Source: Streptomyces sp. ITFR-21 (lineage in GTDB: Bacteria > Actinomycetota > Actinomycetes > Streptomycetales > Streptomycetaceae). From it: a stretch of DNA of 64,000 nt. Positions 1 through 64,000 of the stretch are shown one piece after another. Position numbers and translations under genes: made by a program. Where the stretch lies: assembly GCF_031844685.1 (NCBI RefSeq), contig NZ_CP134605.1, positions 2,500,001 through 2,564,000 of the forward strand, written 5' to 3'. Positions within the stretch are counted from its first letter, which is position 1, and the number at the start of each line of letters is the position of its first letter. The notes under the pieces were generated by a model that was not told the DNA's origin, ran no database searches, and saw only the letters and a program-made list of their open reading frames with translations.

Positions 1-182
1 CCGAGCCGGTCGAGTATCCGGCGCACCGCGGCGGGGTCGTCGCCCTCCCGGCGCGCCCGCTCGATGTCGCCGCGCAGCCGCGCGACCAACCGCATCCGCT
101 GGGCGGCGGGCAGGGCGGTCTGCGCCAGGTCGCCGACCCGGCTCAAGTAGTCGAACACCAGTTGATCGCTCTCGACGCCCAC
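1..182 (-). CDS. Small HAAS-like protein, amino-terminal part only
   Basis: Sixty amino-terminal residues are visible; the gene runs off the left edge. It starts at a GTG (182-180) with an AAGGGGG ribosome site seven bases upstream. The segment DYLSRVGDLAQ followed by two charged helices looks like the helical HAAS/DUF1700-type signalling domains found at the start of small Streptomyces proteins. That is a resemblance from memory. It is read divergently from the helicase-associated gene at 304. Function unknown. Confidence 0.6.
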   Translation of the reverse strand, partial: MGVESDQLVFDYLSRVGDLAQTALPAAQRMRLVARLRGDIERARREGDDPAAVRRILDRL

Positions 183-290
183 CGCCAAGCCCCCTTCCGC
201 CGAGCCGTGTTGGCCTGCCCCGACGGTACCGGGCGGTCCCGGCGGCTGTCCTCATCAGGCGGTCGGGCTCGGATATTCGAGCGGTGCGGC

Positions 291-296
291 TAATGT
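291..296 (+). promoter_or_regulatory. Probable -10 box of a leaderless promoter
   Basis: TAATGT fits TANNNT and lies seven bases before ATG 304, the spacing expected if the transcript starts at the A of the start codon. No good -35 is visible. Confidence 0.4.
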
Positions 297-303
297 GGGA
301 CGG

Positions 304-2964
304 ATGAGGAGTGAAGGCGGCCCCACCGGCCCGCGCACCCTGGCGGAGGACCTGCGCGCCCGAGACGACGCGGCGCTGGCCCTCCTGCTGCGCGCCCGCC
401 CGGACCTCCTCACCCCCGTCCCCAACGACCTCACCCAGCTCGCCACCCGCGCGGCCACCCGCTCCTCGGTGCTGCGCACCCTGGACCACCTGGACACCTT
501 CACCCGGCAGGTGGCCGAGGCGCTGGCGGTCTCCCCCGACCCCTGCGGCTACGAGTCGCTGCGCGCGCTGATGACCGGGCATTCCGCGGCCGACGCGCCC
601 GCAGGAGCCCTAAGCGGCGCCGGTGGTCCGCAGGCCGCGGGCGGCGGCGCGATCCCGCCGCGGCCGCGTACCGGCGCGGGCCCGCGCCCCGCCGACGAGC
701 GGGCCGCGCGCAACCTCGCCGCGGCGGTCCTGCTGGGCGGGGAGCTGCTGGGTCCCGAGCTGGCGGCGGCCGTGGCCGCGGCGCTGCCCGGGGCCGTGGG
801 CCGGCTGCGGGAGCGGGGGCTGGTGTGGGGCGGGGAAGGGGAGCTGCGGCTGGTGCGGACCGCGCGGGACGTGCTCGCGCCGTCGGCGTCGGTGGCGTCG
901 GCGACCGGTCTGGGACCGTCCCTGGGAGAGGCGACCGCGGGCATGTCGCCGACGCGGCTGCAGGAGCTGCTGGCGGACGCCGGGCTGGCGGCGACCCACG
1001 ACCCGGTGAGCGCGCTGGCGGCGCTGAGCGGCCTGTTCGGGGACCGGGAGCGGCTGGGCGCGCTGCTCGGCGGGGCGCCTGAGGGGGTGCGGGGGGTGCT
1101 GGAGCGGCTGGTGTGGGGACCGCCGTACGGCGAGGTGCGGGACGCGACCGCGGCCGTACGCGCGGCGGACGCGGCGACCCCCGTGCAGTGGCTGCTGGCC
1201 CGGGGCCTGCTGCTGCCCGCGGGCCCGCACAACGTGGTGCTGCCCCGGGAGGCCGCGCTGGCCCTGCGGGGCGGGCGGGCGCACCGGGCACCGGAGCCGA
1301 CGCCGCCGGAGGTGGCGGCCGTCGCGCGCCCGGAGCGGACCGTGGACCCGACCGCCGCGGGCCAGGCGCTGACGGCGGTCCGTGTCGTCACCGAGCTGCT
1401 CACCGCCTGGCAGAGCGGCGGACCGGCGGTGCTGCGGGCCGGCGGCATCAGCGTCCGGGACCTGAAGAGGACCGCCGCCGCGCTGGACCTGCCCGAGCCC
1501 GAGACCGCCTTCTGGCTCGAACTGGCCTACGCCGCCGGGCTGATCGCCACCGATGGCGAGCTGGACGAGGTCTACGCCCCCACCCCCGCCGCCGACGACT
1601 GGCGGCAGCTGCCGGCCGCCCGGCAGTGGGCGGTGCTGGCCGCGGCCTGGCTGACCGCGTCCCGCACGCCCGGCCTGGTCGGCACCCGCGACCCCAAGAA
1701 CCGCGCGCTGTCCGCGCTGGGTCCCGACCTGGACCGCTCGCTGGCCCCGCAGGTCCGCCGCCGTACGCTGCGGCTGCTCGCCGACCTGCCGCCCGGCTCC
1801 GCCGCCGACCGGGCGTCCCTGCTGGCCCGGCTGCGCTGGGAGCGCCCGCTGCGCTCCGGCGCGGAGGCACTCCGCGCCGACCTGCTCGGGTGGACGCTGA
1901 ACGACGCGGAAGCCCTCGGCATCACCGGCCGCGGCGCCCTCGCCGCCCACGCCAGGGTCCTGATCGACGGCAGAGCCGTCGCGGGCGCGGGAAGCGGCAG
2001 CGGCAGGGACGCCGGCCGGAACGAGGACCGTACGGAGCTGGCCGCCGCCGTCCTCGCGCCGCTGCTGCCGGAACCGCTCGACCACGTCCTGCTCCAGGCC
2101 GACCTGACCGCGGTCGCCCCCGGCCCGCTCGTCGCGCCGCTCGCCGAGACCCTCGGCGTGCTCGCCGACATCGAGTCCAAGGGCGGCGCCACCGTCTACC
2201 GCTTCACCCCGGACTCGGTGCGCCGCGCCCTGGACGCGGGCCGGACCGCCGCCGAGCTCCAGGCGTTCCTGGCCGCCCACTCCCGTACGCCGGTGCCGCA
2301 GCCGCTCAGCTACCTCATCGACGACATGGCCCGCCGTCACGGCACCCTCCGGGTCGGTGTGGCGGCGGCGTACCTGCGCTGCGACGACGACGCGCTGCTC
2401 ACCGAGCTCCTCGCGGACCGCCGCGCGGCCGGCCTCGGCCTGCGCCGGCTGGCCCCGACCGTGCTGGCCGCCCAGACCGAGCCCGCCGCCCTGCTGGAGC
2501 GGCTGCGCGCGATGGGTCTGGCCCCGGCCGCCGAGTCCGCCGACGGCGAGGTCCTGATCAGCCGCCCCGACGCCCGCCGCACCCCGCCGCGCACCCCGCC
2601 CGTCCCTCTCGGGGAGGGTCCGCTGCCGCCGGACGACAACCTCCTCGGCGCCGCCGTCAAGGCCATCCGCGCCGGCGACCGCGCGGCCACCGCCGTACGC
2701 CGGGACGCCTCACCGGCCCCCAGCGGCGTCCCCCGGACCCCCACCGCCGACACCCTCGCCACCATGCAGGCCGCCACCCTCACCGGCGAGTCCCTCTGGA
2801 TCGGCTACGTCAACGCCGACGGCGCCGCCAGCCAGCGCGTGATCGCCCCGGTCCGCGTCGAGGGCGGCTACGTCACCGCCTACGACCACAACGCCGACGA
2901 GGTCCGCACCTTCGCCCTGCACCGCATCACCGGCGTCGCCACCCTCGCCGACGACCCGGCGTGA
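304..2964 (+). CDS. Helicase-associated protein (XPB/Ssl2-like amino-terminal-domain family)
   Basis: A protein of 886 residues, rich in Ala, Leu and Arg, with no Walker A or DEAD motif. It matches the actinobacterial family annotated as helicase C-terminal or XPB/Ssl2 N-terminal-domain protein, which is normally encoded next to the XPB helicase, as here (XPB ends at 3826 on the other strand). The last ~60 residues form a WYL-like strand-rich end (WIGYVNADG, YVTAYDHNADEV). I prefer ATG 304 to GTG 295, because a -10 box TAATGT (291-296) sits seven bases before it and implies a leaderless mRNA. The 3' end overlaps the VanZ-like gene by 38 bases, tail to tail. Probably a partner of XPB in repair; inferred from context. 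Confidence 0.8.
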   Translation: MRSEGGPTGPRTLAEDLRARDDAALALLLRARPDLLTPVPNDLTQLATRAATRSSVLRTLDHLDTFTRQVAEALAVSPDPCGYESLRALMTGHSAADAPAGALSGAGGPQAAGGGAIPPRPRTGAGPRPADERAARNLAAAVLLGGELLGPELAAAVAAALPGAVGRLRERGLVWGGEGELRLVRTARDVLAPSASVASATGLGPSLGEATAGMSPTRLQELLADAGLAATHDPVSALAALSGLFGDRERLGALLGGAPEGVRGVLERLVWGPPYGEVRDATAAVRAADAATPVQWLLARGLLLPAGPHNVVLPREAALALRGGRAHRAPEPTPPEVAAVARPERTVDPTAAGQALTAVRVVTELLTAWQSGGPAVLRAGGISVRDLKRTAAALDLPEPETAFWLELAYAAGLIATDGELDEVYAPTPAADDWRQLPAARQWAVLAAAWLTASRTPGLVGTRDPKNRALSALGPDLDRSLAPQVRRRTLRLLADLPPGSAADRASLLARLRWERPLRSGAEALRADLLGWTLNDAEALGITGRGALAAHARVLIDGRAVAGAGSGSGRDAGRNEDRTELAAAVLAPLLPEPLDHVLLQADLTAVAPGPLVAPLAETLGVLADIESKGGATVYRFTPDSVRRALDAGRTAAELQAFLAAHSRTPVPQPLSYLIDDMARRHGTLRVGVAAAYLRCDDDALLTELLADRRAAGLGLRRLAPTVLAAQTEPAALLERLRAMGLAPAAESADGEVLISRPDARRTPPRTPPVPLGEGPLPPDDNLLGAAVKAIRAGDRAATAVRRDASPAPSGVPRTPTADTLATMQAATLTGESLWIGYVNADGAASQRVIAPVRVEGGYVTAYDHNADEVRTFALHRITGVATLADDPA

Positions 2965-3745
2965 CGGGGGCCGGGGTCTCGGGTGTGGCGGGTGGGGTGC
3001 CGAAGCCCAGGTGGTGCCACCAGTGGGTGCGGCGGGGGTGGAGGGCGAGGCCGAGGCGGCGGCCGAGGAGGAGGTAGCCGAGGAGGGCGCCGAAGGTGTT
3101 GAGGATGACGTCGTCGATGTCGAAGGCGCGGCCCTCGACGATCGCGCCCTGGGCGGTCTCGACCACGACCATGACGAGGGCGGTGAGCAGGAGGACGCGG
3201 ATCAGGCCGCGGGCTTTGGGGAAGAGCACCGGCAGCAGGACGCCGAACGGAACGCCGAGGACGATATTGCCGCCGATCTGCTTGACGGTGTCGCGCAGGG
3301 CGGGCTGGTCGAGGTAGGCGCGGATGGAGGCGCCGGGCCTGAGGTTGGTGTGGATCAGCTTGACCGAGGCCGGGGAGGGCACCAGCGTCACCTTGGCGAG
3401 GGCGACGGCGAAGGCCACCATGCCGACGATGGCGACGGCCATGACGGCCGTCCGGGCCAGGGTCGAGCCGAGCGAGCGGCGCTGGAGGACCGGGCGCCGC
3501 GGCTCCGGGGCGGTGGCGGGGACGACGGGGGCCGCCTTGGGCGGCCGGGCCCTGCGGGTCGGCGCCTTAGGGGTGCGGGTCCCGGGGGCCGCCGTCGCCT
3601 CGGGCGCGGAAACGGGACGCCTCTTGCCGGTCAGCGCCTTGGGCAGCCGGCTTCTGGGCGCCGCGTCCTCCGCCGCGGGCACAGGCTCCCGCTTGGGCTC
3701 CGGTTTTCTCGATGTGACGCGCAGCAGCGTGTCCCGGACGGCCAT
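2927..3745 (-). CDS. VanZ-family membrane protein
   Basis: 272 residues. Residues 1-90 are a basic, Pro/Ala-rich cytoplasmic tail. A membrane helix at about 95-120 is followed by an extracytoplasmic stretch and three helices typical of VanZ-like domains (GGNIVLGVPFGVLLPVLF; VVVETAQG; DIDDVILNTFGALLGYLL). The E-T-Q and D-N motifs between helices are the family signature. VanZ homologues are associated with teicoplanin resistance in enterococci; in Streptomyces the role is unknown. It starts at ATG 3745, and its 3' end overlaps the helicase-associated gene. Confidence 0.85.
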   Translation of the reverse strand: MAVRDTLLRVTSRKPEPKREPVPAAEDAAPRSRLPKALTGKRRPVSAPEATAAPGTRTPKAPTRRARPPKAAPVVPATAPEPRRPVLQRRSLGSTLARTAVMAVAIVGMVAFAVALAKVTLVPSPASVKLIHTNLRPGASIRAYLDQPALRDTVKQIGGNIVLGVPFGVLLPVLFPKARGLIRVLLLTALVMVVVETAQGAIVEGRAFDIDDVILNTFGALLGYLLLGRRLGLALHPRRTHWWHHLGFGTPPATPETPAPVTPGRRRGWRRR

Positions 3746-3825
3746 GAACCGTACCCCCCTCGGTAGGCACCCTTTGTGGCCGGGCGCCTACCCCGCGGTG
3801 GTGGCTTTACGCGCCCCGCCCGCCG

Positions 3826-5478
3826 TCAGCTGTCCTCCCCCGCGCCGGTCAGCAGGTCGTCCGCGTCCACGATCCGGTAGGCGTACCCCTGTTCGGCCAG
3901 GAAGCGCTGCCGGTGAGCGGCGAAGTCCTGGTCGATGGTGTCGCGGGCGACCACCGAGTAGAAGCGCGCCTCGTGGCCGTCGGCCTTCGGCCGCAGCACG
4001 CGCCCCAGCCGCTGGGCCTCCTCCTGCCGGGACCCGAACGTGCCGGACACCTGGATGGCGACCGTCGCCTCGGGCAGGTCGATGGAGAAGTTGGCCACCT
4101 TGGAGACCACCAGCACCGAGATCTCCCCCTGCCGGAAGGACTCGAAGAGCTTTTCCCGCTGCGCGTTGGACGTCTCCCCCTTGATGACGGGTACGCCCAG
4201 GTGCTCGCCCAGCTCGTCCAGCTGGTCGATGTACTGCCCGATGACCAGCGTCTGCTGCCCCGCGTGCTTGGCGACCAGCGCCTCCGTCACCTTCCGCTTG
4301 GTCGCGGTGGTGGCGCAGTACCGGTACTTCTCCTCGGCCTCGGCGGTGGCGTACGCGAGCCGCTCGGTGTCGGTCAGGTTGACCCGCACCTCGACGCAGT
4401 CGGCGGGCGCGATGTAGCCCTGCGCCTCGATCTCCTTCCACGGCGCGTCGAACCGCTTGGGCCCGATCAGCGAGAAGACGTCCGACTCGCGCCCGTCCTC
4501 CCGTACCAGCGTCGCGGTCAGCCCGAGCCGCCGCCGCGCCTGGAGGTCGGCGGTGAACTTGAAGACGGGCGCCGGCAGCAGGTGCACCTCGTCGTAGACG
4601 ATCAGGCCCCAGTCCCGGGAGTCGAACAGCTCCAGGTGCGGATAGACGCCCTTCCGCTTGGTGGTCAGCACCTGGTACGTCGCGATGGTGACCGGCCGGA
4701 TCTCCTTGCGGGTGCCGCTGTACTCGCCGATCTCGTCCTCGGTCAGCGAGGTGCGCCGGACCAGCTCGTGCTTCCACTGCCGGGCGGAGACCGTGTTCGT
4801 CACCAGGATCAACGTGGTCGCCTTGGCCTGTGCCATCGCGCCGGCGCCGACCAGCGTCTTGCCCGCCCCGCAGGGCAGCACGACCACGCCGGAGCCGCCG
4901 TGCCAGAAGTTCTCCACCGCCTGCCGCTGGTACGGCCGCAGGCTCCACTCCGACTCGTCCAGCTCGATCGGGTGCGCCTCACCGTCGACGTAGCCCGCGA
5001 AGTCCTCGGCGGGCCAGCCCAGCTTGAGCAGGGCCTGCTTGATCTGGCCGCGCTCGGAGGGGTGCACCAGCACGGTGTCCTCGTCGATCCGGGCGCCCAC
5101 CAGCGGCTGGATCCGCTTGGAGCGCAGGATCTCCTCCAGTACCGGCCGGTCGGTGCTGGTCAGCACCAGCCCGTGCGCGGGGTCCTTGGCGAGCCGCAGC
5201 CGCCCGTAGCGGTCCATGGTCTCGGCCACGTCCACCAGCAGCGCGTGCGGCACCGGGTAGCGGGAGTACTCCATCAGCGCGTCCACCACCTGCTCGGCGT
5301 CGTGGCCGGCCGCGCGGGCGTTCCACAGGCCGAGCGGGGTCAGCCGGTAGGTGTGGATGTGCTCCGGGGCGCGCTCCAGCTCGGCGAAAGGGGCGATGGC
5401 ACGACGGCAGGCGTCGGCCTGCTCGTGGTCGACCTCCAGCAGAAGGGTCTTGTCGCTCTGGACGATCAGACAGGACAC
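3826..5478 (-). CDS. XPB/Rad25-type DNA repair helicase
   Basis: An SF2 helicase of 550 residues. The amino-terminal ~170 residues are the XPB damage-recognition-like region. The helicase core shows Walker A PCGAGKT (202-208), DEVH (296-299), motif III TAT (321-323) and motif VI QEEAQRLGRVLRPK near 500. I chose GTG 5478 because GGAGGT sits a few bases upstream and the protein then begins SCLIVQSDKTLLLEVDH, like other actinobacterial XPBs; longer upstream starts lack this support. Bacterial XPB is an ATP-dependent 3'-5' helicase thought to act in nucleotide excision repair. It lies close to the helicase-associated protein at 304-2964, its usual companion. Confidence 0.95.
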   Translation of the reverse strand: MSCLIVQSDKTLLLEVDHEQADACRRAIAPFAELERAPEHIHTYRLTPLGLWNARAAGHDAEQVVDALMEYSRYPVPHALLVDVAETMDRYGRLRLAKDPAHGLVLTSTDRPVLEEILRSKRIQPLVGARIDEDTVLVHPSERGQIKQALLKLGWPAEDFAGYVDGEAHPIELDESEWSLRPYQRQAVENFWHGGSGVVVLPCGAGKTLVGAGAMAQAKATTLILVTNTVSARQWKHELVRRTSLTEDEIGEYSGTRKEIRPVTIATYQVLTTKRKGVYPHLELFDSRDWGLIVYDEVHLLPAPVFKFTADLQARRRLGLTATLVREDGRESDVFSLIGPKRFDAPWKEIEAQGYIAPADCVEVRVNLTDTERLAYATAEAEEKYRYCATTATKRKVTEALVAKHAGQQTLVIGQYIDQLDELGEHLGVPVIKGETSNAQREKLFESFRQGEISVLVVSKVANFSIDLPEATVAIQVSGTFGSRQEEAQRLGRVLRPKADGHEARFYSVVARDTIDQDFAAHRQRFLAEQGYAYRIVDADDLLTGAGEDS

Positions 5479-5761
5479 GCATGACCTCCGCGGTCGGGAC
5501 GCACGTTGGGGAGCGTTCCGGGGAGCGGCGCGGGGCCGGTCCGGGGAGCGTTCACGGGGAACAGAGAATTGTACGTCGGATGGCGGACGCGGCCGGGTGG
5601 CCGAGGTCACGTCACGGGAAGCCGGATTCACCCTTCCGCCGCACACCATCACCCGTCCGGCGGCCAACCCACCGGCCCCGGTATGGCCATTCGTGCGAAT
5701 CTACGGCGTCACCTTTCGTGGCATATAGACCGATGAGTCGTATTTGATGTCTTATGCCCCC

Positions 5762-6988
5762 ATGAATTCCCAGCAGACGCACCCTCCCGCCCCGCCGCGC
5801 GAGCGGAGGACGTTCCGCGCCCTCGCGGCGTCCACGGCAGTCGTCGGCGCGGCCGTTATGGCCTCCGCCGGCCTGCTGTTCTCCGGCTCCGCGGCCGGCG
5901 CCACGCCGGACGGCGGCCCGGCCGGCGCGTTCACGCGCAGCGATACCGGCGAGCGCGGGCACGGCATCGACCAGTCGGCGTCCGAAGCCGACGCCTCCGC
6001 CCAGGCCGCCGCCGACATCGCCGACTTCGGCGAGGCCGGGCAGTCCGGCCAGCCGGACCAGTCCGCCCCGTCCGCCCCGTCCGCGACCGCAGCCCACGAC
6101 GACGACCACACCCAGCCGAACCACCAGGCGCTCACCCAGGCCGTCGGCCACAACCGGCCCGCGTCCGCCGCCGAACAGCCCGCCTCCGCGGACGAGGACC
6201 AGTCGGCGGCTCTGGGCCAGGACCAGTCCGCGTCCTCCTCCTCTGCCTCGTCCTCCGACGAGAGCCAGTCCGAGACCGCCGACGACGACCAGGCCCAGGC
6301 ACCGGACCGGGCCGAGGACGAAGGCCAGGGCCCGGCCGCGGGCCATGAACCGTGGCACACCTCCGGCTTCGGCTCCGGCTTCGGCTCCGACTTCGGCTCT
6401 GCTTCCGGCTTCGGCCCAGGTTCCGGCTTCGGTCCGGGATTCGGCTTCGGTCCGGGATTCGGCGCCGGCTCCGACCTCGGCCCCGACGAGTCCGCGTCCC
6501 CCGACGCCGACCAGCCGGCGGTCCCGGAGCAGGGCGAGGACGAGCCGGCGGCCTACGGCGACGCCCCGTCCACCGCTCCCGGCTACGGCGACGACCAGTC
6601 GCCCGCTCCGGGCTACGGCGAGTCCTCGGAACCCGCCGGCCACGGCAAACCCGGGCCCCGCCCCTCCGCCCCCGCGGAGGATGACGACAGCGGCTGGTGG
6701 GAAGGCGGCACCGGCGGTCCGGGCGAGGAGACCACCAGTTGCCCGCCGACCAAACCGCCGCACACCCCACCGACCACGCCGACCCCGCCGACCCCGCCGA
6801 CCACGCCCCCGTACACTCCCCCCACCCACCCGCCGCACCATCCGCCGGCCCACCCCCCGCACACCCCGCCGTCGCTGCCGCACACCGGCTCCGACGGCAT
6901 GGGATGGATGGGGCTGGCCGCCGCGGGCGTGCTCGGCACCGGCGGCGCCCTGGTGGTGTTCAGCCGCCGCCGCGGCCGGCACGCCTAA
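5762..6988 (+). CDS. LPXTG-type wall-anchored surface protein with low-complexity stalk
   Basis: 408 residues from ATG 5762 (an in-frame ATG at 5747 is possible). A signal peptide (RTFRALAASTAVVGAAVMA...) is followed by Ala/Asp/Gln/Ser-rich repeats, a Gly-Phe run near 200-240 (SGFGSGFGSDFG) and a Pro/Thr/His-rich wall-spanning stretch. The end is a classic sorting signal: LPHTG at 372-376, a hydrophobic helix and a basic tail SRRRGRHA. Streptomyces class E sortases usually prefer LAXTG, so the proline here suggests a different sortase or relaxed recognition. No enzymatic domain is visible; probably a surface or adhesive polymer-like protein. Confidence 0.85.
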   Translation: MNSQQTHPPAPPRERRTFRALAASTAVVGAAVMASAGLLFSGSAAGATPDGGPAGAFTRSDTGERGHGIDQSASEADASAQAAADIADFGEAGQSGQPDQSAPSAPSATAAHDDDHTQPNHQALTQAVGHNRPASAAEQPASADEDQSAALGQDQSASSSSASSSDESQSETADDDQAQAPDRAEDEGQGPAAGHEPWHTSGFGSGFGSDFGSASGFGPGSGFGPGFGFGPGFGAGSDLGPDESASPDADQPAVPEQGEDEPAAYGDAPSTAPGYGDDQSPAPGYGESSEPAGHGKPGPRPSAPAEDDDSGWWEGGTGGPGEETTSCPPTKPPHTPPTTPTPPTPPTTPPYTPPTHPPHHPPAHPPHTPPSLPHTGSDGMGWMGLAAAGVLGTGGALVVFSRRRGRHA

Positions 6989-7143
6989 GGGCTGTCGTTT
7001 GGATCTCCGGGAAGGAGCAGGGTCCGGCGCGTTGCGGCCGCACGGCCGAGGCGGAAGGCGACGCGGTGTGCCGCCGACCGACGAGAGCACGGCAGACGCG
7101 CGGGCCGGTCCCCGCGACACCGCGGGGACCCGAAGGACAGGAG
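6989..7143. mobile_element. Degenerate MITE-like interspersed repeat
   Basis: Immediately after the stop of the LPHTG gene begins GGGCTGTCGTTTGGATC (6989-7005), which I remember as a very common interspersed end sequence in Streptomyces. The element would finish near 7127-7143 with a decayed inverted copy (GACCCGAAGGACAGG; about 11 of 17 positions match). Its interior (about 7020-7125) closely resembles 42869-42990 in this window, including GGTGTGCCG, CACGGCAG and CCCGCGAC in the same order. It has no coding capacity of its own, so it would depend on a transposase elsewhere. Confidence 0.5.
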
Positions 7144-7185
7144 GCGCGAGCCGGCCGGTAACCGGCGGACCGCCGCCATAGCGAG

Positions 7186-7227
7186 AACCGGCCGCCGCCG
7201 GGAGGAGACTCCTGGTGGCGGCCGGTT
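7186..7227. terminator. Bidirectional hairpin terminator
   Basis: Arms AACCGGCCGCCGCC (7186-7199) and GGTGGCGGCCGGTT (7214-7227) pair over 14 bases with one G-U, and the loop holds a further AGGAG/CTCCT pairing. It lies between the convergent genes ending at 6988 and 7355. There is no T-run, which is usual for Streptomyces. Confidence 0.65.
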
Positions 7228-7354
7228 TCCGTGTGCGTGCCCGGCCCCGGGGGCCCGCCCAGCCCCGGACCTCGCCGCGCCCCGGAGGCGGACCGCCCCG
7301 ACCCGGGCACCGCGGACCCCGACCCCCGGCCTCTCCGCGGCGCCCGCCTCCGCC

Positions 7355-7825
7355 TCAGCTCGCCGCCGGCAGGTTCACGTAGATCAGCAGCGGGGCCAGC
7401 GCGAGCAGCGGTACGGCGGCAGCGGCGGCGTACCGCTGCGCCCGGTGCCGGCGGCGCCGGGGCAGCGCCCAGGCCAGAGCCAGCGCGACGAAGGAGAGGC
7501 CGAGCACGCAGGGGGCCAGCAGCAGCGCGGTGTACAGGGCGTGGCAGCCGTCCGCGGTGCAGGAGTCGGTGGCCATCGGGGAGATCAGCACCGCCGCGGA
7601 GCTGATCAGCATCAGCGGGACGCCGAGAACGCTGGCGGCGAGCGGTGCCAGGTAGGCGTGCGGGTCACGGTCGGGGTCGGCCGGGCGCGGCGGGAGGTAC
7701 GGGCCGAAGGCGCCATAGGCGTACGGATACGGATACGGGTACGGGTCCGGTCCGCCGTGCCGCCACTCGTGCGGCGCGGGCGGCTCGTCCGGGAAGGGGG
7801 CGGAGGACGGTGCGGGCGGCGTCAT
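7355..7825 (-). CDS. Small membrane protein with Tyr-Pro-rich amino end
   Basis: 156 residues. Residues 1-55 are cytoplasmic-looking and Pro/Tyr-rich (PYPYPYPYAYGAFGPYLPP). Three hydrophobic helices follow at about 58-82, 95-120 and 130-152, with a basic loop PRRRRHR before the last. Two cysteines (SCTADGCHAL) lie in the loop between helices 1 and 2. No family recognised; similar short proline-rich membrane proteins are common in actinomycetes. Starts at ATG 7825. Confidence 0.6.
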   Translation of the reverse strand: MTPPAPSSAPFPDEPPAPHEWRHGGPDPYPYPYPYAYGAFGPYLPPRPADPDRDPHAYLAPLAASVLGVPLMLISSAAVLISPMATDSCTADGCHALYTALLLAPCVLGLSFVALALAWALPRRRRHRAQRYAAAAAVPLLALAPLLIYVNLPAAS

Positions 7826-7873
7826 GCCCCCATTGCACGGCCGGGGGCGGCCCGCGCGGATCCGCCGCCGTAC

Positions 7874-8068
7874 TCACATCGGGTGACGCGACGTACTCAG
7901 GACCTCCTCACCGTCGCTGCCGAGGACGACCACCTCGACGGCGCTGGCGGCGTAGACCCGCACGGCGCGCAGCGCGCTGCCGAGGCGGTGCCGGGGATGG
8001 GCGGGGCAGACGCCGAGGGCGGTGCCGCCGTGGACGGCGCGACCTGGGGAAAGCGTGGTGGAGGCCAT
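7874..8068 (-). CDS. Short conserved-looking protein of unknown function
   Basis: 64 residues from ATG 8068, with GGAGAC just upstream. The composition is protein-like (MASTTLSPGRAVHGG; HPRHRLGSALRAVRVYAAS; VVVLGSDGEEVL), and it resembles small Streptomyces proteins beginning TTLSPGRATH that I recall but cannot name. It has no membrane segment and no cysteine pair. Reading frames extending far upstream through 10.3 kb on this strand are shadows of the HelD-family gene. Confidence 0.45.
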   Translation of the reverse strand: MASTTLSPGRAVHGGTALGVCPAHPRHRLGSALRAVRVYAASAVEVVVLGSDGEEVLSTSRHPM

Positions 8069-8734
8069 GTCTCCACGGTAGGCGGCCGGCACCAGGAAAG
8101 CGTCGGCCCACGGATGTAGATCCCACCCCGCGCGTCGGCCTCCGGACGGCTCCGGCCCCTGAGCCGCGTCCGGGTTCGGCCCCGGCCCGGAGTAGGGGTC
8201 GGGGGTCCGGCCCGGGTCCCGAGTCCGGGTCCCGTCCGGAGGCCGTGTTCGGGGTCGTGGCCCGGTGGGTCGTGGCCCGGTGGGTCGTGGCCCGGTGGGT
8301 CGTGGCCCGGTGGGTCGTGGCCCGGGGGGTCGTGGCCCGGGGGGCGCGGCCCGGGGGGCGCGGCCCCGGACGCCGCGGTCCGCCGCGATCCGCCGGAAAA
8401 CGGCGGTCCGCCGCGGTCCGCCGGAAAACCGTTGAGCACCGGTCCGCGCGGGCGCGTATGATCGCCGGTCTTGCCGCCTCCCCGACTCCTGGACGGGAGT
8501 GCCGCCGTCCGGACGGAAACCGGACGGCCCTTCGTGACACCGCCTCGCGCGTCCGCGGGACGCCCGCGCGTGTCCGGCTGCGTCCGGGCACGTGCCGGCC
8601 GGCTCCGCGCCCGCTCCTCGCGGCGCCGGCACCGCGCCCGGAACCGTACCCGTGCGCCCCCGCACCCGTCCGCCCGCGCCGGGGCCGGTCGTCACGGACC
8701 GCACCGCACCGCAGACCGAACCGGAGGCAACGCC
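8069..8734. repeat. Gene-free 666-base spacer with a 15-base tandem repeat
   Basis: From 8255 to about 8366 a 15-base unit (TCGTGGCCCGGTGGG) is repeated about seven times, the last copies drifting to GGGGGG and CGCGG. Just downstream, CCGCCGGAAAAC occurs twice (about 8390-8430). The unit length is five codons, so shadow frames stay open across it. I see no gene; it must contain the promoters for the divergent genes at 8068 and 8735, but I cannot place them. Confidence 0.75.
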
Positions 8735-10828
8735 GTGTCCTCGCCCGCCCCGCCCCACGACCAGCCCCACGACCAGCCCTACGACCAGCCGCGCGACCCG
8801 TTGCGCCGCGAACGCGACCACCTGGCCGCCTCCCGGGCCGCGCTGCGCGCCATGCGGCAGGACGTGGAGGCGCTCGACATCTCCGACGTCACCGGCAACT
8901 GGGTCAACGCCAAGATCCTGACGGGTGAGATCGAGACCCGGATCAGGGCGCTCGCCGACCTCGCCGGCACCCCGCTCTTCTTCGGCCGCCTCGACTACCT
9001 GCACGCCCCCGGCGCGGAGCCGACGGAGGGCGCCGCCGCGGAGAGCTTCTACATCGGGCGGCGCCACGTCCACGACGCGGACGGCGACCCGATGGTCGTC
9101 GACTGGCGCGCGCCGGTCTCGCAACCGTTCTACCGCGCGTCCCGCAGCGAGCCGATGGAGGTGGCGCTGCGCCGCCGGTTCGGCTACACCGGCGGGGAGT
9201 TGACCGCGTACGAGGACGAGCACCTGTCCGACCCGGCCGAGTCGGACTCCTCGAGCCGGCTGCTCCAGGCGGAGATCGAGCGGCCCCGCGTCGGCCCGAT
9301 GCGCGACATCGTGGCCACCATCCAGCCCGAGCAGGACGAGATCGTCCGCGCGGGCGTCGGCGGCACGGTCTGCGTCCAGGGCGCGCCGGGCACCGGCAAG
9401 ACCGCGGTCGGCCTGCACCGGGTGGCGTACCTGCTGTACGCGCACCGCGAACGGCTGGCGCGTACCGGCACGTTGGTGATCGGGCCGAACCGGTCCTTCC
9501 TGCGGTACATCGAGCAGGTGCTGCCCGCGCTGGGTGAACTCCAGGTCAGGCAGTCCACGGTGGACGACCTGGTGGCCCATGTCGAGGTACGCGGCACGGA
9601 CTCCGCGACGAGCGCCCGGGTCAAGGGCGACGCGCGGATGGCCGAGGTGCTGCGCCGGGCGGTCCGTTCGGGCATCCGGATGCCCACCGAGCCGGTGGTG
9701 GTGGTCCGCGGTTCCCGTCGCTGGCGGCTGCCGCCGTACGAACTGGAGGAGATCGTCCGGGAGTTGGCGGACCGTGAGATCCGTTATGGCGCCGCCCGCG
9801 AGGCGTTGCCGCAGCGGATCGCGCACGCCGTCCTGGTGCAGATGGAACGGGCCGGTGAGGCGCCGGACGACCGGGTACAGGACGCGGTGGCGCGGACCCC
9901 GGCGGTGAAGGCGGCGGTCAAGGCGTGCTGGCCGCCGGTGGACCCGGCCAGGACGGTGCTGCGGCTGCTGTCGGACCCGGAGTTCCTGGCGTCGTGCGCC
10001 GACGGCCTGCTCACCGGGGAGGAGCAGCGGGCGGTCCTGTGGGCCCGGCCGGCCCGCGGCCTGAAGGCGGCCCGCTGGTCGGCGGCCGACGCGGTACTGG
10101 TCGACGAGGCGTACGACCTGGTGCAGCGGACCTCGTCGCTGGGTCACGTGGTGCTGGACGAGGCGCAGGACCTGTCGCCCATGCAGTACCGGGCGGTCGG
10201 GCGGCGCTGCTCCACCGGTTCGGCGACCGTCCTCGGCGACCTGGCCCAGGGCACGACCCCGTGGGCGACCTCCTCCTGGGCCGAGGCGCTCGCCCATCTC
10301 GGCAAGCCCGGGGCCCGGGTCGAGGAGCTGACCCGCGGCTTCCGCGTCCCCCGCGAGGTGATCGCGTACGCCTCCCGGCTGCTCCCCGCGATCGCGCCCG
10401 GCCTGGCTCCGGCCACCTCGGTACGCGAGGCGGCGGGCGCGCTGTCGGTACGCCAGGTGCTGGCCGACGCGCTGGACTCCGCGGTGGTGGCCGCGTGCCG
10501 GGAGTCGCTCGCCCAGGAGGGCTCGACCGGTCTGATCGCCGCCGACCCCCGGGTCCCGGAGCTGGCCGCCGCCCTGGCCGCGGCAGGCCTGTCCTGCCTC
10601 TCCCCCGGGGAGGAGACCTCAGCGACCGCCCGCCTGACGCTGGTCCCCGCCTCGCTGGCGAAGGGCCTCGAATACGACTACGTGGTCCTCGACGAGCCGG
10701 CGGCGGTGGTGGCCGCCGAGCCGGACACCAGGACCGGCCTGCGGCGCCTGTACGTGGCCCTGACCCGGGCGGTGTCGGGCCTGGCGGTGGTGCACGCGCA
10801 GCCGCTTCCGGCGGAACTGGCGCGGTAG
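8735..10828 (+). CDS. HelD-family UvrD-like ATPase (RNA polymerase recycling type)
   Basis: 697 residues from GTG 8735, preceded by GGAGG (8723-8727). An amino-terminal coiled region (DPLRRERDHLAASRAALRAMR) precedes a 1A/2A SF1 core: Walker A GAPGTGKT (216-223), Walker B DEAQD (475-479) and the final LYVALTRAV motif. The motifs and order match actinobacterial HelD-type proteins, which push into the RNA polymerase channels and free stalled complexes using ATP; some relatives (HelR) protect against rifamycins. A UvrD helicase is the alternative, but the short-spaced SF1 core and the EIERPRVGPMRDIVATIQPEQ region are HelD-like. No rifamycin-associated element is seen upstream. Confidence 0.85.
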   Translation: MSSPAPPHDQPHDQPYDQPRDPLRRERDHLAASRAALRAMRQDVEALDISDVTGNWVNAKILTGEIETRIRALADLAGTPLFFGRLDYLHAPGAEPTEGAAAESFYIGRRHVHDADGDPMVVDWRAPVSQPFYRASRSEPMEVALRRRFGYTGGELTAYEDEHLSDPAESDSSSRLLQAEIERPRVGPMRDIVATIQPEQDEIVRAGVGGTVCVQGAPGTGKTAVGLHRVAYLLYAHRERLARTGTLVIGPNRSFLRYIEQVLPALGELQVRQSTVDDLVAHVEVRGTDSATSARVKGDARMAEVLRRAVRSGIRMPTEPVVVVRGSRRWRLPPYELEEIVRELADREIRYGAAREALPQRIAHAVLVQMERAGEAPDDRVQDAVARTPAVKAAVKACWPPVDPARTVLRLLSDPEFLASCADGLLTGEEQRAVLWARPARGLKAARWSAADAVLVDEAYDLVQRTSSLGHVVLDEAQDLSPMQYRAVGRRCSTGSATVLGDLAQGTTPWATSSWAEALAHLGKPGARVEELTRGFRVPREVIAYASRLLPAIAPGLAPATSVREAAGALSVRQVLADALDSAVVAACRESLAQEGSTGLIAADPRVPELAAALAAAGLSCLSPGEETSATARLTLVPASLAKGLEYDYVVLDEPAAVVAAEPDTRTGLRRLYVALTRAVSGLAVVHAQPLPAELAR

Positions 10829-11379
10829 CCTGCGGCCCGCCGCACCGGGGTCTCCCCTGGTGGCCGGTCGCGCTTCCCGGCACGGCCGGGACCGGGGCCG
10901 GCTCAGGGCGGAGGTTCAGGGACGGGGGGTTCAGAAATCGAGGGTACAGAGACCGGCATGTCAGGGACCGGGGGTTCGCGGGCCGGCTCGGAGGCCGTGG
11001 TTCGGGGCCGGGGCCCGGCCGACGCGCCCAGCCGACCCGCCAGCCCGACGGCGACCCGCGTGTCGCGCGCGTCCCGCCGGACCGGACGTCTGCCGACGGC
11101 CCCGGCCAGCAGGCCCGGCCGACAGGCCCGGCGGCCGACGCACCCGGCAGAACCGCCCAGCCGGTACGGCCGGCCCGTTCGGCCGCCGCGTCCGACCCAA
11201 CCGCTCAGCCGCCAGCAACCGGCTGTTCGTGTCGCGCGCGTCCCGCCGGACCGGACGTCTGCCGACGGCCCCGGCCAGCAGGCCGGGCGGCCGACACGCC
11301 CGCCGAACCCGCCCGCCGAACCCGCCCGCCGCGCGGAGCTGAGCCGGCCCGCCCCAACCGGCCCGCCCGACCAGCCCGC
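10829..11379. repeat. Gene-free spacer with a perfect 57-base direct repeat
   Basis: Copies at 11059-11115 and 11228-11284 are identical over 57 bases and lie 169 bases apart, so they are in different frames and the repeat is not a coding repeat. The sequence just left of and into copy 1 (from about 11046, GACGGCGACCCGCGTGTCG) mirrors the last bases of cutC (from 11388, GACGGCGACCGGCGTGTCG), as if the 3' end of cutC had been duplicated and had decayed. No gene is supported. Confidence 0.7.
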
Positions 11380-12090
11380 TCAGCCGACGGCGACCGGCGT
11401 GTCGAGGGCCTCTCGCCAGGCCCGTACCGCCGTGACGTCGACCGGCCCGGCCCAGCCGTCACGGCGTACCGCCCCGCCGACGTGGAAGGCGTCCAGGCCG
11501 GCGGCCTTGAGCGCGGGCACGTGGTCCAGCAGCAGTCCGCCGCCGACCAGCAGCCGGGGCTCGTACCCGGGCTCGCCGACCCGTGCCGCCTCGGCGCACA
11601 GCACGTCGATGCCCGCGCCGACGCCCTTCGCCGACCCGGCGGTCAGATAGGTGTCCAGGCCCGGCAGTCCGGCCAGTTGCAACCGCAGCACGTCCCGGTC
11701 GGCGGCGCGGTCGATGGCCCGGTGGAACGTCCACCCGCACCCGTCGAGCACGTCCACCAGCGCGTGCACGGCCTCCAGATCGGCCGCTCCCCGCTCGTCC
11801 AGGAACCCGAGCACGAACTCCTCGGCCCCCTCCGTCCGCAGCCCCTGCGCCGCCTCGCACAGCGCGTCCAGCTCCCGCGCGCTCCCGGCGCTGAACCCGT
11901 CGGACATCCGCAGCATCACCCGCAGCGGGATGTCCACGGCAGCCCTGATCGCCCCGAACGTCGCCCTGCTCGGCGTCAACCCGTCCGACGCCATGTCGGT
12001 GACCAGTTCGAGGCGGTCCGCCCCGCCGTCCTGGGCCGCTACGGCATCGTCCGCACCGAGTGCGATCACCTCGAAGATTGGTCTAGACAT
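11380..12090 (-). CDS. cutC: CutC-family protein
   Basis: 236 residues from ATG 12090, the usual CutC length. The TIM-barrel motifs are all present: FEVIALGADDAVAAQDGGAD and RLEL near the start, VMLRMSDGF, EEFVLGFLDERG, TFHRAID, and GGG...AFHVGGAVR near the end. CutC was described as a copper-homeostasis protein in E. coli, but its biochemical role remains uncertain. No clear ribosome site is visible (CCTTGCTGAT before ATG). Its 3' end abuts a repeat-rich spacer containing a decayed partial copy of its own end. Confidence 0.9.
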   Translation of the reverse strand: MSRPIFEVIALGADDAVAAQDGGADRLELVTDMASDGLTPSRATFGAIRAAVDIPLRVMLRMSDGFSAGSARELDALCEAAQGLRTEGAEEFVLGFLDERGAADLEAVHALVDVLDGCGWTFHRAIDRAADRDVLRLQLAGLPGLDTYLTAGSAKGVGAGIDVLCAEAARVGEPGYEPRLLVGGGLLLDHVPALKAAGLDAFHVGGAVRRDGWAGPVDVTAVRAWREALDTPVAVG

Positions 12091-12452
12091 ATCAGCAAGG
12101 GTGCCACATGCGTCACCCCCGCGCGAGACCCTCCCCCTCCACCGCACCGCCCGTCCCAGCCCGCGCTCCCGCCTGATTCCGTCCCGTCCCCGCTCAGCGC
12201 CGGTCGGGGGCGGCCGCCGGCGAGGTGCCGCTGAAGGTCGATGTGGCGGAACTGGTACACGGTTCCCTCCTGGCGCAGCACTCCACGGTGCACGTGCGCG
12301 TCCCGCAGAAAGGCCATGAGGTCGCGCAAGAGCTCCCGACGCGTCGCCAGGTACCCGCGCGCGACCACGAAGTACGCCCAGGCCGTGCGGGACAGGGCGC
12401 CCGCGAGACCACCGCCGATGCCGCCCATGACTCCGCCGACCACGCCCAGCAA
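12066..12452 (-). pseudogene. Remnant of a NACHT-type protein carboxy-terminus
   Basis: In this frame, residues 20-75 read GALSRTAWAYFVVARGYLAT, then LLRDLMAFLRDAHVHRGVLR, then QEGTVYQFRHIDLQRHLA. This is the typical end of Streptomyces NACHT/AAA proteins (…RLMRFLDDAHRRGVLRQ…YQFRH…LQ.HL), preceded by the usual Gly-rich membrane segment (GGVMGGIGGGLAGAL). No NTPase domain lies upstream; a stop closes the frame a few codons before, and the original stop is lost, so the frame runs into cutC. I read it as the last piece of a deleted gene. It could still be expressed as a short peptide. Recognition is from memory. Confidence 0.6.
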
Positions 12453-12912
12453 GCGCCGCCGCGGTCATCAGAAGCACGACGCACACGTCTGTCACCTTCC
12501 GGGACCTCGTGCGCCGCCTCGCACGGTCGTTCCCCTAACCCCTCACACCGTCATTTTCACGCAAGCCTCCATCCGCGATGGGTGGTTCGCACTAACGTCC
12601 CGCTCTGTCGGGGGACGTACGACATACGACGGCGGAGGCGCGGCGGGGCACCGGAGCCCGTCCGGTCGATTCCGGCGGGGCCCGCCGCCGCCTGCCCCTG
12701 TCCGCGGCGGGGCCGCCGGGTTTCCCGGGCGGCCCCGCCGGACCCGCGCCGCCGGCGGCACCCGCACGGCACGGCTCCGCCCCCGCGCCGCGGGCGACAC
12801 CCGCGCCCCGCGGCACGGCCCGCGCGCCGCACGAAGCGGCCGCGCCCCGCGAAGCGGTGAACCGCCGGAGGCACCCGCGGACCGGGGACAACCATGCCGC
12901 ACAATAGCCCGC
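12453..12912. other. Gene-free region of 460 bases
   Basis: Nothing coding is supported in any frame. It holds the upstream sequence of the HD-hydrolase gene. A less GC-rich patch around 12535-12620 (CCGTCATTTTCACGCAAGCC, GACGTACGACATACGAC) may carry a promoter, but no -10/-35 pair is convincing. The rest is G/C-rich low complexity. Confidence 0.5.
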
Positions 12913-13581
12913 ATGCCCACGACGCCCGCCGCCGCGCATCACCGCTACGACGCCCTCCTCGCCGAGTGGTGCGAGCTGGTCCGCCGCTGCCAGACCGACC
13001 CGCAGAGCGCCCCCGACCCCGTTCCGTACGGCGTCGACCTGCTGGAACGCTGGGCGGAGCCGCAGCGCCGCTACCACACGCTGGATCACCTGGTGGCCGT
13101 GCTGGCCCGTACCACCGAGCTGACCGCGCACGCGGCGGACCCGGACGCCGTCGCGCTGGCCGCCTGGTTCCACGACGCGGTCTACCGCCCCGACCGCAGC
13201 GAGAACGAGGAGCGCAGTGCCGGGCTCGCCGAGCGCGCGCTGCCCGAGGCGGGCCTGAGCCCGGACCGTACGGCCGAGGTAGCGCGCCTGGTCCGCCTCA
13301 CCGTCACCCACGACCCGGCCCCCGGCGACCGCAACGGCGAGGTACTCTGCGACGCCGACCTCGCCGTGCTGGCCGGCGACCCCGCCGACTACGCCGCGTA
13401 CGCCGCCGCCGTCCGCGCGGAGTACGCCTTCGTCCCGGACGAGGACTTCCGTACCGGCCGGGCCGCCGTCCTCGGCCAACTCCTCGCCCTGCCGCACCTG
13501 TTCCGTACCGACTACGGCCGGACTTACTGGGAGTCCGTCGCCCGCCGCAATCTCGGCACCGAACTGGAACTTCTCAGTTGA
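12913..13581 (+). CDS. HD-domain metal-dependent hydrolase
   Basis: 222 residues from ATG 12913 (no ribosome site; possibly leaderless). The HD signature is intact: YHTLDHL with H55 and H59, WFHDAVY with H87 and D88, and a later DADLAVLAGDP. This is the predicted HD-superfamily phosphohydrolase family. The substrate is unknown (nucleotides or phosphoesters). The stop is 78 bases before the next gene on the same strand, so it may share a transcript with the caspase/Hsp90 locus, or may simply be a housekeeping neighbour. Confidence 0.8.
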   Translation: MPTTPAAAHHRYDALLAEWCELVRRCQTDPQSAPDPVPYGVDLLERWAEPQRRYHTLDHLVAVLARTTELTAHAADPDAVALAAWFHDAVYRPDRSENEERSAGLAERALPEAGLSPDRTAEVARLVRLTVTHDPAPGDRNGEVLCDADLAVLAGDPADYAAYAAAVRAEYAFVPDEDFRTGRAAVLGQLLALPHLFRTDYGRTYWESVARRNLGTELELLS

Positions 13582-13659
13582 CCCCGGAACTCCGGTGGCA
13601 CGTCCTAGAGTTGACCCACGTGGCACGGTGACCGCAGGCGGACCTCGGGGGGACGGCAG

Positions 13660-14019
13660 ATGAACGACGGCACGGCAGGGGAACCGGCACAGGGACCGGC
13701 GCACGACCGGCGGGGTCCCGACTCGCTGCCGTTCTGGGTGACCGAGGACGACGGCCCCGACGGCGACGGCACGATGGGCCTGTTCGGCGGGGACGCGGTG
13801 CTGCGCGCGGTCCCGCTCGGCCCGCTGCGCAGGAACCTCGCCGCGACCGTCGACGCGCTCCAGGCGGTGTTCGCCGATGTCGCGGCCCGCGGCGGCACCC
13901 TGCCGCTGGCCGAGGCCCAGCTCTCCTTCGAGGTGACCGCGAGCGGCGGCGTCCAGCTCATCGGCACCGGCCAGATCCAGGGCACCCGGGCGCTGACCCT
14001 TACCTTCAAGCGCCCGTGA
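13660..14019 (+). CDS. Small effector-associated component (Pepco-like)
   Basis: 119 residues from ATG 13660, behind GGGGGGAC. A variable acidic amino end (PDSLPFWVTEDDGPDGDG) leads to a helix (LRRNLAATVDALQAVFADVA) and a beta-rich end with alternating residues (EAQLSFEVTASGGVQLIGTG, then ALTLTFKRP). This pattern fits the small constant components (Pepco or Trypco type) that predicted conflict systems encode beside caspase or trypsin-like proteases. The family name is recalled and not checked. It is six bases upstream of the caspase/Hsp90 gene and surely co-translated, which supports a role as its partner or regulator. Confidence 0.65.
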   Translation: MNDGTAGEPAQGPAHDRRGPDSLPFWVTEDDGPDGDGTMGLFGGDAVLRAVPLGPLRRNLAATVDALQAVFADVAARGGTLPLAEAQLSFEVTASGGVQLIGTGQIQGTRALTLTFKRP

Positions 14020-14025
14020 CCACCG

Positions 14026-17000
14026 GTGTCCCACCAGGCCCTGCTGATCGGGGCGAGCGACTACGACGACCCGGCCATCGCCGAACTCCCGTTTATCCCG
14101 GACGACTTGCGGCGTCTCCAGAACGCCCTGACCGAGCGGGAGTTCGGCTCGGTGGAGATCCTGGAGTCGCCCCGCGGCACCACCGGTACGGCCGTGCACG
14201 CCCGGGTCAGCCGCTTCCTGCGCGAAGCGGCCCGCGGTGACGTCCTGTTCATCCTGCTCAGCGGCCACGGCCAGCACTTCGAGGGCGCCGACTACCTGAT
14301 CCCGGAGGACGCCAGCTTCGCCATCGACCCGTTCGCCTCCTGCTGCGTGGAGATCGGCTGGCGCAAGGAGCTGGAGGAGTCCGCCGCCGCCCAGGTCGTC
14401 TTCCTGATCGACGCCTGCCGCGAGGGCTTGGAACAGGACGCCAAGTCACCGGCCGGCGTGCACCGTTGGGCCACGAAGAAGGTCGCCGCGACGCTCCGGC
14501 GCAAGGTCGCCTACGTCTACGCCTGCTCGCCGGCCGAGAAGGCGCACTTCATCCGCGCCACCGACACCGCGCACGCCACCGGGACCGACGGCGGGGCGCA
14601 GGCCAGCGGTGCCACCGGCGAGGCGCGCCGCCGCCGCGCCGCCGACGGGGCCGACGGGGCCACGACGCAGGGCGACCGCACCGGCGAGTCGTTCAGCCTC
14701 TTCTCCCGCGCCGTCGCGGACGTGGTCACCGAGGTCACCCACGCCGTGGACCTCGCCGACTTCGAGGAGCAGGTCCAGGCCCGCGTGTCGGCCCTGCACA
14801 CCGCCTACGGCAAGCCCGGCCGCCCCCAACGGCTCCGCGTCACCACCGATGTCGGCGACCGCCGCGCCTTCGCCGTCCTGCCGGGCCCGGCCCGGCACGC
14901 CCGGGCGCACCCGTGGGTACGGTCCGTCACCGTCCATCCGGCGTGGGACCGTACGGCCGCCGGACCCACCCGCGACATGCTCCAGCAGGTGTGCGCCGCC
15001 CTGGCGGGACAGCTCGCCGACGACTTCACCCGCTCCTCCGCCGTACTGCGTGACGACCCGTGGCACGACACCGAACTCGCCCGCCGGGCCCAGTCCCGGA
15101 TGGACTTCCTGGTCCGCCGGGTCGAGGACACCGAGGCGCTCTCCCGGGGCGGCAGGCCCGCCGCGTTCTCCCCCACCGAGGCCGCGCTGACCGTGCTGCT
15201 CCCGCTGGTCGTGCAGGCGTTCTGGACCCACGAGGCGGCCCAGCGGGTGGACGTGCTCGACAAGGGCGCCCGCACCCCGGAGCACGACCGCTTCCACGAC
15301 TTCGTCCGCACCCACCCGCGCCTGGTCCGCCGGCTGCGTACCCTGGACCAGGCCGGCGATCCCCGCGGGGACACGGCCCGTATCCGCTGGTGGCTCTTCC
15401 ACCGCTGGCTGCTCCAGCAGCCCGAGCTGTACACCGGCCAGTCCCTCAAGTCCCTTCTCGGCACGGCCGAACAGGCCCCGGACGGCGACTGCGACCGGCC
15501 CGCCTGGGTCGATGTCGCGCTGTCCGCCGACCGCTTCGGCCGCTTCGTCCAGGACCTGCGCACCGCGCCCTTCGGCATCCCCGGTGACAGCGCGCTGGCC
15601 GTACCCGACGTCATCGGCGCCAGCACCGGCGACGAGCACGACGTACGGCACGCCCTCGTCGCCGCGCTCGCCAAGTCGGCGCAGGCGCTGGCCGTCGACC
15701 CGGTCGACCTGCCCGAGATCGTGGTCGAACACCTCGGCATCTCCGACGCCGTCGACCTCCCCGAGCTGCTCACCACCCTGCGCGCCTCCGAGTGGCGCAC
15801 CTCCGGCGTCGGCCGCTCCCTGCACGCGGTCTGCCACCACCCCGCCGTCCAGATCGCGTTGCGCGACCACGCGCGCCGCACCGACGAGCTGCTGCGCGAC
15901 GTCAACCGCAACCCGGCCCTGCCGCCGCTGCGTTCGCTGCCGCCCTTCGCCGACGCGGACCAGGTACGGCTCAGCGGCAGCACACCGGAACACCTCTCCG
16001 ACGGCATCCGCTTCCAACTCGCCGAGGACCGCGTCCAGGAACTCCTCATGGGCGAGTCCCTCTACCAAGACCGCGGCCTCGCCGTCCGCGAGCTCTACCA
16101 GAACGCCCTGGACGCCCTGCGCTACCGCGACGCCCGCACCCAGTACCTCCGCCGCACCGGCGACGGCCGCCGCCGGGAGGACACATGGACCGGCCGCATC
16201 GACTTCCGCCAGGGCCTGGACGCCGACGGCCGCCCCTACCTCGAATGCCGGGACAACGGCATCGGCATGGGCGTCCACGAACTCAGCCACGTCTTCGCCC
16301 AGGGCGGCACCCGCTTCGTGGACCTGCCCGAGTACATCGGCGAGGAGGCGAGCTGGTCCGAACTGAGCCCGCCCATCACGCTCCACCCCAACAGCCGTTT
16401 CGGTATCGGCGTGCTCTCCTACTTCATGCTCGCCGACGAGATCGAGGTCCGCACCTGCCGGATGGGCCGCGACGGGCGCCCCGGCCGCCTGCTGAAGGTC
16501 ACCATCGCGGGCCCCGGCAACCTCTTCCGGGTCCAGGACCTCGGCGAGGGCGAGGAGACCGGCACGTCGGTCCGACTGATGCTGGCCCGCGGCAGGTCCC
16601 CGGTGTCGTGCGTGGACACGCTGGAGCAGCTGCTGTGGGTGGCGCAGTACCGCACGACGGCCGAGCACGGATCGCGGCGGGCGCAGTGGGCGCCGGGAGA
16701 GCTGGCGGCGGCGGCCGTCGAACGGCACCGGTCGAGCCAGCGCGGACGGCTCTGGACGTCCGAGGACACCGTTCTGCCGTCGGGCTGCCCCGACCTGTGG
16801 TGGATCGACGGGGCCGGCGCCCTGCTGGCCGACGGCCTGTACGTCAGTTCGAGCTCCGCCGACCGAGAGGCTCCGTACGGCCTGGCGGTGAACCTGTACG
16901 GCCCGCACCGGCCGGAGTTGACCGTCAACAGGGCTTCGGCGCTCTCGTACGACTACGCGTACGTCGAACGCGCCGCGCTGGCGACGGCCGGTGATGTCGT

Positions 17001-18795
17001 CCTCGGCCAGCACCCGCTGAGTCCGCACTGGTTGGACGACGTGAGCGAGTCGTCGCCGCGGATCGCGGACCGGATCGCGGATCTGGCCGGGGCGGCGGGG
17101 CTGCCGTGGGAGGTGGGCGGCCACCCGACGACCTTCGACGCCGTGGGCGTGTTCGCCCCGGACGAGTTGCTGGTGCTCCTGATGACCGGCGGTGTCCGCG
17201 AGCGCGACCGGGCTTTTGCCGCCCTGGTGCTGCGGCGCATACCGGCGCAACTGCTCCGCTGGCGCCTGGCCGCCCTGTACGGCACCGGAATGGCCGGCCC
17301 CTTCGCCGGTCCGCAGGCCGGCCCGCGGCCCTGTGCGCGGCCCTCGGACCTGGCGCTGCTGAACAGCGCCGCGAGCGGCCTCCAGTGGCGGGAAACGCTG
17401 TCCTCATGGCTCCTGGGCCCCGTGCCCGACCGGGCGGCGGCGAACGAGCTGGCCCTGCTCACCCGCTGGCGGTCACCGGAAGAGACGGTCAGCGCGAACA
17501 CCCTCATGGGCTGCGCCGAGTCCTCCGGGCACACCCCGGGCGACGTGGCCGACCGGTGCGCTCAACTCGGCTACCGCACCGAACCGTTGGGCGGGCTGGC
17601 GAAGGCCGACCGGACCGATCTGCCGTTGCTCACTCCGCTGGGCGACGCGAGCGGCTGGCTCCCGCCCGGCGCCGAACTGTCCGCCGCGCAGGTCGCCTTC
17701 AGCGCCGCCCTGGCCAACCTGCCGACCCGGGAGGCCGCCGAGCGGCTCGGCGAACTGGGCTTCACACTCCCCGGGGCCGTTCCCTGCCGGGAGCGGTGGA
17801 CGTCCGAGGAGCGGGAGATGCTCAGGGGACTGTGGCGAGCGCACGCCGAACCGCCCGCGCCCGGGGCCGCGATGACCGTCACCGTCCCCCAACTGGTGCA
17901 AGCCGCACAGATTCCCGGCCTGCCGCTGCGCGAGGCCGCGGAACTGCTGACCGGCCTCGGCTTTCACGTGCCGCCGGCGGGCTCACTCGTCGAAGAGGCG
18001 ACCGACGACGACCGGATGCTGCTGGCGTACGAAGGTGTCTGGGCCTGGGCGGACCGCCCCGTGGCACCGATTCACGTCCTGGCGGTGGCGTCCCGGACCC
18101 GCAGGCCGGCCGCCGAGGTCGTAGGGCGGCTGCGGGCGCTCGGCTTCCAGGCGGCGGACATCCCGACCGACCGGGAGCCGGACCTCGCGGCGGCCACCGA
18201 CAAGATCGTCAAGGACGGTCTCTACTCCCCTGTGGCCAGGGTGGTCGACGGAATCGTCGAACTGCACAACCGACACACCTTCACGGGCGTCGCGACGCCG
18301 ACCGAGGGCCTTGCCGGGGCGCTGGAAGCCCTGGGTTACGTCCTGGCCGGCGGGCCGCAGCTGATGGCCCGGCGGATCGGCGCGGACGGCCCTGCCTTCG
18401 GCACACTGCCCACGCCGTCCGGTTTCGGGCCCGTCCCACCGGTCGACCTGTACGCCCTGGGCGAGTACGTCGGTCGCCCGCGTCCCGAGGTCGCCGCGGA
18501 ACTGGCCTCCCTCGGCTACGAAATCGCCCCGGAGGACCCCCGGTTCGAAGGCGACCTCCAGGTCGAGTGGACCCTGGGCCGGCTGATCCGACGCTTCCAC
18601 CCGGCCCTCGGCGGGACGCCGGCAACGCCGCCCCCGCGCGACCCCCAGCACATCTCCCTGCCCGCCCTGGCCGCCACCGCCATGCGCCACGGCCTCCCCT
18701 TCCACGAGGCGGCCCGGTTCGCCACCGCCTGCGCCATCCACCACGAGGCCGAACCCTGGTTCCCCCCGGCCCCGGCCCCGCCCGCCACCGGCTGA
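14026..18795 (+). CDS. Caspase-Hsp90-type ATPase-repeat protein, predicted conflict-system effector
   Basis: 1589 residues from GTG 14026. (1) A caspase-like peptidase at 1-~260: the strand ALLIGASDY, His81 in LLSGHGQHFEGADYLIP and Cys131 in VVFLIDACREG. (2) A helical region ~290-660, perhaps an inactive HD-like domain. (3) A GHKL/Hsp90 ATP-binding fold with every box intact: ELYQNALDAL (Glu689, Asn693), DNGIGM (743-748), FGIGVLSY (792-799) and GTSVRLML (846-). (4) From ~1080 to the end, helical repeats ending in LG-aromatic (CAQLGY, LGELGF, LTGLGF, LRALGF, LEALGY, LASLGY), like the winged-helix repeats linked to Hsp90 modules. Inferred role: nucleotide-gated sensing that releases a suicide protease on infection. 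No transmembrane segment or signal peptide. Confidence 0.8.
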   Translation: MSHQALLIGASDYDDPAIAELPFIPDDLRRLQNALTEREFGSVEILESPRGTTGTAVHARVSRFLREAARGDVLFILLSGHGQHFEGADYLIPEDASFAIDPFASCCVEIGWRKELEESAAAQVVFLIDACREGLEQDAKSPAGVHRWATKKVAATLRRKVAYVYACSPAEKAHFIRATDTAHATGTDGGAQASGATGEARRRRAADGADGATTQGDRTGESFSLFSRAVADVVTEVTHAVDLADFEEQVQARVSALHTAYGKPGRPQRLRVTTDVGDRRAFAVLPGPARHARAHPWVRSVTVHPAWDRTAAGPTRDMLQQVCAALAGQLADDFTRSSAVLRDDPWHDTELARRAQSRMDFLVRRVEDTEALSRGGRPAAFSPTEAALTVLLPLVVQAFWTHEAAQRVDVLDKGARTPEHDRFHDFVRTHPRLVRRLRTLDQAGDPRGDTARIRWWLFHRWLLQQPELYTGQSLKSLLGTAEQAPDGDCDRPAWVDVALSADRFGRFVQDLRTAPFGIPGDSALAVPDVIGASTGDEHDVRHALVAALAKSAQALAVDPVDLPEIVVEHLGISDAVDLPELLTTLRASEWRTSGVGRSLHAVCHHPAVQIALRDHARRTDELLRDVNRNPALPPLRSLPPFADADQVRLSGSTPEHLSDGIRFQLAEDRVQELLMGESLYQDRGLAVRELYQNALDALRYRDARTQYLRRTGDGRRREDTWTGRIDFRQGLDADGRPYLECRDNGIGMGVHELSHVFAQGGTRFVDLPEYIGEEASWSELSPPITLHPNSRFGIGVLSYFMLADEIEVRTCRMGRDGRPGRLLKVTIAGPGNLFRVQDLGEGEETGTSVRLMLARGRSPVSCVDTLEQLLWVAQYRTTAEHGSRRAQWAPGELAAAAVERHRSSQRGRLWTSEDTVLPSGCPDLWWIDGAGALLADGLYVSSSSADREAPYGLAVNLYGPHRPELTVNRASALSYDYAYVERAALATAGDVVLGQHPLSPHWLDDVSESSPRIADRIADLAGAAGLPWEVGGHPTTFDAVGVFAPDELLVLLMTGGVRERDRAFAALVLRRIPAQLLRWRLAALYGTGMAGPFAGPQAGPRPCARPSDLALLNSAASGLQWRETLSSWLLGPVPDRAAANELALLTRWRSPEETVSANTLMGCAESSGHTPGDVADRCAQLGYRTEPLGGLAKADRTDLPLLTPLGDASGWLPPGAELSAAQVAFSAALANLPTREAAERLGELGFTLPGAVPCRERWTSEEREMLRGLWRAHAEPPAPGAAMTVTVPQLVQAAQIPGLPLREAAELLTGLGFHVPPAGSLVEEATDDDRMLLAYEGVWAWADRPVAPIHVLAVASRTRRPAAEVVGRLRALGFQAADIPTDREPDLAAATDKIVKDGLYSPVARVVDGIVELHNRHTFTGVATPTEGLAGALEALGYVLAGGPQLMARRIGADGPAFGTLPTPSGFGPVPPVDLYALGEYVGRPRPEVAAELASLGYEIAPEDPRFEGDLQVEWTLGRLIRRFHPALGGTPATPPPRDPQHISLPALAATAMRHGLPFHEAARFATACAIHHEAEPWFPPAPAPPATG

Positions 18796-19128
18796 CCCGC
18801 TGCGCCCCGGCCGCGTCCGTACCGCGACCGTACCGCGACCGTCGTGGCGTCGATACCGCCGCGGGCGGACGGTACCGGGCGACACCGCCGCGCGGCGGCC
18901 GGCGGAGCCCCCGCCGGCCGAGGCGGCCAAGGCCCGACCGGTTATTCGAGATCCGAGAGGAAAACTCGGACGTCGCAGTTCGCGGCGAGGCCAACAACCC
19001 TTGCCCCGGCGCCACTTGCCCCTCCAGCGGTTCCGACAGCCCTACCTCCGGCCCCACCTGCCCATCCGGCGGGGCCGGCCGTCGATGCGGCTGAGGTGCC
19101 GTCAGGGGTGCCGGCGCCGTGTTCGGCA
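18796..19128. other. Gene-free 333-base convergent spacer
   Basis: It lies between the ends of two convergent genes. It begins with a short duplicated motif (TACCGCGACCG, twice near 18820-18843) and otherwise holds G/C-rich sequence with no supported gene. A patch near 18945-18985 (CGAGATCCGAGAGGAAAACTCGG) could form a weak hairpin (CCGAG/CTCGG) and end one of the transcripts. Confidence 0.45.
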
Positions 19129-20190
19129 TCAGGCCGTCACCTCGTCGCGGGCGCGCAGCGCGGGCAGGACGGTCTCGCCGAAGAGCACCATGTCCTCGTC
19201 GTACTCCGGGAAGATCAGCATCAGCCCGTCCAGGTCTGCCTCGTGCACGATGTACTCGATGTGCTCGGTGACCGTCCGCGCCGAACCGGCGACGTACGCG
19301 GTCTGGAACGCGGCCTCGCCTTCGGCGCCTTCGGCCCACGCGCGGGCCTGGTCCTCGGGGATGCCCCAGGTTCTGCGCATATGGACGAGTGCCTCGCGGT
19401 CGAGTCCCGCACCCCATTCCCGCACCTTCTTCGCGGCCAGTTCGTCGGTCTCGTCCTGGACCACGGTGAGCATCGAATAGGTCTTGCAGACGCGGCCGTT
19501 GGCCTTCGCCCGCGTGTGGACGTCCGCCGAGAGCAGCCGCATCTCGTCAAGGCTCTCCGCGGCAAGAAAGGCGCCGTCGGCGTACCGCGCCTGGAAGCGG
19601 CGCGCGTCCTCGGACGTACCCGCGCTGATGACGGTCGGGCGGCTCGCCGGGTGCGGGCGGGACTCGCAGTCGACGAGGTCGAAGTACGGGGTGTGCATGG
19701 TGACCGAGGGTTCGGTCCACAGCCGGCTGACCGCCTCCGTCCACAGTTCCGTCATCCGGTAGCGGTCCGCGTGGCTGAGGTCCGGGTCCCAGACGCCGAA
19801 CTGCTCGAACTCCCCCGGGTAGGAGCCGTTGACGATGTTCAGGCCGGCCCGGCCGCCGGAGACGTCCTGGAGGGTGGTGAGCATCTTCGCCGCGATGGCG
19901 GGGTTGTGGACGTTCGCGTGCAGGGTGGCCCAGATCTTGACCCGGGTGGTGGACTCGGCGAGCGCCGCCATCATCGTCAGCGACTCCAGCGAGCGGCCCC
20001 AGTGGTCGGTGGTGCCGCCGAAGCCGCGCCACTTCGCCATCGACATGATGAAGTCGAGCCCGATGTCCTCCGCGTGCAGAGCGGCGCGTTTGTTCCACGC
20101 GTAGCTCGCCTCGGGATGCGGCGCCGTCGTGGACAGCATCCATCCCCCGTTCCCGATGGGGAGGAAGATTCCGTATTCTTTCGCGGGCAC
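19129..20190 (-). CDS. LLM-class flavin-dependent monooxygenase, RutA-like
   Basis: 353 residues from GTG 20190. It resembles RutA and related FMN monooxygenases along its length: EYGIFLPIGNGGWM at the start, AEDIGLDF, WRGFGGTTDHWG, SGGRAGLNIVNG and RRFQARYADGAF. RutA opens the uracil ring; other relatives attack pyrazines, sulfonates or dimethyl compounds, so the substrate cannot be fixed from sequence. It lies downstream of a NitT/TauT-type importer on the same strand after a 456-base gap, suggesting that it processes the imported compound. Confidence 0.85.
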   Translation of the reverse strand: MPAKEYGIFLPIGNGGWMLSTTAPHPEASYAWNKRAALHAEDIGLDFIMSMAKWRGFGGTTDHWGRSLESLTMMAALAESTTRVKIWATLHANVHNPAIAAKMLTTLQDVSGGRAGLNIVNGSYPGEFEQFGVWDPDLSHADRYRMTELWTEAVSRLWTEPSVTMHTPYFDLVDCESRPHPASRPTVISAGTSEDARRFQARYADGAFLAAESLDEMRLLSADVHTRAKANGRVCKTYSMLTVVQDETDELAAKKVREWGAGLDREALVHMRRTWGIPEDQARAWAEGAEGEAAFQTAYVAGSARTVTEHIEYIVHEADLDGLMLIFPEYDEDMVLFGETVLPALRARDEVTA

Positions 20191-20646
20191 GTTTGGGGCC
20201 TTTCCGTGAGATTCCTGAAACCGCCCCGGCGGGCGTGGGGACCGCCGGGGACGGTGGGGACGTCATGGGCCGGTGGGGACGGACGCGGGCTTACGGGGCC
20301 GAGCGGGCGCAGGGCGGCGGGCGGCGGGCGGCGCGGGCCGACGGAACGGCCCGGACCCCGCCGAGGACCGACCGGAATTGACCGGAACCGGCTGGAACCG
20401 GCCGAAGCTGATCCGGAGCCGACCGGAACTGGCGGCCGAGGTCGACCAGGACCGACCGGAACAGGCCGGGACCGACCGGGTGACCGGCCCGGATCCACCC
20501 GAGCCCGCACCGGCGCCCAGACGCCCAGCACGCGGCGCCCGACGTCCATCCGGCGCACCCACCCGGCGCGACCCGCCGCCCGCCTCCGGCACCGGCACCG
20601 GCACCGGCACCCGCACCCGCACCCGCACCCGCACCCGCCTCCCAGG
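20191..20646. repeat. Gene-free 456-base spacer with short repeats
   Basis: Two repeat zones: about 20380-20500, a degenerate field of GACCGGAAC-like words, and 20588-20638, hexamers GGCACC then CGCACC. No gene is supported. It separates the solute-binding gene from the monooxygenase, so the latter may have its own promoter here, although none is clear. Confidence 0.6.
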
Positions 20647-21771
20647 CTACGGCGCAGGCCACACAAGCCTGTCGCCCGCGTACACCGCGCTGACGAACGA
20701 CGTGTCGAACCACCCCTTCGCCTTGTCCGCGGTCACGCCCTCCGGCACGATCTTGAACCGGTGCAGCATGTCGACCAGCTTCGCGACATTGCCGAGGTCG
20801 ATGCCGCCGAGCGGCTGCCCCGGTGTCGGGTTGTCCTTGACGACCTGCGTCTCGGTCGTCCAGATGCTCGCGTTCAGCTTCTTGTCGTACGTCGGGCCGG
20901 ACAGCCGCGCCGCGTAGCCCACACACTCGTCGGTGTGCTGCGCGCTGGAGGAGCAGTACGCGTACGCGTGCAGCGCCGCGCGCAGGATGTCCTCGACCGC
21001 GTGCGGATGCGCCCGCGCGAACGCCGGGTTCACGGCCATCGCGCCGATCGAGCTGGGGATCCCGTAGTCGACGGGCTTCCACACGGTGACCTCCTTGCCC
21101 GCGGCCTTGAGCTGGTTGGGCTCGTTGGAGACGAATCCGGTGAGCGCCGCGAGGCCGCCTTGGCGGCGGGGCAGCACGGAAGGGTCGTACCCCTCCTTGA
21201 CCAGCTTGAGCGAGTCCCACCTGACCCCCGCCTTGACCAGCATCGCCTCAACGGCGGCCGGCACATAGCCCTTGTGCCCGACCACCTTGCCGTCGAGTTG
21301 GGTGAGCTCGGTGACGTCCTTGTTGGTCATCAGGATGTCGAGGCCCGCGTCGGAGTACGAGGAGATGCCCTCGATGTCGATGCCGTTGGCCTGTGCCTGG
21401 ATGATGTCCTGTTCGGCGATGGCGGATACGGTCGCCTGCCCGCTGGCCAGCAGCTTGGTGTTCAGCGCGGTGTCGCCGGTGCCGGGCTTGAGCGAGACGT
21501 CGAGACATAGGTCTTTGAAGTAGCCGAGTTTGGCGGCGGCGACGTATTCCAGGATCGATACCGACGACTGGTACTGGTAGCCGGACAGGTAGGTGATCCG
21601 GCCGGCGGCCTTGTTCTCCGCGCAGCGCCCGGCGGAGATCGCGGAACCCTGCGCGCCCGACGACGAGTTGCCGCCCGGGCCCGAGCCGGAACCGCACCCC
21701 GCGAGGCCGGCGGTCAGCACGGCGGCGGCGAGGCCCACGAGACCGGAGGTGATGAGGCGGTGGTGCTGCAT
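20647..21771 (-). CDS. NitT/TauT-type ABC transporter substrate-binding lipoprotein
   Basis: 374 residues from ATG 21771 with GGAG nearby. The lipoprotein signal ends in LTAGLAGC. The mature part has the NMT1/SsuA-like pattern: ILEYVAAAKLGYFKDLCLDV, GTGDTALNTKLLASGQATV, IEGISSYSDAGLDILMT, and a conserved WDSLKLVKEGYDPSV stretch. The family carries sulfonates, nitrate, thiamine precursors or aromatic acids; the ligand is not decided by sequence. Between the permease and this gene is a 190-base gap filled partly with nine-base repeats (CCGGACCCG; 21881-21943). Confidence 0.85.
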   Translation of the reverse strand: MQHHRLITSGLVGLAAAVLTAGLAGCGSGSGPGGNSSSGAQGSAISAGRCAENKAAGRITYLSGYQYQSSVSILEYVAAAKLGYFKDLCLDVSLKPGTGDTALNTKLLASGQATVSAIAEQDIIQAQANGIDIEGISSYSDAGLDILMTNKDVTELTQLDGKVVGHKGYVPAAVEAMLVKAGVRWDSLKLVKEGYDPSVLPRRQGGLAALTGFVSNEPNQLKAAGKEVTVWKPVDYGIPSSIGAMAVNPAFARAHPHAVEDILRAALHAYAYCSSSAQHTDECVGYAARLSGPTYDKKLNASIWTTETQVVKDNPTPGQPLGGIDLGNVAKLVDMLHRFKIVPEGVTADKAKGWFDTSFVSAVYAGDRLVWPAP

Positions 21772-21880
21772 GGGCGACTCCGTAAGGGGTGAGGCGGCCC
21801 GCGAAGGCCGGAGGTGGCGTGTGCCTGCTTGTGTTCAACGGTTTCGCCGTGCGGCAGGCCGAAACGCCGCGCGGCCGGCC

Positions 21881-21943
21881 CAACCGGACCCGCCGGCCCA
21901 ACCGGACCCGCCGGACCCGCCGGACCCACCGGACCCACCGGGA
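21881..21943. repeat. Nine-base tandem repeats between ABC genes
   Basis: Units of CCGGACCCG/CCGGACCCA are repeated about seven times with drift, in the gap between the permease stop and the solute-binding gene start. Confidence 0.7.
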
Positions 21944-21960
21944 TCAACCGGCCGCCGGTA

Positions 21961-22884
21961 TCAGTCCCGCGCGCTGTCGTGCCAGCGCAGTGCCCACCGC
22001 TCGACCAGCGTGACGGCGAGCAGCAGCGCCACGCCCATGAGCGCGAGCACGAAGATCGACGCGTACACCACCGGCAGTTGGTTCATGGACGAGGCCACGC
22101 TGATCACCGTGCCGAGGCCGTAGGTCGACCCGGCGGCCGACATCTCGGCCACCACCGCGCCGATGATCGACAGCGGGAAGACGATGCGCAGCGCGGCGAA
22201 GAGGAAAGGCAGCGCGTTGGGGATGCGCAGGTGCCAGAGCAGTTCGAGCCGGCCGGCGTCCATCGTCCGGTACACCTGGAGTACCTCCCGCGGCACGGAC
22301 CGCAGACCGGCGGCGGTGTTGATGAGGATGGGGAAGAAGCAGATCAGGCCGGTGATGATCAGCTTGGGCAGCGGGCCGAAGCCGAAGGCCACCACCAGCG
22401 CCGGGGCGATCGCGACGAGCGGGGTGACGTTGAGGACGACCGCGATCGGCATGACCGCCCGGCTGACGAGCGGGAGTTCGCTGGTCAGCACCGCGAGGAC
22501 GAACGCGGCGGCGAACCCCATGGCGAGCCCGGCGGTCGCCTCACCCAGCGTGGTCAGGGCGTTGTCGACGTAGTAGCCGAAATTCGAACCGAGCGACCTG
22601 CCGATGCCCGGCAGGGACGGCAGCAGGTAGGGCAGCCTCCTGGCGCCGTACTGCCAGAGGACGGCGAGAAGCGCCAGCATCACCACGAGGGGCAGCCACA
22701 CGGCGGGGCGGGCCCAGGCCAGCCGGGACGTCGTACGGCCGCGGCCGAAGCGCGGCGGCGCCACGGACGGCTCCACAGGCGACTCCGCGGACGGCGCCGC
22801 AGACGGCTCGGCGGGCGACTCCGCCTCGGACGCCGTGGTGGCGCGTTCCGCGGCTACGGCCATGTCGTCGAATCCCCCGTTCAC
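21961..22884 (-). CDS. NitT/TauT-type ABC transporter permease
   Basis: 307 residues if it starts at GTG 22884, whose GTGA overlaps the ATPase stop by four bases (translational coupling); ATG 22863, seven codons in, behind GGGGGA, is the alternative. A Pro/Glu/Ala-rich cytoplasmic head (to ~50) is followed by six membrane helices and the BPD_transp_1 coupling loop (LRSVPREVLQVYRTMDAGRL, then LWHLRIPNALPFLFAALRI). It works with the ATPase upstream and the lipoprotein downstream. Confidence 0.88.
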   Translation of the reverse strand: MNGGFDDMAVAAERATTASEAESPAEPSAAPSAESPVEPSVAPPRFGRGRTTSRLAWARPAVWLPLVVMLALLAVLWQYGARRLPYLLPSLPGIGRSLGSNFGYYVDNALTTLGEATAGLAMGFAAAFVLAVLTSELPLVSRAVMPIAVVLNVTPLVAIAPALVVAFGFGPLPKLIITGLICFFPILINTAAGLRSVPREVLQVYRTMDAGRLELLWHLRIPNALPFLFAALRIVFPLSIIGAVVAEMSAAGSTYGLGTVISVASSMNQLPVVYASIFVLALMGVALLLAVTLVERWALRWHDSARD

Positions 22885-23714
22885 GCGGCGCCGCCGTGCC
22901 AGGCGCGGCGCAGCCGCTCTCTGATCAGGTCCTCGTACGCGTGGAAACGGCGCTCGCCGAAGAGGTGTTGGCCGCGCGGCCGGGGCAGGTCGACGTCGAC
23001 GGTCTCCACGATGCGGCCGGGGTTCGGGGCCATCACGACCACGGTGTCGGAGAGCCGGACCGCCTCGGACACCGAGTGTGTGACGAACACCACCGTCGTT
23101 TTCAACTCTTCCCACAGGTCGAGCAGTTGGTCCTGGAGGCTCTCGCGGGTGAACTCGTCCAGCGCGGAGAAGGGTTCGTCCATGACGAGTACGTCGGGCC
23201 GCAGGCCGAAGGCCCGGACGATCGCCACGCGCTGCCGCATGCCGCCGGACAGTTCGGCCGGGAGCTTGTGCATGGCCTCGCCGAGACCGGCCCTGACCAG
23301 GAGTTCCCGCAGGTCGGGGGCGGCGGCCGGCGCGGTCTCGCGCTCGGTGGAGCGGGCGATGCTCGCGCGGCGTTTGGCGGCGCCGCGGTTGATCTTCTGC
23401 GGGAGCGCGACGTTCCGCAGCACGGACATCCACGGCAGCAGGGCCGGGCTCTGCGGTACGAAGCCGATCATCTTGGCGGCGCCCGCCTCGGCCGGTGTGA
23501 CGCCGTGCATCCGGACATCGCCGCGGTCGGGCTGCTCGAGACCGGCGACCAGGCGTAACAGCGTCGACTTGCCGCAGCCGCTGGGCCCGATGAGGCTGAT
23601 GAACCGGCCGGGCGGGACCGTCAGGTGAACGTCGTCGAGAGCGACCGTCGCGGACGGCCCGGACCCGTAGACCCGGCGCACGGACCGTAACTCCACCGCA
23701 GGCGTACCCGCCAC
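22881..23714 (-). CDS. NitT/TauT-type ABC transporter ATPase
   Basis: ABC ATPase with Walker A GPSGCGKST, Q-loop FVPQSPALLPWMSVLRNV, signature LSGGMRQR, Walker B VLVMDEPFSALD and H-loop VTHSVSEAV. I use GTG 23714 (277 residues, VAGTPAVELRSVRRVYG) because GGGAG lies about seven bases upstream; ATG 23732 is an alternative without a ribosome site. It is the first gene of an ATPase-permease-lipoprotein operon read leftward. The ~210 bases between it and the MarR gene would hold its promoter; I looked for a TPP or other known riboswitch there and found none. Confidence 0.88.
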   Translation of the reverse strand: MAGTPAVELRSVRRVYGSGPSATVALDDVHLTVPPGRFISLIGPSGCGKSTLLRLVAGLEQPDRGDVRMHGVTPAEAGAAKMIGFVPQSPALLPWMSVLRNVALPQKINRGAAKRRASIARSTERETAPAAAPDLRELLVRAGLGEAMHKLPAELSGGMRQRVAIVRAFGLRPDVLVMDEPFSALDEFTRESLQDQLLDLWEELKTTVVFVTHSVSEAVRLSDTVVVMAPNPGRIVETVDVDLPRPRGQHLFGERRFHAYEDLIRERLRRAWHGGAA

Positions 23715-23943
23715 CTTCACTCTCCCAGCCATGTCGCGGGCGCGCGAGCCCGATCCTGAAGGTCGAAGAGTGTGCGCAGCGGGTTCGGCCGACTGCCACG
23801 CGGCAATCCGCTCAGGCCCTCCGACCGTCGGCACCCTGTCTCTCTGCCCACTGCGGTGACCGATTACGCGCGTCGTACGCCGGGGTGGCGGCGCCTCGAC
23901 GCCGGGGCGGCGCCGCAGGCGGCGGCCCCACCGCACCCGGCCG

Positions 23944-24486
23944 TCAGAGCTCCGCCACCAGCCGTTCCAGGAGCGGTAGGACCTGGCGGAGCCGGGCGCG
24001 TTCCTCGGCGGTCAGCGCGTCGACCGCGCGCATGAAGCGCTCGTCCCGGGCGCTGCGCCGGGCCTGCACGGTGGCGTCGCCGGCGCTGGTCACCGACAGG
24101 ATCACCCGGCGGCCGTCGGCGGGGTCGGCGCTGCGCCGGATCAGGTTCTTCGCCTCCAGCGAGGCGACCGTGACGCTGATCGACTGCGGGCTGATCTGCT
24201 CCAGCCTGGCGAGTGCCGCGGCGGTCGTCGGACCGCCCTGCTGGAGCCGGCTGAGCGCCGAGCTCTCCGGCATCGTCAGCTCGCCGAGCTGCTTGGCCTG
24301 CCGGATCGCCCGGTAGAGCACCGCGAGGGTGCCGCGGATCTCGGCGCCGACGCGCTCGGCGCTCAGGTCGTCACCGGTCTGCCCAGGTCCCGTCTGCTCG
24401 GGGCCGGCCTGCCCAGGGCCCGGGGCAGCGGCAACCCGCTCGGCGCTCGGGCTGTCGTGGTCGGGAGGCGAGGTCGTCATAATCAT
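23944..24486 (-). CDS. MarR-family regulator
   Basis: 180 residues from ATG 24486 (ATG 24480 also possible). Residues 1-45 are an unstructured tail with repeats of GPGQ/GPEQTG. The winged helix follows: MPESSALSRLQ, TTAAALARLEQISPQSISVTV, LEAKNLIRRSADPADGRRVIL with the family's DxRR wing. The start codon overlaps a palindrome and a -10 box, so the gene is probably leaderless and autoregulated. The nearest target candidates are the importer and monooxygenase downstream on the same strand. Confidence 0.85.
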   Translation of the reverse strand: MIMTTSPPDHDSPSAERVAAAPGPGQAGPEQTGPGQTGDDLSAERVGAEIRGTLAVLYRAIRQAKQLGELTMPESSALSRLQQGGPTTAAALARLEQISPQSISVTVASLEAKNLIRRSADPADGRRVILSVTSAGDATVQARRSARDERFMRAVDALTAEERARLRQVLPLLERLVAEL

Positions 24487-24503
24487 CAGTCTAGCCTGAT
24501 CAG
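24485..24503 (-). promoter_or_regulatory. Probable leaderless promoter and operator of the MarR gene
   Basis: ATCAG-6-CTGAT (24485-24500) forms an inverted repeat overlapping the start codon, and CTGATCAG (24496-24503) is a perfect palindrome beside it. On the minus strand TAGACT fits a -10 box and ends four bases before ATG 24486. A MarR dimer bound here would block transcription. Confidence 0.45.
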
Positions 24504-24869
24504 TTTTGTCTGACGTTTCAGGGTGCCCTATTGACGAATGATCACACTACGCCCACAAGACACTTACACCGAGTGACGACGATACGCGCCCGCCACCGCC
24601 ACACCCAAGCCCGCCGCCGGGGGTACGCGCACCCAGGGGCGCGAGGAGCTGCGCGACACCCCCCGCCCACCGCAAGGTCCGCCGCCCGACCGCAGCGGCT
24701 TGCCCGGCCGAAGCCCCGGCGGGCCCCGCCACGCCGCGCAGCCGGCAGCCCGGCAGCCCGGCAGCCCGGCAGTGGACAACGGGCGCCGAGCGCCCGGCGC
24801 CCAGCGCCCAGCACCCAGCACCCAGCACCCAGCACCCAGCTCAGGCAACCGCCTCCGGTCCCACCCCGC
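24487..24869. repeat. Gene-free spacer with two short tandem repeats
   Basis: 24740-24772 holds about four GGCAGCCC units and 24796-24843 holds seven-base CCCAGCA/CCCAGCG units. Neither encodes a supported protein. The first ~50 bases are AT-rich for this genome and carry the MarR promoter. Confidence 0.7.
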
Positions 24870-25799
24870 TCAGCCCGCGGCAGCGCCCCGCATGTTCGCC
24901 CGAGCCCACTCCTCGAAGCCGGTCAGCGGGATCCCCAGCGCCCTCGCATACTCCGGCCGGCCCGGCTGCCCGGCCACGTTCATCCACTCGTGCGTCTCGC
25001 CCGGCCCCGGCATCCCCGCGGCGACGGCCTCCTCCTCGCTCATCTCCGGCGCCGGCAACGGCGTACCCAGCACCCGGGAGAGCACCTCGGCGATCTCCGC
25101 CATCGACAGGTAGTCGCCCGCCAGCTCCAGCTCGACCCCGTCGAACCGCTCCGGCGCCGCGATGGCCGCCGCGGCGGTCGTACCGATGTCCGCGACCGCC
25201 ACCAGGGACAGCCGGGTGGCCGGCTTCAGAACGGACACGATGCCGCCCTCGATACCGCGCGGGAAAAGGAACGCCATGGACGGCAGGAAGTTCTCCATGA
25301 AGAAGCCCGGCTTGATGAGCGTCCAGTGCGGGAAGCCGGCCGCGCGGAGCCGGTCCTGGATCGCGGCCTTGGCGCCGAGGGTGGGTTCCATCGCGGCCCA
25401 GCGGCCCTCGGCCCAGCCGGGCACCTGGGTGTGCTGACCGGCGCCGGTGACGGACGTGTGCACGAACTGCGGTACGCCCGCGGCCTTCGCGCCCTCGATG
25501 AGGTTGACGCCCTGCGTGATCTCTCCCGCGAAGTCGAAGGCGCCGTCGACAAGGGCCGGCATCTGTACGGAGAAGACGGCACGGACCCCCTCGGCGGCCC
25601 GGACCACGGACGCCCGGTCGTGGAGGTCGCCGGTGACCAGCCGGGCGCCGAGCGCCTCGACGGCCCTGGCCCGGTCGGTGGCCGGGTCACGGACCAGGGC
25701 GCGTACGGGGACGCCTGCCGCGAGCAGGGCTCGGGCGGTGGCGCCGCCCTGCTTGCCGGTGGCGCCGGTGACGAGGACGGGCGCGGAATCGGTGGACAT
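24870..25799 (-). CDS. NmrA/HSCARG-like NAD(P)-binding protein
   Basis: 309 residues from ATG 25799. A Rossmann fold starts at once: VLVTGATGKQGGATARALL (GxxGxxG), then ALVRDP, the acidic VTGDLHD and FSVQMP. The middle reads QFVHTSVTGAGQHTQVPGWA and the carboxyl half resembles NmrA/atypical SDR sensors. Such proteins are redox sensors or quinone/aldehyde reductases lacking the usual YxxxK catalytic pair, as here. Divergent from a TetR gene, with twin palindromes between them. Confidence 0.85.
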   Translation of the reverse strand: MSTDSAPVLVTGATGKQGGATARALLAAGVPVRALVRDPATDRARAVEALGARLVTGDLHDRASVVRAAEGVRAVFSVQMPALVDGAFDFAGEITQGVNLIEGAKAAGVPQFVHTSVTGAGQHTQVPGWAEGRWAAMEPTLGAKAAIQDRLRAAGFPHWTLIKPGFFMENFLPSMAFLFPRGIEGGIVSVLKPATRLSLVAVADIGTTAAAAIAAPERFDGVELELAGDYLSMAEIAEVLSRVLGTPLPAPEMSEEEAVAAGMPGPGETHEWMNVAGQPGRPEYARALGIPLTGFEEWARANMRGAAAG

Positions 25800-26000
25800 G
25801 ATGCTCCTCGCAGTGCGTTCGGCCCGAGCGGCTCGGCCATTTCGGCCACCTCGGCCACCTCGGCCGACGGGCTTTCAGCCGGCAACCGGCGGCGGTCAGC
25901 GGCAGACGGCGGCAACCGTCGGCAGCTGAAAACAGCGACCGGCGACCGGAAAAGGGCAGCCGACATCGGCAACCGCCGCCGGAAGCCCGCTCGGACGACT

Positions 26001-26051
26001 AAACGGCGGGGCCCGCCGTTTCTCTCACGATACGATACGGCGGGGCCCGCC
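26001..26051. promoter_or_regulatory. Twin palindromic operators between NmrA-like and TetR genes
   Basis: 26001-26021 is a perfect inverted repeat, AAACGGCGGG-G-CCCGCCGTTT. 26039-26051 repeats its core, GGCGGG-G-CCCGCC. TACGAT (26031-26036), a -10 candidate, lies between them. The two genes diverge from this region, so a terminator is unlikely; TetR binding sites are the best explanation. Confidence 0.6.
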
Positions 26052-26076
26052 ACCTAACAGAACCGGAGGTGACTCC

Positions 26077-26640
26077 GTGCCCGCCCACCAACGTGCCGAC
26101 GCCCGCCGCAACTACGCGCGCATCCTCGCCGTGGCCGAGAAGGAGGTCGCCGCGCACGGCGCCACCGCGTCCCTGGAGCAGATCGCCCGGACCGCGGGGG
26201 TCGGATCGGCGACCGTGCGCCGCCACTTCCCCACCCGCCGCGCGCTGCTGGAGGCGGTCTCGCAGAGGCGGATCGAGGCGCTGCGCGTGCGCGCCTACGA
26301 GTTGGCGGACGAGGAGGACAGCCGGGGCGCGCTGCTGGACTGGCTGAGCGACGTCGTCACCTACTCCGCTTCCGCCCGGGGACTGGCGGCGGCGCTGACC
26401 CACAACGACGACGGGTCCGCGGCCGCGCACGAGAACAGCTGCACGTCGGTGGAGGAGGCGGGCGCCCCGCTGCTGCTCCGGGCCGTGGGCGACGGCGCGG
26501 TACAGCCGAGCGTCACCATCGAGGACCTGATCGCGCTGATCGTCGGCATCGCACTGGCCACGGAGAGCCACCCCGACCCCGTCGCCCAGGCGAACCGCCT
26601 CTTCCGCCTCGCCGTAGCCGGCCTGAGCCCCCTCACCTGA
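26077..26640 (+). CDS. TetR-family regulator
   Basis: 187 residues from GTG 26077 behind GGAGGT (26065-26070). The DNA-binding domain is standard: RNYARILAVAEKEVAAHG, SLEQIARTAGVGSATVRRHF and PTRRALLEAV. The ligand domain is of the SCO4942-like class (LIALIVGIALATESHPDP). It most likely represses the divergent NmrA-like gene and itself through the palindromes upstream. Confidence 0.9.
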   Translation: MPAHQRADARRNYARILAVAEKEVAAHGATASLEQIARTAGVGSATVRRHFPTRRALLEAVSQRRIEALRVRAYELADEEDSRGALLDWLSDVVTYSASARGLAAALTHNDDGSAAAHENSCTSVEEAGAPLLLRAVGDGAVQPSVTIEDLIALIVGIALATESHPDPVAQANRLFRLAVAGLSPLT

Positions 26641-26953
26641 GCTCATCGCCTCCGACGCCCCTGGTCAGCCCCGGGCCAGGCCCGAACCGTCGCACCCCGA
26701 CGGCCTCCGCGGCAGCCCCGGGCCAGGCCCGAACCACCCGAACCACCCCGGCCCAGCGCCGCCGGGACGCCGGGCCGCACCGACCCACCCCGCGCGCCCC
26801 GACGCCCCCGACGCCCACCCGAGTCCCGCCGGGCCCAGGGCCGCCGGGCCCAGGGCACCCCGCACCCCGCACCCCACACCGCGCATAGACGCACCGCTAC
26901 CGGTCACTTACTCTCGGAATCCGACATCCCACCACCATTTCGGAGGCACGTCG
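26641..26953. repeat. Gene-free 313-base spacer with direct repeats
   Basis: A perfect 23-base direct repeat occurs at 26666-26688 and 26713-26735. GCCGGGCCCAGG then repeats twice (about 26828-26855). No gene is supported. The last 50 bases (around 26903-26940, less GC-rich) should contain the promoter of the secreted protein gene. Confidence 0.6.
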
Positions 26954-27466
26954 ATGAAAAGACCGATCAGGCGGCGCATCACGCGCTTAGCGGCCACCGC
27001 CGCCGCGGTACTGGGCGGGGTCCTGGTGGCTCCCACGCCGGCACACGCCGCGTGGGGCACGACGTACGACCTGTCGATCCAGGCCACGTACCAGTTCCCG
27101 ACCGGGAGCACGACGCAGGTCGGCCGCGCCGACGGCTGGGTGCAGTTCGACGACGGCGGCGACACGTTCCGCTACTCGCTGACCGTCTGCCGCCAGTCCG
27201 GCTACACCACCCCGGAGCTGCAGGTCGCCGTGAACGCCGGCTGGGTCGGCCAGACCTGGGAACAGACCAACCTGGAGTACTTCACGCTGCCCACCGGCTC
27301 GACCGTCACGCCGACCGCGCCCTGCTACGGCGACACCAACACGGTCACCGGTCAGGACACGTACACCAACTTCTCCAACGTCGAGTTCGTCCTCTTCGGC
27401 GACACCATCGGCGCCAGTGGCTACACCACCGTGAGCAAGAAGTACGTGGGCGTCAGCCCGTACTGA
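26954..27466 (+). CDS. Secreted protein of unknown function
   Basis: 170 residues from ATG 26954 behind GGAGG. A signal peptide with a basic start (MKRPIRRRITRLAAT) ends at APTPAHA. The mature ~138 residues are rich in Thr, Gly and aromatic residues with alternating beta-like patterns (TYDLSIQATYQFPTGSTTQV; VQFDDGGDTFRYSLTVC) and two cysteines about 45 residues apart that could form a disulfide. Looks like a small extracellular beta-sandwich; no family recognised. Confidence 0.75.
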   Translation: MKRPIRRRITRLAATAAAVLGGVLVAPTPAHAAWGTTYDLSIQATYQFPTGSTTQVGRADGWVQFDDGGDTFRYSLTVCRQSGYTTPELQVAVNAGWVGQTWEQTNLEYFTLPTGSTVTPTAPCYGDTNTVTGQDTYTNFSNVEFVLFGDTIGASGYTTVSKKYVGVSPY

Positions 27467-27487
27467 GCGCGCCGGGCCCCGGCGCGC
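27467..27487. terminator. GC palindrome terminator after the secreted protein gene
   Basis: GCGCGCCGGG-C-CCCGGCGCGC is a perfect inverted repeat starting at the first base after the stop. There is no T-run. Confidence 0.6.
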
Positions 27488-27617
27488 GCACCGCGCCGCC
27501 GGGGCGCCCGCCACGACGCCTGCGGGCCGCGGCCCGCCGAGCGGGTCCGGGACCCCGGGCAGGACCGGGCACCCCGAGCACACCCAGCAGCTCAGCTCCT
27601 TCGGCCCACCGAAACAT

Positions 27618-27657
27618 ACAGGTAAAACTGCACAACTCAACCTGTGGGTCGTACGGT
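27618..27657 (+). promoter_or_regulatory. Promoter and possible operator of the MarR-MFS operon
   Basis: TACGGT (27652-27657) lies seven bases before ATG 27665, matching a leaderless -10 box. Upstream, ACAGGT (27618-27623) and ACCTGT (27640-27645) are inverted copies 16 bases apart in an AT-richer patch, a plausible MarR binding site. Confidence 0.45.
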
Positions 27658-27664
27658 GGACCCC

Positions 27665-28111
27665 ATGAACGACAGCCCGCACCCGTCCCCCTCCGCGGTC
27701 CGCGCCTCGCAAGAGGTCCGTACGGTCATCGGCCGCCTGCGCCGCCGCATCCTGAACGCCGCCGAAGCCGAGGACCTCACCTTCGGGCAGCAGTCCGTGC
27801 TGACCCGGCTGTCCGACCGGCAGGGCGTCACGGCCAGTGATCTCGCCTCGGCCGAGGGAGTGCGCCACCAGTCGATGACGGCGACGGTCGCGTCGCTGTC
27901 CGCCCTGGGGCTGGTGGAACGCCGGCCCGACCCCGACGACGGACGCCGTCTGCTGATCGCGCTGACCGCGGAAGGGCACCAGCGGGTGGCGAAGGGGCGG
28001 CAGGCCCGACAGGAGTGGCTCGCCGCCGAGTTGGAGCAGCGGTGCACGGAAGAGGAACGGCAGGCCGTGCTCGCCGCCATGGTGATCCTGGAACGCCTCA
28101 CCCATGACTGA
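27665..28111 (+). CDS. MarR-family regulator of the adjacent exporter
   Basis: 148 residues from ATG 27665, a probable leaderless start. Winged-helix motifs: TFGQQSVLTRLSDRQG, TASDLASAEGVRHQSMTATV and GLVERRPDPDDGRRLLIAL (DxRR wing). The last eight bases overlap the MFS gene, so the two are co-translated; MarR proteins paired with MFS pumps typically repress them until a toxic ligand binds. Confidence 0.9.
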   Translation: MNDSPHPSPSAVRASQEVRTVIGRLRRRILNAAEAEDLTFGQQSVLTRLSDRQGVTASDLASAEGVRHQSMTATVASLSALGLVERRPDPDDGRRLLIALTAEGHQRVAKGRQARQEWLAAELEQRCTEEERQAVLAAMVILERLTHD

Positions 28112-29582
28112 CCGCGGGACGGCCGGGCCGGGCAGGCCGACGACGGCGGGCTTCGACCGGCGGCTGCTGCCGCCGATGATGCTCGGCTCGATCCTGAACC
28201 CGGTCAACTCGACGATCATCGCCGTCTCGCTCGTCCCCATCGGCCACGCGCTGGGCGCTCCGCCCTCGCGGACCGCGTGGCTGGTCTCGGCGCTCTACCT
28301 GGCCACCGCGCTCGGACAGCCCGTCGTGGGGCGGCTGATCGACGTCTTCGGGCCGCGCAGGCTGTTCCTGGTCAGTACGAGCCTGGTCGGCGTCGCCGGT
28401 GTCGTCGGCGCCCTGGCGCCGAACCTGGGAGTGCTGATCGGCTCGCGGGTGCTGCTCGGCTTCGGCACCTGCGCCGGGTATCCCGCCGCGATGGCGCTGC
28501 TGCGCAGCGAGGCCCGGCGGACCGGCCGGGACAGCCCCGGCGGGGTGCTGACCGCCCTGGCCGTCACCAACCAGACCATCGCCGTGATCGGCCCGCTGCT
28601 GGGCGGCCTGCTGATCGGTCTGGGCGGCTGGCGGGCCACCTTCGCGCTGAACGTGCCGCTGGCGGTCGCGGCCGTGCTGCTGGGACTGCTCCGGCTGCCC
28701 AAGGAGACCGGCCCGTCGGGCCCGACGGGTCCGGGGGACGCGGACCCGGCGCCCTCGGCGGACCCGGCGCACCCTGCGCACTCGGCGGACTCCGGGCGGC
28801 GCACCGCCCTGCTCGACCTGCCCGGCATGGCGCTGTTCGCCGTAATACTCGTCGCGCTGCTGCTGTTCCTGATGGACCTGCACCTGCGCTTCTGGTACCT
28901 GCCGGTGATCACCGTCGCCGCGAGCGCCGCGTTCGCGGTACGGGAGCTGCGGGCCCCCACCCCGTTCATCGACCTGCGGGTGCTGGGCGGCAACCCGCCG
29001 CTGCTGATCACCTACGGGCGCGCGCTGGTCGCGTACGTCGTCTCGTACGCCTTCCTCTACGGGTTCACCCAGTGGACTGAGGAGGGCTTCGGACTGTCGC
29101 CCTTCCACGCCGGGCTGGTGCAGATCCCGATGTTCCTGGCGGCCATCGGCTTCTCGATCGTGTCCGGGCGGCGCAAGGGCGTACGCGGCAAGCTGCTCGT
29201 CGGCGCGGTCGGGCAGATCGTCGCCTGCCTGGTGATGCTGACGCTCACCGCGGCCGGCGCCGTGTGGACGCTGGTCGTCGTCGCCCTGATCTTCGGCGTC
29301 CCGCAGGGGCTGAACAGCCTGGCGCTGCAGAACTCCGTCTATTTCCAGTCCGATCCCGAGCGCACCGCGTCCTCGGCGGGTCTGCTGCGCACCTTCGCCT
29401 ACGTCGGCTCGATGGTCGCCTCCTCCACGACGGCGATCTCCTTCGGGCGGCGCGCGGACACCACCGGCATGCACCACCTGGCCTGGATCATGCTCGGCGC
29501 GGGCGTGGTCTTCCTCCTCCTGACCGTCTTCGACCGCGCCCTCGGCCGGGTGGGGACGGAAGCCGCCCAGGAAGCGGAGTAG
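28104..29582 (+). CDS. MFS transporter, probable drug exporter
   Basis: 492 residues, with hydrophobic segments consistent with 12-14 helices. DHA-type motifs include NSTIIAVSLVPIGHAL in helix 1, the loop 2-3 motif GRLIDVFGPRRLFL (motif A) and helix 5 IGPLLGGLLIGLGGWRATF (antiporter motif C region). A Pro/Ala/Asp-rich central loop (about 205-235) separates the halves. Proton-driven efflux of small molecules is the expected role, controlled by the overlapping MarR gene. Confidence 0.88.
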   Translation: MTDRGTAGPGRPTTAGFDRRLLPPMMLGSILNPVNSTIIAVSLVPIGHALGAPPSRTAWLVSALYLATALGQPVVGRLIDVFGPRRLFLVSTSLVGVAGVVGALAPNLGVLIGSRVLLGFGTCAGYPAAMALLRSEARRTGRDSPGGVLTALAVTNQTIAVIGPLLGGLLIGLGGWRATFALNVPLAVAAVLLGLLRLPKETGPSGPTGPGDADPAPSADPAHPAHSADSGRRTALLDLPGMALFAVILVALLLFLMDLHLRFWYLPVITVAASAAFAVRELRAPTPFIDLRVLGGNPPLLITYGRALVAYVVSYAFLYGFTQWTEEGFGLSPFHAGLVQIPMFLAAIGFSIVSGRRKGVRGKLLVGAVGQIVACLVMLTLTAAGAVWTLVVVALIFGVPQGLNSLALQNSVYFQSDPERTASSAGLLRTFAYVGSMVASSTTAISFGRRADTTGMHHLAWIMLGAGVVFLLLTVFDRALGRVGTEAAQEAE

Positions 29583-29692
29583 CCCTCTGAATACGGAAAT
29601 CGGCCCCCAGAGGTCCACGTCACAGCCCAGCCGTCCACCGGCCCTGTCGGCGCCCTGTGCCGGAGGTCGTCGGAGCCGATACCGCTACCCGT

Positions 29693-30035
29693 TCAGGTGC
29701 GGCGTCGCCGGAACCACCGTCGTTTTCGCTTGTGGTTCCTGCTCCCGTCCCGGGTTGCCGCCAGACGGCTGAGGGCCTGCCGTTCTGTGCCATCGTCGCC
29801 GGTCTCACGGAAGATGTCGGCGGCCTGGGCGTAGGCGGTGACGGCCTCCTCGAAACGGCGTCTTGGCTGAGGTGGATCGCGAAGCAGGATACGCGCGTCC
29901 GGAGGCCGCATCCGGGTCCCAGCCGCAGGCGGAGGCCGCGGCGGGAGAGGCGGTGAGGACGACACCGCCCATCGCCACGACGGCGAGGAGCCCCGCACCC
30001 GTCAGCGCGCTGGGAGGTGACACGAGTTGACGCAT
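29693..30035 (-). pseudogene. Deletion scar: secreted-protein start fused out of frame to TPR-protein end
   Basis: From ATG 30035 (ribosome site AAGGA five bases before) a clean signal peptide reads MRQLVSPPSALTGAGLLAVV... to ASPAAASACGWDPDAASGRA, then loses sense at about 29890. From about 29865 another frame on the same strand reads RFEEAVTAYAQAADIFRETG, then DDGTERQALSRLAATR, a typical tetratricopeptide end, with its stop at 29693. The two pieces are in different frames. I read this as the junction of a deletion that removed the rest of both genes. A 76-residue secreted peptide may still be made from the first frame. Confidence 0.6.
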
Positions 30036-30253
30036 AACGGTCCTTCCCCTAGGCATCTGACGCCCGATGATCCCCGCGCGACCGCTCGCACCACCGGGCC
30101 GACATTTGCGGTATCACCCGCCCGGACCAGCCACAACACCTCACCGGGTGGACGGCACGGCCGTACGGAGGCGGTCGCCCCCGCGGGTCGGTCCGCGGAC
30201 GGCGACAGGCCAGAAGCGGCACCCCCGGGTGGGTGATGGTTCAAACATAAGAT

Positions 30254-30293
30254 ACTACGTGCGTAGTTACGTGGATCCACTGCGTAGTCAGTG
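30254..30293. promoter_or_regulatory. Two palindromes upstream of the XRE gene
   Basis: ACTACG-TG-CGTAGT (30254-30267) is a perfect palindrome. CACTG-CGTAGT-CAGTG (30278-30293) is a second, sharing CGTAGT. Possible -10 boxes are TAAGAT (30248-30253) and TACGGT (about 30304-30309). Likely autoregulatory operators of the XRE protein. Confidence 0.5.
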
Positions 30294-30359
30294 CGAAGTC
30301 GCTACGGTGGTTGTCAGCTCCGCAGGAGCTCACGTCGTCACGCACAGGGGAGCAGTGCC

Positions 30360-31238
30360 ATGGCCAGTCGGCAGCCGGGGAAAGCGAAGAAGCTGGACGT
30401 CACGGCGTCCTCAAGGGAGCTGTACGGGGCCGAGCTGCGCTACAAGCGCGAGCAGGCCGGGCTCACGCTGGAGGAGATGGGCGCGATGCTGTTCGTCTCC
30501 AAGAGCCACGTGTCCAACCTGGAGGTCGGCCAGCGCCGCATCCAGCTCGACATGGCGAAGGAGCTGGACAGGATCCTCAACACGGACGGCTTCTTCGTCC
30601 GGAACCTGGAGGCCGGCCGGTCCTCACCGCACCGTGAAGACTTCGCGGACGTGGCGGAGTTGGAGACGTTCGCAGTAACCATCCGGCAGTGGGAGCCGTT
30701 GCTCGTGCCGGGCCTGCTCCAGACCGAGGCGTACGCATTGGCCGTCATTCTCGCCTACGACCCGGTGCTGGCCGAGTCGCTGGTCAGGCAGCGACTCCAA
30801 GCCCGACTGTGCCGTGCTGTCATCTTCGACAGCCCCACGAAACCGCTCTACTGGGCCGTCGTGCATGAGGCGGCAATCCGCACCTGGGTGGGCAACGCCG
30901 CCGTCATGGCGGAGCAGCTGCGCCACATCGCCGGGATGGTGCGGCGCCGCCGGATCGTCTTCCAGGTCCTGCCGTTCCGCTCCGGGGCGCTTTCCGCTAT
31001 GAACGGCGGGCTGAGACTGATGACGTTCAAGGACGACACGCCCCTGGCCTACCTCTCAAGTGTGGACACAGGTGTCCTCATCGACAATCCTGCAACCGTC
31101 AAGCGGCACATGTTGTCCTACGATTTCCTCGGAGCGGCGGCCCTGCCGCCGGAAGCTTCCCTGACCCTCATCGAAGCAGCAGCCGAGGAGTACGAGCATG
31201 CATCTCAAGGACGGCCAGACGGCGGTGACCTGGCGTAA
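30360..31238 (+). CDS. XRE-family regulator with DUF5753 (WhiJ/AbaA type)
   Basis: 292 residues from ATG 30360 behind GGGGAG. The helix-turn-helix covers about 22-77 (ELRYKREQAGLTLEEMGAML, FVSKSHVSNLEVGQRR). The rest is the DUF5753 domain (WEPLLVPGLLQTEAYAL; VLPFRSGALSAMNGGLRLM; YLSSVDTG). In Streptomyces such regulators come with a small DUF397 partner, present here and overlapping by 41 bases. The family influences development and antibiotic production; the specific target is unknown. Confidence 0.9.
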   Translation: MASRQPGKAKKLDVTASSRELYGAELRYKREQAGLTLEEMGAMLFVSKSHVSNLEVGQRRIQLDMAKELDRILNTDGFFVRNLEAGRSSPHREDFADVAELETFAVTIRQWEPLLVPGLLQTEAYALAVILAYDPVLAESLVRQRLQARLCRAVIFDSPTKPLYWAVVHEAAIRTWVGNAAVMAEQLRHIAGMVRRRRIVFQVLPFRSGALSAMNGGLRLMTFKDDTPLAYLSSVDTGVLIDNPATVKRHMLSYDFLGAAALPPEASLTLIEAAAEEYEHASQGRPDGGDLA

Positions 31239-31488
31239 GAGCAGCTACAGCGACGGCAGCGGCGGCGACTGCATCGAGGCCAGCGACAGCCTGACCTCGG
31301 CCACCTGGCGCAAGAGCACGTACAGCGGAGGCGACGGCGGCAACTGCGTCGAGTTCGCCGACAACCTACCCGACGTGATCCCGGTCCGTGACAGCAAGGA
31401 CCCGCACGGGCCCGCGCTCACCTTCACGCCCGCCGCCTGGACCGCCTTCGTCCAGGCCACCGCACGCGGCGTGTTCCCCACCGCGTAA
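31198..31488 (+). CDS. DUF397 protein with duplicated motif
   Basis: 96 residues from ATG 31198, overlapping the XRE gene. The DUF397 core motif occurs twice: TWRKSSYSDGSGGDCIEA (11-28) and TWRKSTYSGGDGGNCVEF (36-53), followed by one normal carboxyl half (VIPVRDSKDPHGPALTFTP, then AAWTAFV). Most DUF397 proteins are ~65 residues with one motif, so the amino half has been duplicated. DUF397 proteins are thought to antagonise the paired XRE regulator, perhaps here with two contact surfaces. Confidence 0.9.
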   Translation: MHLKDGQTAVTWRKSSYSDGSGGDCIEASDSLTSATWRKSTYSGGDGGNCVEFADNLPDVIPVRDSKDPHGPALTFTPAAWTAFVQATARGVFPTA

Positions 31489-31494
31489 CCCCGG

Positions 31495-31524
31495 ACGGGG
31501 AGGGGCCGACCGGCCCCTCCCCGT
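31495..31524 (+). terminator. Hairpin terminator of the XRE-DUF397 operon
   Basis: ACGGGGAGGGGCCG and CGGCCCCTCCCCGT form a perfect 14-base stem with a two-base AC loop centre, starting six bases after the DUF397 stop. Confidence 0.8.
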
Positions 31525-31669
31525 AACGGCCGTCCGGCCCCCGGCCCCAGCTCCGGCACCGGCCCGGCGGCTCCTCCGCAAGCCCCGGTCCGACGACCCG
31601 GATCACCGGCCTCGGCCAGGCCGTCCCGCCCCTCCGCCGTCCCTCCGCCGTCCCTCCGGCCGACGCGGC

Positions 31670-32428
31670 CTACCGTTCAGGCTGTTCGGCGTGGTCGACC
31701 TCTTCAGCCTGGGCGACCTCTTCGGCCTGACCGGCCTGACCGGCCTGACCGGCCTCTTCGGCCTGTTCGGCTATGCCCTGGCTCCTGAGGTACTGCCGCA
31801 GGGCGTTGCCCGCCTGCCGGACGTGGAGGCGGATGTGCTGCTCCGCCGCGCCCGAGTCCCCGCTGCGGATCGCCTCCAGGATGGCCTCGTGCTCCTCGAC
31901 GGCGAACGGCAGCCGGCCCGGTGCCTGCGCGGACAGCCGGTTGCCCAGGCGTACCTGGGCGGTGAGGTTCTCCGCGATGGGGATGAGCCGCCGACTGCCC
32001 GAGCCCTCCCAGATGAGGCGGTGGAACGCGAGGTCCAGCTCGCCGTAGGTGTGCAGGTGGCCGGCTTCGATGGCCTTGCGCTGCTTGGCCAGCAGCCGGC
32101 CCAGCTGCACGGCGATCCGGGCGTGGTCGGGCGCCCCGGCCGCCCGGCGTGCGGCGATCCCGTCCAGGGCCTCGCGGAGTTCGTACAGTTCCAGTAAATC
32201 GTCGTTGCCGGCTTCGGGGACGAAATAGCCCCGGTGCGGGACGGCGACGAGGAAGCCCTGGCGTTCCAGCGCGGCCAGGGCGGCCTTGATGGGGGTCGGG
32301 CTGAGGCCGAGCTCTTCAGCGAGGGGGCGGACGGTGACCCGCGAACCCGGAGCGAGGGTGCCATCGAGGATGGCATCCCGCAGGTGGTCGTAGGCCGCGT
32401 TCAACAGGGTGCTGCGGGGGACGGTCAT
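31670..32428 (-). CDS. GntR/FadR-type regulator with repeat tail
   Basis: 252 residues from ATG 32428. Winged helix (AYDHLRDAILDGTLAPGSRV, then LAEELGLSPTPIKAALAALE) and an FCD domain (DLLELYELREALDGIAARRA; FHRLIWEGSG; VEEHEAILEAIRSGD; EQHIRLHVRQAG). The last 25 residues are a Gln/Ala/Glu repeat (QAEEAGQAGQAG) encoded by a short tandem repeat near 31700-31770, probably a recent slippage product. It is the last gene of the M14/ABC cluster, 84 bases after the permease, and presumably controls it. Confidence 0.88.
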   Translation of the reverse strand: MTVPRSTLLNAAYDHLRDAILDGTLAPGSRVTVRPLAEELGLSPTPIKAALAALERQGFLVAVPHRGYFVPEAGNDDLLELYELREALDGIAARRAAGAPDHARIAVQLGRLLAKQRKAIEAGHLHTYGELDLAFHRLIWEGSGSRRLIPIAENLTAQVRLGNRLSAQAPGRLPFAVEEHEAILEAIRSGDSGAAEQHIRLHVRQAGNALRQYLRSQGIAEQAEEAGQAGQAGQAEEVAQAEEVDHAEQPER

Positions 32429-32512
32429 GGTCGCCGGTGGCCCTCCTTTCTCCGTGAGGATGGTATCGACAGCACCGCTTTCTTGACGTGGCTTCGGCCG
32501 TGGCGGGAGAGG

Positions 32513-33169
32513 TCAGTCGAGTCTGCGCTCGTACCAGCGGGACAGCATCGTCAGGGGCAGGCAGATGACGAAGTAGACGGCGAGTACGGAGCCGAGGATG
32601 GGTACCGCGTGCGTGGACCCGCCGGACAGGGTGAGGCGTTCGATGGAGCGCTGTGCCGCTTCGAGGATGTCGAGCAGGCCGATGACGGCGGCCAGCGAGG
32701 TCTGCTGGGTGAGGTTGACGACGAGTCCGATCACCGGGGGGAGCGCCCGCCGGGTGGCCTGGGGCAGCAGGACGTACCGCATGCGTCCGGTCCAGGAGAA
32801 GCCGAGCGCCGCGGCGGCCTCGGCCTGTCCGCGGGGCACCGACTGGACGGCCCCGCGGACGAGTTCGGCCATGTTGGCGCTGCCCCACAGGGACAGTCCG
32901 ATGACGGCGGCGCTGAAGGTGTCCACCCGCAGCCCGATGATGGGCAGCACGAAGAAGATGAAGTAGAGGATGACGATGATCGGCAGGCCCCGCCAGATCT
33001 CGACGTAGGTCCGGGCCAGGGCCCGCGCGGGCTTGCTGGGCAGGGTGAGGACGGCGCCGAGCACGGTCCCCGCCAGCAGGCTGGTGGCGATGCTGGCCAG
33101 CGCCAGCAGGACCGTTTCCCGCAGACCGGTGGCGAGGTAGTCGGCGACGGGTCCGACCCATGGGGGCAT
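32513..33169 (-). CDS. Polar amino acid ABC permease 1
   Basis: 218 residues from ATG 33169, whose A is shared with the TGA of the preceding permease. His/Glu/Gln/Arg/opine class (HisM) permease: TYVEIWRGLPIIVILYFIFF, AYVSEL-like ANMAELVRGAVQSVPRGQAE and AAAALGFSWTGRMRYVLLPQ, with five to six helices. Works as a heterodimer with the gene upstream. Confidence 0.92.
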   Translation of the reverse strand: MPPWVGPVADYLATGLRETVLLALASIATSLLAGTVLGAVLTLPSKPARALARTYVEIWRGLPIIVILYFIFFVLPIIGLRVDTFSAAVIGLSLWGSANMAELVRGAVQSVPRGQAEAAAALGFSWTGRMRYVLLPQATRRALPPVIGLVVNLTQQTSLAAVIGLLDILEAAQRSIERLTLSGGSTHAVPILGSVLAVYFVICLPLTMLSRWYERRLD

Positions 33170-33849
33170 CAGTGACCTCCGGGGATCGCGTAGCGGCGCT
33201 CGACGGCTCCGGCGCCCAGGGACAGCAGCCAGACCAGGGCCAGGTAGATGACGCCGATGGCGAGGAACATCTCGAAGACCCGGAAGGTGACGGCGACGAT
33301 GTTGACGGCGGTGTCGGTGAGTTCGGGATAGCTGATTGCGACCATGAACGACGAGTTCTTGAAGACGGAGATCAGGATGTTGGTGACCGACGGCAGGGCG
33401 ATGCGGGCGCCGAGCGGGAGGGTCACGTTGCGGAAGGCGGCCAGCCGGGGGAAGCCGAGGGCCCGGCAGGCCTCGACGTAGCCGCCTTCGACGGCTTCGA
33501 AGCCGGCCCGGAAGTTCTCCACGTTGTAGGCGCCGCCCCACAGCAGCAGCGACAGCCAGCCGACGGTGAAGCCGTCGAACTGCAGCCCGGTCTCGGGGAG
33601 CGCGAAGTACAGGAAGAAGATCTGCACCAGCAGCGGGGTGTTGCGGAACACCTCGACGTAGACCGTGATCAGCTGCCGGGCGACCGGTATCCGCAGCGCG
33701 CTGACCGCGCCGAGCAGTACCCCGACGAGCAGGGCGCCGGCCATGCCGAGGGCGCTGATGGACAGCGTCCGCAGCAGGCCGGAGCCGAGCTCGCCGAAAT
33801 GGTGGGCGATGAAGCCCGTCTCGAAGTGGTAGCCGGAGGCTTCGGGCAT
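33169..33849 (-). CDS. Polar amino acid ABC permease 2
   Basis: 226 residues from ATG 33849, two bases after the stop of the binding-protein gene. HisM-class motifs: VYVEVFRNTPLLVQIFFLYF, AYNVENFRAGFEAVEGGYVE and ACRALGFPRLAAFRNVTLPL. Overlaps permease 1 by one base. Membrane partner in the importer. Confidence 0.92.
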   Translation of the reverse strand: MPEASGYHFETGFIAHHFGELGSGLLRTLSISALGMAGALLVGVLLGAVSALRIPVARQLITVYVEVFRNTPLLVQIFFLYFALPETGLQFDGFTVGWLSLLLWGGAYNVENFRAGFEAVEGGYVEACRALGFPRLAAFRNVTLPLGARIALPSVTNILISVFKNSSFMVAISYPELTDTAVNIVAVTFRVFEMFLAIGVIYLALVWLLSLGAGAVERRYAIPGGH

Positions 33850-33851
33850 GC

Positions 33852-34790
33852 TCAGCACTTCAGGGTGTCGCCGGACGGGTAGGTCAGCTGGCTGCCGGGG
33901 CGGGGGACGAACTTGGCGAACTGCTGCTGCACGGCGGTGTCGGTGACGGTCTTCTGGAACTCGGTCCAGAAGAAGTCGGCCTGCTGCAGGTGGGCGAGGG
34001 CCGCGTTGACCCAGGCGAGCATCTGCGCGTCGCCCTTGCGGACGCCCATACCCCAGGGGCTGTCGGCCTTGGCGTCGCCGACGACCTTGAGCTTGGGGTT
34101 CTTCGCCGCCAGGTCGAGCAGCAGGGTGTCGTCCTGGGCGAAGGCGACGCCGCGGTTCTGGTTCAGCGCGGTCAGCGCCTGGCTGGTCTCGGTGAAGAGC
34201 GTCTGCTTGACGTCCTTCATGCACTGGGTCAGCCAGAGGCTGGCGGTGGCGCCGGAGATGCTGATCACGGACTTGCCGGACAGCTGGTCGAAGTCGGTGA
34301 TCGGGGAGTCCTTGGGCACCAGCAGTTTCACGCCGCTGTCGAAGTAGGGGGTGGTGAAGTCGATGGTCTGGGCGCGCTCCGCGGTGTAGTTCATCGTCGC
34401 TTCGATCAGGTCGATGCGCTTGGAGTCCAGGAACGACACCCGGTTGGCCCCGGTCACGCAGGTCAGGCTGAGCGCGTTGGGGTCGCCGAACGCGTAGGCG
34501 GCGAGCTGGTGGGCGATGTCGACCTCGAAGCCGGCGTTCTTCGACGACTCGTCGATGTATCCGAACGGCGGGTAGTCGCACTTGACGCCCACGGTGAGCT
34601 TGCCCTTGCTCTTCAGCTCGTCGGGCAGCGGCACGCCGACGTCGACGGCGCCGCCGGCTGCCGTGGTGGTGGTCGTACCCGAAGCACTGGCGGACGGGGA
34701 GGCGTCGTCGGAGGAGGACGAGGAGGAGCAGCCGGCGGCGAGGATCATGACCATCGCCGCACCGATGACAATGCCGAATCTCGATCTCAA
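33852..34790 (-). CDS. Amino acid-binding lipoprotein (family 3)
   Basis: 312 residues from a TTG at 34790, chosen because GAAGGAAG sits eight bases upstream and the product then has a normal lipoprotein signal ending in MILAAGC; no ATG or GTG gives as good a fit. A Ser/Thr linker precedes the two-lobe domain: KLTVGVKCDYPPFGYID, NAGFEVDIAHQLAAYAFG, the family pattern IDLIEATMNYTAERAQTIDF and TTPYF. Binds polar amino acids; specificity not readable. Confidence 0.9.
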   Translation of the reverse strand: MRSRFGIVIGAAMVMILAAGCSSSSSSDDASPSASASGTTTTTAAGGAVDVGVPLPDELKSKGKLTVGVKCDYPPFGYIDESSKNAGFEVDIAHQLAAYAFGDPNALSLTCVTGANRVSFLDSKRIDLIEATMNYTAERAQTIDFTTPYFDSGVKLLVPKDSPITDFDQLSGKSVISISGATASLWLTQCMKDVKQTLFTETSQALTALNQNRGVAFAQDDTLLLDLAAKNPKLKVVGDAKADSPWGMGVRKGDAQMLAWVNAALAHLQQADFFWTEFQKTVTDTAVQQQFAKFVPRPGSQLTYPSGDTLKC

Positions 34791-34822
34791 GGGGGTGACT
34801 TCCTTCTGCTCGGTCGTGCTGG

Positions 34823-35611
34823 CTATCGGAGAACCTTGTGCAGGAATTGACGGGTACGGTCGTTGCGGGGCCGGTCCAGGACGTCGGCCGGGCGGCCCTG
34901 CTCGGCGATCACACCGCCGTCGACGAACACCAGGCGGTCGCCGAGTTCGCGGGCGAAGCCCATCTCGTGGGTGACGCACAGCATCGTCATCCCGGACCGG
35001 GCGAGGTCGCGCATCACGTCGAGGACCTCGCTGACCAGCTCGGGGTCGAGCGCCGAGGTCACCTCGTCGAAGAGCATCACGTGCGGGTCCATCATCAGCG
35101 CGCGGGCGATGGCGACCCGCTGCTGCTGCCCGCCCGACAGCTGCCGCGGATGGGCGTCGGCCTTGTCGGCCAGGCCCACCCGGGCCAGCAGCGCGGCGGC
35201 CCGCTCCCGCGCCCGGTCCTTGGGCATCCGCAGCAGCTTGCGTGGCGCCAGGGTGAGGTTGTCGACGGCGGACAGGTGGGGGAAGAGGTTGAACTGCTGG
35301 AAGACCATGCCGATCCGCCGGCGTACCCGGTCCAGGTCGACGCCGCGCCCGGTCAGGTCCTCCCCTTCCAGCAGGACCTGGCCGGCGGTCACCGGCTCCA
35401 GCAGGTTGACGCAGCGCAGCAGGGTGCTCTTGCCGCCGCCGGACGGGCCGATGACGGCGACCACCTCACCGCGGGACACCGTCAGGTCGACGCCTTTGAG
35501 CACCTCGACGCTGCCGTACGACTTGTGGACCGCTCGCAGCTCCACCATCGGCGGCGCGGGGTCGGCGGGCGGCGGGGCGGCCGGGTCCTTCACGCCCGGC
35601 GCGTCCGTCAT
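34823..35611 (-). CDS. Polar amino acid ABC transporter ATPase
   Basis: 262 residues from ATG 35611, overlapping the stop of the threonine-synthase-like gene by four bases (ATGA). GlnQ-type motifs: Walker [11 protein letters not shown]-loop [17 protein letters not shown], signature LSGGQQQR, Walker [17 protein letters not shown] and CVTHEMGFA. The first ~22 residues are a Pro/Ala/Asp-rich extension. Confidence 0.93.
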
Positions 35612-36909
35612 CGCGGTGTCCCCGGTCCGGGGCCCGCGCCGGTGGTTCCGGCGGGGGCGGCCGGGGCGGTGGCCTCCGGCGGCAGGTCGGCGTCGCGCGC
35701 CAGCAGGGGCGGTTGGCCGACCTGGAGGGAGTCCTCGTACTTCAGCGCGCTGCCGGTGTTGAGGACCAGGACCTCCTCGTCGCCGCCGAGCCACCCGTCG
35801 GCGCGCAGCCGGCGTACCGCGGCCAGCGTCGCGGCCCCTTCCGGGCACATCAGCACGCCGTCGGCCGCTGCGCAGGCCGCCTGTTCGGCGAGGATGTCCC
35901 GGTCGTCGACGGCGACCGCGGTGCCCTTGCTGTCCCGGAGAGCGGACAGGATCAGGAAGTCGCCGAGCGCGGCGCCGACGTTGATGCCGAACGCGACCGT
36001 GCGCGCCTGGTCGGCCGGCCAGGGTTCCGCGGTCTCGGCCCCCGACGCGAAGGCCCGCACGATCGGCGCGCAGCCGCTGGCCTGCACGGCCACGAACCGG
36101 GGCAGCCGGCCGGTGATCCAGCCCAGCGCGGCCAGTTCGTCGAGCGCCTTGCGGATGCCGATCAGGCCCACACCGCCGCCGGTCGGATACACCACGACGT
36201 CCGGCACCCGCCAGCCGAACTGCTCCGCGATCTCCAGGCCCATCGTCTTCTTGCCCTCGATGCGGTACGGCTCGCGCAGCGTCGCGGCGCTGAACCAGCC
36301 GTGCCGGACCGCCTGTCCGGCGATGCGTCCGGCGTCGCCGATCAGGCCGTCCACCAGGTAGACCCGGGCGCCGGCGGCCAGCGACTCCTTGCGGGTCACC
36401 TGCGGGGCGTCCTGCGGCATCACCACCAGACACTCGGTTTCGGCGCGTGCGGCGTAAGTGGCCCACGCGGCGCCGGCGTTGCCGTTGGTCGGCAGTGTCA
36501 GGTGCCGCAGCCCGAGTTCGCGCGCCCGGGAGACGCCGACCGCGGCGCCGCGCGCCTTGAAGCTGCCGGTCGGCAGCATCCCCTCGTCCTTGGCGAGCAG
36601 GCCCGGCACCCCGATCCGCCGGCCGTACGCGGTCAGCGGCACGATCGGTGTCCAACCCTCGCCGAGGGTGGTCACGTTCGCGGGATCCCGGACCGGCAGC
36701 AGCTCCCGGTACCGCCACAGGTCGGCGCCGCGCGCGGCGATGTCCGCGGGCCGGACCGAGGCCCGGACCCGGTCGAGGTCGTAGCGGGCGAGCAGCGGCG
36801 AACCGCAGCGGCACACGTTCTGCGGCACGTCGGCGTCGTACCGCTCGCCGCACCGTCCGCACTCCAGGTGGGTCAGCCCGCTGGTCCAGGTCCCGTCGTC
36901 GGGGTACAA
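35608..36909 (-). CDS. Threonine-synthase-like PLP enzyme of the transporter cluster
   Basis: 433 residues from a TTG at 36909 with GGAGGT six bases before it; ATG 36966 is in frame but has no ribosome site. It has the amino-terminal metal-ribbon cysteines of long ThrC proteins (C17, C20, C33, C35), PLP lysine K118 in [10 protein letters not shown], and glycine-rich phosphate loops ([11 protein letters not shown]). ThrC proper makes threonine from O-phosphohomoserine, but GSFKARG differs from the HSFKDR of the true ThrC at 50938. Relatives act as threonine/serine dehydratase-type, cysteate or diaminopropionate enzymes. With a peptidase and an amino acid importer, a catabolic lyase is likely. 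Confidence 0.82.
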
Positions 36910-37062
36910 CCGGTGACCTCCTCTCTCTGTCTGGTCCGTCTGGTCTGTCCGGCCCGACCGGCTCATCCATCCGACCGGGTCATCCGGTCGGGTCGGGCGG
37001 GGTCGGCCGGGGTCGGCCGGCCGGTGGTGGGGGACGGGTTCCGCCGTCCCCCACCGCGTGGA

Positions 37063-39744
37063 CTACTGGCCGAGGCGCTGGAACTGGGCGGCGGTGAGCT
37101 TCGTCGACGGCCCGTGGTAGGCGGCGTTGAACAGCACCCGCTGCTCGGACCGGTTCCAGGTGCGGAACCCGATCTCGTTGCCGAAGGTGACGACGTAGCC
37201 GTCACCGACGGTCCAGGACAGCCCGTTGACGGCCCCGTTGAGGTTCTCGCCGCCGATCAGCCAACCGCTCTGCAACTGGTCGCCGGTGTCGGGGTACTTG
37301 GCGACCACCTCGACCGGGTAGGTGCTGGTGCCGGTGAGCTTGTACGCGTCGTCCGACACGAACCACACCGGGTTGTCCGCCGGCACGCCCCAGGCCACCG
37401 GGTTGGTCGTGTCGAACTCCTGGCTCAGCAGCGATCCCGGGCAGTAGAAGTTCGAGTTGGAGCCGCTGGGCAGGACGGAGGCGATCGGCAGGCTGAACAG
37501 CGACTTGGCGGTCGCGGTCCCGCTGCCGAAGGTGACCAGCGTCCCGCCGCCGGTCACGAAGTCGTGCAGCTGGTTCCAGCCGGTGGTGCCGACACCGAAC
37601 GCCCAGGCCCAGTCCGGCGGGTAGTTCTTGGCGTTGAGGCCGTTGACGATGGAGTTCCTGCTGACGCCCTCGGGCACGATGATGGCGTCGTACTTCCCGG
37701 CGAGGTCGGCGTAGTCGGCGGCGGACACGACGGAGTAGTCCACGCCGTACTGCTCGAACGTCCACATCAGCCAGCCGGACGGCATGTTGTCCGGCGGCTT
37801 GAGCAGGCCGATCCTGGTGCCCGGCTTGAGCTGGTCGCCGGCCACCGACGGCACCGCGCGGAGGGTGGACACCGGTATGCCGGTGGCCTTCGACTGGTCC
37901 TGGAGGAGCTGGCGGGCCGCGGTGGACGGCGGCACGAGGAAGGTGCCGGCCGGGAAGGTCCTGCCGCTGTCGGTGAACTCGGCGGCGGCGCGGAAGGTGG
38001 GGATGCCGTGCTTCTGGAGCGCGGCGACGATCCGGAACACCCCGTAGGACTCCGGCCCGATCGCGTACGCCCCGCCCTTCGGCGGCGCGGACGGCGTGAC
38101 GACCGCCGGGGGCTTGACGGAGCTCAGCAGCTTGGTGTGGGCCGAGAAGGACGTGGTGATGAGGTCCGCCTCGAAGCCGAGCAGCATCGGCAGGGTCTGC
38201 GCGGTGGTGTCGTAGGGCCGCTGCGGCGGGCCGCCGGGGTACTGGAGCAGCTGCGGGTAGTCCTGCACCTCCAGCAGCGTCTTGGCGAACCCGCCGTAGG
38301 GCTGCTGCAGGTAGATGACGTACGACCCGGCGGGGTACTGCTTGCCGTCGGCGGTGAACGCGGCCTGCGCCTGGCTGATCTCGACCGCGCCGAGGTGGAA
38401 GATCTCCAGCGCGTCGTAGACCGCCTGCGGGTCGCGCTGCCCGGCGGGGATGACGTACGCGTACGGGCTGGTCCTGGTCACCGCCTTGACGCCGACGCGG
38501 TAGGAGTTGAAGAGCCAGTTGTAGGTGTCGTAGGCGACCGTCTCCAGACCGGAATAGAACGCCTGGGAGACCCAGTCGATGATGTTGCGCAGCGTCCAGG
38601 TCTTCGAGTCGTAGGGCTCGATGAAGTTGATGTCGGTGGTCTGCTGGCCGAGCGGCTTGCTGCCCACCTGCGGGTAGGCGAGGTTGGAGGCGGACGCCGC
38701 CTCGGTGAGGATGCGCGCCGAGCCGTGGTAGACGCAGTACTGCCGGGACGGCGACCAGTAGTCGTACTCCGAGCCCCAGCCGTTGCCCTTCATGCCGGCG
38801 GCGGTCAGGCCGCGCTGCATCGCCAGGCCCACCGTGTCGGTCTCCTGGACCAGGATGGTGTCGATGTTGGGGTCGTACGGTGACAGGTACGGCGGGGTGA
38901 ACAGCCGCGGGGAGCCGCTGCTGGCGCCGTGCGAGTCCTGGAAGACCTGGGGACGGTACCTGTTGAGGATCGAGACGTTGTACTTGCTCTCGATCTGGGT
39001 CAGCATGATCCAGTCGCGGTTGTCGTCGTGGCCGGTGTACTTGTTGTACAGGTCCGGGTACGACCGCGAGTAGCTGGTGCCGGCGGTGGCGGCGAAGTAG
39101 TCGTTGACGAGGACGAGGCCGTCCGGGTTCTGGCACGGCTGGAGCAGGATGACCAGGTTGTCGAGGATCTTCTCGATGTAGTCGGACTGCTCGGTGGCCA
39201 GCCGGTACGCCCATTCGATGGCCGCCTGCGAGTTGCCGACCTCGGTCGAGTGAATGCCGGCCTGCACGTAGTAGAACGGCTTGCCCTGGGTGGCGAGCTT
39301 CTTCGCGCTCGCCTCGGACAGCCCCCGGGGGTCGGACAGCCGGGTGTTGATGTCGACCAGCTTGTCGAGGTTGGCCAGGTTCTTCGGCGAGCTGATGGTC
39401 AGCAGGACGTACGGATATCCCCGGGTGGTCTTGCCGATCACCTCGTACTTCACCCGGTCGCTGCGGGCACCGATGAGCTCGAAGTACGGGACCATCTTGT
39501 CCCACTGCGCCAGGAAGCCGTCGGTGCCGATCGCGGTCCCGAAGTACTCGGCCGGGGTCGGGATGTGACCCCTGCTCCGCGGCGCGGCGGACGGTTGCTG
39601 CTGCTCGTGGTCGATCAGGTTCGCGGGCGCCGCCGCCGAGGCGGTGCCCGGGTGGATCACGGTCGCGGCCGCCCCGGCGCCGGCCGCCGCGGTGGTCCGA
39701 AGAAGCGCTCGACGGGAAAATCCTGAACTGTCGCTGCTGGTCAT
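37063..39744 (-). CDS. Secreted M14 zinc carboxypeptidase
   Basis: 893 residues from ATG 39744. A Tat signal (SRRALLRTTAAAGAGAAA) exports it folded. The metal site is H165-STE168 and H272 (QDSHGAS), with NPDG (207-210) and the carboxylate-binding DDNRDW (241-245 region). The long carboxyl part (about 560-893) includes a glutamine-amidotransferase-like fold (YDAIIVPEGVSR; GGGTLVTFGSGTA) seen in large M14 proteins, which may bind substrate. It would trim amino acids from the carboxyl ends of extracellular peptides for the adjacent importer. Confidence 0.9.
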   Translation of the reverse strand: MTSSDSSGFSRRALLRTTAAAGAGAAATVIHPGTASAAAPANLIDHEQQQPSAAPRSRGHIPTPAEYFGTAIGTDGFLAQWDKMVPYFELIGARSDRVKYEVIGKTTRGYPYVLLTISSPKNLANLDKLVDINTRLSDPRGLSEASAKKLATQGKPFYYVQAGIHSTEVGNSQAAIEWAYRLATEQSDYIEKILDNLVILLQPCQNPDGLVLVNDYFAATAGTSYSRSYPDLYNKYTGHDDNRDWIMLTQIESKYNVSILNRYRPQVFQDSHGASSGSPRLFTPPYLSPYDPNIDTILVQETDTVGLAMQRGLTAAGMKGNGWGSEYDYWSPSRQYCVYHGSARILTEAASASNLAYPQVGSKPLGQQTTDINFIEPYDSKTWTLRNIIDWVSQAFYSGLETVAYDTYNWLFNSYRVGVKAVTRTSPYAYVIPAGQRDPQAVYDALEIFHLGAVEISQAQAAFTADGKQYPAGSYVIYLQQPYGGFAKTLLEVQDYPQLLQYPGGPPQRPYDTTAQTLPMLLGFEADLITTSFSAHTKLLSSVKPPAVVTPSAPPKGGAYAIGPESYGVFRIVAALQKHGIPTFRAAAEFTDSGRTFPAGTFLVPPSTAARQLLQDQSKATGIPVSTLRAVPSVAGDQLKPGTRIGLLKPPDNMPSGWLMWTFEQYGVDYSVVSAADYADLAGKYDAIIVPEGVSRNSIVNGLNAKNYPPDWAWAFGVGTTGWNQLHDFVTGGGTLVTFGSGTATAKSLFSLPIASVLPSGSNSNFYCPGSLLSQEFDTTNPVAWGVPADNPVWFVSDDAYKLTGTSTYPVEVVAKYPDTGDQLQSGWLIGGENLNGAVNGLSWTVGDGYVVTFGNEIGFRTWNRSEQRVLFNAAYHGPSTKLTAAQFQRLGQ

Positions 39745-40534
39745 CTACCGACATCGCCTTTCGCGGTCCGGTGCGGACCGGGCCGTAGTCCGTCGCGGAG
39801 CCGGCCGACCCGGCCCCGCTGACCTGCGGGGGTGTGCATCGCTGTCATGCCGCGGCACCGTGCCGCGGTGGCCGTCGCGGTGGCCGGGTGGGCGCTCCGC
39901 TGCGGGGGCGGACCCGCGTGATCCGCGAGCGCCCCGGCACCGGGCCGCAAAAACCTTGCGCGCTGAGCACGGTGCCAGGCGGATGAGAGCCGGGGCAATG
40001 TTTCCAACTTGGATTTAATATTCAATACACATGCGGCGAGGCGCGCGTCCGCGACAGCGGCGGCCGACATCGTCTCCCCGGCATCACCATGACGTACCCG
40101 GCCACCCTGAGCCGACGCCCGTCCCCCGCGGGAAGACCGCCCCGGGGCACTGCGGTGATATCCGGCCAGCAGCGGGGCGGGGGGCGATCGCGCGAGCGGC
40201 TATGCGAGCATGGAGGAGAGCAGTAACGCGGGCCTGCGGGAACACCGGGGTGAGCGGACGGCAAGGGTCCCCGGCCCAGCCGCTCCAGCCGTCGCGGACG
40301 GCGCACGACAACTCGGTTCGGCCTCACCTCCTCACCACAGGTGACCGATAACCGTCTGTTCGTCACAACCCGCCACTCCTAAAATCCTCCGTGTCCGGAC
40401 TATTTCAGGATGTGTCGGCATGAGGACGACCACGCGGACGGATCCCTCGATCGTGGGTCGCTGCTCGCCGTCTCGTCGTCTCGTCGTGTCGGAGGCGTAC
40501 AGGGGGACACCTGTGCGCGGGAGGGGGTGCAGCG
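39745..40534. other. Gene-free 790-base region between divergent genes
   Basis: No gene is supported. An AT-rich patch at 39999-40032 stands out from surroundings near 72% GC and holds an imperfect palindrome (see separate entry). Another lower-GC patch at about 40365-40410 (CTCCTAAAATCCTCC, GGACTATTTCAGGATG) probably carries the promoter of the secreted-protein gene at 40535. Confidence 0.6.
40009..40025. promoter_or_regulatory. AT-rich imperfect palindrome upstream of the M14 gene
   Basis: TTGGAT-TTAAT-ATTCAA has six-base arms with one mismatch, about 265-280 bases upstream of the M14 start. A GntR-type operator for the cluster's own regulator is possible; no second copy was found near 32.4 kb. 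Confidence 0.3.
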
Positions 40535-40993
40535 ATGCGGGGCTTCACGACCACTCGGCCGGGCCGGCTGGCCGTCGCGGCGGTGGCCGCCGCGATAGGG
40601 GTCGTCGCGGCGGGCGGCATAGCCGACGCCCAGGGAACCGGGACGCCGCGGGAGACAACGGCTCCGGCGACCGCCGGCTGCCCGGGGGACGGGCACCTCG
40701 ACACCAACTACGTCTGCACGTCGTTGTCCGGCGGCGGCCTGTTCCACCGCAAGTACACCAACGACGTGATCTCGACCTGGTACACCAAAACCGGCGGATC
40801 GGCCATCACCGCGAAGCTCGGATTCAGTGCTTCCGGAAAGACGCACTGGGGCGGCTCCTTCACCGAGTCGTCAGGGCAGACGAAGACCGCGAACTGGAGC
40901 GGAACGGGCGTCGCCTACTGCACCCTGACGGTCGGCCTCATCTCCGTCGCGGGCCAGGGGATGTTCCAGACGCCGCAGGCCACGGGCTGCTGA
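40535..40993 (+). CDS. Small secreted protein with two cysteine pairs
   Basis: 152 residues from ATG 40535 behind GGGAGGGGG. A signal peptide (RPGRLAVAAVAAAIGVVAAG) ends at GIADA. The mature part has four cysteines (AGCPGDG, YVCTSLSGGG, AYCTLTVG, ATGC) likely forming two disulfides and a Gly/Ser/Thr-rich beta-like pattern (KLGFSASGKTHWGGSFTESS). No family recognised. Confidence 0.7.
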   Translation: MRGFTTTRPGRLAVAAVAAAIGVVAAGGIADAQGTGTPRETTAPATAGCPGDGHLDTNYVCTSLSGGGLFHRKYTNDVISTWYTKTGGSAITAKLGFSASGKTHWGGSFTESSGQTKTANWSGTGVAYCTLTVGLISVAGQGMFQTPQATGC

Positions 40994-41077
40994 CAGCGTC
41001 CCCCCGGCTCTCCGGTTCCGGCACTTCGCGCGGGGCGGAGCGCGGTTCCTTCTCCACGACGGGAAAGCACGTACTCG

Positions 41078-42496
41078 ATGTTCTCCGGAATCACCAGCGG
41101 GCTGTACGGGTCCGTCGGCAGCGCGGTCGCGGCGGCCCTCGCGGGGGCCGCCCTGTGCTGGGCCCTCACCGCGCGCGCGGGCGGGCGCCGGTGGGCGTGG
41201 GCCGGGCTCGGCGCGGCGCTGGGCGCCGAGGTGTCGGTGACCCTGCTGACGCCGGGCGGCGGCGCGCTCACCCGTAGATGCGTCGTCGACCACGACCTGC
41301 CGGCGCCCTTCCACACCACGCAGGGCCTGCTGAACCTCGTCCTGTTCCTTCCGGTGGGCCTCTTCGCGGCGCTGGCGCTACGGGCCCTGGCGCCGGTGCT
41401 GGCGCTGGTGGTCCTGCTGCCGCTGGCGACCGAGCTGGCGCAGTCCCTGGTTCCGGCCGTGGGGCGGCTGTGCGACAGCGGCGACGTCGAGATGAACGCC
41501 CTCGGCGGACTCGCCGGAGCGGCGGCCGGACGGCTGCTGCTCCGGCTGACGGGGCGCCCGCTGCCCGCCGCGGGCGCGGGAGCGCGGCGTACCGCGCAGG
41601 TCTCGGTGGCCTTTCTCGCGGTCGCGGGGGCGCTCTGGGCGGGTCTGATCACGCAGATCCCGGTGGACGCCACCAGCCTGCAACTGGCCGGCGGCAAAGA
41701 GAGGGCAGCCGCGGGCAGGGCGATCCGGGACGCCTTCGGCGACCGGTACCGGATCGCCAACGTGCAGGTGCAGCCGGGCGTGAACGGCGCCCCCACGCAG
41801 CTGTTCATCGCGCTCGACACGGGTTTCGCCATGCTGAGCTGGCCGGACGCCACCCAACTGACCGCCAGCCTGGAACAGTCGGCGGCCGTCACCGGGGCGA
41901 GCTTCCCCGTCACCGGCGTCACCGCCGCTCCCCGCGGCCCGCAAGCCGCCCTGCCCATCGCCACCCGGTACGCCCGCGAGCACTTCCCCTGGGCGCTGCA
42001 CGACGGCGCCCAGGCGCGCACCTATCCGGTCGGCGACCACGCCGAACTCGGCTGGGTGGTCAGCTGGCGGCGCCGCAACACCGCCGGAGTCCTCATGCCC
42101 ATGCGGCTGGACGTGCAGATCGACCGGGGCGGACGCGTCTCCCAGCTCCTGGCCCGCCGCGTCGGCGACCCCGCGTCGCTGCCGCCGGTCAAGGTCGGCA
42201 GCGCGAAAGCCGGCGCCACGGCCCTGGCCACCGTCGGCAGCTCCCTGCCGGAAGGCACCGGGGCCCGCATCACCGACACCGAACTCCTCGCCGTGCGGCG
42301 CGGCGCCCGGTGGCGGGTGCAGTGGCTGTTCGCCGTCCAGCCGGCAGCGTCCCCCGCCACGTCCCTCTACGTCGACGCCACGACGGGCCGGCCCGTCCCC
42401 ACCGCCACGGAACAGCAATCGGTCCTTGACCCCGACTCGCTGACCGGCCCCGACCAGGCAACCCTCTCTGACGGCCCCCCACCGAGCCGCCCCTGA
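41078..42496 (+). CDS. VanZ-domain membrane protein with PepSY-like exterior part
   Basis: 472 residues from ATG 41078; no strong ribosome site. Residues 1-180 hold membrane helices and the VanZ signature (GLLNLVLFLPVGLFAALAL; ATELAQSLVP; DSGDVEMNALGGLAGAAAG). From ~190 a single helix leads to a long extracytoplasmic domain with PepSY-like repeats (YAREHFPWALHDGAQ; GWVVSWRRRNTAGVLMPMRL; RWRVQWLFAVQP). The tail is Pro/Ser-rich and encoded partly by a 15-base repeat. Distinct from the VanZ-like protein at 2927. Function unknown. Confidence 0.78.
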   Translation: MFSGITSGLYGSVGSAVAAALAGAALCWALTARAGGRRWAWAGLGAALGAEVSVTLLTPGGGALTRRCVVDHDLPAPFHTTQGLLNLVLFLPVGLFAALALRALAPVLALVVLLPLATELAQSLVPAVGRLCDSGDVEMNALGGLAGAAAGRLLLRLTGRPLPAAGAGARRTAQVSVAFLAVAGALWAGLITQIPVDATSLQLAGGKERAAAGRAIRDAFGDRYRIANVQVQPGVNGAPTQLFIALDTGFAMLSWPDATQLTASLEQSAAVTGASFPVTGVTAAPRGPQAALPIATRYAREHFPWALHDGAQARTYPVGDHAELGWVVSWRRRNTAGVLMPMRLDVQIDRGGRVSQLLARRVGDPASLPPVKVGSAKAGATALATVGSSLPEGTGARITDTELLAVRRGARWRVQWLFAVQPAASPATSLYVDATTGRPVPTATEQQSVLDPDSLTGPDQATLSDGPPPSRP

Positions 42497-42993
42497 CCGA
42501 GCCGCCCCTGACCGATCCGATGGGGGCGGTCTCGGACCGAGCGCGGATCCGGTAGCCGGGCCCGGTACGTCGGCCGGGGCGCACAGCCCGGGAAGCCGGA
42601 CGAGCGGGCACGCGTGCACCTGGAGATGCGGGATCGGTACACACCGAACGACACCGGGTTCGCGCGCCGGCGGGCCACGCCGCAGGACACGCGTGAGGGG
42701 GCACCCGCTGGTCTCCGGCTGAGAGCGGGCCGGACGTGCCCCGGACGGCGGGGGCTCAGTGGTCGTGCGCGTCCGCAGCGGCGCGCCCGCGCCCTCAGGT
42801 GCCGCCCGCCGGCCGGGGCACGGCGGCTCCAGGGGCCTGGCGTGGGGCTCCGCGGGGATCGAGGGGCGGGGTCCGGTGCGGTGCGCGGGCGAGGCCGAGG
42901 AAGGAGCCGGCGTGGTGTGCCGTCGACCGGCGGGACCACGGCAGGCGTGCGTACCGGGGCCCGCGACGCCGCGCCGGTCCACCCGACAGGGCC
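42497..42993. other. Gene-free 497-base convergent spacer with a MITE-like copy
   Basis: It starts with a 15-base direct repeat (CGAGCCGCCCCTGAC, twice) crossing the end of the VanZ gene. The right half (about 42869-42990) is homologous in sequence order to the interior of the repeat at 6989-7143. No gene is supported in any frame. Confidence 0.6.
42869..42990. mobile_element. Second degenerate copy of the MITE-like repeat
   Basis: Matching blocks in the same order as 7020-7143: GGGTCCGG, GGCCGAGG, GGTGTGCCG, CGACCG, CACGGCAG, CCCGCGAC. The left end is too decayed to define (candidate near 42831). Confidence 0.5.
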
Positions 42994-43335
42994 CTACGGG
43001 GTCTCGTCGTCGCCGTCGAAGTCGGGGAGGGGGACGTCGTGGACCAGGCGGAGGACGTTGGGGCGGTAGCGGGGGTGGGGGTGCTTGCGGCGGCGCAGGC
43101 CCGCTTCGGTGAGGCGGCGGAGGAGTTCCCTGGGGCCGACCTCGACCGCGCCGAGGCGGACGGCCTCGGCGTAGCGGGACTCGGGGATGTCGTAGTGGTC
43201 CCGCTCGAAGGCGTTGGAGGGGGCGCCGAGTCGCTCGGCGAAGGCATGCAGTTCGGCATAAGAAGTGTCGCTGATCAGGTGGGACCAGTTGCGGCCGTGG
43301 CCGGGCCAGGTCGGCGGATCGATGTAGACGGCCAT
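42994..43335 (-). CDS. DUF4031 protein
   Basis: 113 residues from ATG 43335. The family pattern is clear: VYIDPPTWPGHGRNWSHLIS near the start, then LHAFAERLG, DHYDIPESRY and GPRELLRRLTEAGLRR. DUF4031 proteins are short and of unknown function, often encoded beside nucleotide or hydrolase genes. It lies seven bases after the next gene upstream and is probably co-transcribed with it. Confidence 0.88.
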   Translation of the reverse strand: MAVYIDPPTWPGHGRNWSHLISDTSYAELHAFAERLGAPSNAFERDHYDIPESRYAEAVRLGAVEVGPRELLRRLTEAGLRRRKHPHPRYRPNVLRLVHDVPLPDFDGDDETP

Positions 43336-43342
43336 GGCGGAG

Positions 43343-43705
43343 TCACCCGCTCAGCTCGCCGACGGCGGCGACCGCCTCGCCCCGGGCCTCGCAGACCCAG
43401 TGCGGGTCCGCGCCCAGCTCGGGCTCGACGGACAGCGCGTGCGGCTCCTCGCACGCCGCGCACAGCGGCCACCGGCCGTGGGTCTCCATCAGCGCCTCCT
43501 GCACGTCCTGCGCGAGCAGCCCGGCCACGTACGCGGCGCCTTCCGGCCACTGGCCGACCCACCAGCGCCGCCGGCTCAGCGCCTCCTCCAGCGCGGACAC
43601 CACCTCGGCGCCCGCGACCCCTCGGGCGTCCAGATCGGCGAGGACCCGCGCTCGGGCGTCGTGCAGCGCCACCTCGTTCGTACGGTTGTCAGCTCGGCCT
43701 TCCAT
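43343..43705 (-). CDS. Small protein with one CxxC, partner of DUF4031 gene
   Basis: 120 residues from ATG 43705. An amino-terminal helix pair (ALHDARARVLADLDARG; EVVSALEEALSRRRWWVGQW) precedes LCAACEEPH (one CxxC) and a further Cys (WVCEARGE). The cysteines could bind a metal. No family name recognised; the pair with DUF4031 seems conserved in Streptomyces (from memory). Confidence 0.7.
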   Translation of the reverse strand: MEGRADNRTNEVALHDARARVLADLDARGVAGAEVVSALEEALSRRRWWVGQWPEGAAYVAGLLAQDVQEALMETHGRWPLCAACEEPHALSVEPELGADPHWVCEARGEAVAAVGELSG

Positions 43706-43788
43706 ACGTCCATTGTCGCAAGCGCGCGGGCATATGCACCGGTGGGTGCTTTCCCGGCCTGACGGCCGGGCGCGGCGGGGCGGCGCCC

Positions 43789-43870
43789 GGGACCCCCGGA
43801 CCTGGCGGAGGCGAAGCCCCCGGGACCCCCGGACCTGGCGGAGGCGAAGCCCCCGGGACCCCCGGGGCGG
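43789..43870. repeat. 33-base tandem repeat
   Basis: About two and a half copies, beginning at 43789, 43822 and 43855 with GGGACCCCCGG. Located between the small-protein gene and the rpiR promoter. Confidence 0.85.
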
Positions 43871-43933
43871 GGCGGGGGCGCACGGGGGGCGCCGGGCAGG
43901 GTGGGCGCACCGGCGTACCGCACCCGGCGGGTC

Positions 43934-43998
43934 TTGACGCTGACGCGGCGCTGAAAATATCTTTCAGAGGGTGACCTACAGGGTGAAGGAAACTTTCC
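43934..43998 (+). promoter_or_regulatory. rpiR-murQ promoter with two GAAA/TTTC operators
   Basis: -35 TTGACG (43934-43939) and -10 TATCTT (43958-43963) are 18 bases apart, and the -10 ends seven bases before GTG 43971: a leaderless promoter. CTGAAA-ATATC-TTTCAG (43951-43967) overlaps the -10. GGAAA-C-TTTCC (43988-43998) lies just inside the gene. RpiR/MurR proteins commonly bind such GAAA/TTTC inverted repeats, so autoregulation is likely. Confidence 0.65.
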
Positions 43999-45593
43999 CG
44001 GCGACCGACCGCGGGCTTCCGGAGGCGGTGGCGGACGCCACCGGGGACGGGGCGGACGCCACCGGGGACGGGGCGGACGCCACCGGAGGTCCGGAAGCGG
44101 GAGCGGTTGTCGCCGGCAGGACGGGGGCCGCGGCCGGGGGGCCGGGAGCGGGCACGGACGGCACCGCGGGGGCGGGAACGGTGGCTGCCGGGCTCCCGAG
44201 AGCCGGAGCAAGCGACGGCCAGGGCGCGGGGGGCAGCGGGGGCCCGGGAGCCGACGCGGGTCGCGCCGCGGGAGCGGGCGCGGCCGGGGGGCCGGGAGCG
44301 GGCACGGACGGCACCGCGGGGGCGGGAACGGTGGCTGCCGGGCTCCCGAGAGCCGGAGCAAGCGACGGCCAGGGCGCGGGGGGCAGCGGGGGCCCGGGAG
44401 CCGACGCGGGTCGCGCCGCGGGAGCGGGCGCGGCCGGGGGGCCGGGAGCGGGCACGGACGGCACCGCGGGGGCGGGAACGGTGGCTGCCGGGCTCCCGAG
44501 AGCCGGGGCGGGCGACGGCCAGGGCGCGGGGGGCAGCGGGGGCCCGGGAGCCGACGCGGGTCGCGCCGTGGGAGCGGGCGCGGCCGGGGGTGCCGAAGGC
44601 GGCGGCATCGGCAGCAGGACGGGCGCTGCTGCCGGGGGTGCCGGAGGCAGCCCTGTCAGCAGCAGGACGGGCGCCGCCGGCGGGGGGACGGGGGCGGGGC
44701 TTTTGCGGGATCCGGGGGTTCTCGCGGCGAAGATCCGGACGCTCGGGCCGTCGATGACCCGGTCGATGCAGCGGGTCGCGGAGGCGGTCGCCGGGGATCC
44801 GGCCGGCTGCGCGCGTCTGACGGTGACCGCGCTCGCGGTGCGGACCGGGACGAGCGAGGCGACGGTCGTACGGACCGCGCGGCTGCTCGGCTACCCCGGC
44901 TACCGGGACCTGCGGCTCGCGCTGGCCGCCCTCGCCGCGCAGCAGGCCACCGGGGCGGCGCCCGCCGTCACCGCCGACATCGCGGTGGACGACCCGCTGG
45001 CCGAGGTCGTCACCAAGCTCGCGGCCGAGGAGCAGCAGACCCTCGCCGACACCGCCGCCCAACTCGACATGACCCAACTCGAAGCCGCCGTCCTGGCGTT
45101 GTCGGGAGCCCGGCGGATCGACGTGTACGGGGTCGGCGCCTCCAGCCTCGTCGGCCAGGACCTGGCGCAGAAGCTGCTGCGGATCGGCCTGATCGCGCAC
45201 GCCCACACCGACCCGCACCTCGCGGTCACCAACGCCGTACAACTGCGGTCCGGCGACGTGGCGTTGGCGATCACCCACTCCGGCAGCACGCACGACGTGG
45301 TGGACCCGCTGCGGGCCGCCTTCGACGGCGGCGCCACCACCATCGCCATCACCGGGCGCCCGGACGGCACGGTGACCCAGTACGCCGACGTGGTGCTGAC
45401 CACCGCCACCTCCCGGGAGAGCGAGCTGCGGCCCGCCGCGATGTCCAGCCGCACCGGCCAACTCCTCGTGGTCGACTGCCTGTTCATAGGAGTCGCGCAG
45501 CGTACGTACGAGGCCGCCGCACCGGCGCTGTCCGCGTCCTACGAGGCGCTCGCGCACCGCCACACCCCGCGCGGGTCGCGCGTGGCGCCGTAA
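43971..45593 (+). CDS. MurR/RpiR-family regulator with large Gly/Ala repeat insertion
   Basis: 540 residues from GTG 43971. Usual relatives are ~300 residues and run straight from a conserved VKETF start into the DNA-binding domain. Here about 225 extra residues rich in Gly, Ala and Asp lie between VKETFPATDRG and LRDPGVLAAKIRTLGPSM. They are encoded by three near-perfect 150-base tandem units (44131-44580) preceded by 21-base repeats. The HTH_6 domain (TVTALAVRTGTSEATVVRTA) and SIS sugar-binding domain (RRIDVYGVGASSLVGQDLAQ; LAITHSGSTHDVVDPL) are intact. It probably senses MurNAc-6-phosphate and controls murQ, 36 bases downstream. Confidence 0.9.
   Translation: MTYRVKETFPATDRGLPEAVADATGDGADATGDGADATGGPEAGAVVAGRTGAAAGGPGAGTDGTAGAGTVAAGLPRAGASDGQGAGGSGGPGADAGRAAGAGAAGGPGAGTDGTAGAGTVAAGLPRAGASDGQGAGGSGGPGADAGRAAGAGAAGGPGAGTDGTAGAGTVAAGLPRAGAGDGQGAGGSGGPGADAGRAVGAGAAGGAEGGGIGSRTGAAAGGAGGSPVSSRTGAAGGGTGAGLLRDPGVLAAKIRTLGPSMTRSMQRVAEAVAGDPAGCARLTVTALAVRTGTSEATVVRTARLLGYPGYRDLRLALAALAAQQATGAAPAVTADIAVDDPLAEVVTKLAAEEQQTLADTAAQLDMTQLEAAVLALSGARRIDVYGVGASSLVGQDLAQKLLRIGLIAHAHTDPHLAVTNAVQLRSGDVALAITHSGSTHDVVDPLRAAFDGGATTIAITGRPDGTVTQYADVVLTTATSRESELRPAAMSSRTGQLLVVDCLFIGVAQRTYEAAAPALSASYEALAHRHTPRGSRVAP
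44131..44580 (+). repeat. Three 150-base tandem units inside rpiR
   Basis: Units at 44131-44280, 44281-44430 and 44431-44580 (each begins CGGCCGGGGGGCCGGGAGCG). Unit 3 differs by a few bases near 44506 and 44569, and a partial fourth starts at 44581. The 50-codon period keeps the frame. Confidence 0.95.
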
Positions 45594-45629
45594 CCGACGA
45601 ACCGCCCGGAAAGCACCGCCGCAAAGAGG

Positions 45630-46577
45630 ATGAACGAGCCACTGATGACCCAGTACACCGAGCTGCGCCGTGAGTTGGACACGCTGACCACCGAGGCGTT
45701 CCGGCCCGAGCTCGCCGAGATCGACCGGCTCTCCACCCTGGAGATCGCCCGGACCATGAACGCCGAGGACGCCACCGTGCCGACCGCGGTAGCGGCCCAA
45801 CTCCCGGTGATCGCCGCGGCGATCGAGGCCATCGCCGCCCGGATGGCGCGCGGCGGCCGGCTGGTCTACGCGGGCGCCGGGACCGCCGGGCGGCTCGGTG
45901 TGCTCGACGCCAGCGAGTGCCCGCCGACCTTCAACACCACGCCGGGGCGGGAGGTGGTGGGACTGATCGCGGGCGGCCCGGAGGCGATGGTCGTCTCGGT
46001 GGAAGGCGCCGAGGACAGCGCGGAGTTGGCGGCGGCGGACCTGGACGCGCTGCGGCTCACCGCCGAGGACAGCGTGGTGGGGATCTCGGCGTCCGGCCGC
46101 ACCCCGTACGCGGTCGGCGCGGTCCGGCACGCGCGGGCCCTCGGGGCGCTCACGGTAGGGCTGTCCTGCAACGCGGACTCGCCGCTGGCGGCAGCCGCCG
46201 AGCACGGTATCGAGGTCGTGGTGGGGCCCGAACTGGTCGTCGGCTCCACCCGGTTGAAGGCCGGCACGGCGCAGAAGCTGGTGCTCAACATGCTGTCGAC
46301 CATCACCATGATCCGGCTCGGCAAGACGTACGGCAGCCTGATGGTCGACGTCCGCGCGTCCAACGAGAAGCTGCGGGCCCGGTCCCGGCGGATCGTGGCG
46401 CTGGCCACCGGAGCGGGGGACGCCGCCATCGAGGCGGCGCTGACCGCCACGGACGGCGAGGTCAAGCCGGCCATCCTCGTGCTGCTCGCCGAGGTGGACG
46501 CGGCCACCGCCAACCGGCTGCTGGCCGCCAGCGACGGCCACCTCCGGCAGGCACTGGCCGCGACGGGCAGCGTGTAG
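45630..46577 (+). CDS. murQ: N-acetylmuramic acid 6-phosphate etherase
   Basis: 315 residues from ATG 45630 (ATG 45645 also possible). MurQ splits MurNAc-6-phosphate into GlcNAc-6-phosphate and D-lactate during cell-wall recycling. The SIS fold and MurQ motifs are present: [36 protein letters not shown], the catalytic-region [25 protein letters not shown], and [20 protein letters not shown]. It follows rpiR in one operon. The product enters the nagA pathway at 59917. Confidence 0.96.
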
Positions 46578-46628
46578 GGGCTGTCACCGGGGTCTCCCCG
46601 CGGCGTCGCGGGATCCGGCCCGCAGCCG

Positions 46629-47591
46629 TCACCCCGTGGGGCCGCCGGGAGCGGCGGCCTCCGGCGGCACGGCGTCATGAGGCGGCGCCGCATCGCCGGA
46701 CGGTGCCGTGCCGCCCGACCGCACCGCGCCGCCGGGCGGCACGCGATAGCCGGACGGCACGGCACCGCTGAGCGCCGCACCGGCCCCATCGGGCACCTCG
46801 CCCGACCCCCACACAACCCCGGCCACCCTCTCCGCGGCCCTTGGGGCATCCACCGGCACCGCACCGCCCGGCGGAGCGCCCGACCCCGCGCCCGACCCGC
46901 CGCCCAGCCCCGCGGCGGCGCCGGCCGGCCGCTCCTGCGCCGCCGCGGTGCCCTCGCGGAAGCGGCGGCGGTGGCCCGCGCGGTCGGGGCGGCCGACGTA
47001 GCCCTCGGGTTGTTCCCGCCGGCCGAACCACAGCTCGGGCGGCGCCCACCGCACGCACGCCGCCTCCACCTCGGACAGGAAGTCCTTCAACCGGGTCAGC
47101 TTGATCCGGTAGCGCAGCCGCGGCAGTCCGGGCGCCGGCGGGTCGCCGTCCCGTACCGTCTCCCACAGCAGGGGCTGGTCGGGGTCGAAGGGCCCGCGGG
47201 GGAACAGCTCCAGCGTGGCGACCCGGGGCGTCTCCGCCGAACCGGCCGTGTAGTAGATGCCCGCCGCGGCCAGCGAGTCCCACGGGACGAACGCGATCAC
47301 GCCGTCGTGGAACCACCACCACCCGGCGCCGTCGATCACGAACCGGTAGTGCCGTTCGGACAGCGTCACCGGGATCGTCACCAGCCCCACGACCGCCACC
47401 GGCACCGCGAGCCCGATGAACACCCAGCGCAGCGGCTCGCGCTCCACGTAGTCGGCGGCCCAGATCGCGACGGCGCCCACCAGTACGAACACCGCGGAGA
47501 CGGCCAGGCTCGCCGGGGTCTCCCGCAGCCCGTAACGGACCACGGTCGCGTCCCGTGCCGGCCACCGCCCCCAACTGCCCCCAGCGATCAT
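46629..47591 (-). CDS. Membrane protein with PH-like domain and disordered tail
   Basis: 320 residues from ATG 47591. Two close membrane helices (about 27-75: SLAVSAVFVLVGAVAIWAAD and WVFIGLAVPVAVVGLVTIPV) are followed by a beta-rich cytoplasmic region (HYRFVIDGAGWWWFHDGVIA; PWDSLAAAGIYY; LKDFLSEVEAACVRW) that looks like a bacterial PH domain. The last ~110 residues are Gly/Ala/Pro-rich low complexity (PPGGAV, PSGDAAPP). Convergent with murQ, 51 bases apart. Unknown function. Confidence 0.65.
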   Translation of the reverse strand: MIAGGSWGRWPARDATVVRYGLRETPASLAVSAVFVLVGAVAIWAADYVEREPLRWVFIGLAVPVAVVGLVTIPVTLSERHYRFVIDGAGWWWFHDGVIAFVPWDSLAAAGIYYTAGSAETPRVATLELFPRGPFDPDQPLLWETVRDGDPPAPGLPRLRYRIKLTRLKDFLSEVEAACVRWAPPELWFGRREQPEGYVGRPDRAGHRRRFREGTAAAQERPAGAAAGLGGGSGAGSGAPPGGAVPVDAPRAAERVAGVVWGSGEVPDGAGAALSGAVPSGYRVPPGGAVRSGGTAPSGDAAPPHDAVPPEAAAPGGPTG

Positions 47592-47752
47592 GCCGACCAC
47601 TGTACGGTCCGCCTTTCGGCGGACGCCTCCCCTTTGACGCCGCCCACCGGCGCCGCGTCCACGGCGGTGCCCGCAGCGGCACCCGCGGCGGCACCCACAG
47701 CGGCGCCCGCGGCAGGGAACGGAGCCGGACCCGGGGCGGCGCCCCGGCAGCG

Positions 47753-47800
47753 CACGCAGGCGGCGCCCCCTCCCCGGAGGGAAGAGGCGCCGCCTGCGTG
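47753..47800 (-). terminator. groEL terminator hairpin
   Basis: CACGCAGGCGGCGCC (47753-47767) and GGCGCCGCCTGCGTG (47786-47800) are perfect 15-base arms. The 18-base loop can pair again (CTCCCCGGAGGG). It lies about 75 bases after the groEL stop. Confidence 0.8.
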
Positions 47801-47874
47801 TCGTGCTGTGCTGTGTCGTGCTGTGCCGGCCGCGCCAGGTCGCGCGTACCGCAGGAGCCTCGGATCCCGGGGGA

Positions 47875-50665
<2,791 letters not shown>

Positions 50666-50941
50666 TCAGCCGCCGGCGACCGCCGGAATGATCGAGACGC
50701 TGGCGCCGTCCGGAACCGCCGTCTCCAGTCCCTCGGAAAAACGCACGTCGTCGTCGTTCACATAAACGTTCACAAAGCGACGGAGCTTTCCGGCGTCGTC
50801 CAGAACCCGCGCCGAAATACCCGTGTGGTTCTTCTCCAGCGACTCGATGACCTCGGCCAGCGTCGTCCCCTCGGCCGGCACTTCGGCCTGGCCGCCGGTG
50901 TAGGTACGGAGAATCGTCGGGATGCGAACAGAAGCAGTCAT
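50666..50941 (-). CDS. MoaD/ThiS-like sulfur-carrier protein
   Basis: 91 residues from ATG 50941, overlapping the thrC stop by four bases (ATGA). A ubiquitin-like fold (VRIPTILRTYTGGQAEVPAE, LAEVIESLEKNH, RRFVNVYVNDDDVRFSEGLE) ends in the diagnostic IIPAVAGG. The Gly-Gly end is adenylated and turned into a thiocarboxylate that hands over sulfide. Paired with a PLP enzyme under SAM riboswitch control, it resembles the CysO-CysM and HcyS sulfur-donor pairs. Confidence 0.92.
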   Translation of the reverse strand: MTASVRIPTILRTYTGGQAEVPAEGTTLAEVIESLEKNHTGISARVLDDAGKLRRFVNVYVNDDDVRFSEGLETAVPDGASVSIIPAVAGG

Positions 50942-52239
50942 GCGAGGCCAGCCTCTCGGAAAGCGGCAACAGTCGGGCGGATGGTCGCGGTGGGTCCGGT
51001 GGTCGGCGCCACCGCGTCCAGAGTCTTCAGTCCGTCGCCGGTGTTGAGTACGACGGTCTCGGCGGCCGGGTCGAGCTGCCCGGTCTCGATCAGCTTCTTG
51101 AGGACACCCACGGTCACCCCGCCGGCGGTCTCCCCGAAGATCCCCTCGGTCCGCGCGAGCAGTTTGATCGCGGCCACGATCTCCTCGTCGTCCACGTCCT
51201 CGACCGCGCCGCCGGTACGCCGGGTGATGTCCAGGACGTACGGCCCGTCGGCGGGGTTGCCGATCGCCAGCGACTTGGCGATGGTGTCCGGCTTCACCGG
51301 CCGCACCACGTCGTGCCCGGCCTTGTACGCCGCCGACACCGGCGAGCAGCCCGCGGCCTGGGCACCGTAGATCCGGTACGGCTTGTCCGGGACCAGGCCG
51401 AGCTTGATCAGCTCCTGCAGGCCCTTGTCGATCTTGGTGAGCTGGGAGCCGGAGGCGATCGGGATGACCAGGTTGTCCGGCAGCCGCCAGCCGAGCTGCT
51501 CGGCGATCTCGTAGGCCAGGGTCTTGGAGCCCTCGCCGTAGTACGGGCGCAGGTTGACGTTGACGAAGCCCCAGCCCTCGCCGATCGGGTCGCCGATCAG
51601 CTCCGAGCAGAAGCGGTTCACATCGTCGTACGAGCCCTCGATACCGACCAGTTCACCGCCGTAGACCGCGGCCATGACGACCTTGCCGGCCTCCAGGTCG
51701 TGCGGGATGAAGACGCAGCTGCGCAGGCCCGAGCGGGCCGCGGCGGCGCCGACCGCACCGGCAAGGTTGCCGGTGGACGAGCAGGACAGGGTGGTCAGGC
51801 CGAAGGTGCGGGCCGCCTCCAGGGCGATGGCGACGACCCGGTCCTTGAAGGAGTGCGTCGGGTTGCCGGAGTCGTCCTTGACGTACAGGCCGCCGGTGAT
51901 GCCCAGCTCGCGGGCGAGGTTGTCGGTCTTGACCAGCTTGGTCCAGCCCGGGTTGATGTTCGGCCGGGCGGCGTCGTCGGCGATGTCGGCGGGCACCGGC
52001 AGCAGCGGCGCGTACCGCCAGATGCTGGTCGGGCCGGCCTCGATCCGGCGGCGCAGGTCCTCGGGGTCGCCGAGCGGAAGATCGTATGCCACTTCGAGCG
52101 GCCCGAAACACTCCTGACAGGCGAAGATCGGGCTGAGCGGGAAGCGGGTGCCGCACTCGCGGCAGGACAGCGCGGCAGCCGGTCCGAACGCGGCGCCGAA
52201 GGGAGTGTCGTGGGTACTGGCGACGGTCTGCGCAGCCAT
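50938..52239 (-). CDS. thrC: Threonine synthase, possibly a thiocarboxylate-dependent homocysteine-type enzyme
   Basis: 433 residues from ATG 52239. Zinc-ribbon cysteines C26/C29 and C41/C44, PLP lysine K132 in GNPTHSFKDR and the phosphate loop SCSSTGNLAGAVGA are typical of ThrC, which turns O-phosphohomoserine into threonine. Two contextual points are unusual: the gene is directly behind a SAM-I riboswitch, whose closing stem overlaps its ribosome site, and it is translationally coupled to a sulfur-carrier protein. Both would suit an enzyme adding sulfide to O-phosphohomoserine to make homocysteine. That role is inference; plain threonine synthase remains the family reading. Confidence 0.88.
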   Translation of the reverse strand: MAAQTVASTHDTPFGAAFGPAAALSCRECGTRFPLSPIFACQECFGPLEVAYDLPLGDPEDLRRRIEAGPTSIWRYAPLLPVPADIADDAARPNINPGWTKLVKTDNLARELGITGGLYVKDDSGNPTHSFKDRVVAIALEAARTFGLTTLSCSSTGNLAGAVGAAAARSGLRSCVFIPHDLEAGKVVMAAVYGGELVGIEGSYDDVNRFCSELIGDPIGEGWGFVNVNLRPYYGEGSKTLAYEIAEQLGWRLPDNLVIPIASGSQLTKIDKGLQELIKLGLVPDKPYRIYGAQAAGCSPVSAAYKAGHDVVRPVKPDTIAKSLAIGNPADGPYVLDITRRTGGAVEDVDDEEIVAAIKLLARTEGIFGETAGGVTVGVLKKLIETGQLDPAAETVVLNTGDGLKTLDAVAPTTGPTATIRPTVAAFREAGLA

Positions 52240-52258
52240 GATGGCGAGGCCCTTTCTC

Positions 52259-52384
52259 CTCATCTTCCCCGTGGCGTACGTCGCCACGAGACGGAATTGG
52301 CACCTTCCCCACCGTGTGACCTCGCGGTCGGCGGGAGGGTTGCCGGGGCTTCAACGGGCCGTTCCCTCTGCCCCTCTGGATGAG
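52259..52384 (-). ncRNA. SAM-I (S-box) riboswitch of the thrC operon
   Basis: Read on the minus strand, all hallmark segments occur in order: CTCATCCAGAGG (P1/P2 start), GGCAGAGGGA, TGAAGCCCCGGCAACC, AGGTGCCAATTCC, and GGGGAAGATGAG closing P1. P1 pairs 52384-52379 with 52264-52259. The GAGGAG next to P1's 3' strand is 17-20 bases before ATG 52239, so SAM binding would hide the ribosome site and switch translation off. Recognition is by consensus comparison from memory and is strong. Confidence 0.93.
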
Positions 52385-52735
52385 CGGTATGGCACCGGAC
52401 ACGGTGGTCCGGGCGTTTGTCCAGCGGTGCCGCCCCCGCTCGGGAGCGGTGCCGCACGGCACGACCCCGAGGTGCGGGGCACGTACGTGTTGCTCAAGAC
52501 TGTAACGGAGAAGTGTCCGTTCGGACCGCTCCGTCCGTACCGCGAGACGGGTCGAATGGATCACACCGGCCGCGCCACGGCCGCGCCGCGGAGGCCCGCG
52601 GCGGGGCCGTGACCGGCGCTGTCACCGGCACCGTGGCCGGGGTAGCGGCGGGGGTCGCGGCCCGGAGACGCGGCCGGGGGGCGGCGGCTGCCGGGCCGCC
52701 GCCGGTTCCCGGCGGGTTCCCGGCGGACCTTGACT

Positions 52736-52800
52736 GATCCTTGGGCGGATCCTTGGGCGGATCCTTGGCAGCCCGCCCGCCAGCAGACCACCAGCAGACC
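52736..52800. repeat. Short tandem repeats before gpgS
   Basis: Three 12-base units GATCCTTGGGCG (52736-52769), then CAGCAGACCAC twice (about 52781-52803). They end at the ribosome site of gpgS. Confidence 0.7.
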
Positions 52801-52819
52801 ACCAGCAAGGAGAGCGCAC

Positions 52820-53785
52820 GTGATCGACGAGGTGGAGCACTGGCTGGCACGCCGGTCGTGGTCGGCCGACGACCGGCCACTGGACCTGCTGCTGGCGGCG
52901 AAACGGGCGGCGGGCGAGCGCGGCACGATCAGCGTGGTGCTGCCCGCGCTGAACGAGGAGGCCACCGTCGGCGACATCGTCGAGACGATCCGCCGCGACC
53001 TCATGACGCCGCAGGTGCCGCTGGTCGACGACCTGGTGGTGGTCGACTCCGGCTCCCACGACCGTACGGTCCAGGTCGCCTCGGCGGCCGGCGCGCGGGT
53101 GGTACTGCGGGACTCGGTGCTGCCCCGGCTGCCGACGGTGCCCGGCAAGGGCGAGGTGCTGTGGCGGTCACTGCTGGTCACCGAGGGGGAGATCGTCTGC
53201 TTCGTGGACGCAGACCTGCGGGAGTTCGACTCCCGGTTCGTCTCCGGCGTGGTCGGGCCGCTGCTCACCGAGCCCGCCGTGCGGCTGGTCAAGGCGATGT
53301 ACGACCGCCCGCTGGAGACCGGTGACGCGGCCGTGCCGGCCGGCGGCGGCCGGGTCACCGAGCTGGTCGCCCGCCCGCTGCTGAACCTGCACTGGCCGCG
53401 GCTGGCCGGCTTCGTCCAGCCGCTCGGCGGCGAGTACGCGGCGCGGCGCTCGCTGCTGGAACGGCTGCCGTTCCCCGTCGGCTACGGGGTGGAGCTGGGC
53501 ATGCTGGTCGACGCGCTCGGGCTGGTCGGGCTGGACGCGCTGGCCCAGGTGGACGTGGGCGTACGCCACCACCGGCACCAGGACGGCCAGGCGCTGGGCC
53601 GGATGGCGGCGGCCATCTACCGCACGGCGCAGCTGCGGCTTGCCCGGGGCCACCTGGTGCGGCCGAGGCTGACGCAGTTCGACCGGGTGGAGGAGGGGTT
53701 CGTGGCGCGGACGCACGCGGTGGACACGGAGGAGAGGCCGCCGATGGTGGAGGTCCGCGAATACCGGGCCCGGCGGGCCGCCTGA
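52820..53785 (+). CDS. gpgS: Glucosyl-3-phosphoglycerate synthase
   Basis: 321 residues from GTG 52820 with AAGGAG (52807-52812). A GT-A glycosyltransferase of the GT81 type: VVLPALNEEATVGDIVETIR, VVDSGSHDRT, the metal motif FVDADLREFD, the acceptor region QPLGGEYAARR and YGVELGMLVD. Transfers glucose from a nucleotide sugar to 3-phosphoglycerate, the first step to glucosylglycerate and, in actinobacteria, methylglucose polysaccharides. Near the trehalose genes otsA and otsB. Confidence 0.9.
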   Translation: MIDEVEHWLARRSWSADDRPLDLLLAAKRAAGERGTISVVLPALNEEATVGDIVETIRRDLMTPQVPLVDDLVVVDSGSHDRTVQVASAAGARVVLRDSVLPRLPTVPGKGEVLWRSLLVTEGEIVCFVDADLREFDSRFVSGVVGPLLTEPAVRLVKAMYDRPLETGDAAVPAGGGRVTELVARPLLNLHWPRLAGFVQPLGGEYAARRSLLERLPFPVGYGVELGMLVDALGLVGLDALAQVDVGVRHHRHQDGQALGRMAAAIYRTAQLRLARGHLVRPRLTQFDRVEEGFVARTHAVDTEERPPMVEVREYRARRAA

Positions 53786-54291
53786 CCCCGGGGGGGCGCC
53801 CGCCCGGCGGCCCCCTTCGCCCCGGGGGGCGCCCCCTTCGCGCCGCGCCGCGACGAGCCGCGCCCGAGCGGCCCGCCCGACCCCTTTCGGCCCATCCCGC
53901 GGCCGCGGGCCGGTGGCGGGTTGTCCGCGCAGTTCCCCGCGCCCCTTCTTGGCCGCTCCGCCCGGCCCCTTGCGGCTGCCTCTCGGCCACCGGCCGGTGG
54001 TGGGCCGGTCGCGGGGTTCCCCGCGCCCCTAAGGAACCGCGTCCACCCCCCCGGGAGGAGATTGCGGCCGGTCGCTCTGGGCAGCCCCTTGCGGCCGAAC
54101 CCACGGCCACCGGCCGACGGGCAAGAGCCAGCCGCAAGGGGCTGCCCCCAGGGGCGCCGGGAACTGCGCGGCAAACCCGCCGCTGCCCGGTGGTCGCGGG
54201 ATGGGCCGCAAGGGGCTGGGCGGGGCGGCCGGGGAGGGGCGGGGCGGCGGGGGGACGTTTGAGACCGCACGCCGCTGGCTAGGCTCGCCGC
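53786..54291. repeat. Gene-free spacer with common Streptomyces intergenic repeat
   Basis: Contains GCGCAGTTCCCCGCGCCCCT near 53929-53947, GGTTCCCCGCGCCCCT near 54014, and an inverted copy (AGGGGCGCCGGGAACTGCGC) near 54152. This word is, in my memory, widespread between Streptomyces genes. CCCCTTGCGGC also recurs (about 53967, 54089, reverse near 54135 and 54210). No gene. Confidence 0.6.
54280..54285 (+). promoter_or_regulatory. -10 box of leaderless otsA promoter
   Basis: TAGGCT lies six bases before ATG 54292; TTGAGA is a possible -35 fifteen bases further upstream. Confidence 0.5.
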
Positions 54292-55716
54292 ATGGTCGAG
54301 ACGCGTCACGCCGCCCCGATTCTGGTCGCCTCCAACCGGGGGCCGGTCTCGTACCGGCTCGGTGAGGACGGGACGCTGAGCAGCAGGCGCGGCGGCGGCG
54401 GGCTGGTGTCGGGGCTGAGCGCCATCGGGCCGGAGGCGGGCGCGGTGTGGGTGTGCGCGGCGCTGTCGGAGGCGGACCGGGAGGCCGTACGGCGGGGTGT
54501 CGGCGAGGACGGCTCGCGGATGATCGCGGTCGACCCGCCGGTGTTCGAGGCCGCGTACAACGGGATCGCGAACTCGGTGCTGTGGTTCGTCCACCACCTG
54601 CTGTACCAGACCCCGCTGGAGCCGGTCTTCGACGAGGACTTCCGCGGCCAGTGGGCCTCCTTCCAGGCGTACAACGCGGCCTTCGCGGACGCGCTCGCGC
54701 AGGAGGCGGCCGAGGGCGCCGCGGTCCTGGTGCAGGACTACCACCTGTCGCTGGTTCCCGCGCTGCTCCGCGAGCGGCGCCCCGACCTGCGGATCGGCCA
54801 CTTCACGCACACGCCGTGGGCGCCGCCGGACTACTTCCGGCTGCTGCCGGACGACGTGGCCGAGGAGCTGCTCGCCGGCATCCTCGGCGCGGACCGGGCG
54901 GCCTTCCTGACCCGGCGCTGGGCCGACGCGTTCGCCGCCTGCTGCGTGGCCGTGCTGGGCGCGACGCTGTCCGCCGACGGGCTGGAGGTGACCTGGCGGG
55001 GGCGTACCACCCGGTTGGGCGTGCACGGGCTCGGGGCAGACGGCGACTTCCTGCGGGAGCGGGCACACCGGCCGGACGTCGACGCCCGGATCGAGGCGCT
55101 GCGGGCCGAGGCCGGCCCGGACCGCAGGCTGATCGTGCGGGTGGACCGTACCGAGCTCTCCAAGAACATCGTCCGCGGCCTGCTGGCGTACCGGCAGCTG
55201 CTAAACGAGCACCCACGGTGGCGCGAGCAGGTCGTGCACGTGGCCTTCGCGTACCCCTCGCGGCAGGACCTGCCGCTCTACCGCGCGTACACCGCCGAGG
55301 TGTCCCGGCTGGCCGGGGAGATCAACGCGGAGTACGGCACGGACTCCTGGACCCCGGTCCTGCTGAAGGTCGACGACGACTTCCCCCGTTCGCTGGCCGC
55401 CTACCGGCTCGCCGACGTGGCCCTGGTCAACCCCATCCGGGACGGCATGAACCTGGTCGCCAAGGAGGTCCCGGTCGTCTCCGACAACGGCGTCGCCCTG
55501 GTCCTGTCCCGCGAGGCCGGCGCCCACGAGGAGCTCGGCACGGACGCGATCACCGTCAACCCGTACGACATCCGCGCCACCGCCGCCGCCCTGCACACCG
55601 CCCTCACCCTCCCCGCCGCCGACCGCACCGCCCGCACCAAACGCCTCGCGGACGCCTCCACCGCCCTCCCGCCCTCCCGCTGGTTCCTGGACCAGCTGCG
55701 GGCCCTGGGCGGCTGA
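54292..55716 (+). CDS. otsA: Trehalose-6-phosphate synthase
   Basis: 474 residues from ATG 54292, with no ribosome site and a -10 box six bases away (leaderless). GT20 family: ILVASNRGPVSYR, the GGGGLVSGL sugar loop, WFVHHLLYQTP, VQDYHLSLVPALLRERRPDL, HTPWAPPDYFRLLP, VDRTELSKNIVRGLLAY and the sugar-nucleotide site NPIRDGMNLVAKE. Joins UDP- or GDP-glucose to glucose-6-phosphate. Convergent with otsB, the next enzyme. Confidence 0.95.
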   Translation: MVETRHAAPILVASNRGPVSYRLGEDGTLSSRRGGGGLVSGLSAIGPEAGAVWVCAALSEADREAVRRGVGEDGSRMIAVDPPVFEAAYNGIANSVLWFVHHLLYQTPLEPVFDEDFRGQWASFQAYNAAFADALAQEAAEGAAVLVQDYHLSLVPALLRERRPDLRIGHFTHTPWAPPDYFRLLPDDVAEELLAGILGADRAAFLTRRWADAFAACCVAVLGATLSADGLEVTWRGRTTRLGVHGLGADGDFLRERAHRPDVDARIEALRAEAGPDRRLIVRVDRTELSKNIVRGLLAYRQLLNEHPRWREQVVHVAFAYPSRQDLPLYRAYTAEVSRLAGEINAEYGTDSWTPVLLKVDDDFPRSLAAYRLADVALVNPIRDGMNLVAKEVPVVSDNGVALVLSREAGAHEELGTDAITVNPYDIRATAAALHTALTLPAADRTARTKRLADASTALPPSRWFLDQLRALGG

Positions 55717-55732
55717 CCGCCGGGCGCTCGGC

Positions 55733-56584
55733 TCAGGAGAGGGCGTCGGCCAGGGCGGTGAGGAGGGAGACGACGCCCTCGGGGCCGGGGACGACGAGGT
55801 CGGACTGGTCGAGGAGCGGCTGGGGGGTTTCGGCGGGCGTGGCCGCGCTGGCGACGAGGAGGCCGGGGTGGCCCTGGGCGCGGAGGGCGGCGACGGCGGA
55901 GAAGGCGGCGAGGTCGCCGAGGTCGTCGCCGGCGTAGAGGACGGACTCGGCGTCGGTCTCGCGGAGGTAGGCGGCCAGCGCGACGCCCTTGTCGACGCCC
56001 GGCGGGCGCAGTTCGAGGACGTAGCGGCCGGGCTCGACCATGAGGCCGTGGGCGTCGGCGAGTTCGGCCAGCGGTTTGCGCAGGGCCTCGAAGGCGGCGT
56101 CGGGGTCCTCGGCGCGGCGGGTGTGGACGGCGACCGCCCGGCCGCCCTTGTCCTCGATCCAGGTGCCGCGCCAGGCGCCGTTGCGGTCGAGGAAGCCGGG
56201 GAGTTCGGCGCGGACCGCGGTGACGCCGGGGTGGGCGCCCGGGGCGCGGACGGCGCCGGTGTGGGCGTCCCAGCGCTCCGCGCCGTAGTGGCCGAGGACG
56301 ACGAGGTGCTCCAGGCCGGGTACGCCCGCGAAGCCGCCGTAGCGGACCGCGACGCCCGCCGGGCGGCCGGTGACGACGGCGACCGCGGCCAGGTGCGGGG
56401 CGAGGCGGACGAGCGCGGGGACCGCGCCGGGATGGGCCCTGGCCCGCTCGGGATCGGGCACGATGGGCGCCAGGGTGCCGTCGAAGTCGAGGGCGACCAC
56501 GGCTCGTTCGGGCCGCGCGAGCAGGGCCGCGAGACCTTCCTTTCCCTCGGGCGTGTGGGGCGTGAGGATGTCGGCGGAGGCCAT
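55733..56584 (-). CDS. otsB: Trehalose-6-phosphate phosphatase
   Basis: 283 residues from ATG 56584. HAD phosphatase: catalytic motif ALDFDGTLAPI, VAVVTGRPAGV, the cap region VVLGHYGAERWDA, PPGVDKGVALAAYL and YAGDDLGDLAAF. Removes phosphate from trehalose-6-phosphate. The stop is 16 bases from the otsA stop, tail to tail. A TAGGGT -10 box (minus strand, 56597-56592) lies seven bases before ATG, so it too looks leaderless. Confidence 0.95.
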   Translation of the reverse strand: MASADILTPHTPEGKEGLAALLARPERAVVALDFDGTLAPIVPDPERARAHPGAVPALVRLAPHLAAVAVVTGRPAGVAVRYGGFAGVPGLEHLVVLGHYGAERWDAHTGAVRAPGAHPGVTAVRAELPGFLDRNGAWRGTWIEDKGGRAVAVHTRRAEDPDAAFEALRKPLAELADAHGLMVEPGRYVLELRPPGVDKGVALAAYLRETDAESVLYAGDDLGDLAAFSAVAALRAQGHPGLLVASAATPAETPQPLLDQSDLVVPGPEGVVSLLTALADALS

Positions 56585-56981
56585 GGACCCGACCCTACCC
56601 GGGCGGGGCGGGCGCACACCCGGCGTACGGTCGCACACCGGTGAGCACCGCGGACCCGGGCGCACCACCCCGGTCGCGCCCCTCACCAGCCCCCTTGCGG
56701 CGCCGCGGTGGCACCCGCCGCCCCGGGCCGAGGAAGCGGCCCGCCCTCCCGCGGGCGGCGTCCCGCCGGCAGGTGGTCCGGCTTCGTCACGAACGCGAGA
56801 CGAACGCGAGCCCCCACCCAACCTCCCGCGCGCGGCCGTCCCGCCCGCCCGGCAGCCGTCCCCCAACCTCCCGCGCGCGGCCGTCCCGCCCGCCCGGCAG
56901 CCGTCCCCCAACCGCCCGCGGGCGCGGGGCCGCCCGGCGGCCCGCCGACCCCGTCCGGCGCCGCGCCCGTAGCCGTGGGGC
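56585..56981. repeat. Gene-free spacer with 45-base tandem repeat
   Basis: From about 56820 to 56915 a 45-base unit (CTCCCGCGCGCGGCCGTCCC and on) occurs about 2.2 times (starts at 56823 and 56868). The rest is G/C-rich without a supported gene. The otsB promoter lies at the left end. Confidence 0.75.
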
Positions 56982-57308
56982 TCAGCGCTCGTCGCGCAGC
57001 CGGTCCCGCTCGCGGCGGAGGCGGTTGACCGTGCCGGGGGCGTGGGCGAGGGCGCGGGGGTCGTCCAGGAGGGCGTTCAGCAGCTGGAAGTAGGCGGTGG
57101 GCGAGATGCCGAGCCGTTCGCGGACGGCCCGCTCCCGGGGGCCGGGGCCGGTGAAGGTGCGGCCCGCGATGTCCAGCACCGCGCGGTCGCGGGCCGAGAG
57201 TTCCGCGCCGCCCGGGACCGCCGCGCGGGCCGAGGGACCGGCGCCGCCCAGGGGCTCCGACGCCGCCTGACCGCTTCTCACGTCCTCGGGCCCGCGCGCC
57301 CCGCCGTC
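56982..57308 (-). CDS. DUF3263 protein
   Basis: 108 residues from ATG 57308. A disordered head (to ~40) is followed by LSARDRAVLDIAGRTF, then RAVRERLGISPTAYFQLLNA and LLDDPRALAHAP, then NRLRRERDRLR, which fits DUF3263, a short helix-turn-helix-like actinobacterial family of unknown role. It is 44 bases downstream of the sugar-binding gene on the same strand. Confidence 0.85.
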   Translation of the reverse strand, partial: DGGARGPEDVRSGQAASEPLGGAGPSARAAVPGGAELSARDRAVLDIAGRTFTGPGPRERAVRERLGISPTAYFQLLNALLDDPRALAHAPGTVNRLRRERDRLRDER

Positions 57309-57352
57309 CATCCACTCACCCGTTCCGCCCGTTCCGCCCGTTTTGCCCGCCG

Positions 57353-58636
57353 CTACGGCGTCTTGTTGCTCGCGATGTCCTGCGACTGCGCGTAGATCTG
57401 GAGCTTCGACAGCACCGGCTTGGCGTCGGTGTGCATCGCCTGGCCGATGTCGGTCTTCACCTTGGCACTGACCGGGCCCCACGAGGTCTTGTTGACCGGG
57501 TAGAAGACCGCGTCCGGCAGCAGTTGCAGGAACTGCACCAGGTCCTTGTCCTTGGGGTTGGCCCGCATCGCCTGTGACGCGCTGGTCGTCACCGGCAGCA
57601 GCCCGTACTCGTCGAGGAACTTGACCGCGTTCTCCTCCTGGAAGACGTACTGGAGGAACTCGCCGTCGGCCTTCTTGTTGCCGTTCTGCTTGAACGCCAT
57701 CATCCAGTCGGCGACGCCGAGCGTGTCCGTGCTGGGTCCGCTCTGGCCGGGCAGCGGCACCACGCCGACGTCGAGGTGGGCGGCCTCGGCCTGGGTGAGC
57801 AGCGACGGGTGGCCCATCACCATGCCCGCCTTGCCCGCGAGGAAGTCGGCGAAGATGTCGGCGCGGTTGGTCTTGGCCGGGTCGGTGGCCTGTACCAGTC
57901 CGGGCTGCACAAGGTGGTTGCGCACCCAGTTGAGAGCGTCGACGTTGTTCTCGGAATCGAAGGTGTAGCTGCCGACGGTGTCGGTGTACGTGCCCTGGTT
58001 GCCGAGCATCCACATCAGGGATTCGGCCTGCGCCTCCTCGGGGCCCAGCGGCAGCCCGTAAGGCACCTTGACGCCGTGCTTCTTGAGTTTCCTGGCGTCC
58101 TTCTCGATGTCGGCCCAGTCCTGCGGCGCCTTGCTGATACCGGCGTCCGCGAAGAGCTTCTTGTTGTAGAAGAACATCCGGGAACTGGACACCCAGGGTA
58201 TGCCGTACTGCACGCGGTCCACCGAGCCGGCGGTGACCAGCGAGGGGATGAAGTCGGCCTGCTCGCTGACGGTGAACAGCTCGTCGGCGCTGTAGAGCTG
58301 GTCCTGCGCCGCGTAGGCCGCGTAGGAGCCGATCTGCGCGATGTCGGGGGCCTTGCCCGCCTTGACCATCTTGGCGACGGTGTCGTCGACCACGTCCCAG
58401 CTGAGCACCTGCACGTCCACCTTGATGTGCGGGTTCTTCTGCTGGAACGCGCTCACCAGCTCGTTCCAGTACGTGGCGGAGCTGTTACCGGTCTTGGGAT
58501 CGCCGTAGTCGGCCGCGACGAAGTGCAAGGTGACGTCGCCGCCGAGCGGGTTGCTGCCTCCGCACCCGCTGAGGCTCGTCATTGCCATGACGGACGTGAC
58601 GCCGACCGCCGCCAGTCCGAGTAGTCGCCGCTGCAC
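57353..58636 (-). CDS. Sugar-binding lipoprotein (extracellular solute-binding family 1)
   Basis: 427 residues from GTG 58636, behind TAGGA. The lipobox reads MTSLSGC. The binding fold shows family 1 patterns: FQQKNPHIKVDVQVLSWD, KAPDIAQIGSYAAYA, FFYNKKLFADAGISKAPQDW, GKAGMVMGHPS and KKADGEFLQYVFQEE. No permease or ATPase genes lie beside it, so it must share a transporter encoded elsewhere (an MsiK-type ATPase is usual in Streptomyces). Divergent from nagK, with DasR-like boxes between them, suggesting an amino-sugar or chitin-oligomer ligand. Confidence 0.9.
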   Translation of the reverse strand: MQRRLLGLAAVGVTSVMAMTSLSGCGGSNPLGGDVTLHFVAADYGDPKTGNSSATYWNELVSAFQQKNPHIKVDVQVLSWDVVDDTVAKMVKAGKAPDIAQIGSYAAYAAQDQLYSADELFTVSEQADFIPSLVTAGSVDRVQYGIPWVSSSRMFFYNKKLFADAGISKAPQDWADIEKDARKLKKHGVKVPYGLPLGPEEAQAESLMWMLGNQGTYTDTVGSYTFDSENNVDALNWVRNHLVQPGLVQATDPAKTNRADIFADFLAGKAGMVMGHPSLLTQAEAAHLDVGVVPLPGQSGPSTDTLGVADWMMAFKQNGNKKADGEFLQYVFQEENAVKFLDEYGLLPVTTSASQAMRANPKDKDLVQFLQLLPDAVFYPVNKTSWGPVSAKVKTDIGQAMHTDAKPVLSKLQIYAQSQDIASNKTP

Positions 58637-58718
58637 TGTTCCTACCGCCCTTTGAAGTACTGGCGTACCGCGTTGCGTACTGCCTTCGGAAGCGTCGAGT
58701 CTTCCCCACATCGTGAGC

Positions 58719-58734
58719 CAAGGTCTACACCATG
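58719..58734. promoter_or_regulatory. Weak DasR-like box upstream of the sugar-binding gene
   Basis: CAAGGTCTACACCATG keeps the core GGTCTA.ACCA of the DasR site ACTGGTCTAGACCACT (10 of 16 positions), 83 bases before GTG 58636. Confidence 0.5.
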
Positions 58735-58941
58735 AGGGGTATCTCTTCCGCATCGGGCTCCCTTCGGGGTCACGCGGCGGCCCACCCGGGTTACCGGTCG
58801 GTTCCCGCCCGGTTCCGGTCCGGCCGCGGCCGGCATTGGGAGGGCCGGCCGTGCCCGCATTCACCGCGTCGTTCATGTCGCGGTTCCGATGAGATTCCCG
58901 TCAGGTTTCCGAATTCCACCGGATAGGGATCTTCATGGCCC

Positions 58942-58957
58942 AGTGGACTAGACCTTT
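58942..58957. promoter_or_regulatory. DasR-like (dre) box upstream of nagK
   Basis: AGTGGACTAGACCTTT matches the DasR consensus AGTGGTCTAGACCACT at 13 of 16 positions, 28 bases before GTG 58985. It would repress nagKA until glucosamine-6-phosphate accumulates. Confidence 0.75.
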
Positions 58958-58984
58958 ACCCGGGTCAACCGCGAGACTGTCCCC

Positions 58985-59917
58985 GTGAGACATGTCATCG
59001 CCCTTGATGTCGGCGGCACCGGGATGAAGGCCGCCCTGGTCGCCGCGGACGGCACCCTGCTGTACGAGGCGCGCCGCCCCACCGGCCGGGAACGCGGCCC
59101 GGACGCGGTGGTCGCCGGCATCCTCGACTTCGCCGCCGAACTGCGCGACCACGGTCTGACCGGGTACGGCCAGACCGCCGTCGCGGCCGGCCTCGCGGTC
59201 CCCGGCATCATCGACGAGGCCAACGGCGTCGCCGTCTACGCCGCCAACCTGCGCTGGAAGGACGTCCCGCTGCGGGCGCTGCTGTCCGAGCGGCTCGGCG
59301 GCGTCCCGGTGGCCCTCGGGCACGACGTACGGTCCGGCGGGCTCGCCGAGGGCCGGATCGGGGCGGGCCACGGCGCCGACCGCTTCCTGTTCGTCCCGCT
59401 GGGCACCGGCATCGCCGGTGCCATCGGCATCGACGGCCGGATCGAGGCGGGCGCGCACGGCTACGCGGGCGAGATCGGGCACATCGTGGTCCGGCCCGGC
59501 GGCCGGGAGTGCGGCTGCGGGCAGCGCGGCTGCCTGGAGGCGTACGCCTCGGCCGCGGCGGTCGCCCGGTCCTGGGCGGCGGCCGGCGGCGGCCCCGAAG
59601 CGGACGCGGCGGACTGCGCGCGGGCCGTGGAAGCCGGCGACCCCGGCGCGCTCGCCGTCTGGCGCGAGGCGGTCGACACGCTCGCCGACGGTCTGGTAAC
59701 CGGTCTCACCCTGCTGGACCCCCGGGTGGTCATCATCGGCGGCGGGCTCGCCGAGGCCGGCGACACCCTGTTCGGCCCGCTGCGCGCGGCGGTGGAGGCA
59801 CGCATCACCTTTCAGAAGCTCCCTGTCCTCGTCCCCGCCGCGCTCGGGGACACCGCTGGATGCCTGGGCGCGGGCCTGCTCGCCTGGGATCTGCTCTCCG
59901 TGGAGGTATCCGCCTGA
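58985..59917 (+). CDS. nagK: N-acetylglucosamine kinase, ROK family
   Basis: 310 residues from GTG 58985. ROK kinase: IALDVGGTGMKAALVAADGT, LGHDVRSGGLAEGRIG, PLGTGIAGAIGIDG and the zinc motif GHIVVRPGGRECGCGQRGC (the LEAY that follows is typical too). Phosphorylates GlcNAc. The stop and the nagA start share one base (TGATG), so the two are coupled. A DasR-like box upstream and nagA downstream support GlcNAc over glucose as substrate. Confidence 0.88.
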   Translation: MRHVIALDVGGTGMKAALVAADGTLLYEARRPTGRERGPDAVVAGILDFAAELRDHGLTGYGQTAVAAGLAVPGIIDEANGVAVYAANLRWKDVPLRALLSERLGGVPVALGHDVRSGGLAEGRIGAGHGADRFLFVPLGTGIAGAIGIDGRIEAGAHGYAGEIGHIVVRPGGRECGCGQRGCLEAYASAAAVARSWAAAGGGPEADAADCARAVEAGDPGALAVWREAVDTLADGLVTGLTLLDPRVVIIGGGLAEAGDTLFGPLRAAVEARITFQKLPVLVPAALGDTAGCLGAGLLAWDLLSVEVSA

Positions 59918-61185
59918 TGGCCCCGGTATCGACGACTCCGCCGACTCCGCCGACTCCGCCCACGCGGCCCACGCGGCCCACGCGGCCCACGCCGCCCACC
60001 GAGCCGACCGGGCCGCCGCCGGCGCCCGGAGCGACCCCGGCGGGGCGGCGTACGGTGCTGGCCGGGGTCCGCCTGGTCCTGCCGTCCGGCGTGGTGGAGG
60101 ACGCCCGGCTGACGGTGGACGGCACCGTGATCGCCGCCGACGAGCCGGCCGAGCGGGCCACGCTCGACCTGGCCGGGCGGGGATACACGGTCGTCCCCGG
60201 CTTCGTGGACCTGCACAACCACGGCGGCGGCGGCGCGTCCTTCAGCTCCGGCACCGCCGAGGACGTCCTCACCGGGGTCCGCGCCCACCGCGAGCACGGC
60301 ACCACGACCCTGGTCGCCTCCACCGTCACCGACGAGCTGGACGTCCTCGCCCGGCAGGCCGCCCTGCTGTCCGAGCTCGTCGAGCAGGGCGACCTCGCGG
60401 GCATCCACTACGAGGGCCCGTTCATCTCGCCGTGCCGCAAGGGCGCGCACGACGAGGGGCTGCTGCGCCACCCCGACCCGGCGGACGTCCGCAAGCTGGT
60501 CGAGGCCGGCCGGGGCGCGGCGAAGATGCTCACCCTGGCGGCCGAGCTGCCCGGCGGCGTCGAGTCGGTACGGCTGCTGGCCGATCTCGGCGTGATCGCC
60601 GCGGTCGGGCACACCGACGCCACGTACGAGCAGACCCGCGAGGCCATCGAGGCGGGCGCGACCGTGGCCACCCACCTGTTCAACGCGATGCCGCCGCTCC
60701 AGCACCGCCGCCCCGGGCCGATCGCGGCGCTGCTGGAGGACGAGCGGGTCACCGTCGAGCTCATCAACGACGGCACCCACCTGCACCCCTCGGTCCTCGA
60801 ACTCGCCTTCGGCAGCGCGGGCGCCGGCCGGGTCGCCTTCATCACCGACGCGATGGACGCGGCCGGTTTCGGCGACGGCCTGTACCAGCTCGGCCCGCTG
60901 GCGGTCGAGGTGCGCGAAGGGGTGGCCCGGCTGGTCGAGGGCGGCTCGATCGCCGGCTCCACGCTCACCTTGGACACCGCCTTCAAGCGGGCGGTGACGC
61001 TGGACGGGCTGTCGCTGCCGGACGCGGTACGCGCCATCTCCACCACCCCGGCGCGGCTGCTGGGCCTGGCGGACCGGATCGGCACGCTGGAGCCGGGCAA
61101 GGACGCGGACCTGGTGGTGCTGGACGAGGCGTACGACCTGGTGGGCGTGATGCGCAGGGGTGAGTGGGTGGTGCGGCCTTCCTGA
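59917..61185 (+). CDS. nagA: N-acetylglucosamine-6-phosphate deacetylase with Pro/Thr extension
   Basis: 422 residues from ATG 59917. The amidohydrolase core has metal-site VDLHNH (H100, H102), GIHYEGPF (Glu), AVGHTDATYEQT, ATHLFNAMPPL and the catalytic Asp in ITDAMDAAG, with the ending ARLLGLADRIGTLEPGKDAD. Makes GlcN-6-phosphate and acetate. Residues 6-35 (TTPPTPPTPPTRPTRPTR) are an unusual disordered head encoded by nine-base repeats (59935-60000); most NagA proteins start near residue 45 here. Confidence 0.95.
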   Translation: MAPVSTTPPTPPTPPTRPTRPTRPTPPTEPTGPPPAPGATPAGRRTVLAGVRLVLPSGVVEDARLTVDGTVIAADEPAERATLDLAGRGYTVVPGFVDLHNHGGGGASFSSGTAEDVLTGVRAHREHGTTTLVASTVTDELDVLARQAALLSELVEQGDLAGIHYEGPFISPCRKGAHDEGLLRHPDPADVRKLVEAGRGAAKMLTLAAELPGGVESVRLLADLGVIAAVGHTDATYEQTREAIEAGATVATHLFNAMPPLQHRRPGPIAALLEDERVTVELINDGTHLHPSVLELAFGSAGAGRVAFITDAMDAAGFGDGLYQLGPLAVEVREGVARLVEGGSIAGSTLTLDTAFKRAVTLDGLSLPDAVRAISTTPARLLGLADRIGTLEPGKDADLVVLDEAYDLVGVMRRGEWVVRPS

Positions 61186-61473
61186 GGTCGCACGCGGAAG
61201 CTGTCCGGGGGCGCGGGCGGCGGGCCGCGGCAGGCGGGTGTCCTGGCCGGGGCCGCGGCAGGCGGGGCCTTCCGCGGCGGTGGCGGGCCGGGGCCGCGGG
61301 CACGGCCGGAGCGACCGACCGGTGCCGGGGGCCTGAGCCTCCCGCTGCCAGGCCCTGAGCCTTCCGGGGCCGGGGCCGGGCGCCTTACGCGGGCGGGTAC
61401 GGGCCCGGCGCCGCCGCCGGCCCGCGGAACAGGCCCGCGCGGTCCGGCTCGGGTGGCTCCTGCCCGGTGGCTC

Positions 61474-62415
61474 CTACTTGGTGACCTGGCCCTGCTTGAG
61501 CCAGACCTGGTCCAGGTTGACGCCGCAGTTGGTGTTCGGCACGCAGGTCAGGGAGAGCGTGTTGGCGCCCTTCTTCAGGTCCACCCACTGGTAGGTGTGG
61601 TTGCTCCACGCCTTGTCCCACTCGGTGTAGTGGCCGAAGTTGTTCAGGTTCACGGCGTTGCTGCGGGGGGTGCCGTTGACCGCGAGGGTCAGGTTGGCGT
61701 CCTTGCCGGCGTTGCCGTAGCTGATGAAGAGCGTGTACGAGTCGTCCCGCGGCACGGTGACCGTCCAGGTCGCCGAGGCGCCGGGCTGCCCCATGTGGTC
61801 CACGTAGGTGCCGTTCGCGGCGTCCGCGCCCGGCCACTGGTTGCTCTGCTGGGCGCCGCCGGCCAGCGCGAGGGTGGCCGCGTCGACCTTCGGGGAGGCG
61901 AACTCCGTGGGTGTCGCGGACGGCGTCGGCTCGGTCGTGGGCGCGGTGCTGGTGACCGGCGCGCTCGTGGCCTTGCCGTCCGCCTGCTTCTTGCCGTCGT
62001 CGCCGGAGCCGTTGGTCATCGCGAAGGCGATACCGATGGCGACCGCTGCGACCACCGCGACCGCCCCTATCAGCAGTCCCTTGCGGCTGGGGGTGTCCTG
62101 GCCGCTCTGGCGGCCCCGTCGGCCGCCGGGGGGCGGGGTGTCGTAGCCCTGCTGCTGGGGGCCGCCGTAAGGGGGCTGGCCCTGGCCCTGGCCGTGGTTC
62201 TTCTGGCCCTGCTGCGGGTAGCCGTAACCGCCCTGCTGGGGCTGCTGCGGCGGGGCGGGGCGGCGCTCGCCGACCCGCTGCACCGAGTTGTACGAGGTCC
62301 GGGGCGTGGTACGCGGCTGGGGTGCTTCGGGCTCCGGCTGCTCCATGCCCTCCGACCGGTAGAGGTACCCGAACGGGTCGTCGTTCTCCGGTGTGCCGTC
62401 GTGTCCGGCCGTCAT
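61474..62415 (-). CDS. Single-pass membrane protein with exterior CBM35-like domain
   Basis: 313 residues from ATG 62415. A Gln/Pro/Gly-rich cytoplasmic part (to ~110; QQGGYGYPQQGQKNHGQGQG) precedes one membrane helix (GLLIGAVAVVAAVAIGIAFA), a Thr/Ser linker and a carbohydrate-binding-module-like beta domain (ATWTVTVPRDDSYTLFISYG; GHYTEWDKAWSNHTYQWVDL; ANTLSLTCVPNTNCGVNLDQ). The two cysteines may bond. Likely senses or binds wall sugars; close to nagKA. Confidence 0.8.
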   Translation of the reverse strand: MTAGHDGTPENDDPFGYLYRSEGMEQPEPEAPQPRTTPRTSYNSVQRVGERRPAPPQQPQQGGYGYPQQGQKNHGQGQGQPPYGGPQQQGYDTPPPGGRRGRQSGQDTPSRKGLLIGAVAVVAAVAIGIAFAMTNGSGDDGKKQADGKATSAPVTSTAPTTEPTPSATPTEFASPKVDAATLALAGGAQQSNQWPGADAANGTYVDHMGQPGASATWTVTVPRDDSYTLFISYGNAGKDANLTLAVNGTPRSNAVNLNNFGHYTEWDKAWSNHTYQWVDLKKGANTLSLTCVPNTNCGVNLDQVWLKQGQVTK

Positions 62416-62535
62416 GAGCTGTCCACTCCCTACCTGCTTCGATGCCGGAAACCCTACCGGCCCCGTGAGACACACCGCTCAAGCCTTGACGCTCGGGCAG
62501 GTCAGGAAGGTTCCCTGTGACCGGTCGCACTTCGG

Positions 62536-63681
62536 ATGTCACATACGGTTCAGCCTGTGGACGAGGAGTGGCTGCCGTGGCGTACGGCGATGGAACGCGC
62601 GCTCTACGGACCGGCCGGCTTCTTCGTGACGCAGCGGCCGGCCGAACACTTCCGCACCTCCGTGCACGCCTCCGGACTGTTCGCCGGGGCCGTCGCCGAG
62701 CTGCTGCGGCGGGTGGACGCGGCGCTCGGCCACCCGCGGGACCTGGCGTTCGTCGACATGGCGGCGGGCCGCGCGGAGCTGTCCGCGGCGCTCCTCCCGC
62801 TCGTCCCGGCCCGGGTCCGCCTCCACGCGGTGGAGCGGGCGCCGCGCCCGCCGGGCCTGGACCCGCGCGTGGTCTGGACGGCGGCGCCCCCCAGGGGCGT
62901 GCGGGGGCTGCTGTTCGCGAACGAGTGGCTGGACAACGTACCGGTGGCGGTCGCGGCGGCCGACGAGTCGGGGGCGGCGCGCTATGTGGAGGTCCGGGTC
63001 GCGGACGGCGCCGAGCGGCTCGGGGCGCCGGTGGGCGGCGCCGACGCCGCGTGGCTGAGGGAGTGGTGGCCGCTCGGGCCCGGTCGGGAGGGCGGGCGCG
63101 GTCCGGGGAGCGGGCGCGGCGGGTTTGACGGGGACGGCGGGCTCGGGTCGGGCGGGCGCGGCGCGAGCGGGTCCGACGGGAACGGCGGGCACGGGTCGGG
63201 CGGGCACGGCGCCAGCGGGTCCGACGCGAGCGTCCGCGCCGAGGTCGGGCGTTCCCGGGACCGGGCGTGGGCGGACGCGGCGGGCTCGCTGGCCGCGGGC
63301 CTCGCGGTCGCCGTCGACTACGGCCACACCAGGGCGGCCCGGCCCCCGTACGGCACCCTGACCGGTTACCAGGGGGGCCGCCAGGTCCCGCCCGTCCCCG
63401 ACGGCACCCGGGATTTGACCGCCCACGTCGCGGTGGACTCCCTCGGGGGCACCCTGACCACCCAGCGGGAGGCGCTGCACGCCTTGGGCGTCACCGCGGG
63501 CCGCCCTCCGCTGTCGCTGGCCGGCAGCGACCCGGCCGGCTACGTCCGCGCGCTGGCCACCGCCTCCCAGGCCGCGGAGCTGACGGCGCGCGGCGGCCTC
63601 GGCGACTTCGTGTGGGTGACGCAGCCGGTGGGAACGGCGTGCACGGGACTGCTCGACGCGGGCGGTGCGGTGGGCGGGTGA
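62536..63681 (+). CDS. MidA/NDUFAF7-type SAM-dependent methyltransferase
   Basis: 381 residues from ATG 62536 (GTG 62557 is an alternative). The family pattern of protein-arginine-methyltransferase-like NDUFAF7 proteins: [20 protein letters not shown], the SAM-site [51 protein letters not shown] and [11 protein letters not shown]. Residues 190-235 are a Gly/Ser/Asp low-complexity insertion ([19 protein letters not shown]) encoded by repeats near 63100-63230. The target is unknown. Confidence 0.82.
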
Positions 63682-63696
63682 GGTGCGCGGGCTCGG

Positions 63697-63780
63697 CGTC
63701 TCCGTACGGGTGAGGGCGGCGTCTCCGTACGGGTGGCACGGGCGTCTCCGTACGGGTGAGGGCACGTCTTCGTACAGGCG
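63697..63780. repeat. 23-base tandem repeat
   Basis: CGTCTCCGTACGGGTG starts at 63697, 63720 and 63743, and a decayed copy at 63765 (CGTCTTCGTACAGGCG), in the space between the methyltransferase gene and the next gene. Confidence 0.85.
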
Positions 63781-63803
63781 ACCGCCCCGCGCCGGACCGG
63801 CCC

Positions 63804-64000
63804 TCAGCCCGCGGCGCCCTTGGCATCCGCCGCGTCCGCGAGCCCGGCCAGTACCCTCCGCTCGACCTCCGGGTCCAGTCCCACCGGGGGGCGGTCGGGG
63901 CGCTGCGGCAGCGGGCCGGGCAGCCCCCGCATCCACGCCCATGTGTCCGCGACGGTCTCGCCCACCGGCCGACACCGCAGGCCGGCGCCGAGTGCCCGGC
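63804..64000 (-). CDS. NAD-dependent epimerase/dehydratase, carboxyl end only
   Basis: About 65 carboxyl-terminal residues, entering from the right edge: RPVGETVADTWAWMRGLPG, then PQRPDRPPVGLDPEVERRVL, ending AKGAAG. This matches the end of short-chain epimerase/dehydratase proteins common in Streptomyces. Most of the gene lies outside the window. Confidence 0.7.
   Translation of the reverse strand, partial: RALGAGLRCRPVGETVADTWAWMRGLPGPLPQRPDRPPVGLDPEVERRVLAGLADAADAKGAAG

Follow-up and report, generated by a model that had tools for sequence, protein, structure and literature searches.

A SAM-I riboswitch heads a predicted MetM–MetO methionine operon in Streptomyces sp. ITFR-21

In Streptomyces sp. 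ITFR-21, a threonine-synthase-like gene and a sulfur-carrier gene lie together on the minus strand behind a SAM-I (S-box) riboswitch, and this locus is very probably the SAM-repressed MetM–MetO methionine operon of Streptomycetaceae. The window is the whole stretch of 64,000 nt that was analyzed (NZ_CP134605.1, 2,500,001 to 2,564,000); positions below refer to it, and genome coordinates carry the prefix C1. The orthology and the paralogy of the enzyme are clear from sequence. The features are:

52257..52386, minus strand: SAM-I (S-box) riboswitch aptamer, RF00162 (cmscan 82.5 bits; sole SAM-I match genome-wide)
52379..52384, minus strand: P1 5′ strand, CUCAUC (sequence, fold, conservation in relatives' leaders)
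52259..52264, minus strand: P1 3′ strand, GAUGAG (sequence, fold, conservation)
52251..52257, minus strand: probable ribosome-binding site, AGAAAGG (sequence; small variation among relatives)
50938..52239, minus strand: metM-type gene, profile name threonine synthase (TIGR00260, PF00291; clade apart from ThrC)
50666..50941, minus strand: metO-type gene, ThiS-family sulfur carrier (PF02597; C-terminus VAGG)

RESULTS

The riboswitch and the mode of control

On the minus strand, the riboswitch (52386–52257) is followed by the thrC-like gene (52239–50938) and then by the carrier gene (50941–50666). The S-box consensus that a preliminary description had recognized in the leader of thrC corresponds to a full-length SAM-I aptamer: the Infernal cmscan match to RF00162 at 52386–52257(−) spans model positions 1–108 of 108, with 82.5 bits (E = 6.1e-18) for a gathering score of 44.4. 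The RF00162 search of the entire genome (7.36 Mb) returns this copy alone.

The P1 stem is formed, according to sequence and fold, by six pairs between CUCAUC (52384–52379) and GAUGAG (52264–52259). The closing stem was said to abut a GAGGAG; P1 is indeed located there and overlaps the motif, GAGGAG (52261–52256) sharing three bases with the 3′ P1 strand. The 16S tail is matched better by AGAAAGG (52257–52251), which lies 11 nt ahead of the start codon (ATG, 52239), with one base between it and the 3′ P1 strand. In a pattern search, GCTCATCC and GATGAGGA are retained, with the aptamer core matched, in 77 of 80 Streptomycetaceae leaders (the aptamer-core pattern does not match L035, L040, and L058).

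We did not find an intrinsic terminator in 50300–52700, and a terminator was on this ground rejected as the expression platform. In the fold calculations, AGAAAGG is mostly unpaired when P1 is forbidden and largely unpaired with P1 formed too, so that the fold alone is no proof of sequestration; we infer that the remaining basis for it is the overlap of P1 with GAGGAG together with steric blocking. SAM-dependent translational control of the operon is a plausible and natural reading, favored by that overlap and by the terminator result.

A longer GTG frame, from 52287, was considered as the coding start and rejected. Because the relatives have a common N-terminus at ATG 52239 (with variable spacing upstream), the coding start is placed at this ATG.

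The enzyme and its separation from ThrC

The thrC-like product has 433 amino acids, with N-terminal Cys-X2-Cys pairs and the PLP motif HSFKDR. It scores 254 bits with TIGR00260, the threonine synthase equivalog (cut-off 167), and 219 bits with PF00291; its nearest solved relatives are threonine synthases and not cysteine synthases. The alternative suggested by the TIGR00260 score, which is over the cut-off, is a true threonine synthase with a chance SAM riboswitch, through which SAM would set how much O-phosphohomoserine goes to threonine and how much to methionine. The related ThrC of Microcystis, a cyanobacterial protein, did form threonine in vitro, and methionine was not increased by it (PMC12172450), so that family membership alone does not fix the activity.

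This alternative is nevertheless very improbable. The search for another thrC, proposed in the preliminary description, leads to a separate canonical ThrC in the same genome (G000:C1:5085185), with 319 bits versus 255 for the window copy, and a further ThrC-family match at E ≤ 1e-40 is present in 39 of 40 MetM genomes, the exception being G274. A tree was built from 41 proteins (27 MetM-type, 10 ThrC, and 4 others); each group makes up one side of a branch, and for both MetM and ThrC the support is 100/100. Five positions are fixed in 27/27 MetM and are fixed differently in 10/10 ThrC: L159 (Thr in ThrC), Y234 (Arg), S263 (Asn), K269 (Ala), and K322 (Thr). Several of them presumably line the ThrC substrate pocket, which we take as a lead only. 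The window MetM lies outside the ThrC clade and departs from the fixed ThrC residues at these five positions. The tight linkage of a carrier gene also argues against a threonine synthase. Altogether, the evidence indicates that the thrC-like gene of the window is not the threonine synthase of the genome.

The PLP fold and the SFKDR motif are common to MetM and the canonical ThrC. The N-terminal Cys region, on the other hand, is absent from the ThrC rows as extracted, and ThrC has STGNTS and NPxRxEGQKT, where MetM has STGNLA and a Tyr for the Arg. The TIGR00260 model does not separate the two, the window MetM being above its curated cut-off. About one-third of the sampled Actinomycetota genomes have a gene named threonine synthase by curated models but placed in a clade of its own, connected with methionine supply. 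Because TIGR00260 accepts MetM proteins, automatic annotation can give them the wrong name and show methionine synthesis as incomplete when it is not; the signature of the MetM clade, with the riboswitch linkage, would permit correct naming.

The window contains a third ThrC-like protein (35608–36966, minus strand), with an N-terminal Cys region, which the tree places outside both the MetM and the ThrC clades. It scores 595 bits with NF006050 (PRK08197, threonine synthase; cut-off 303). Immediately downstream is an ABC transporter ATP-binding domain (frame 34823–36970), followed by further transporter-like frames (33169–34979).

The carrier

The carrier ORF (91 amino acids, start at 50941) matches PF02597 of the ThiS family with 69.6 bits (E = 3e-19) and ends in VAGG. 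The stop of the thrC-like gene and the start of the carrier have ATGA in common, in agreement with the four-base overlap with a MoaD/ThiS-like gene ending in Gly-Gly noted earlier. By sequence, the nearest solved chains are 3dwg_C of Mycobacterium tuberculosis and 4n6e_B.

These nearest solved relatives are CysO-type carriers, and MetO is 57% identical to the CysO-like protein of the genome itself. It may therefore be asked whether the product is some other sulfur amino acid, or whether the pair supplies sulfur elsewhere, such as to a second route to cysteine, with SAM control arising only from competition for sulfide. We consider this highly unlikely. The Gly-Gly carrier and the CysO-type carrier are different genes, the latter belonging to a separate CysM–CysO–Mec+-type cluster near C1:2079000–2080200; MetM is related to threonine synthases, as seen above; SAM-I control points to methionine; and the MetM activity, as reported in PMC12172450, is homocysteine synthesis.

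Conservation of the riboswitch and of the gene pair

Among 296 Actinomycetota genomes searched, about 100 have a match to the window protein with at least 49% identity and the rest have at most 39%. The 80 closest named loci all belong to Streptomycetaceae, with 82%–94% identity (94% and 91% for the two closest). In all 80, metO is on the same strand, 0–152 nt downstream from metM. In a further, phylum-wide sample (L109–L137), metO occurs within 187 nt in 28 of 29 loci; since L109–L116 are again Streptomycetaceae, the loci outside the family number 21, with metO in 20.

A SAM-I riboswitch is present upstream in all six named Streptomycetaceae loci scanned and in 23 of the 29 phylum loci. SAM-I was not found above the gathering score at the other six MetM–MetO loci of that sample (L121, L122, L123, L125, L128, and L133), four of which (L121, L123, L125, and L128) are from one family, f17.

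At L118 (G204:C1:5033381–5034625), a MetM with SAM-I upstream occurs without adjacent metO. The carrier of that genome that most resembles MetO (54% identity) lies at C1:3089746, nearly 2 Mb from the metM. In Nonomuraea, a MetM relative with 76% identity is found at 11810241–11811434 of NZ_LT559118.1, with no gene listed under the match; that record, of 11.85 Mb, is filed under plasmids but, judged by its size, looks like a chromosome.

Partner genes and a second route

The genome encodes a ThiF–rhodanese protein of the MoeZ type (G000:C1:4786417) and MetH (1419 bits). It also encodes an O-acetylhomoserine sulfhydrylase (MetY; 811 bits to NF005872, cut-off 703) adjoining MetX (539 bits to NF047917, cut-off 475) at C1:113.6–116.1 kb; no Rfam match was found beside this pair. 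Two predicted routes to homocysteine, MetM–MetO and the canonical MetX–MetY, would then coexist. Because of the second, deletion of metM alone might give no methionine requirement.

In a comparison of 40 + 40 genomes hand-picked from the Actinomycetota search list, MetX is present in 12/40 MetM-positive and 26/40 MetM-negative genomes (Fisher p = 0.003, kinship ignored). The lower frequency of MetX in MetM-positive genomes only hints at replacement of one route by the other. In the family of the window, MetX occurs in four of the nine genomes compared and is absent from five.

DISCUSSION

The proposed sequence of events is as follows. The C-terminal Gly-Gly of MetO would be activated and converted to a thiocarboxylate, for which the MoeZ-type enzyme is the most likely candidate. 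MetM, a paralog of threonine synthase, would then use the MetO sulfur and O-phosphohomoserine to form homocysteine, and MetH would methylate homocysteine to methionine. Homocysteine synthase activity is described in the literature for Streptomyces and is expected for the copy of this strain. Plentiful SAM would bind the SAM-I aptamer and stabilize P1, and P1, overlapping GAGGAG and abutting AGAAAGG, would block translation of the operon.

Three observations count against the MetM–MetO reading: with MetX–MetY in the genome, MetM–MetO is not the sole predicted route; the related ThrC of Microcystis formed threonine; and the locus of G204 combines SAM-I and MetM in the absence of an adjacent metO. 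A tentative and rather doubtful view is that, in strains with two routes, the SAM-I-controlled MetM–MetO is the SAM-repressed methionine supply and MetX–MetY serves another condition, and that lineages like G204 lost the dedicated carrier, MetM borrowing the CysO-type one.

Comparison with known systems

The closest known system is the MetM–MetO pair of S. albulus. In a 2025 paper (PMC12172450), MetM, a homocysteine synthase of Streptomyces, is credited to Hasebe et al. 2024 (Appl Environ Microbiol 90:e01247-24), metO of S. albulus is named where a gene of the sulfur-carrier family is described, and a SAM riboswitch is stated to occur upstream of the S. albulus metM. The window locus has the same elements: a threonine-synthase-like enzyme distinct from the ThrC of the genome, an adjoining carrier with a Gly-Gly end, and an upstream SAM riboswitch, in a member of the same family. 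Compared with the description given in PMC12172450, no difference was found. By that description and by every available test, the locus is the predicted ortholog of S. albulus MetM–MetO. MetO is reportedly the thiocarboxylated sulfur donor, and the pair is said to be widespread in Streptomyces.

The use of the carrier thiocarboxylate by the ThrC homolog for homocysteine, which the preliminary description had offered as a new suggestion, was already published in 2024, judging from the account in PMC12172450. For the present strain, that suggestion gains support from the true SAM-I aptamer, the separate ThrC, the Gly-Gly carrier, the MoeZ-type enzyme, the deep conservation, and the MetM literature.

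With CysM–CysO–Mec+ of M. tuberculosis, the common points are a PLP enzyme and a ThiS-fold carrier with a Gly-Gly end, the window carrier being nearest to 3dwg_C. The window enzyme differs in being on the threonine synthase branch and has no adjoining Mec+ gene; the genome's own cluster of that type sits apart from the window locus. In the methionine route of Wolinella with HcyS, a carrier thiocarboxylate is likewise the sulfur source for homocysteine, as proposed for the window pair; HcyS, however, is of the MetY type and acts on O-acetylhomoserine, whereas the window enzyme is of the ThrC type, with O-phosphohomoserine as the expected substrate. MetM–MetO with a SAM riboswitch is thus a known system, published in 2024, to which the present analysis adds the MetX–MetY pair without an adjoining riboswitch, the active-site signature specific to the MetM clade, and the overlap of P1 with GAGGAG without a terminator.
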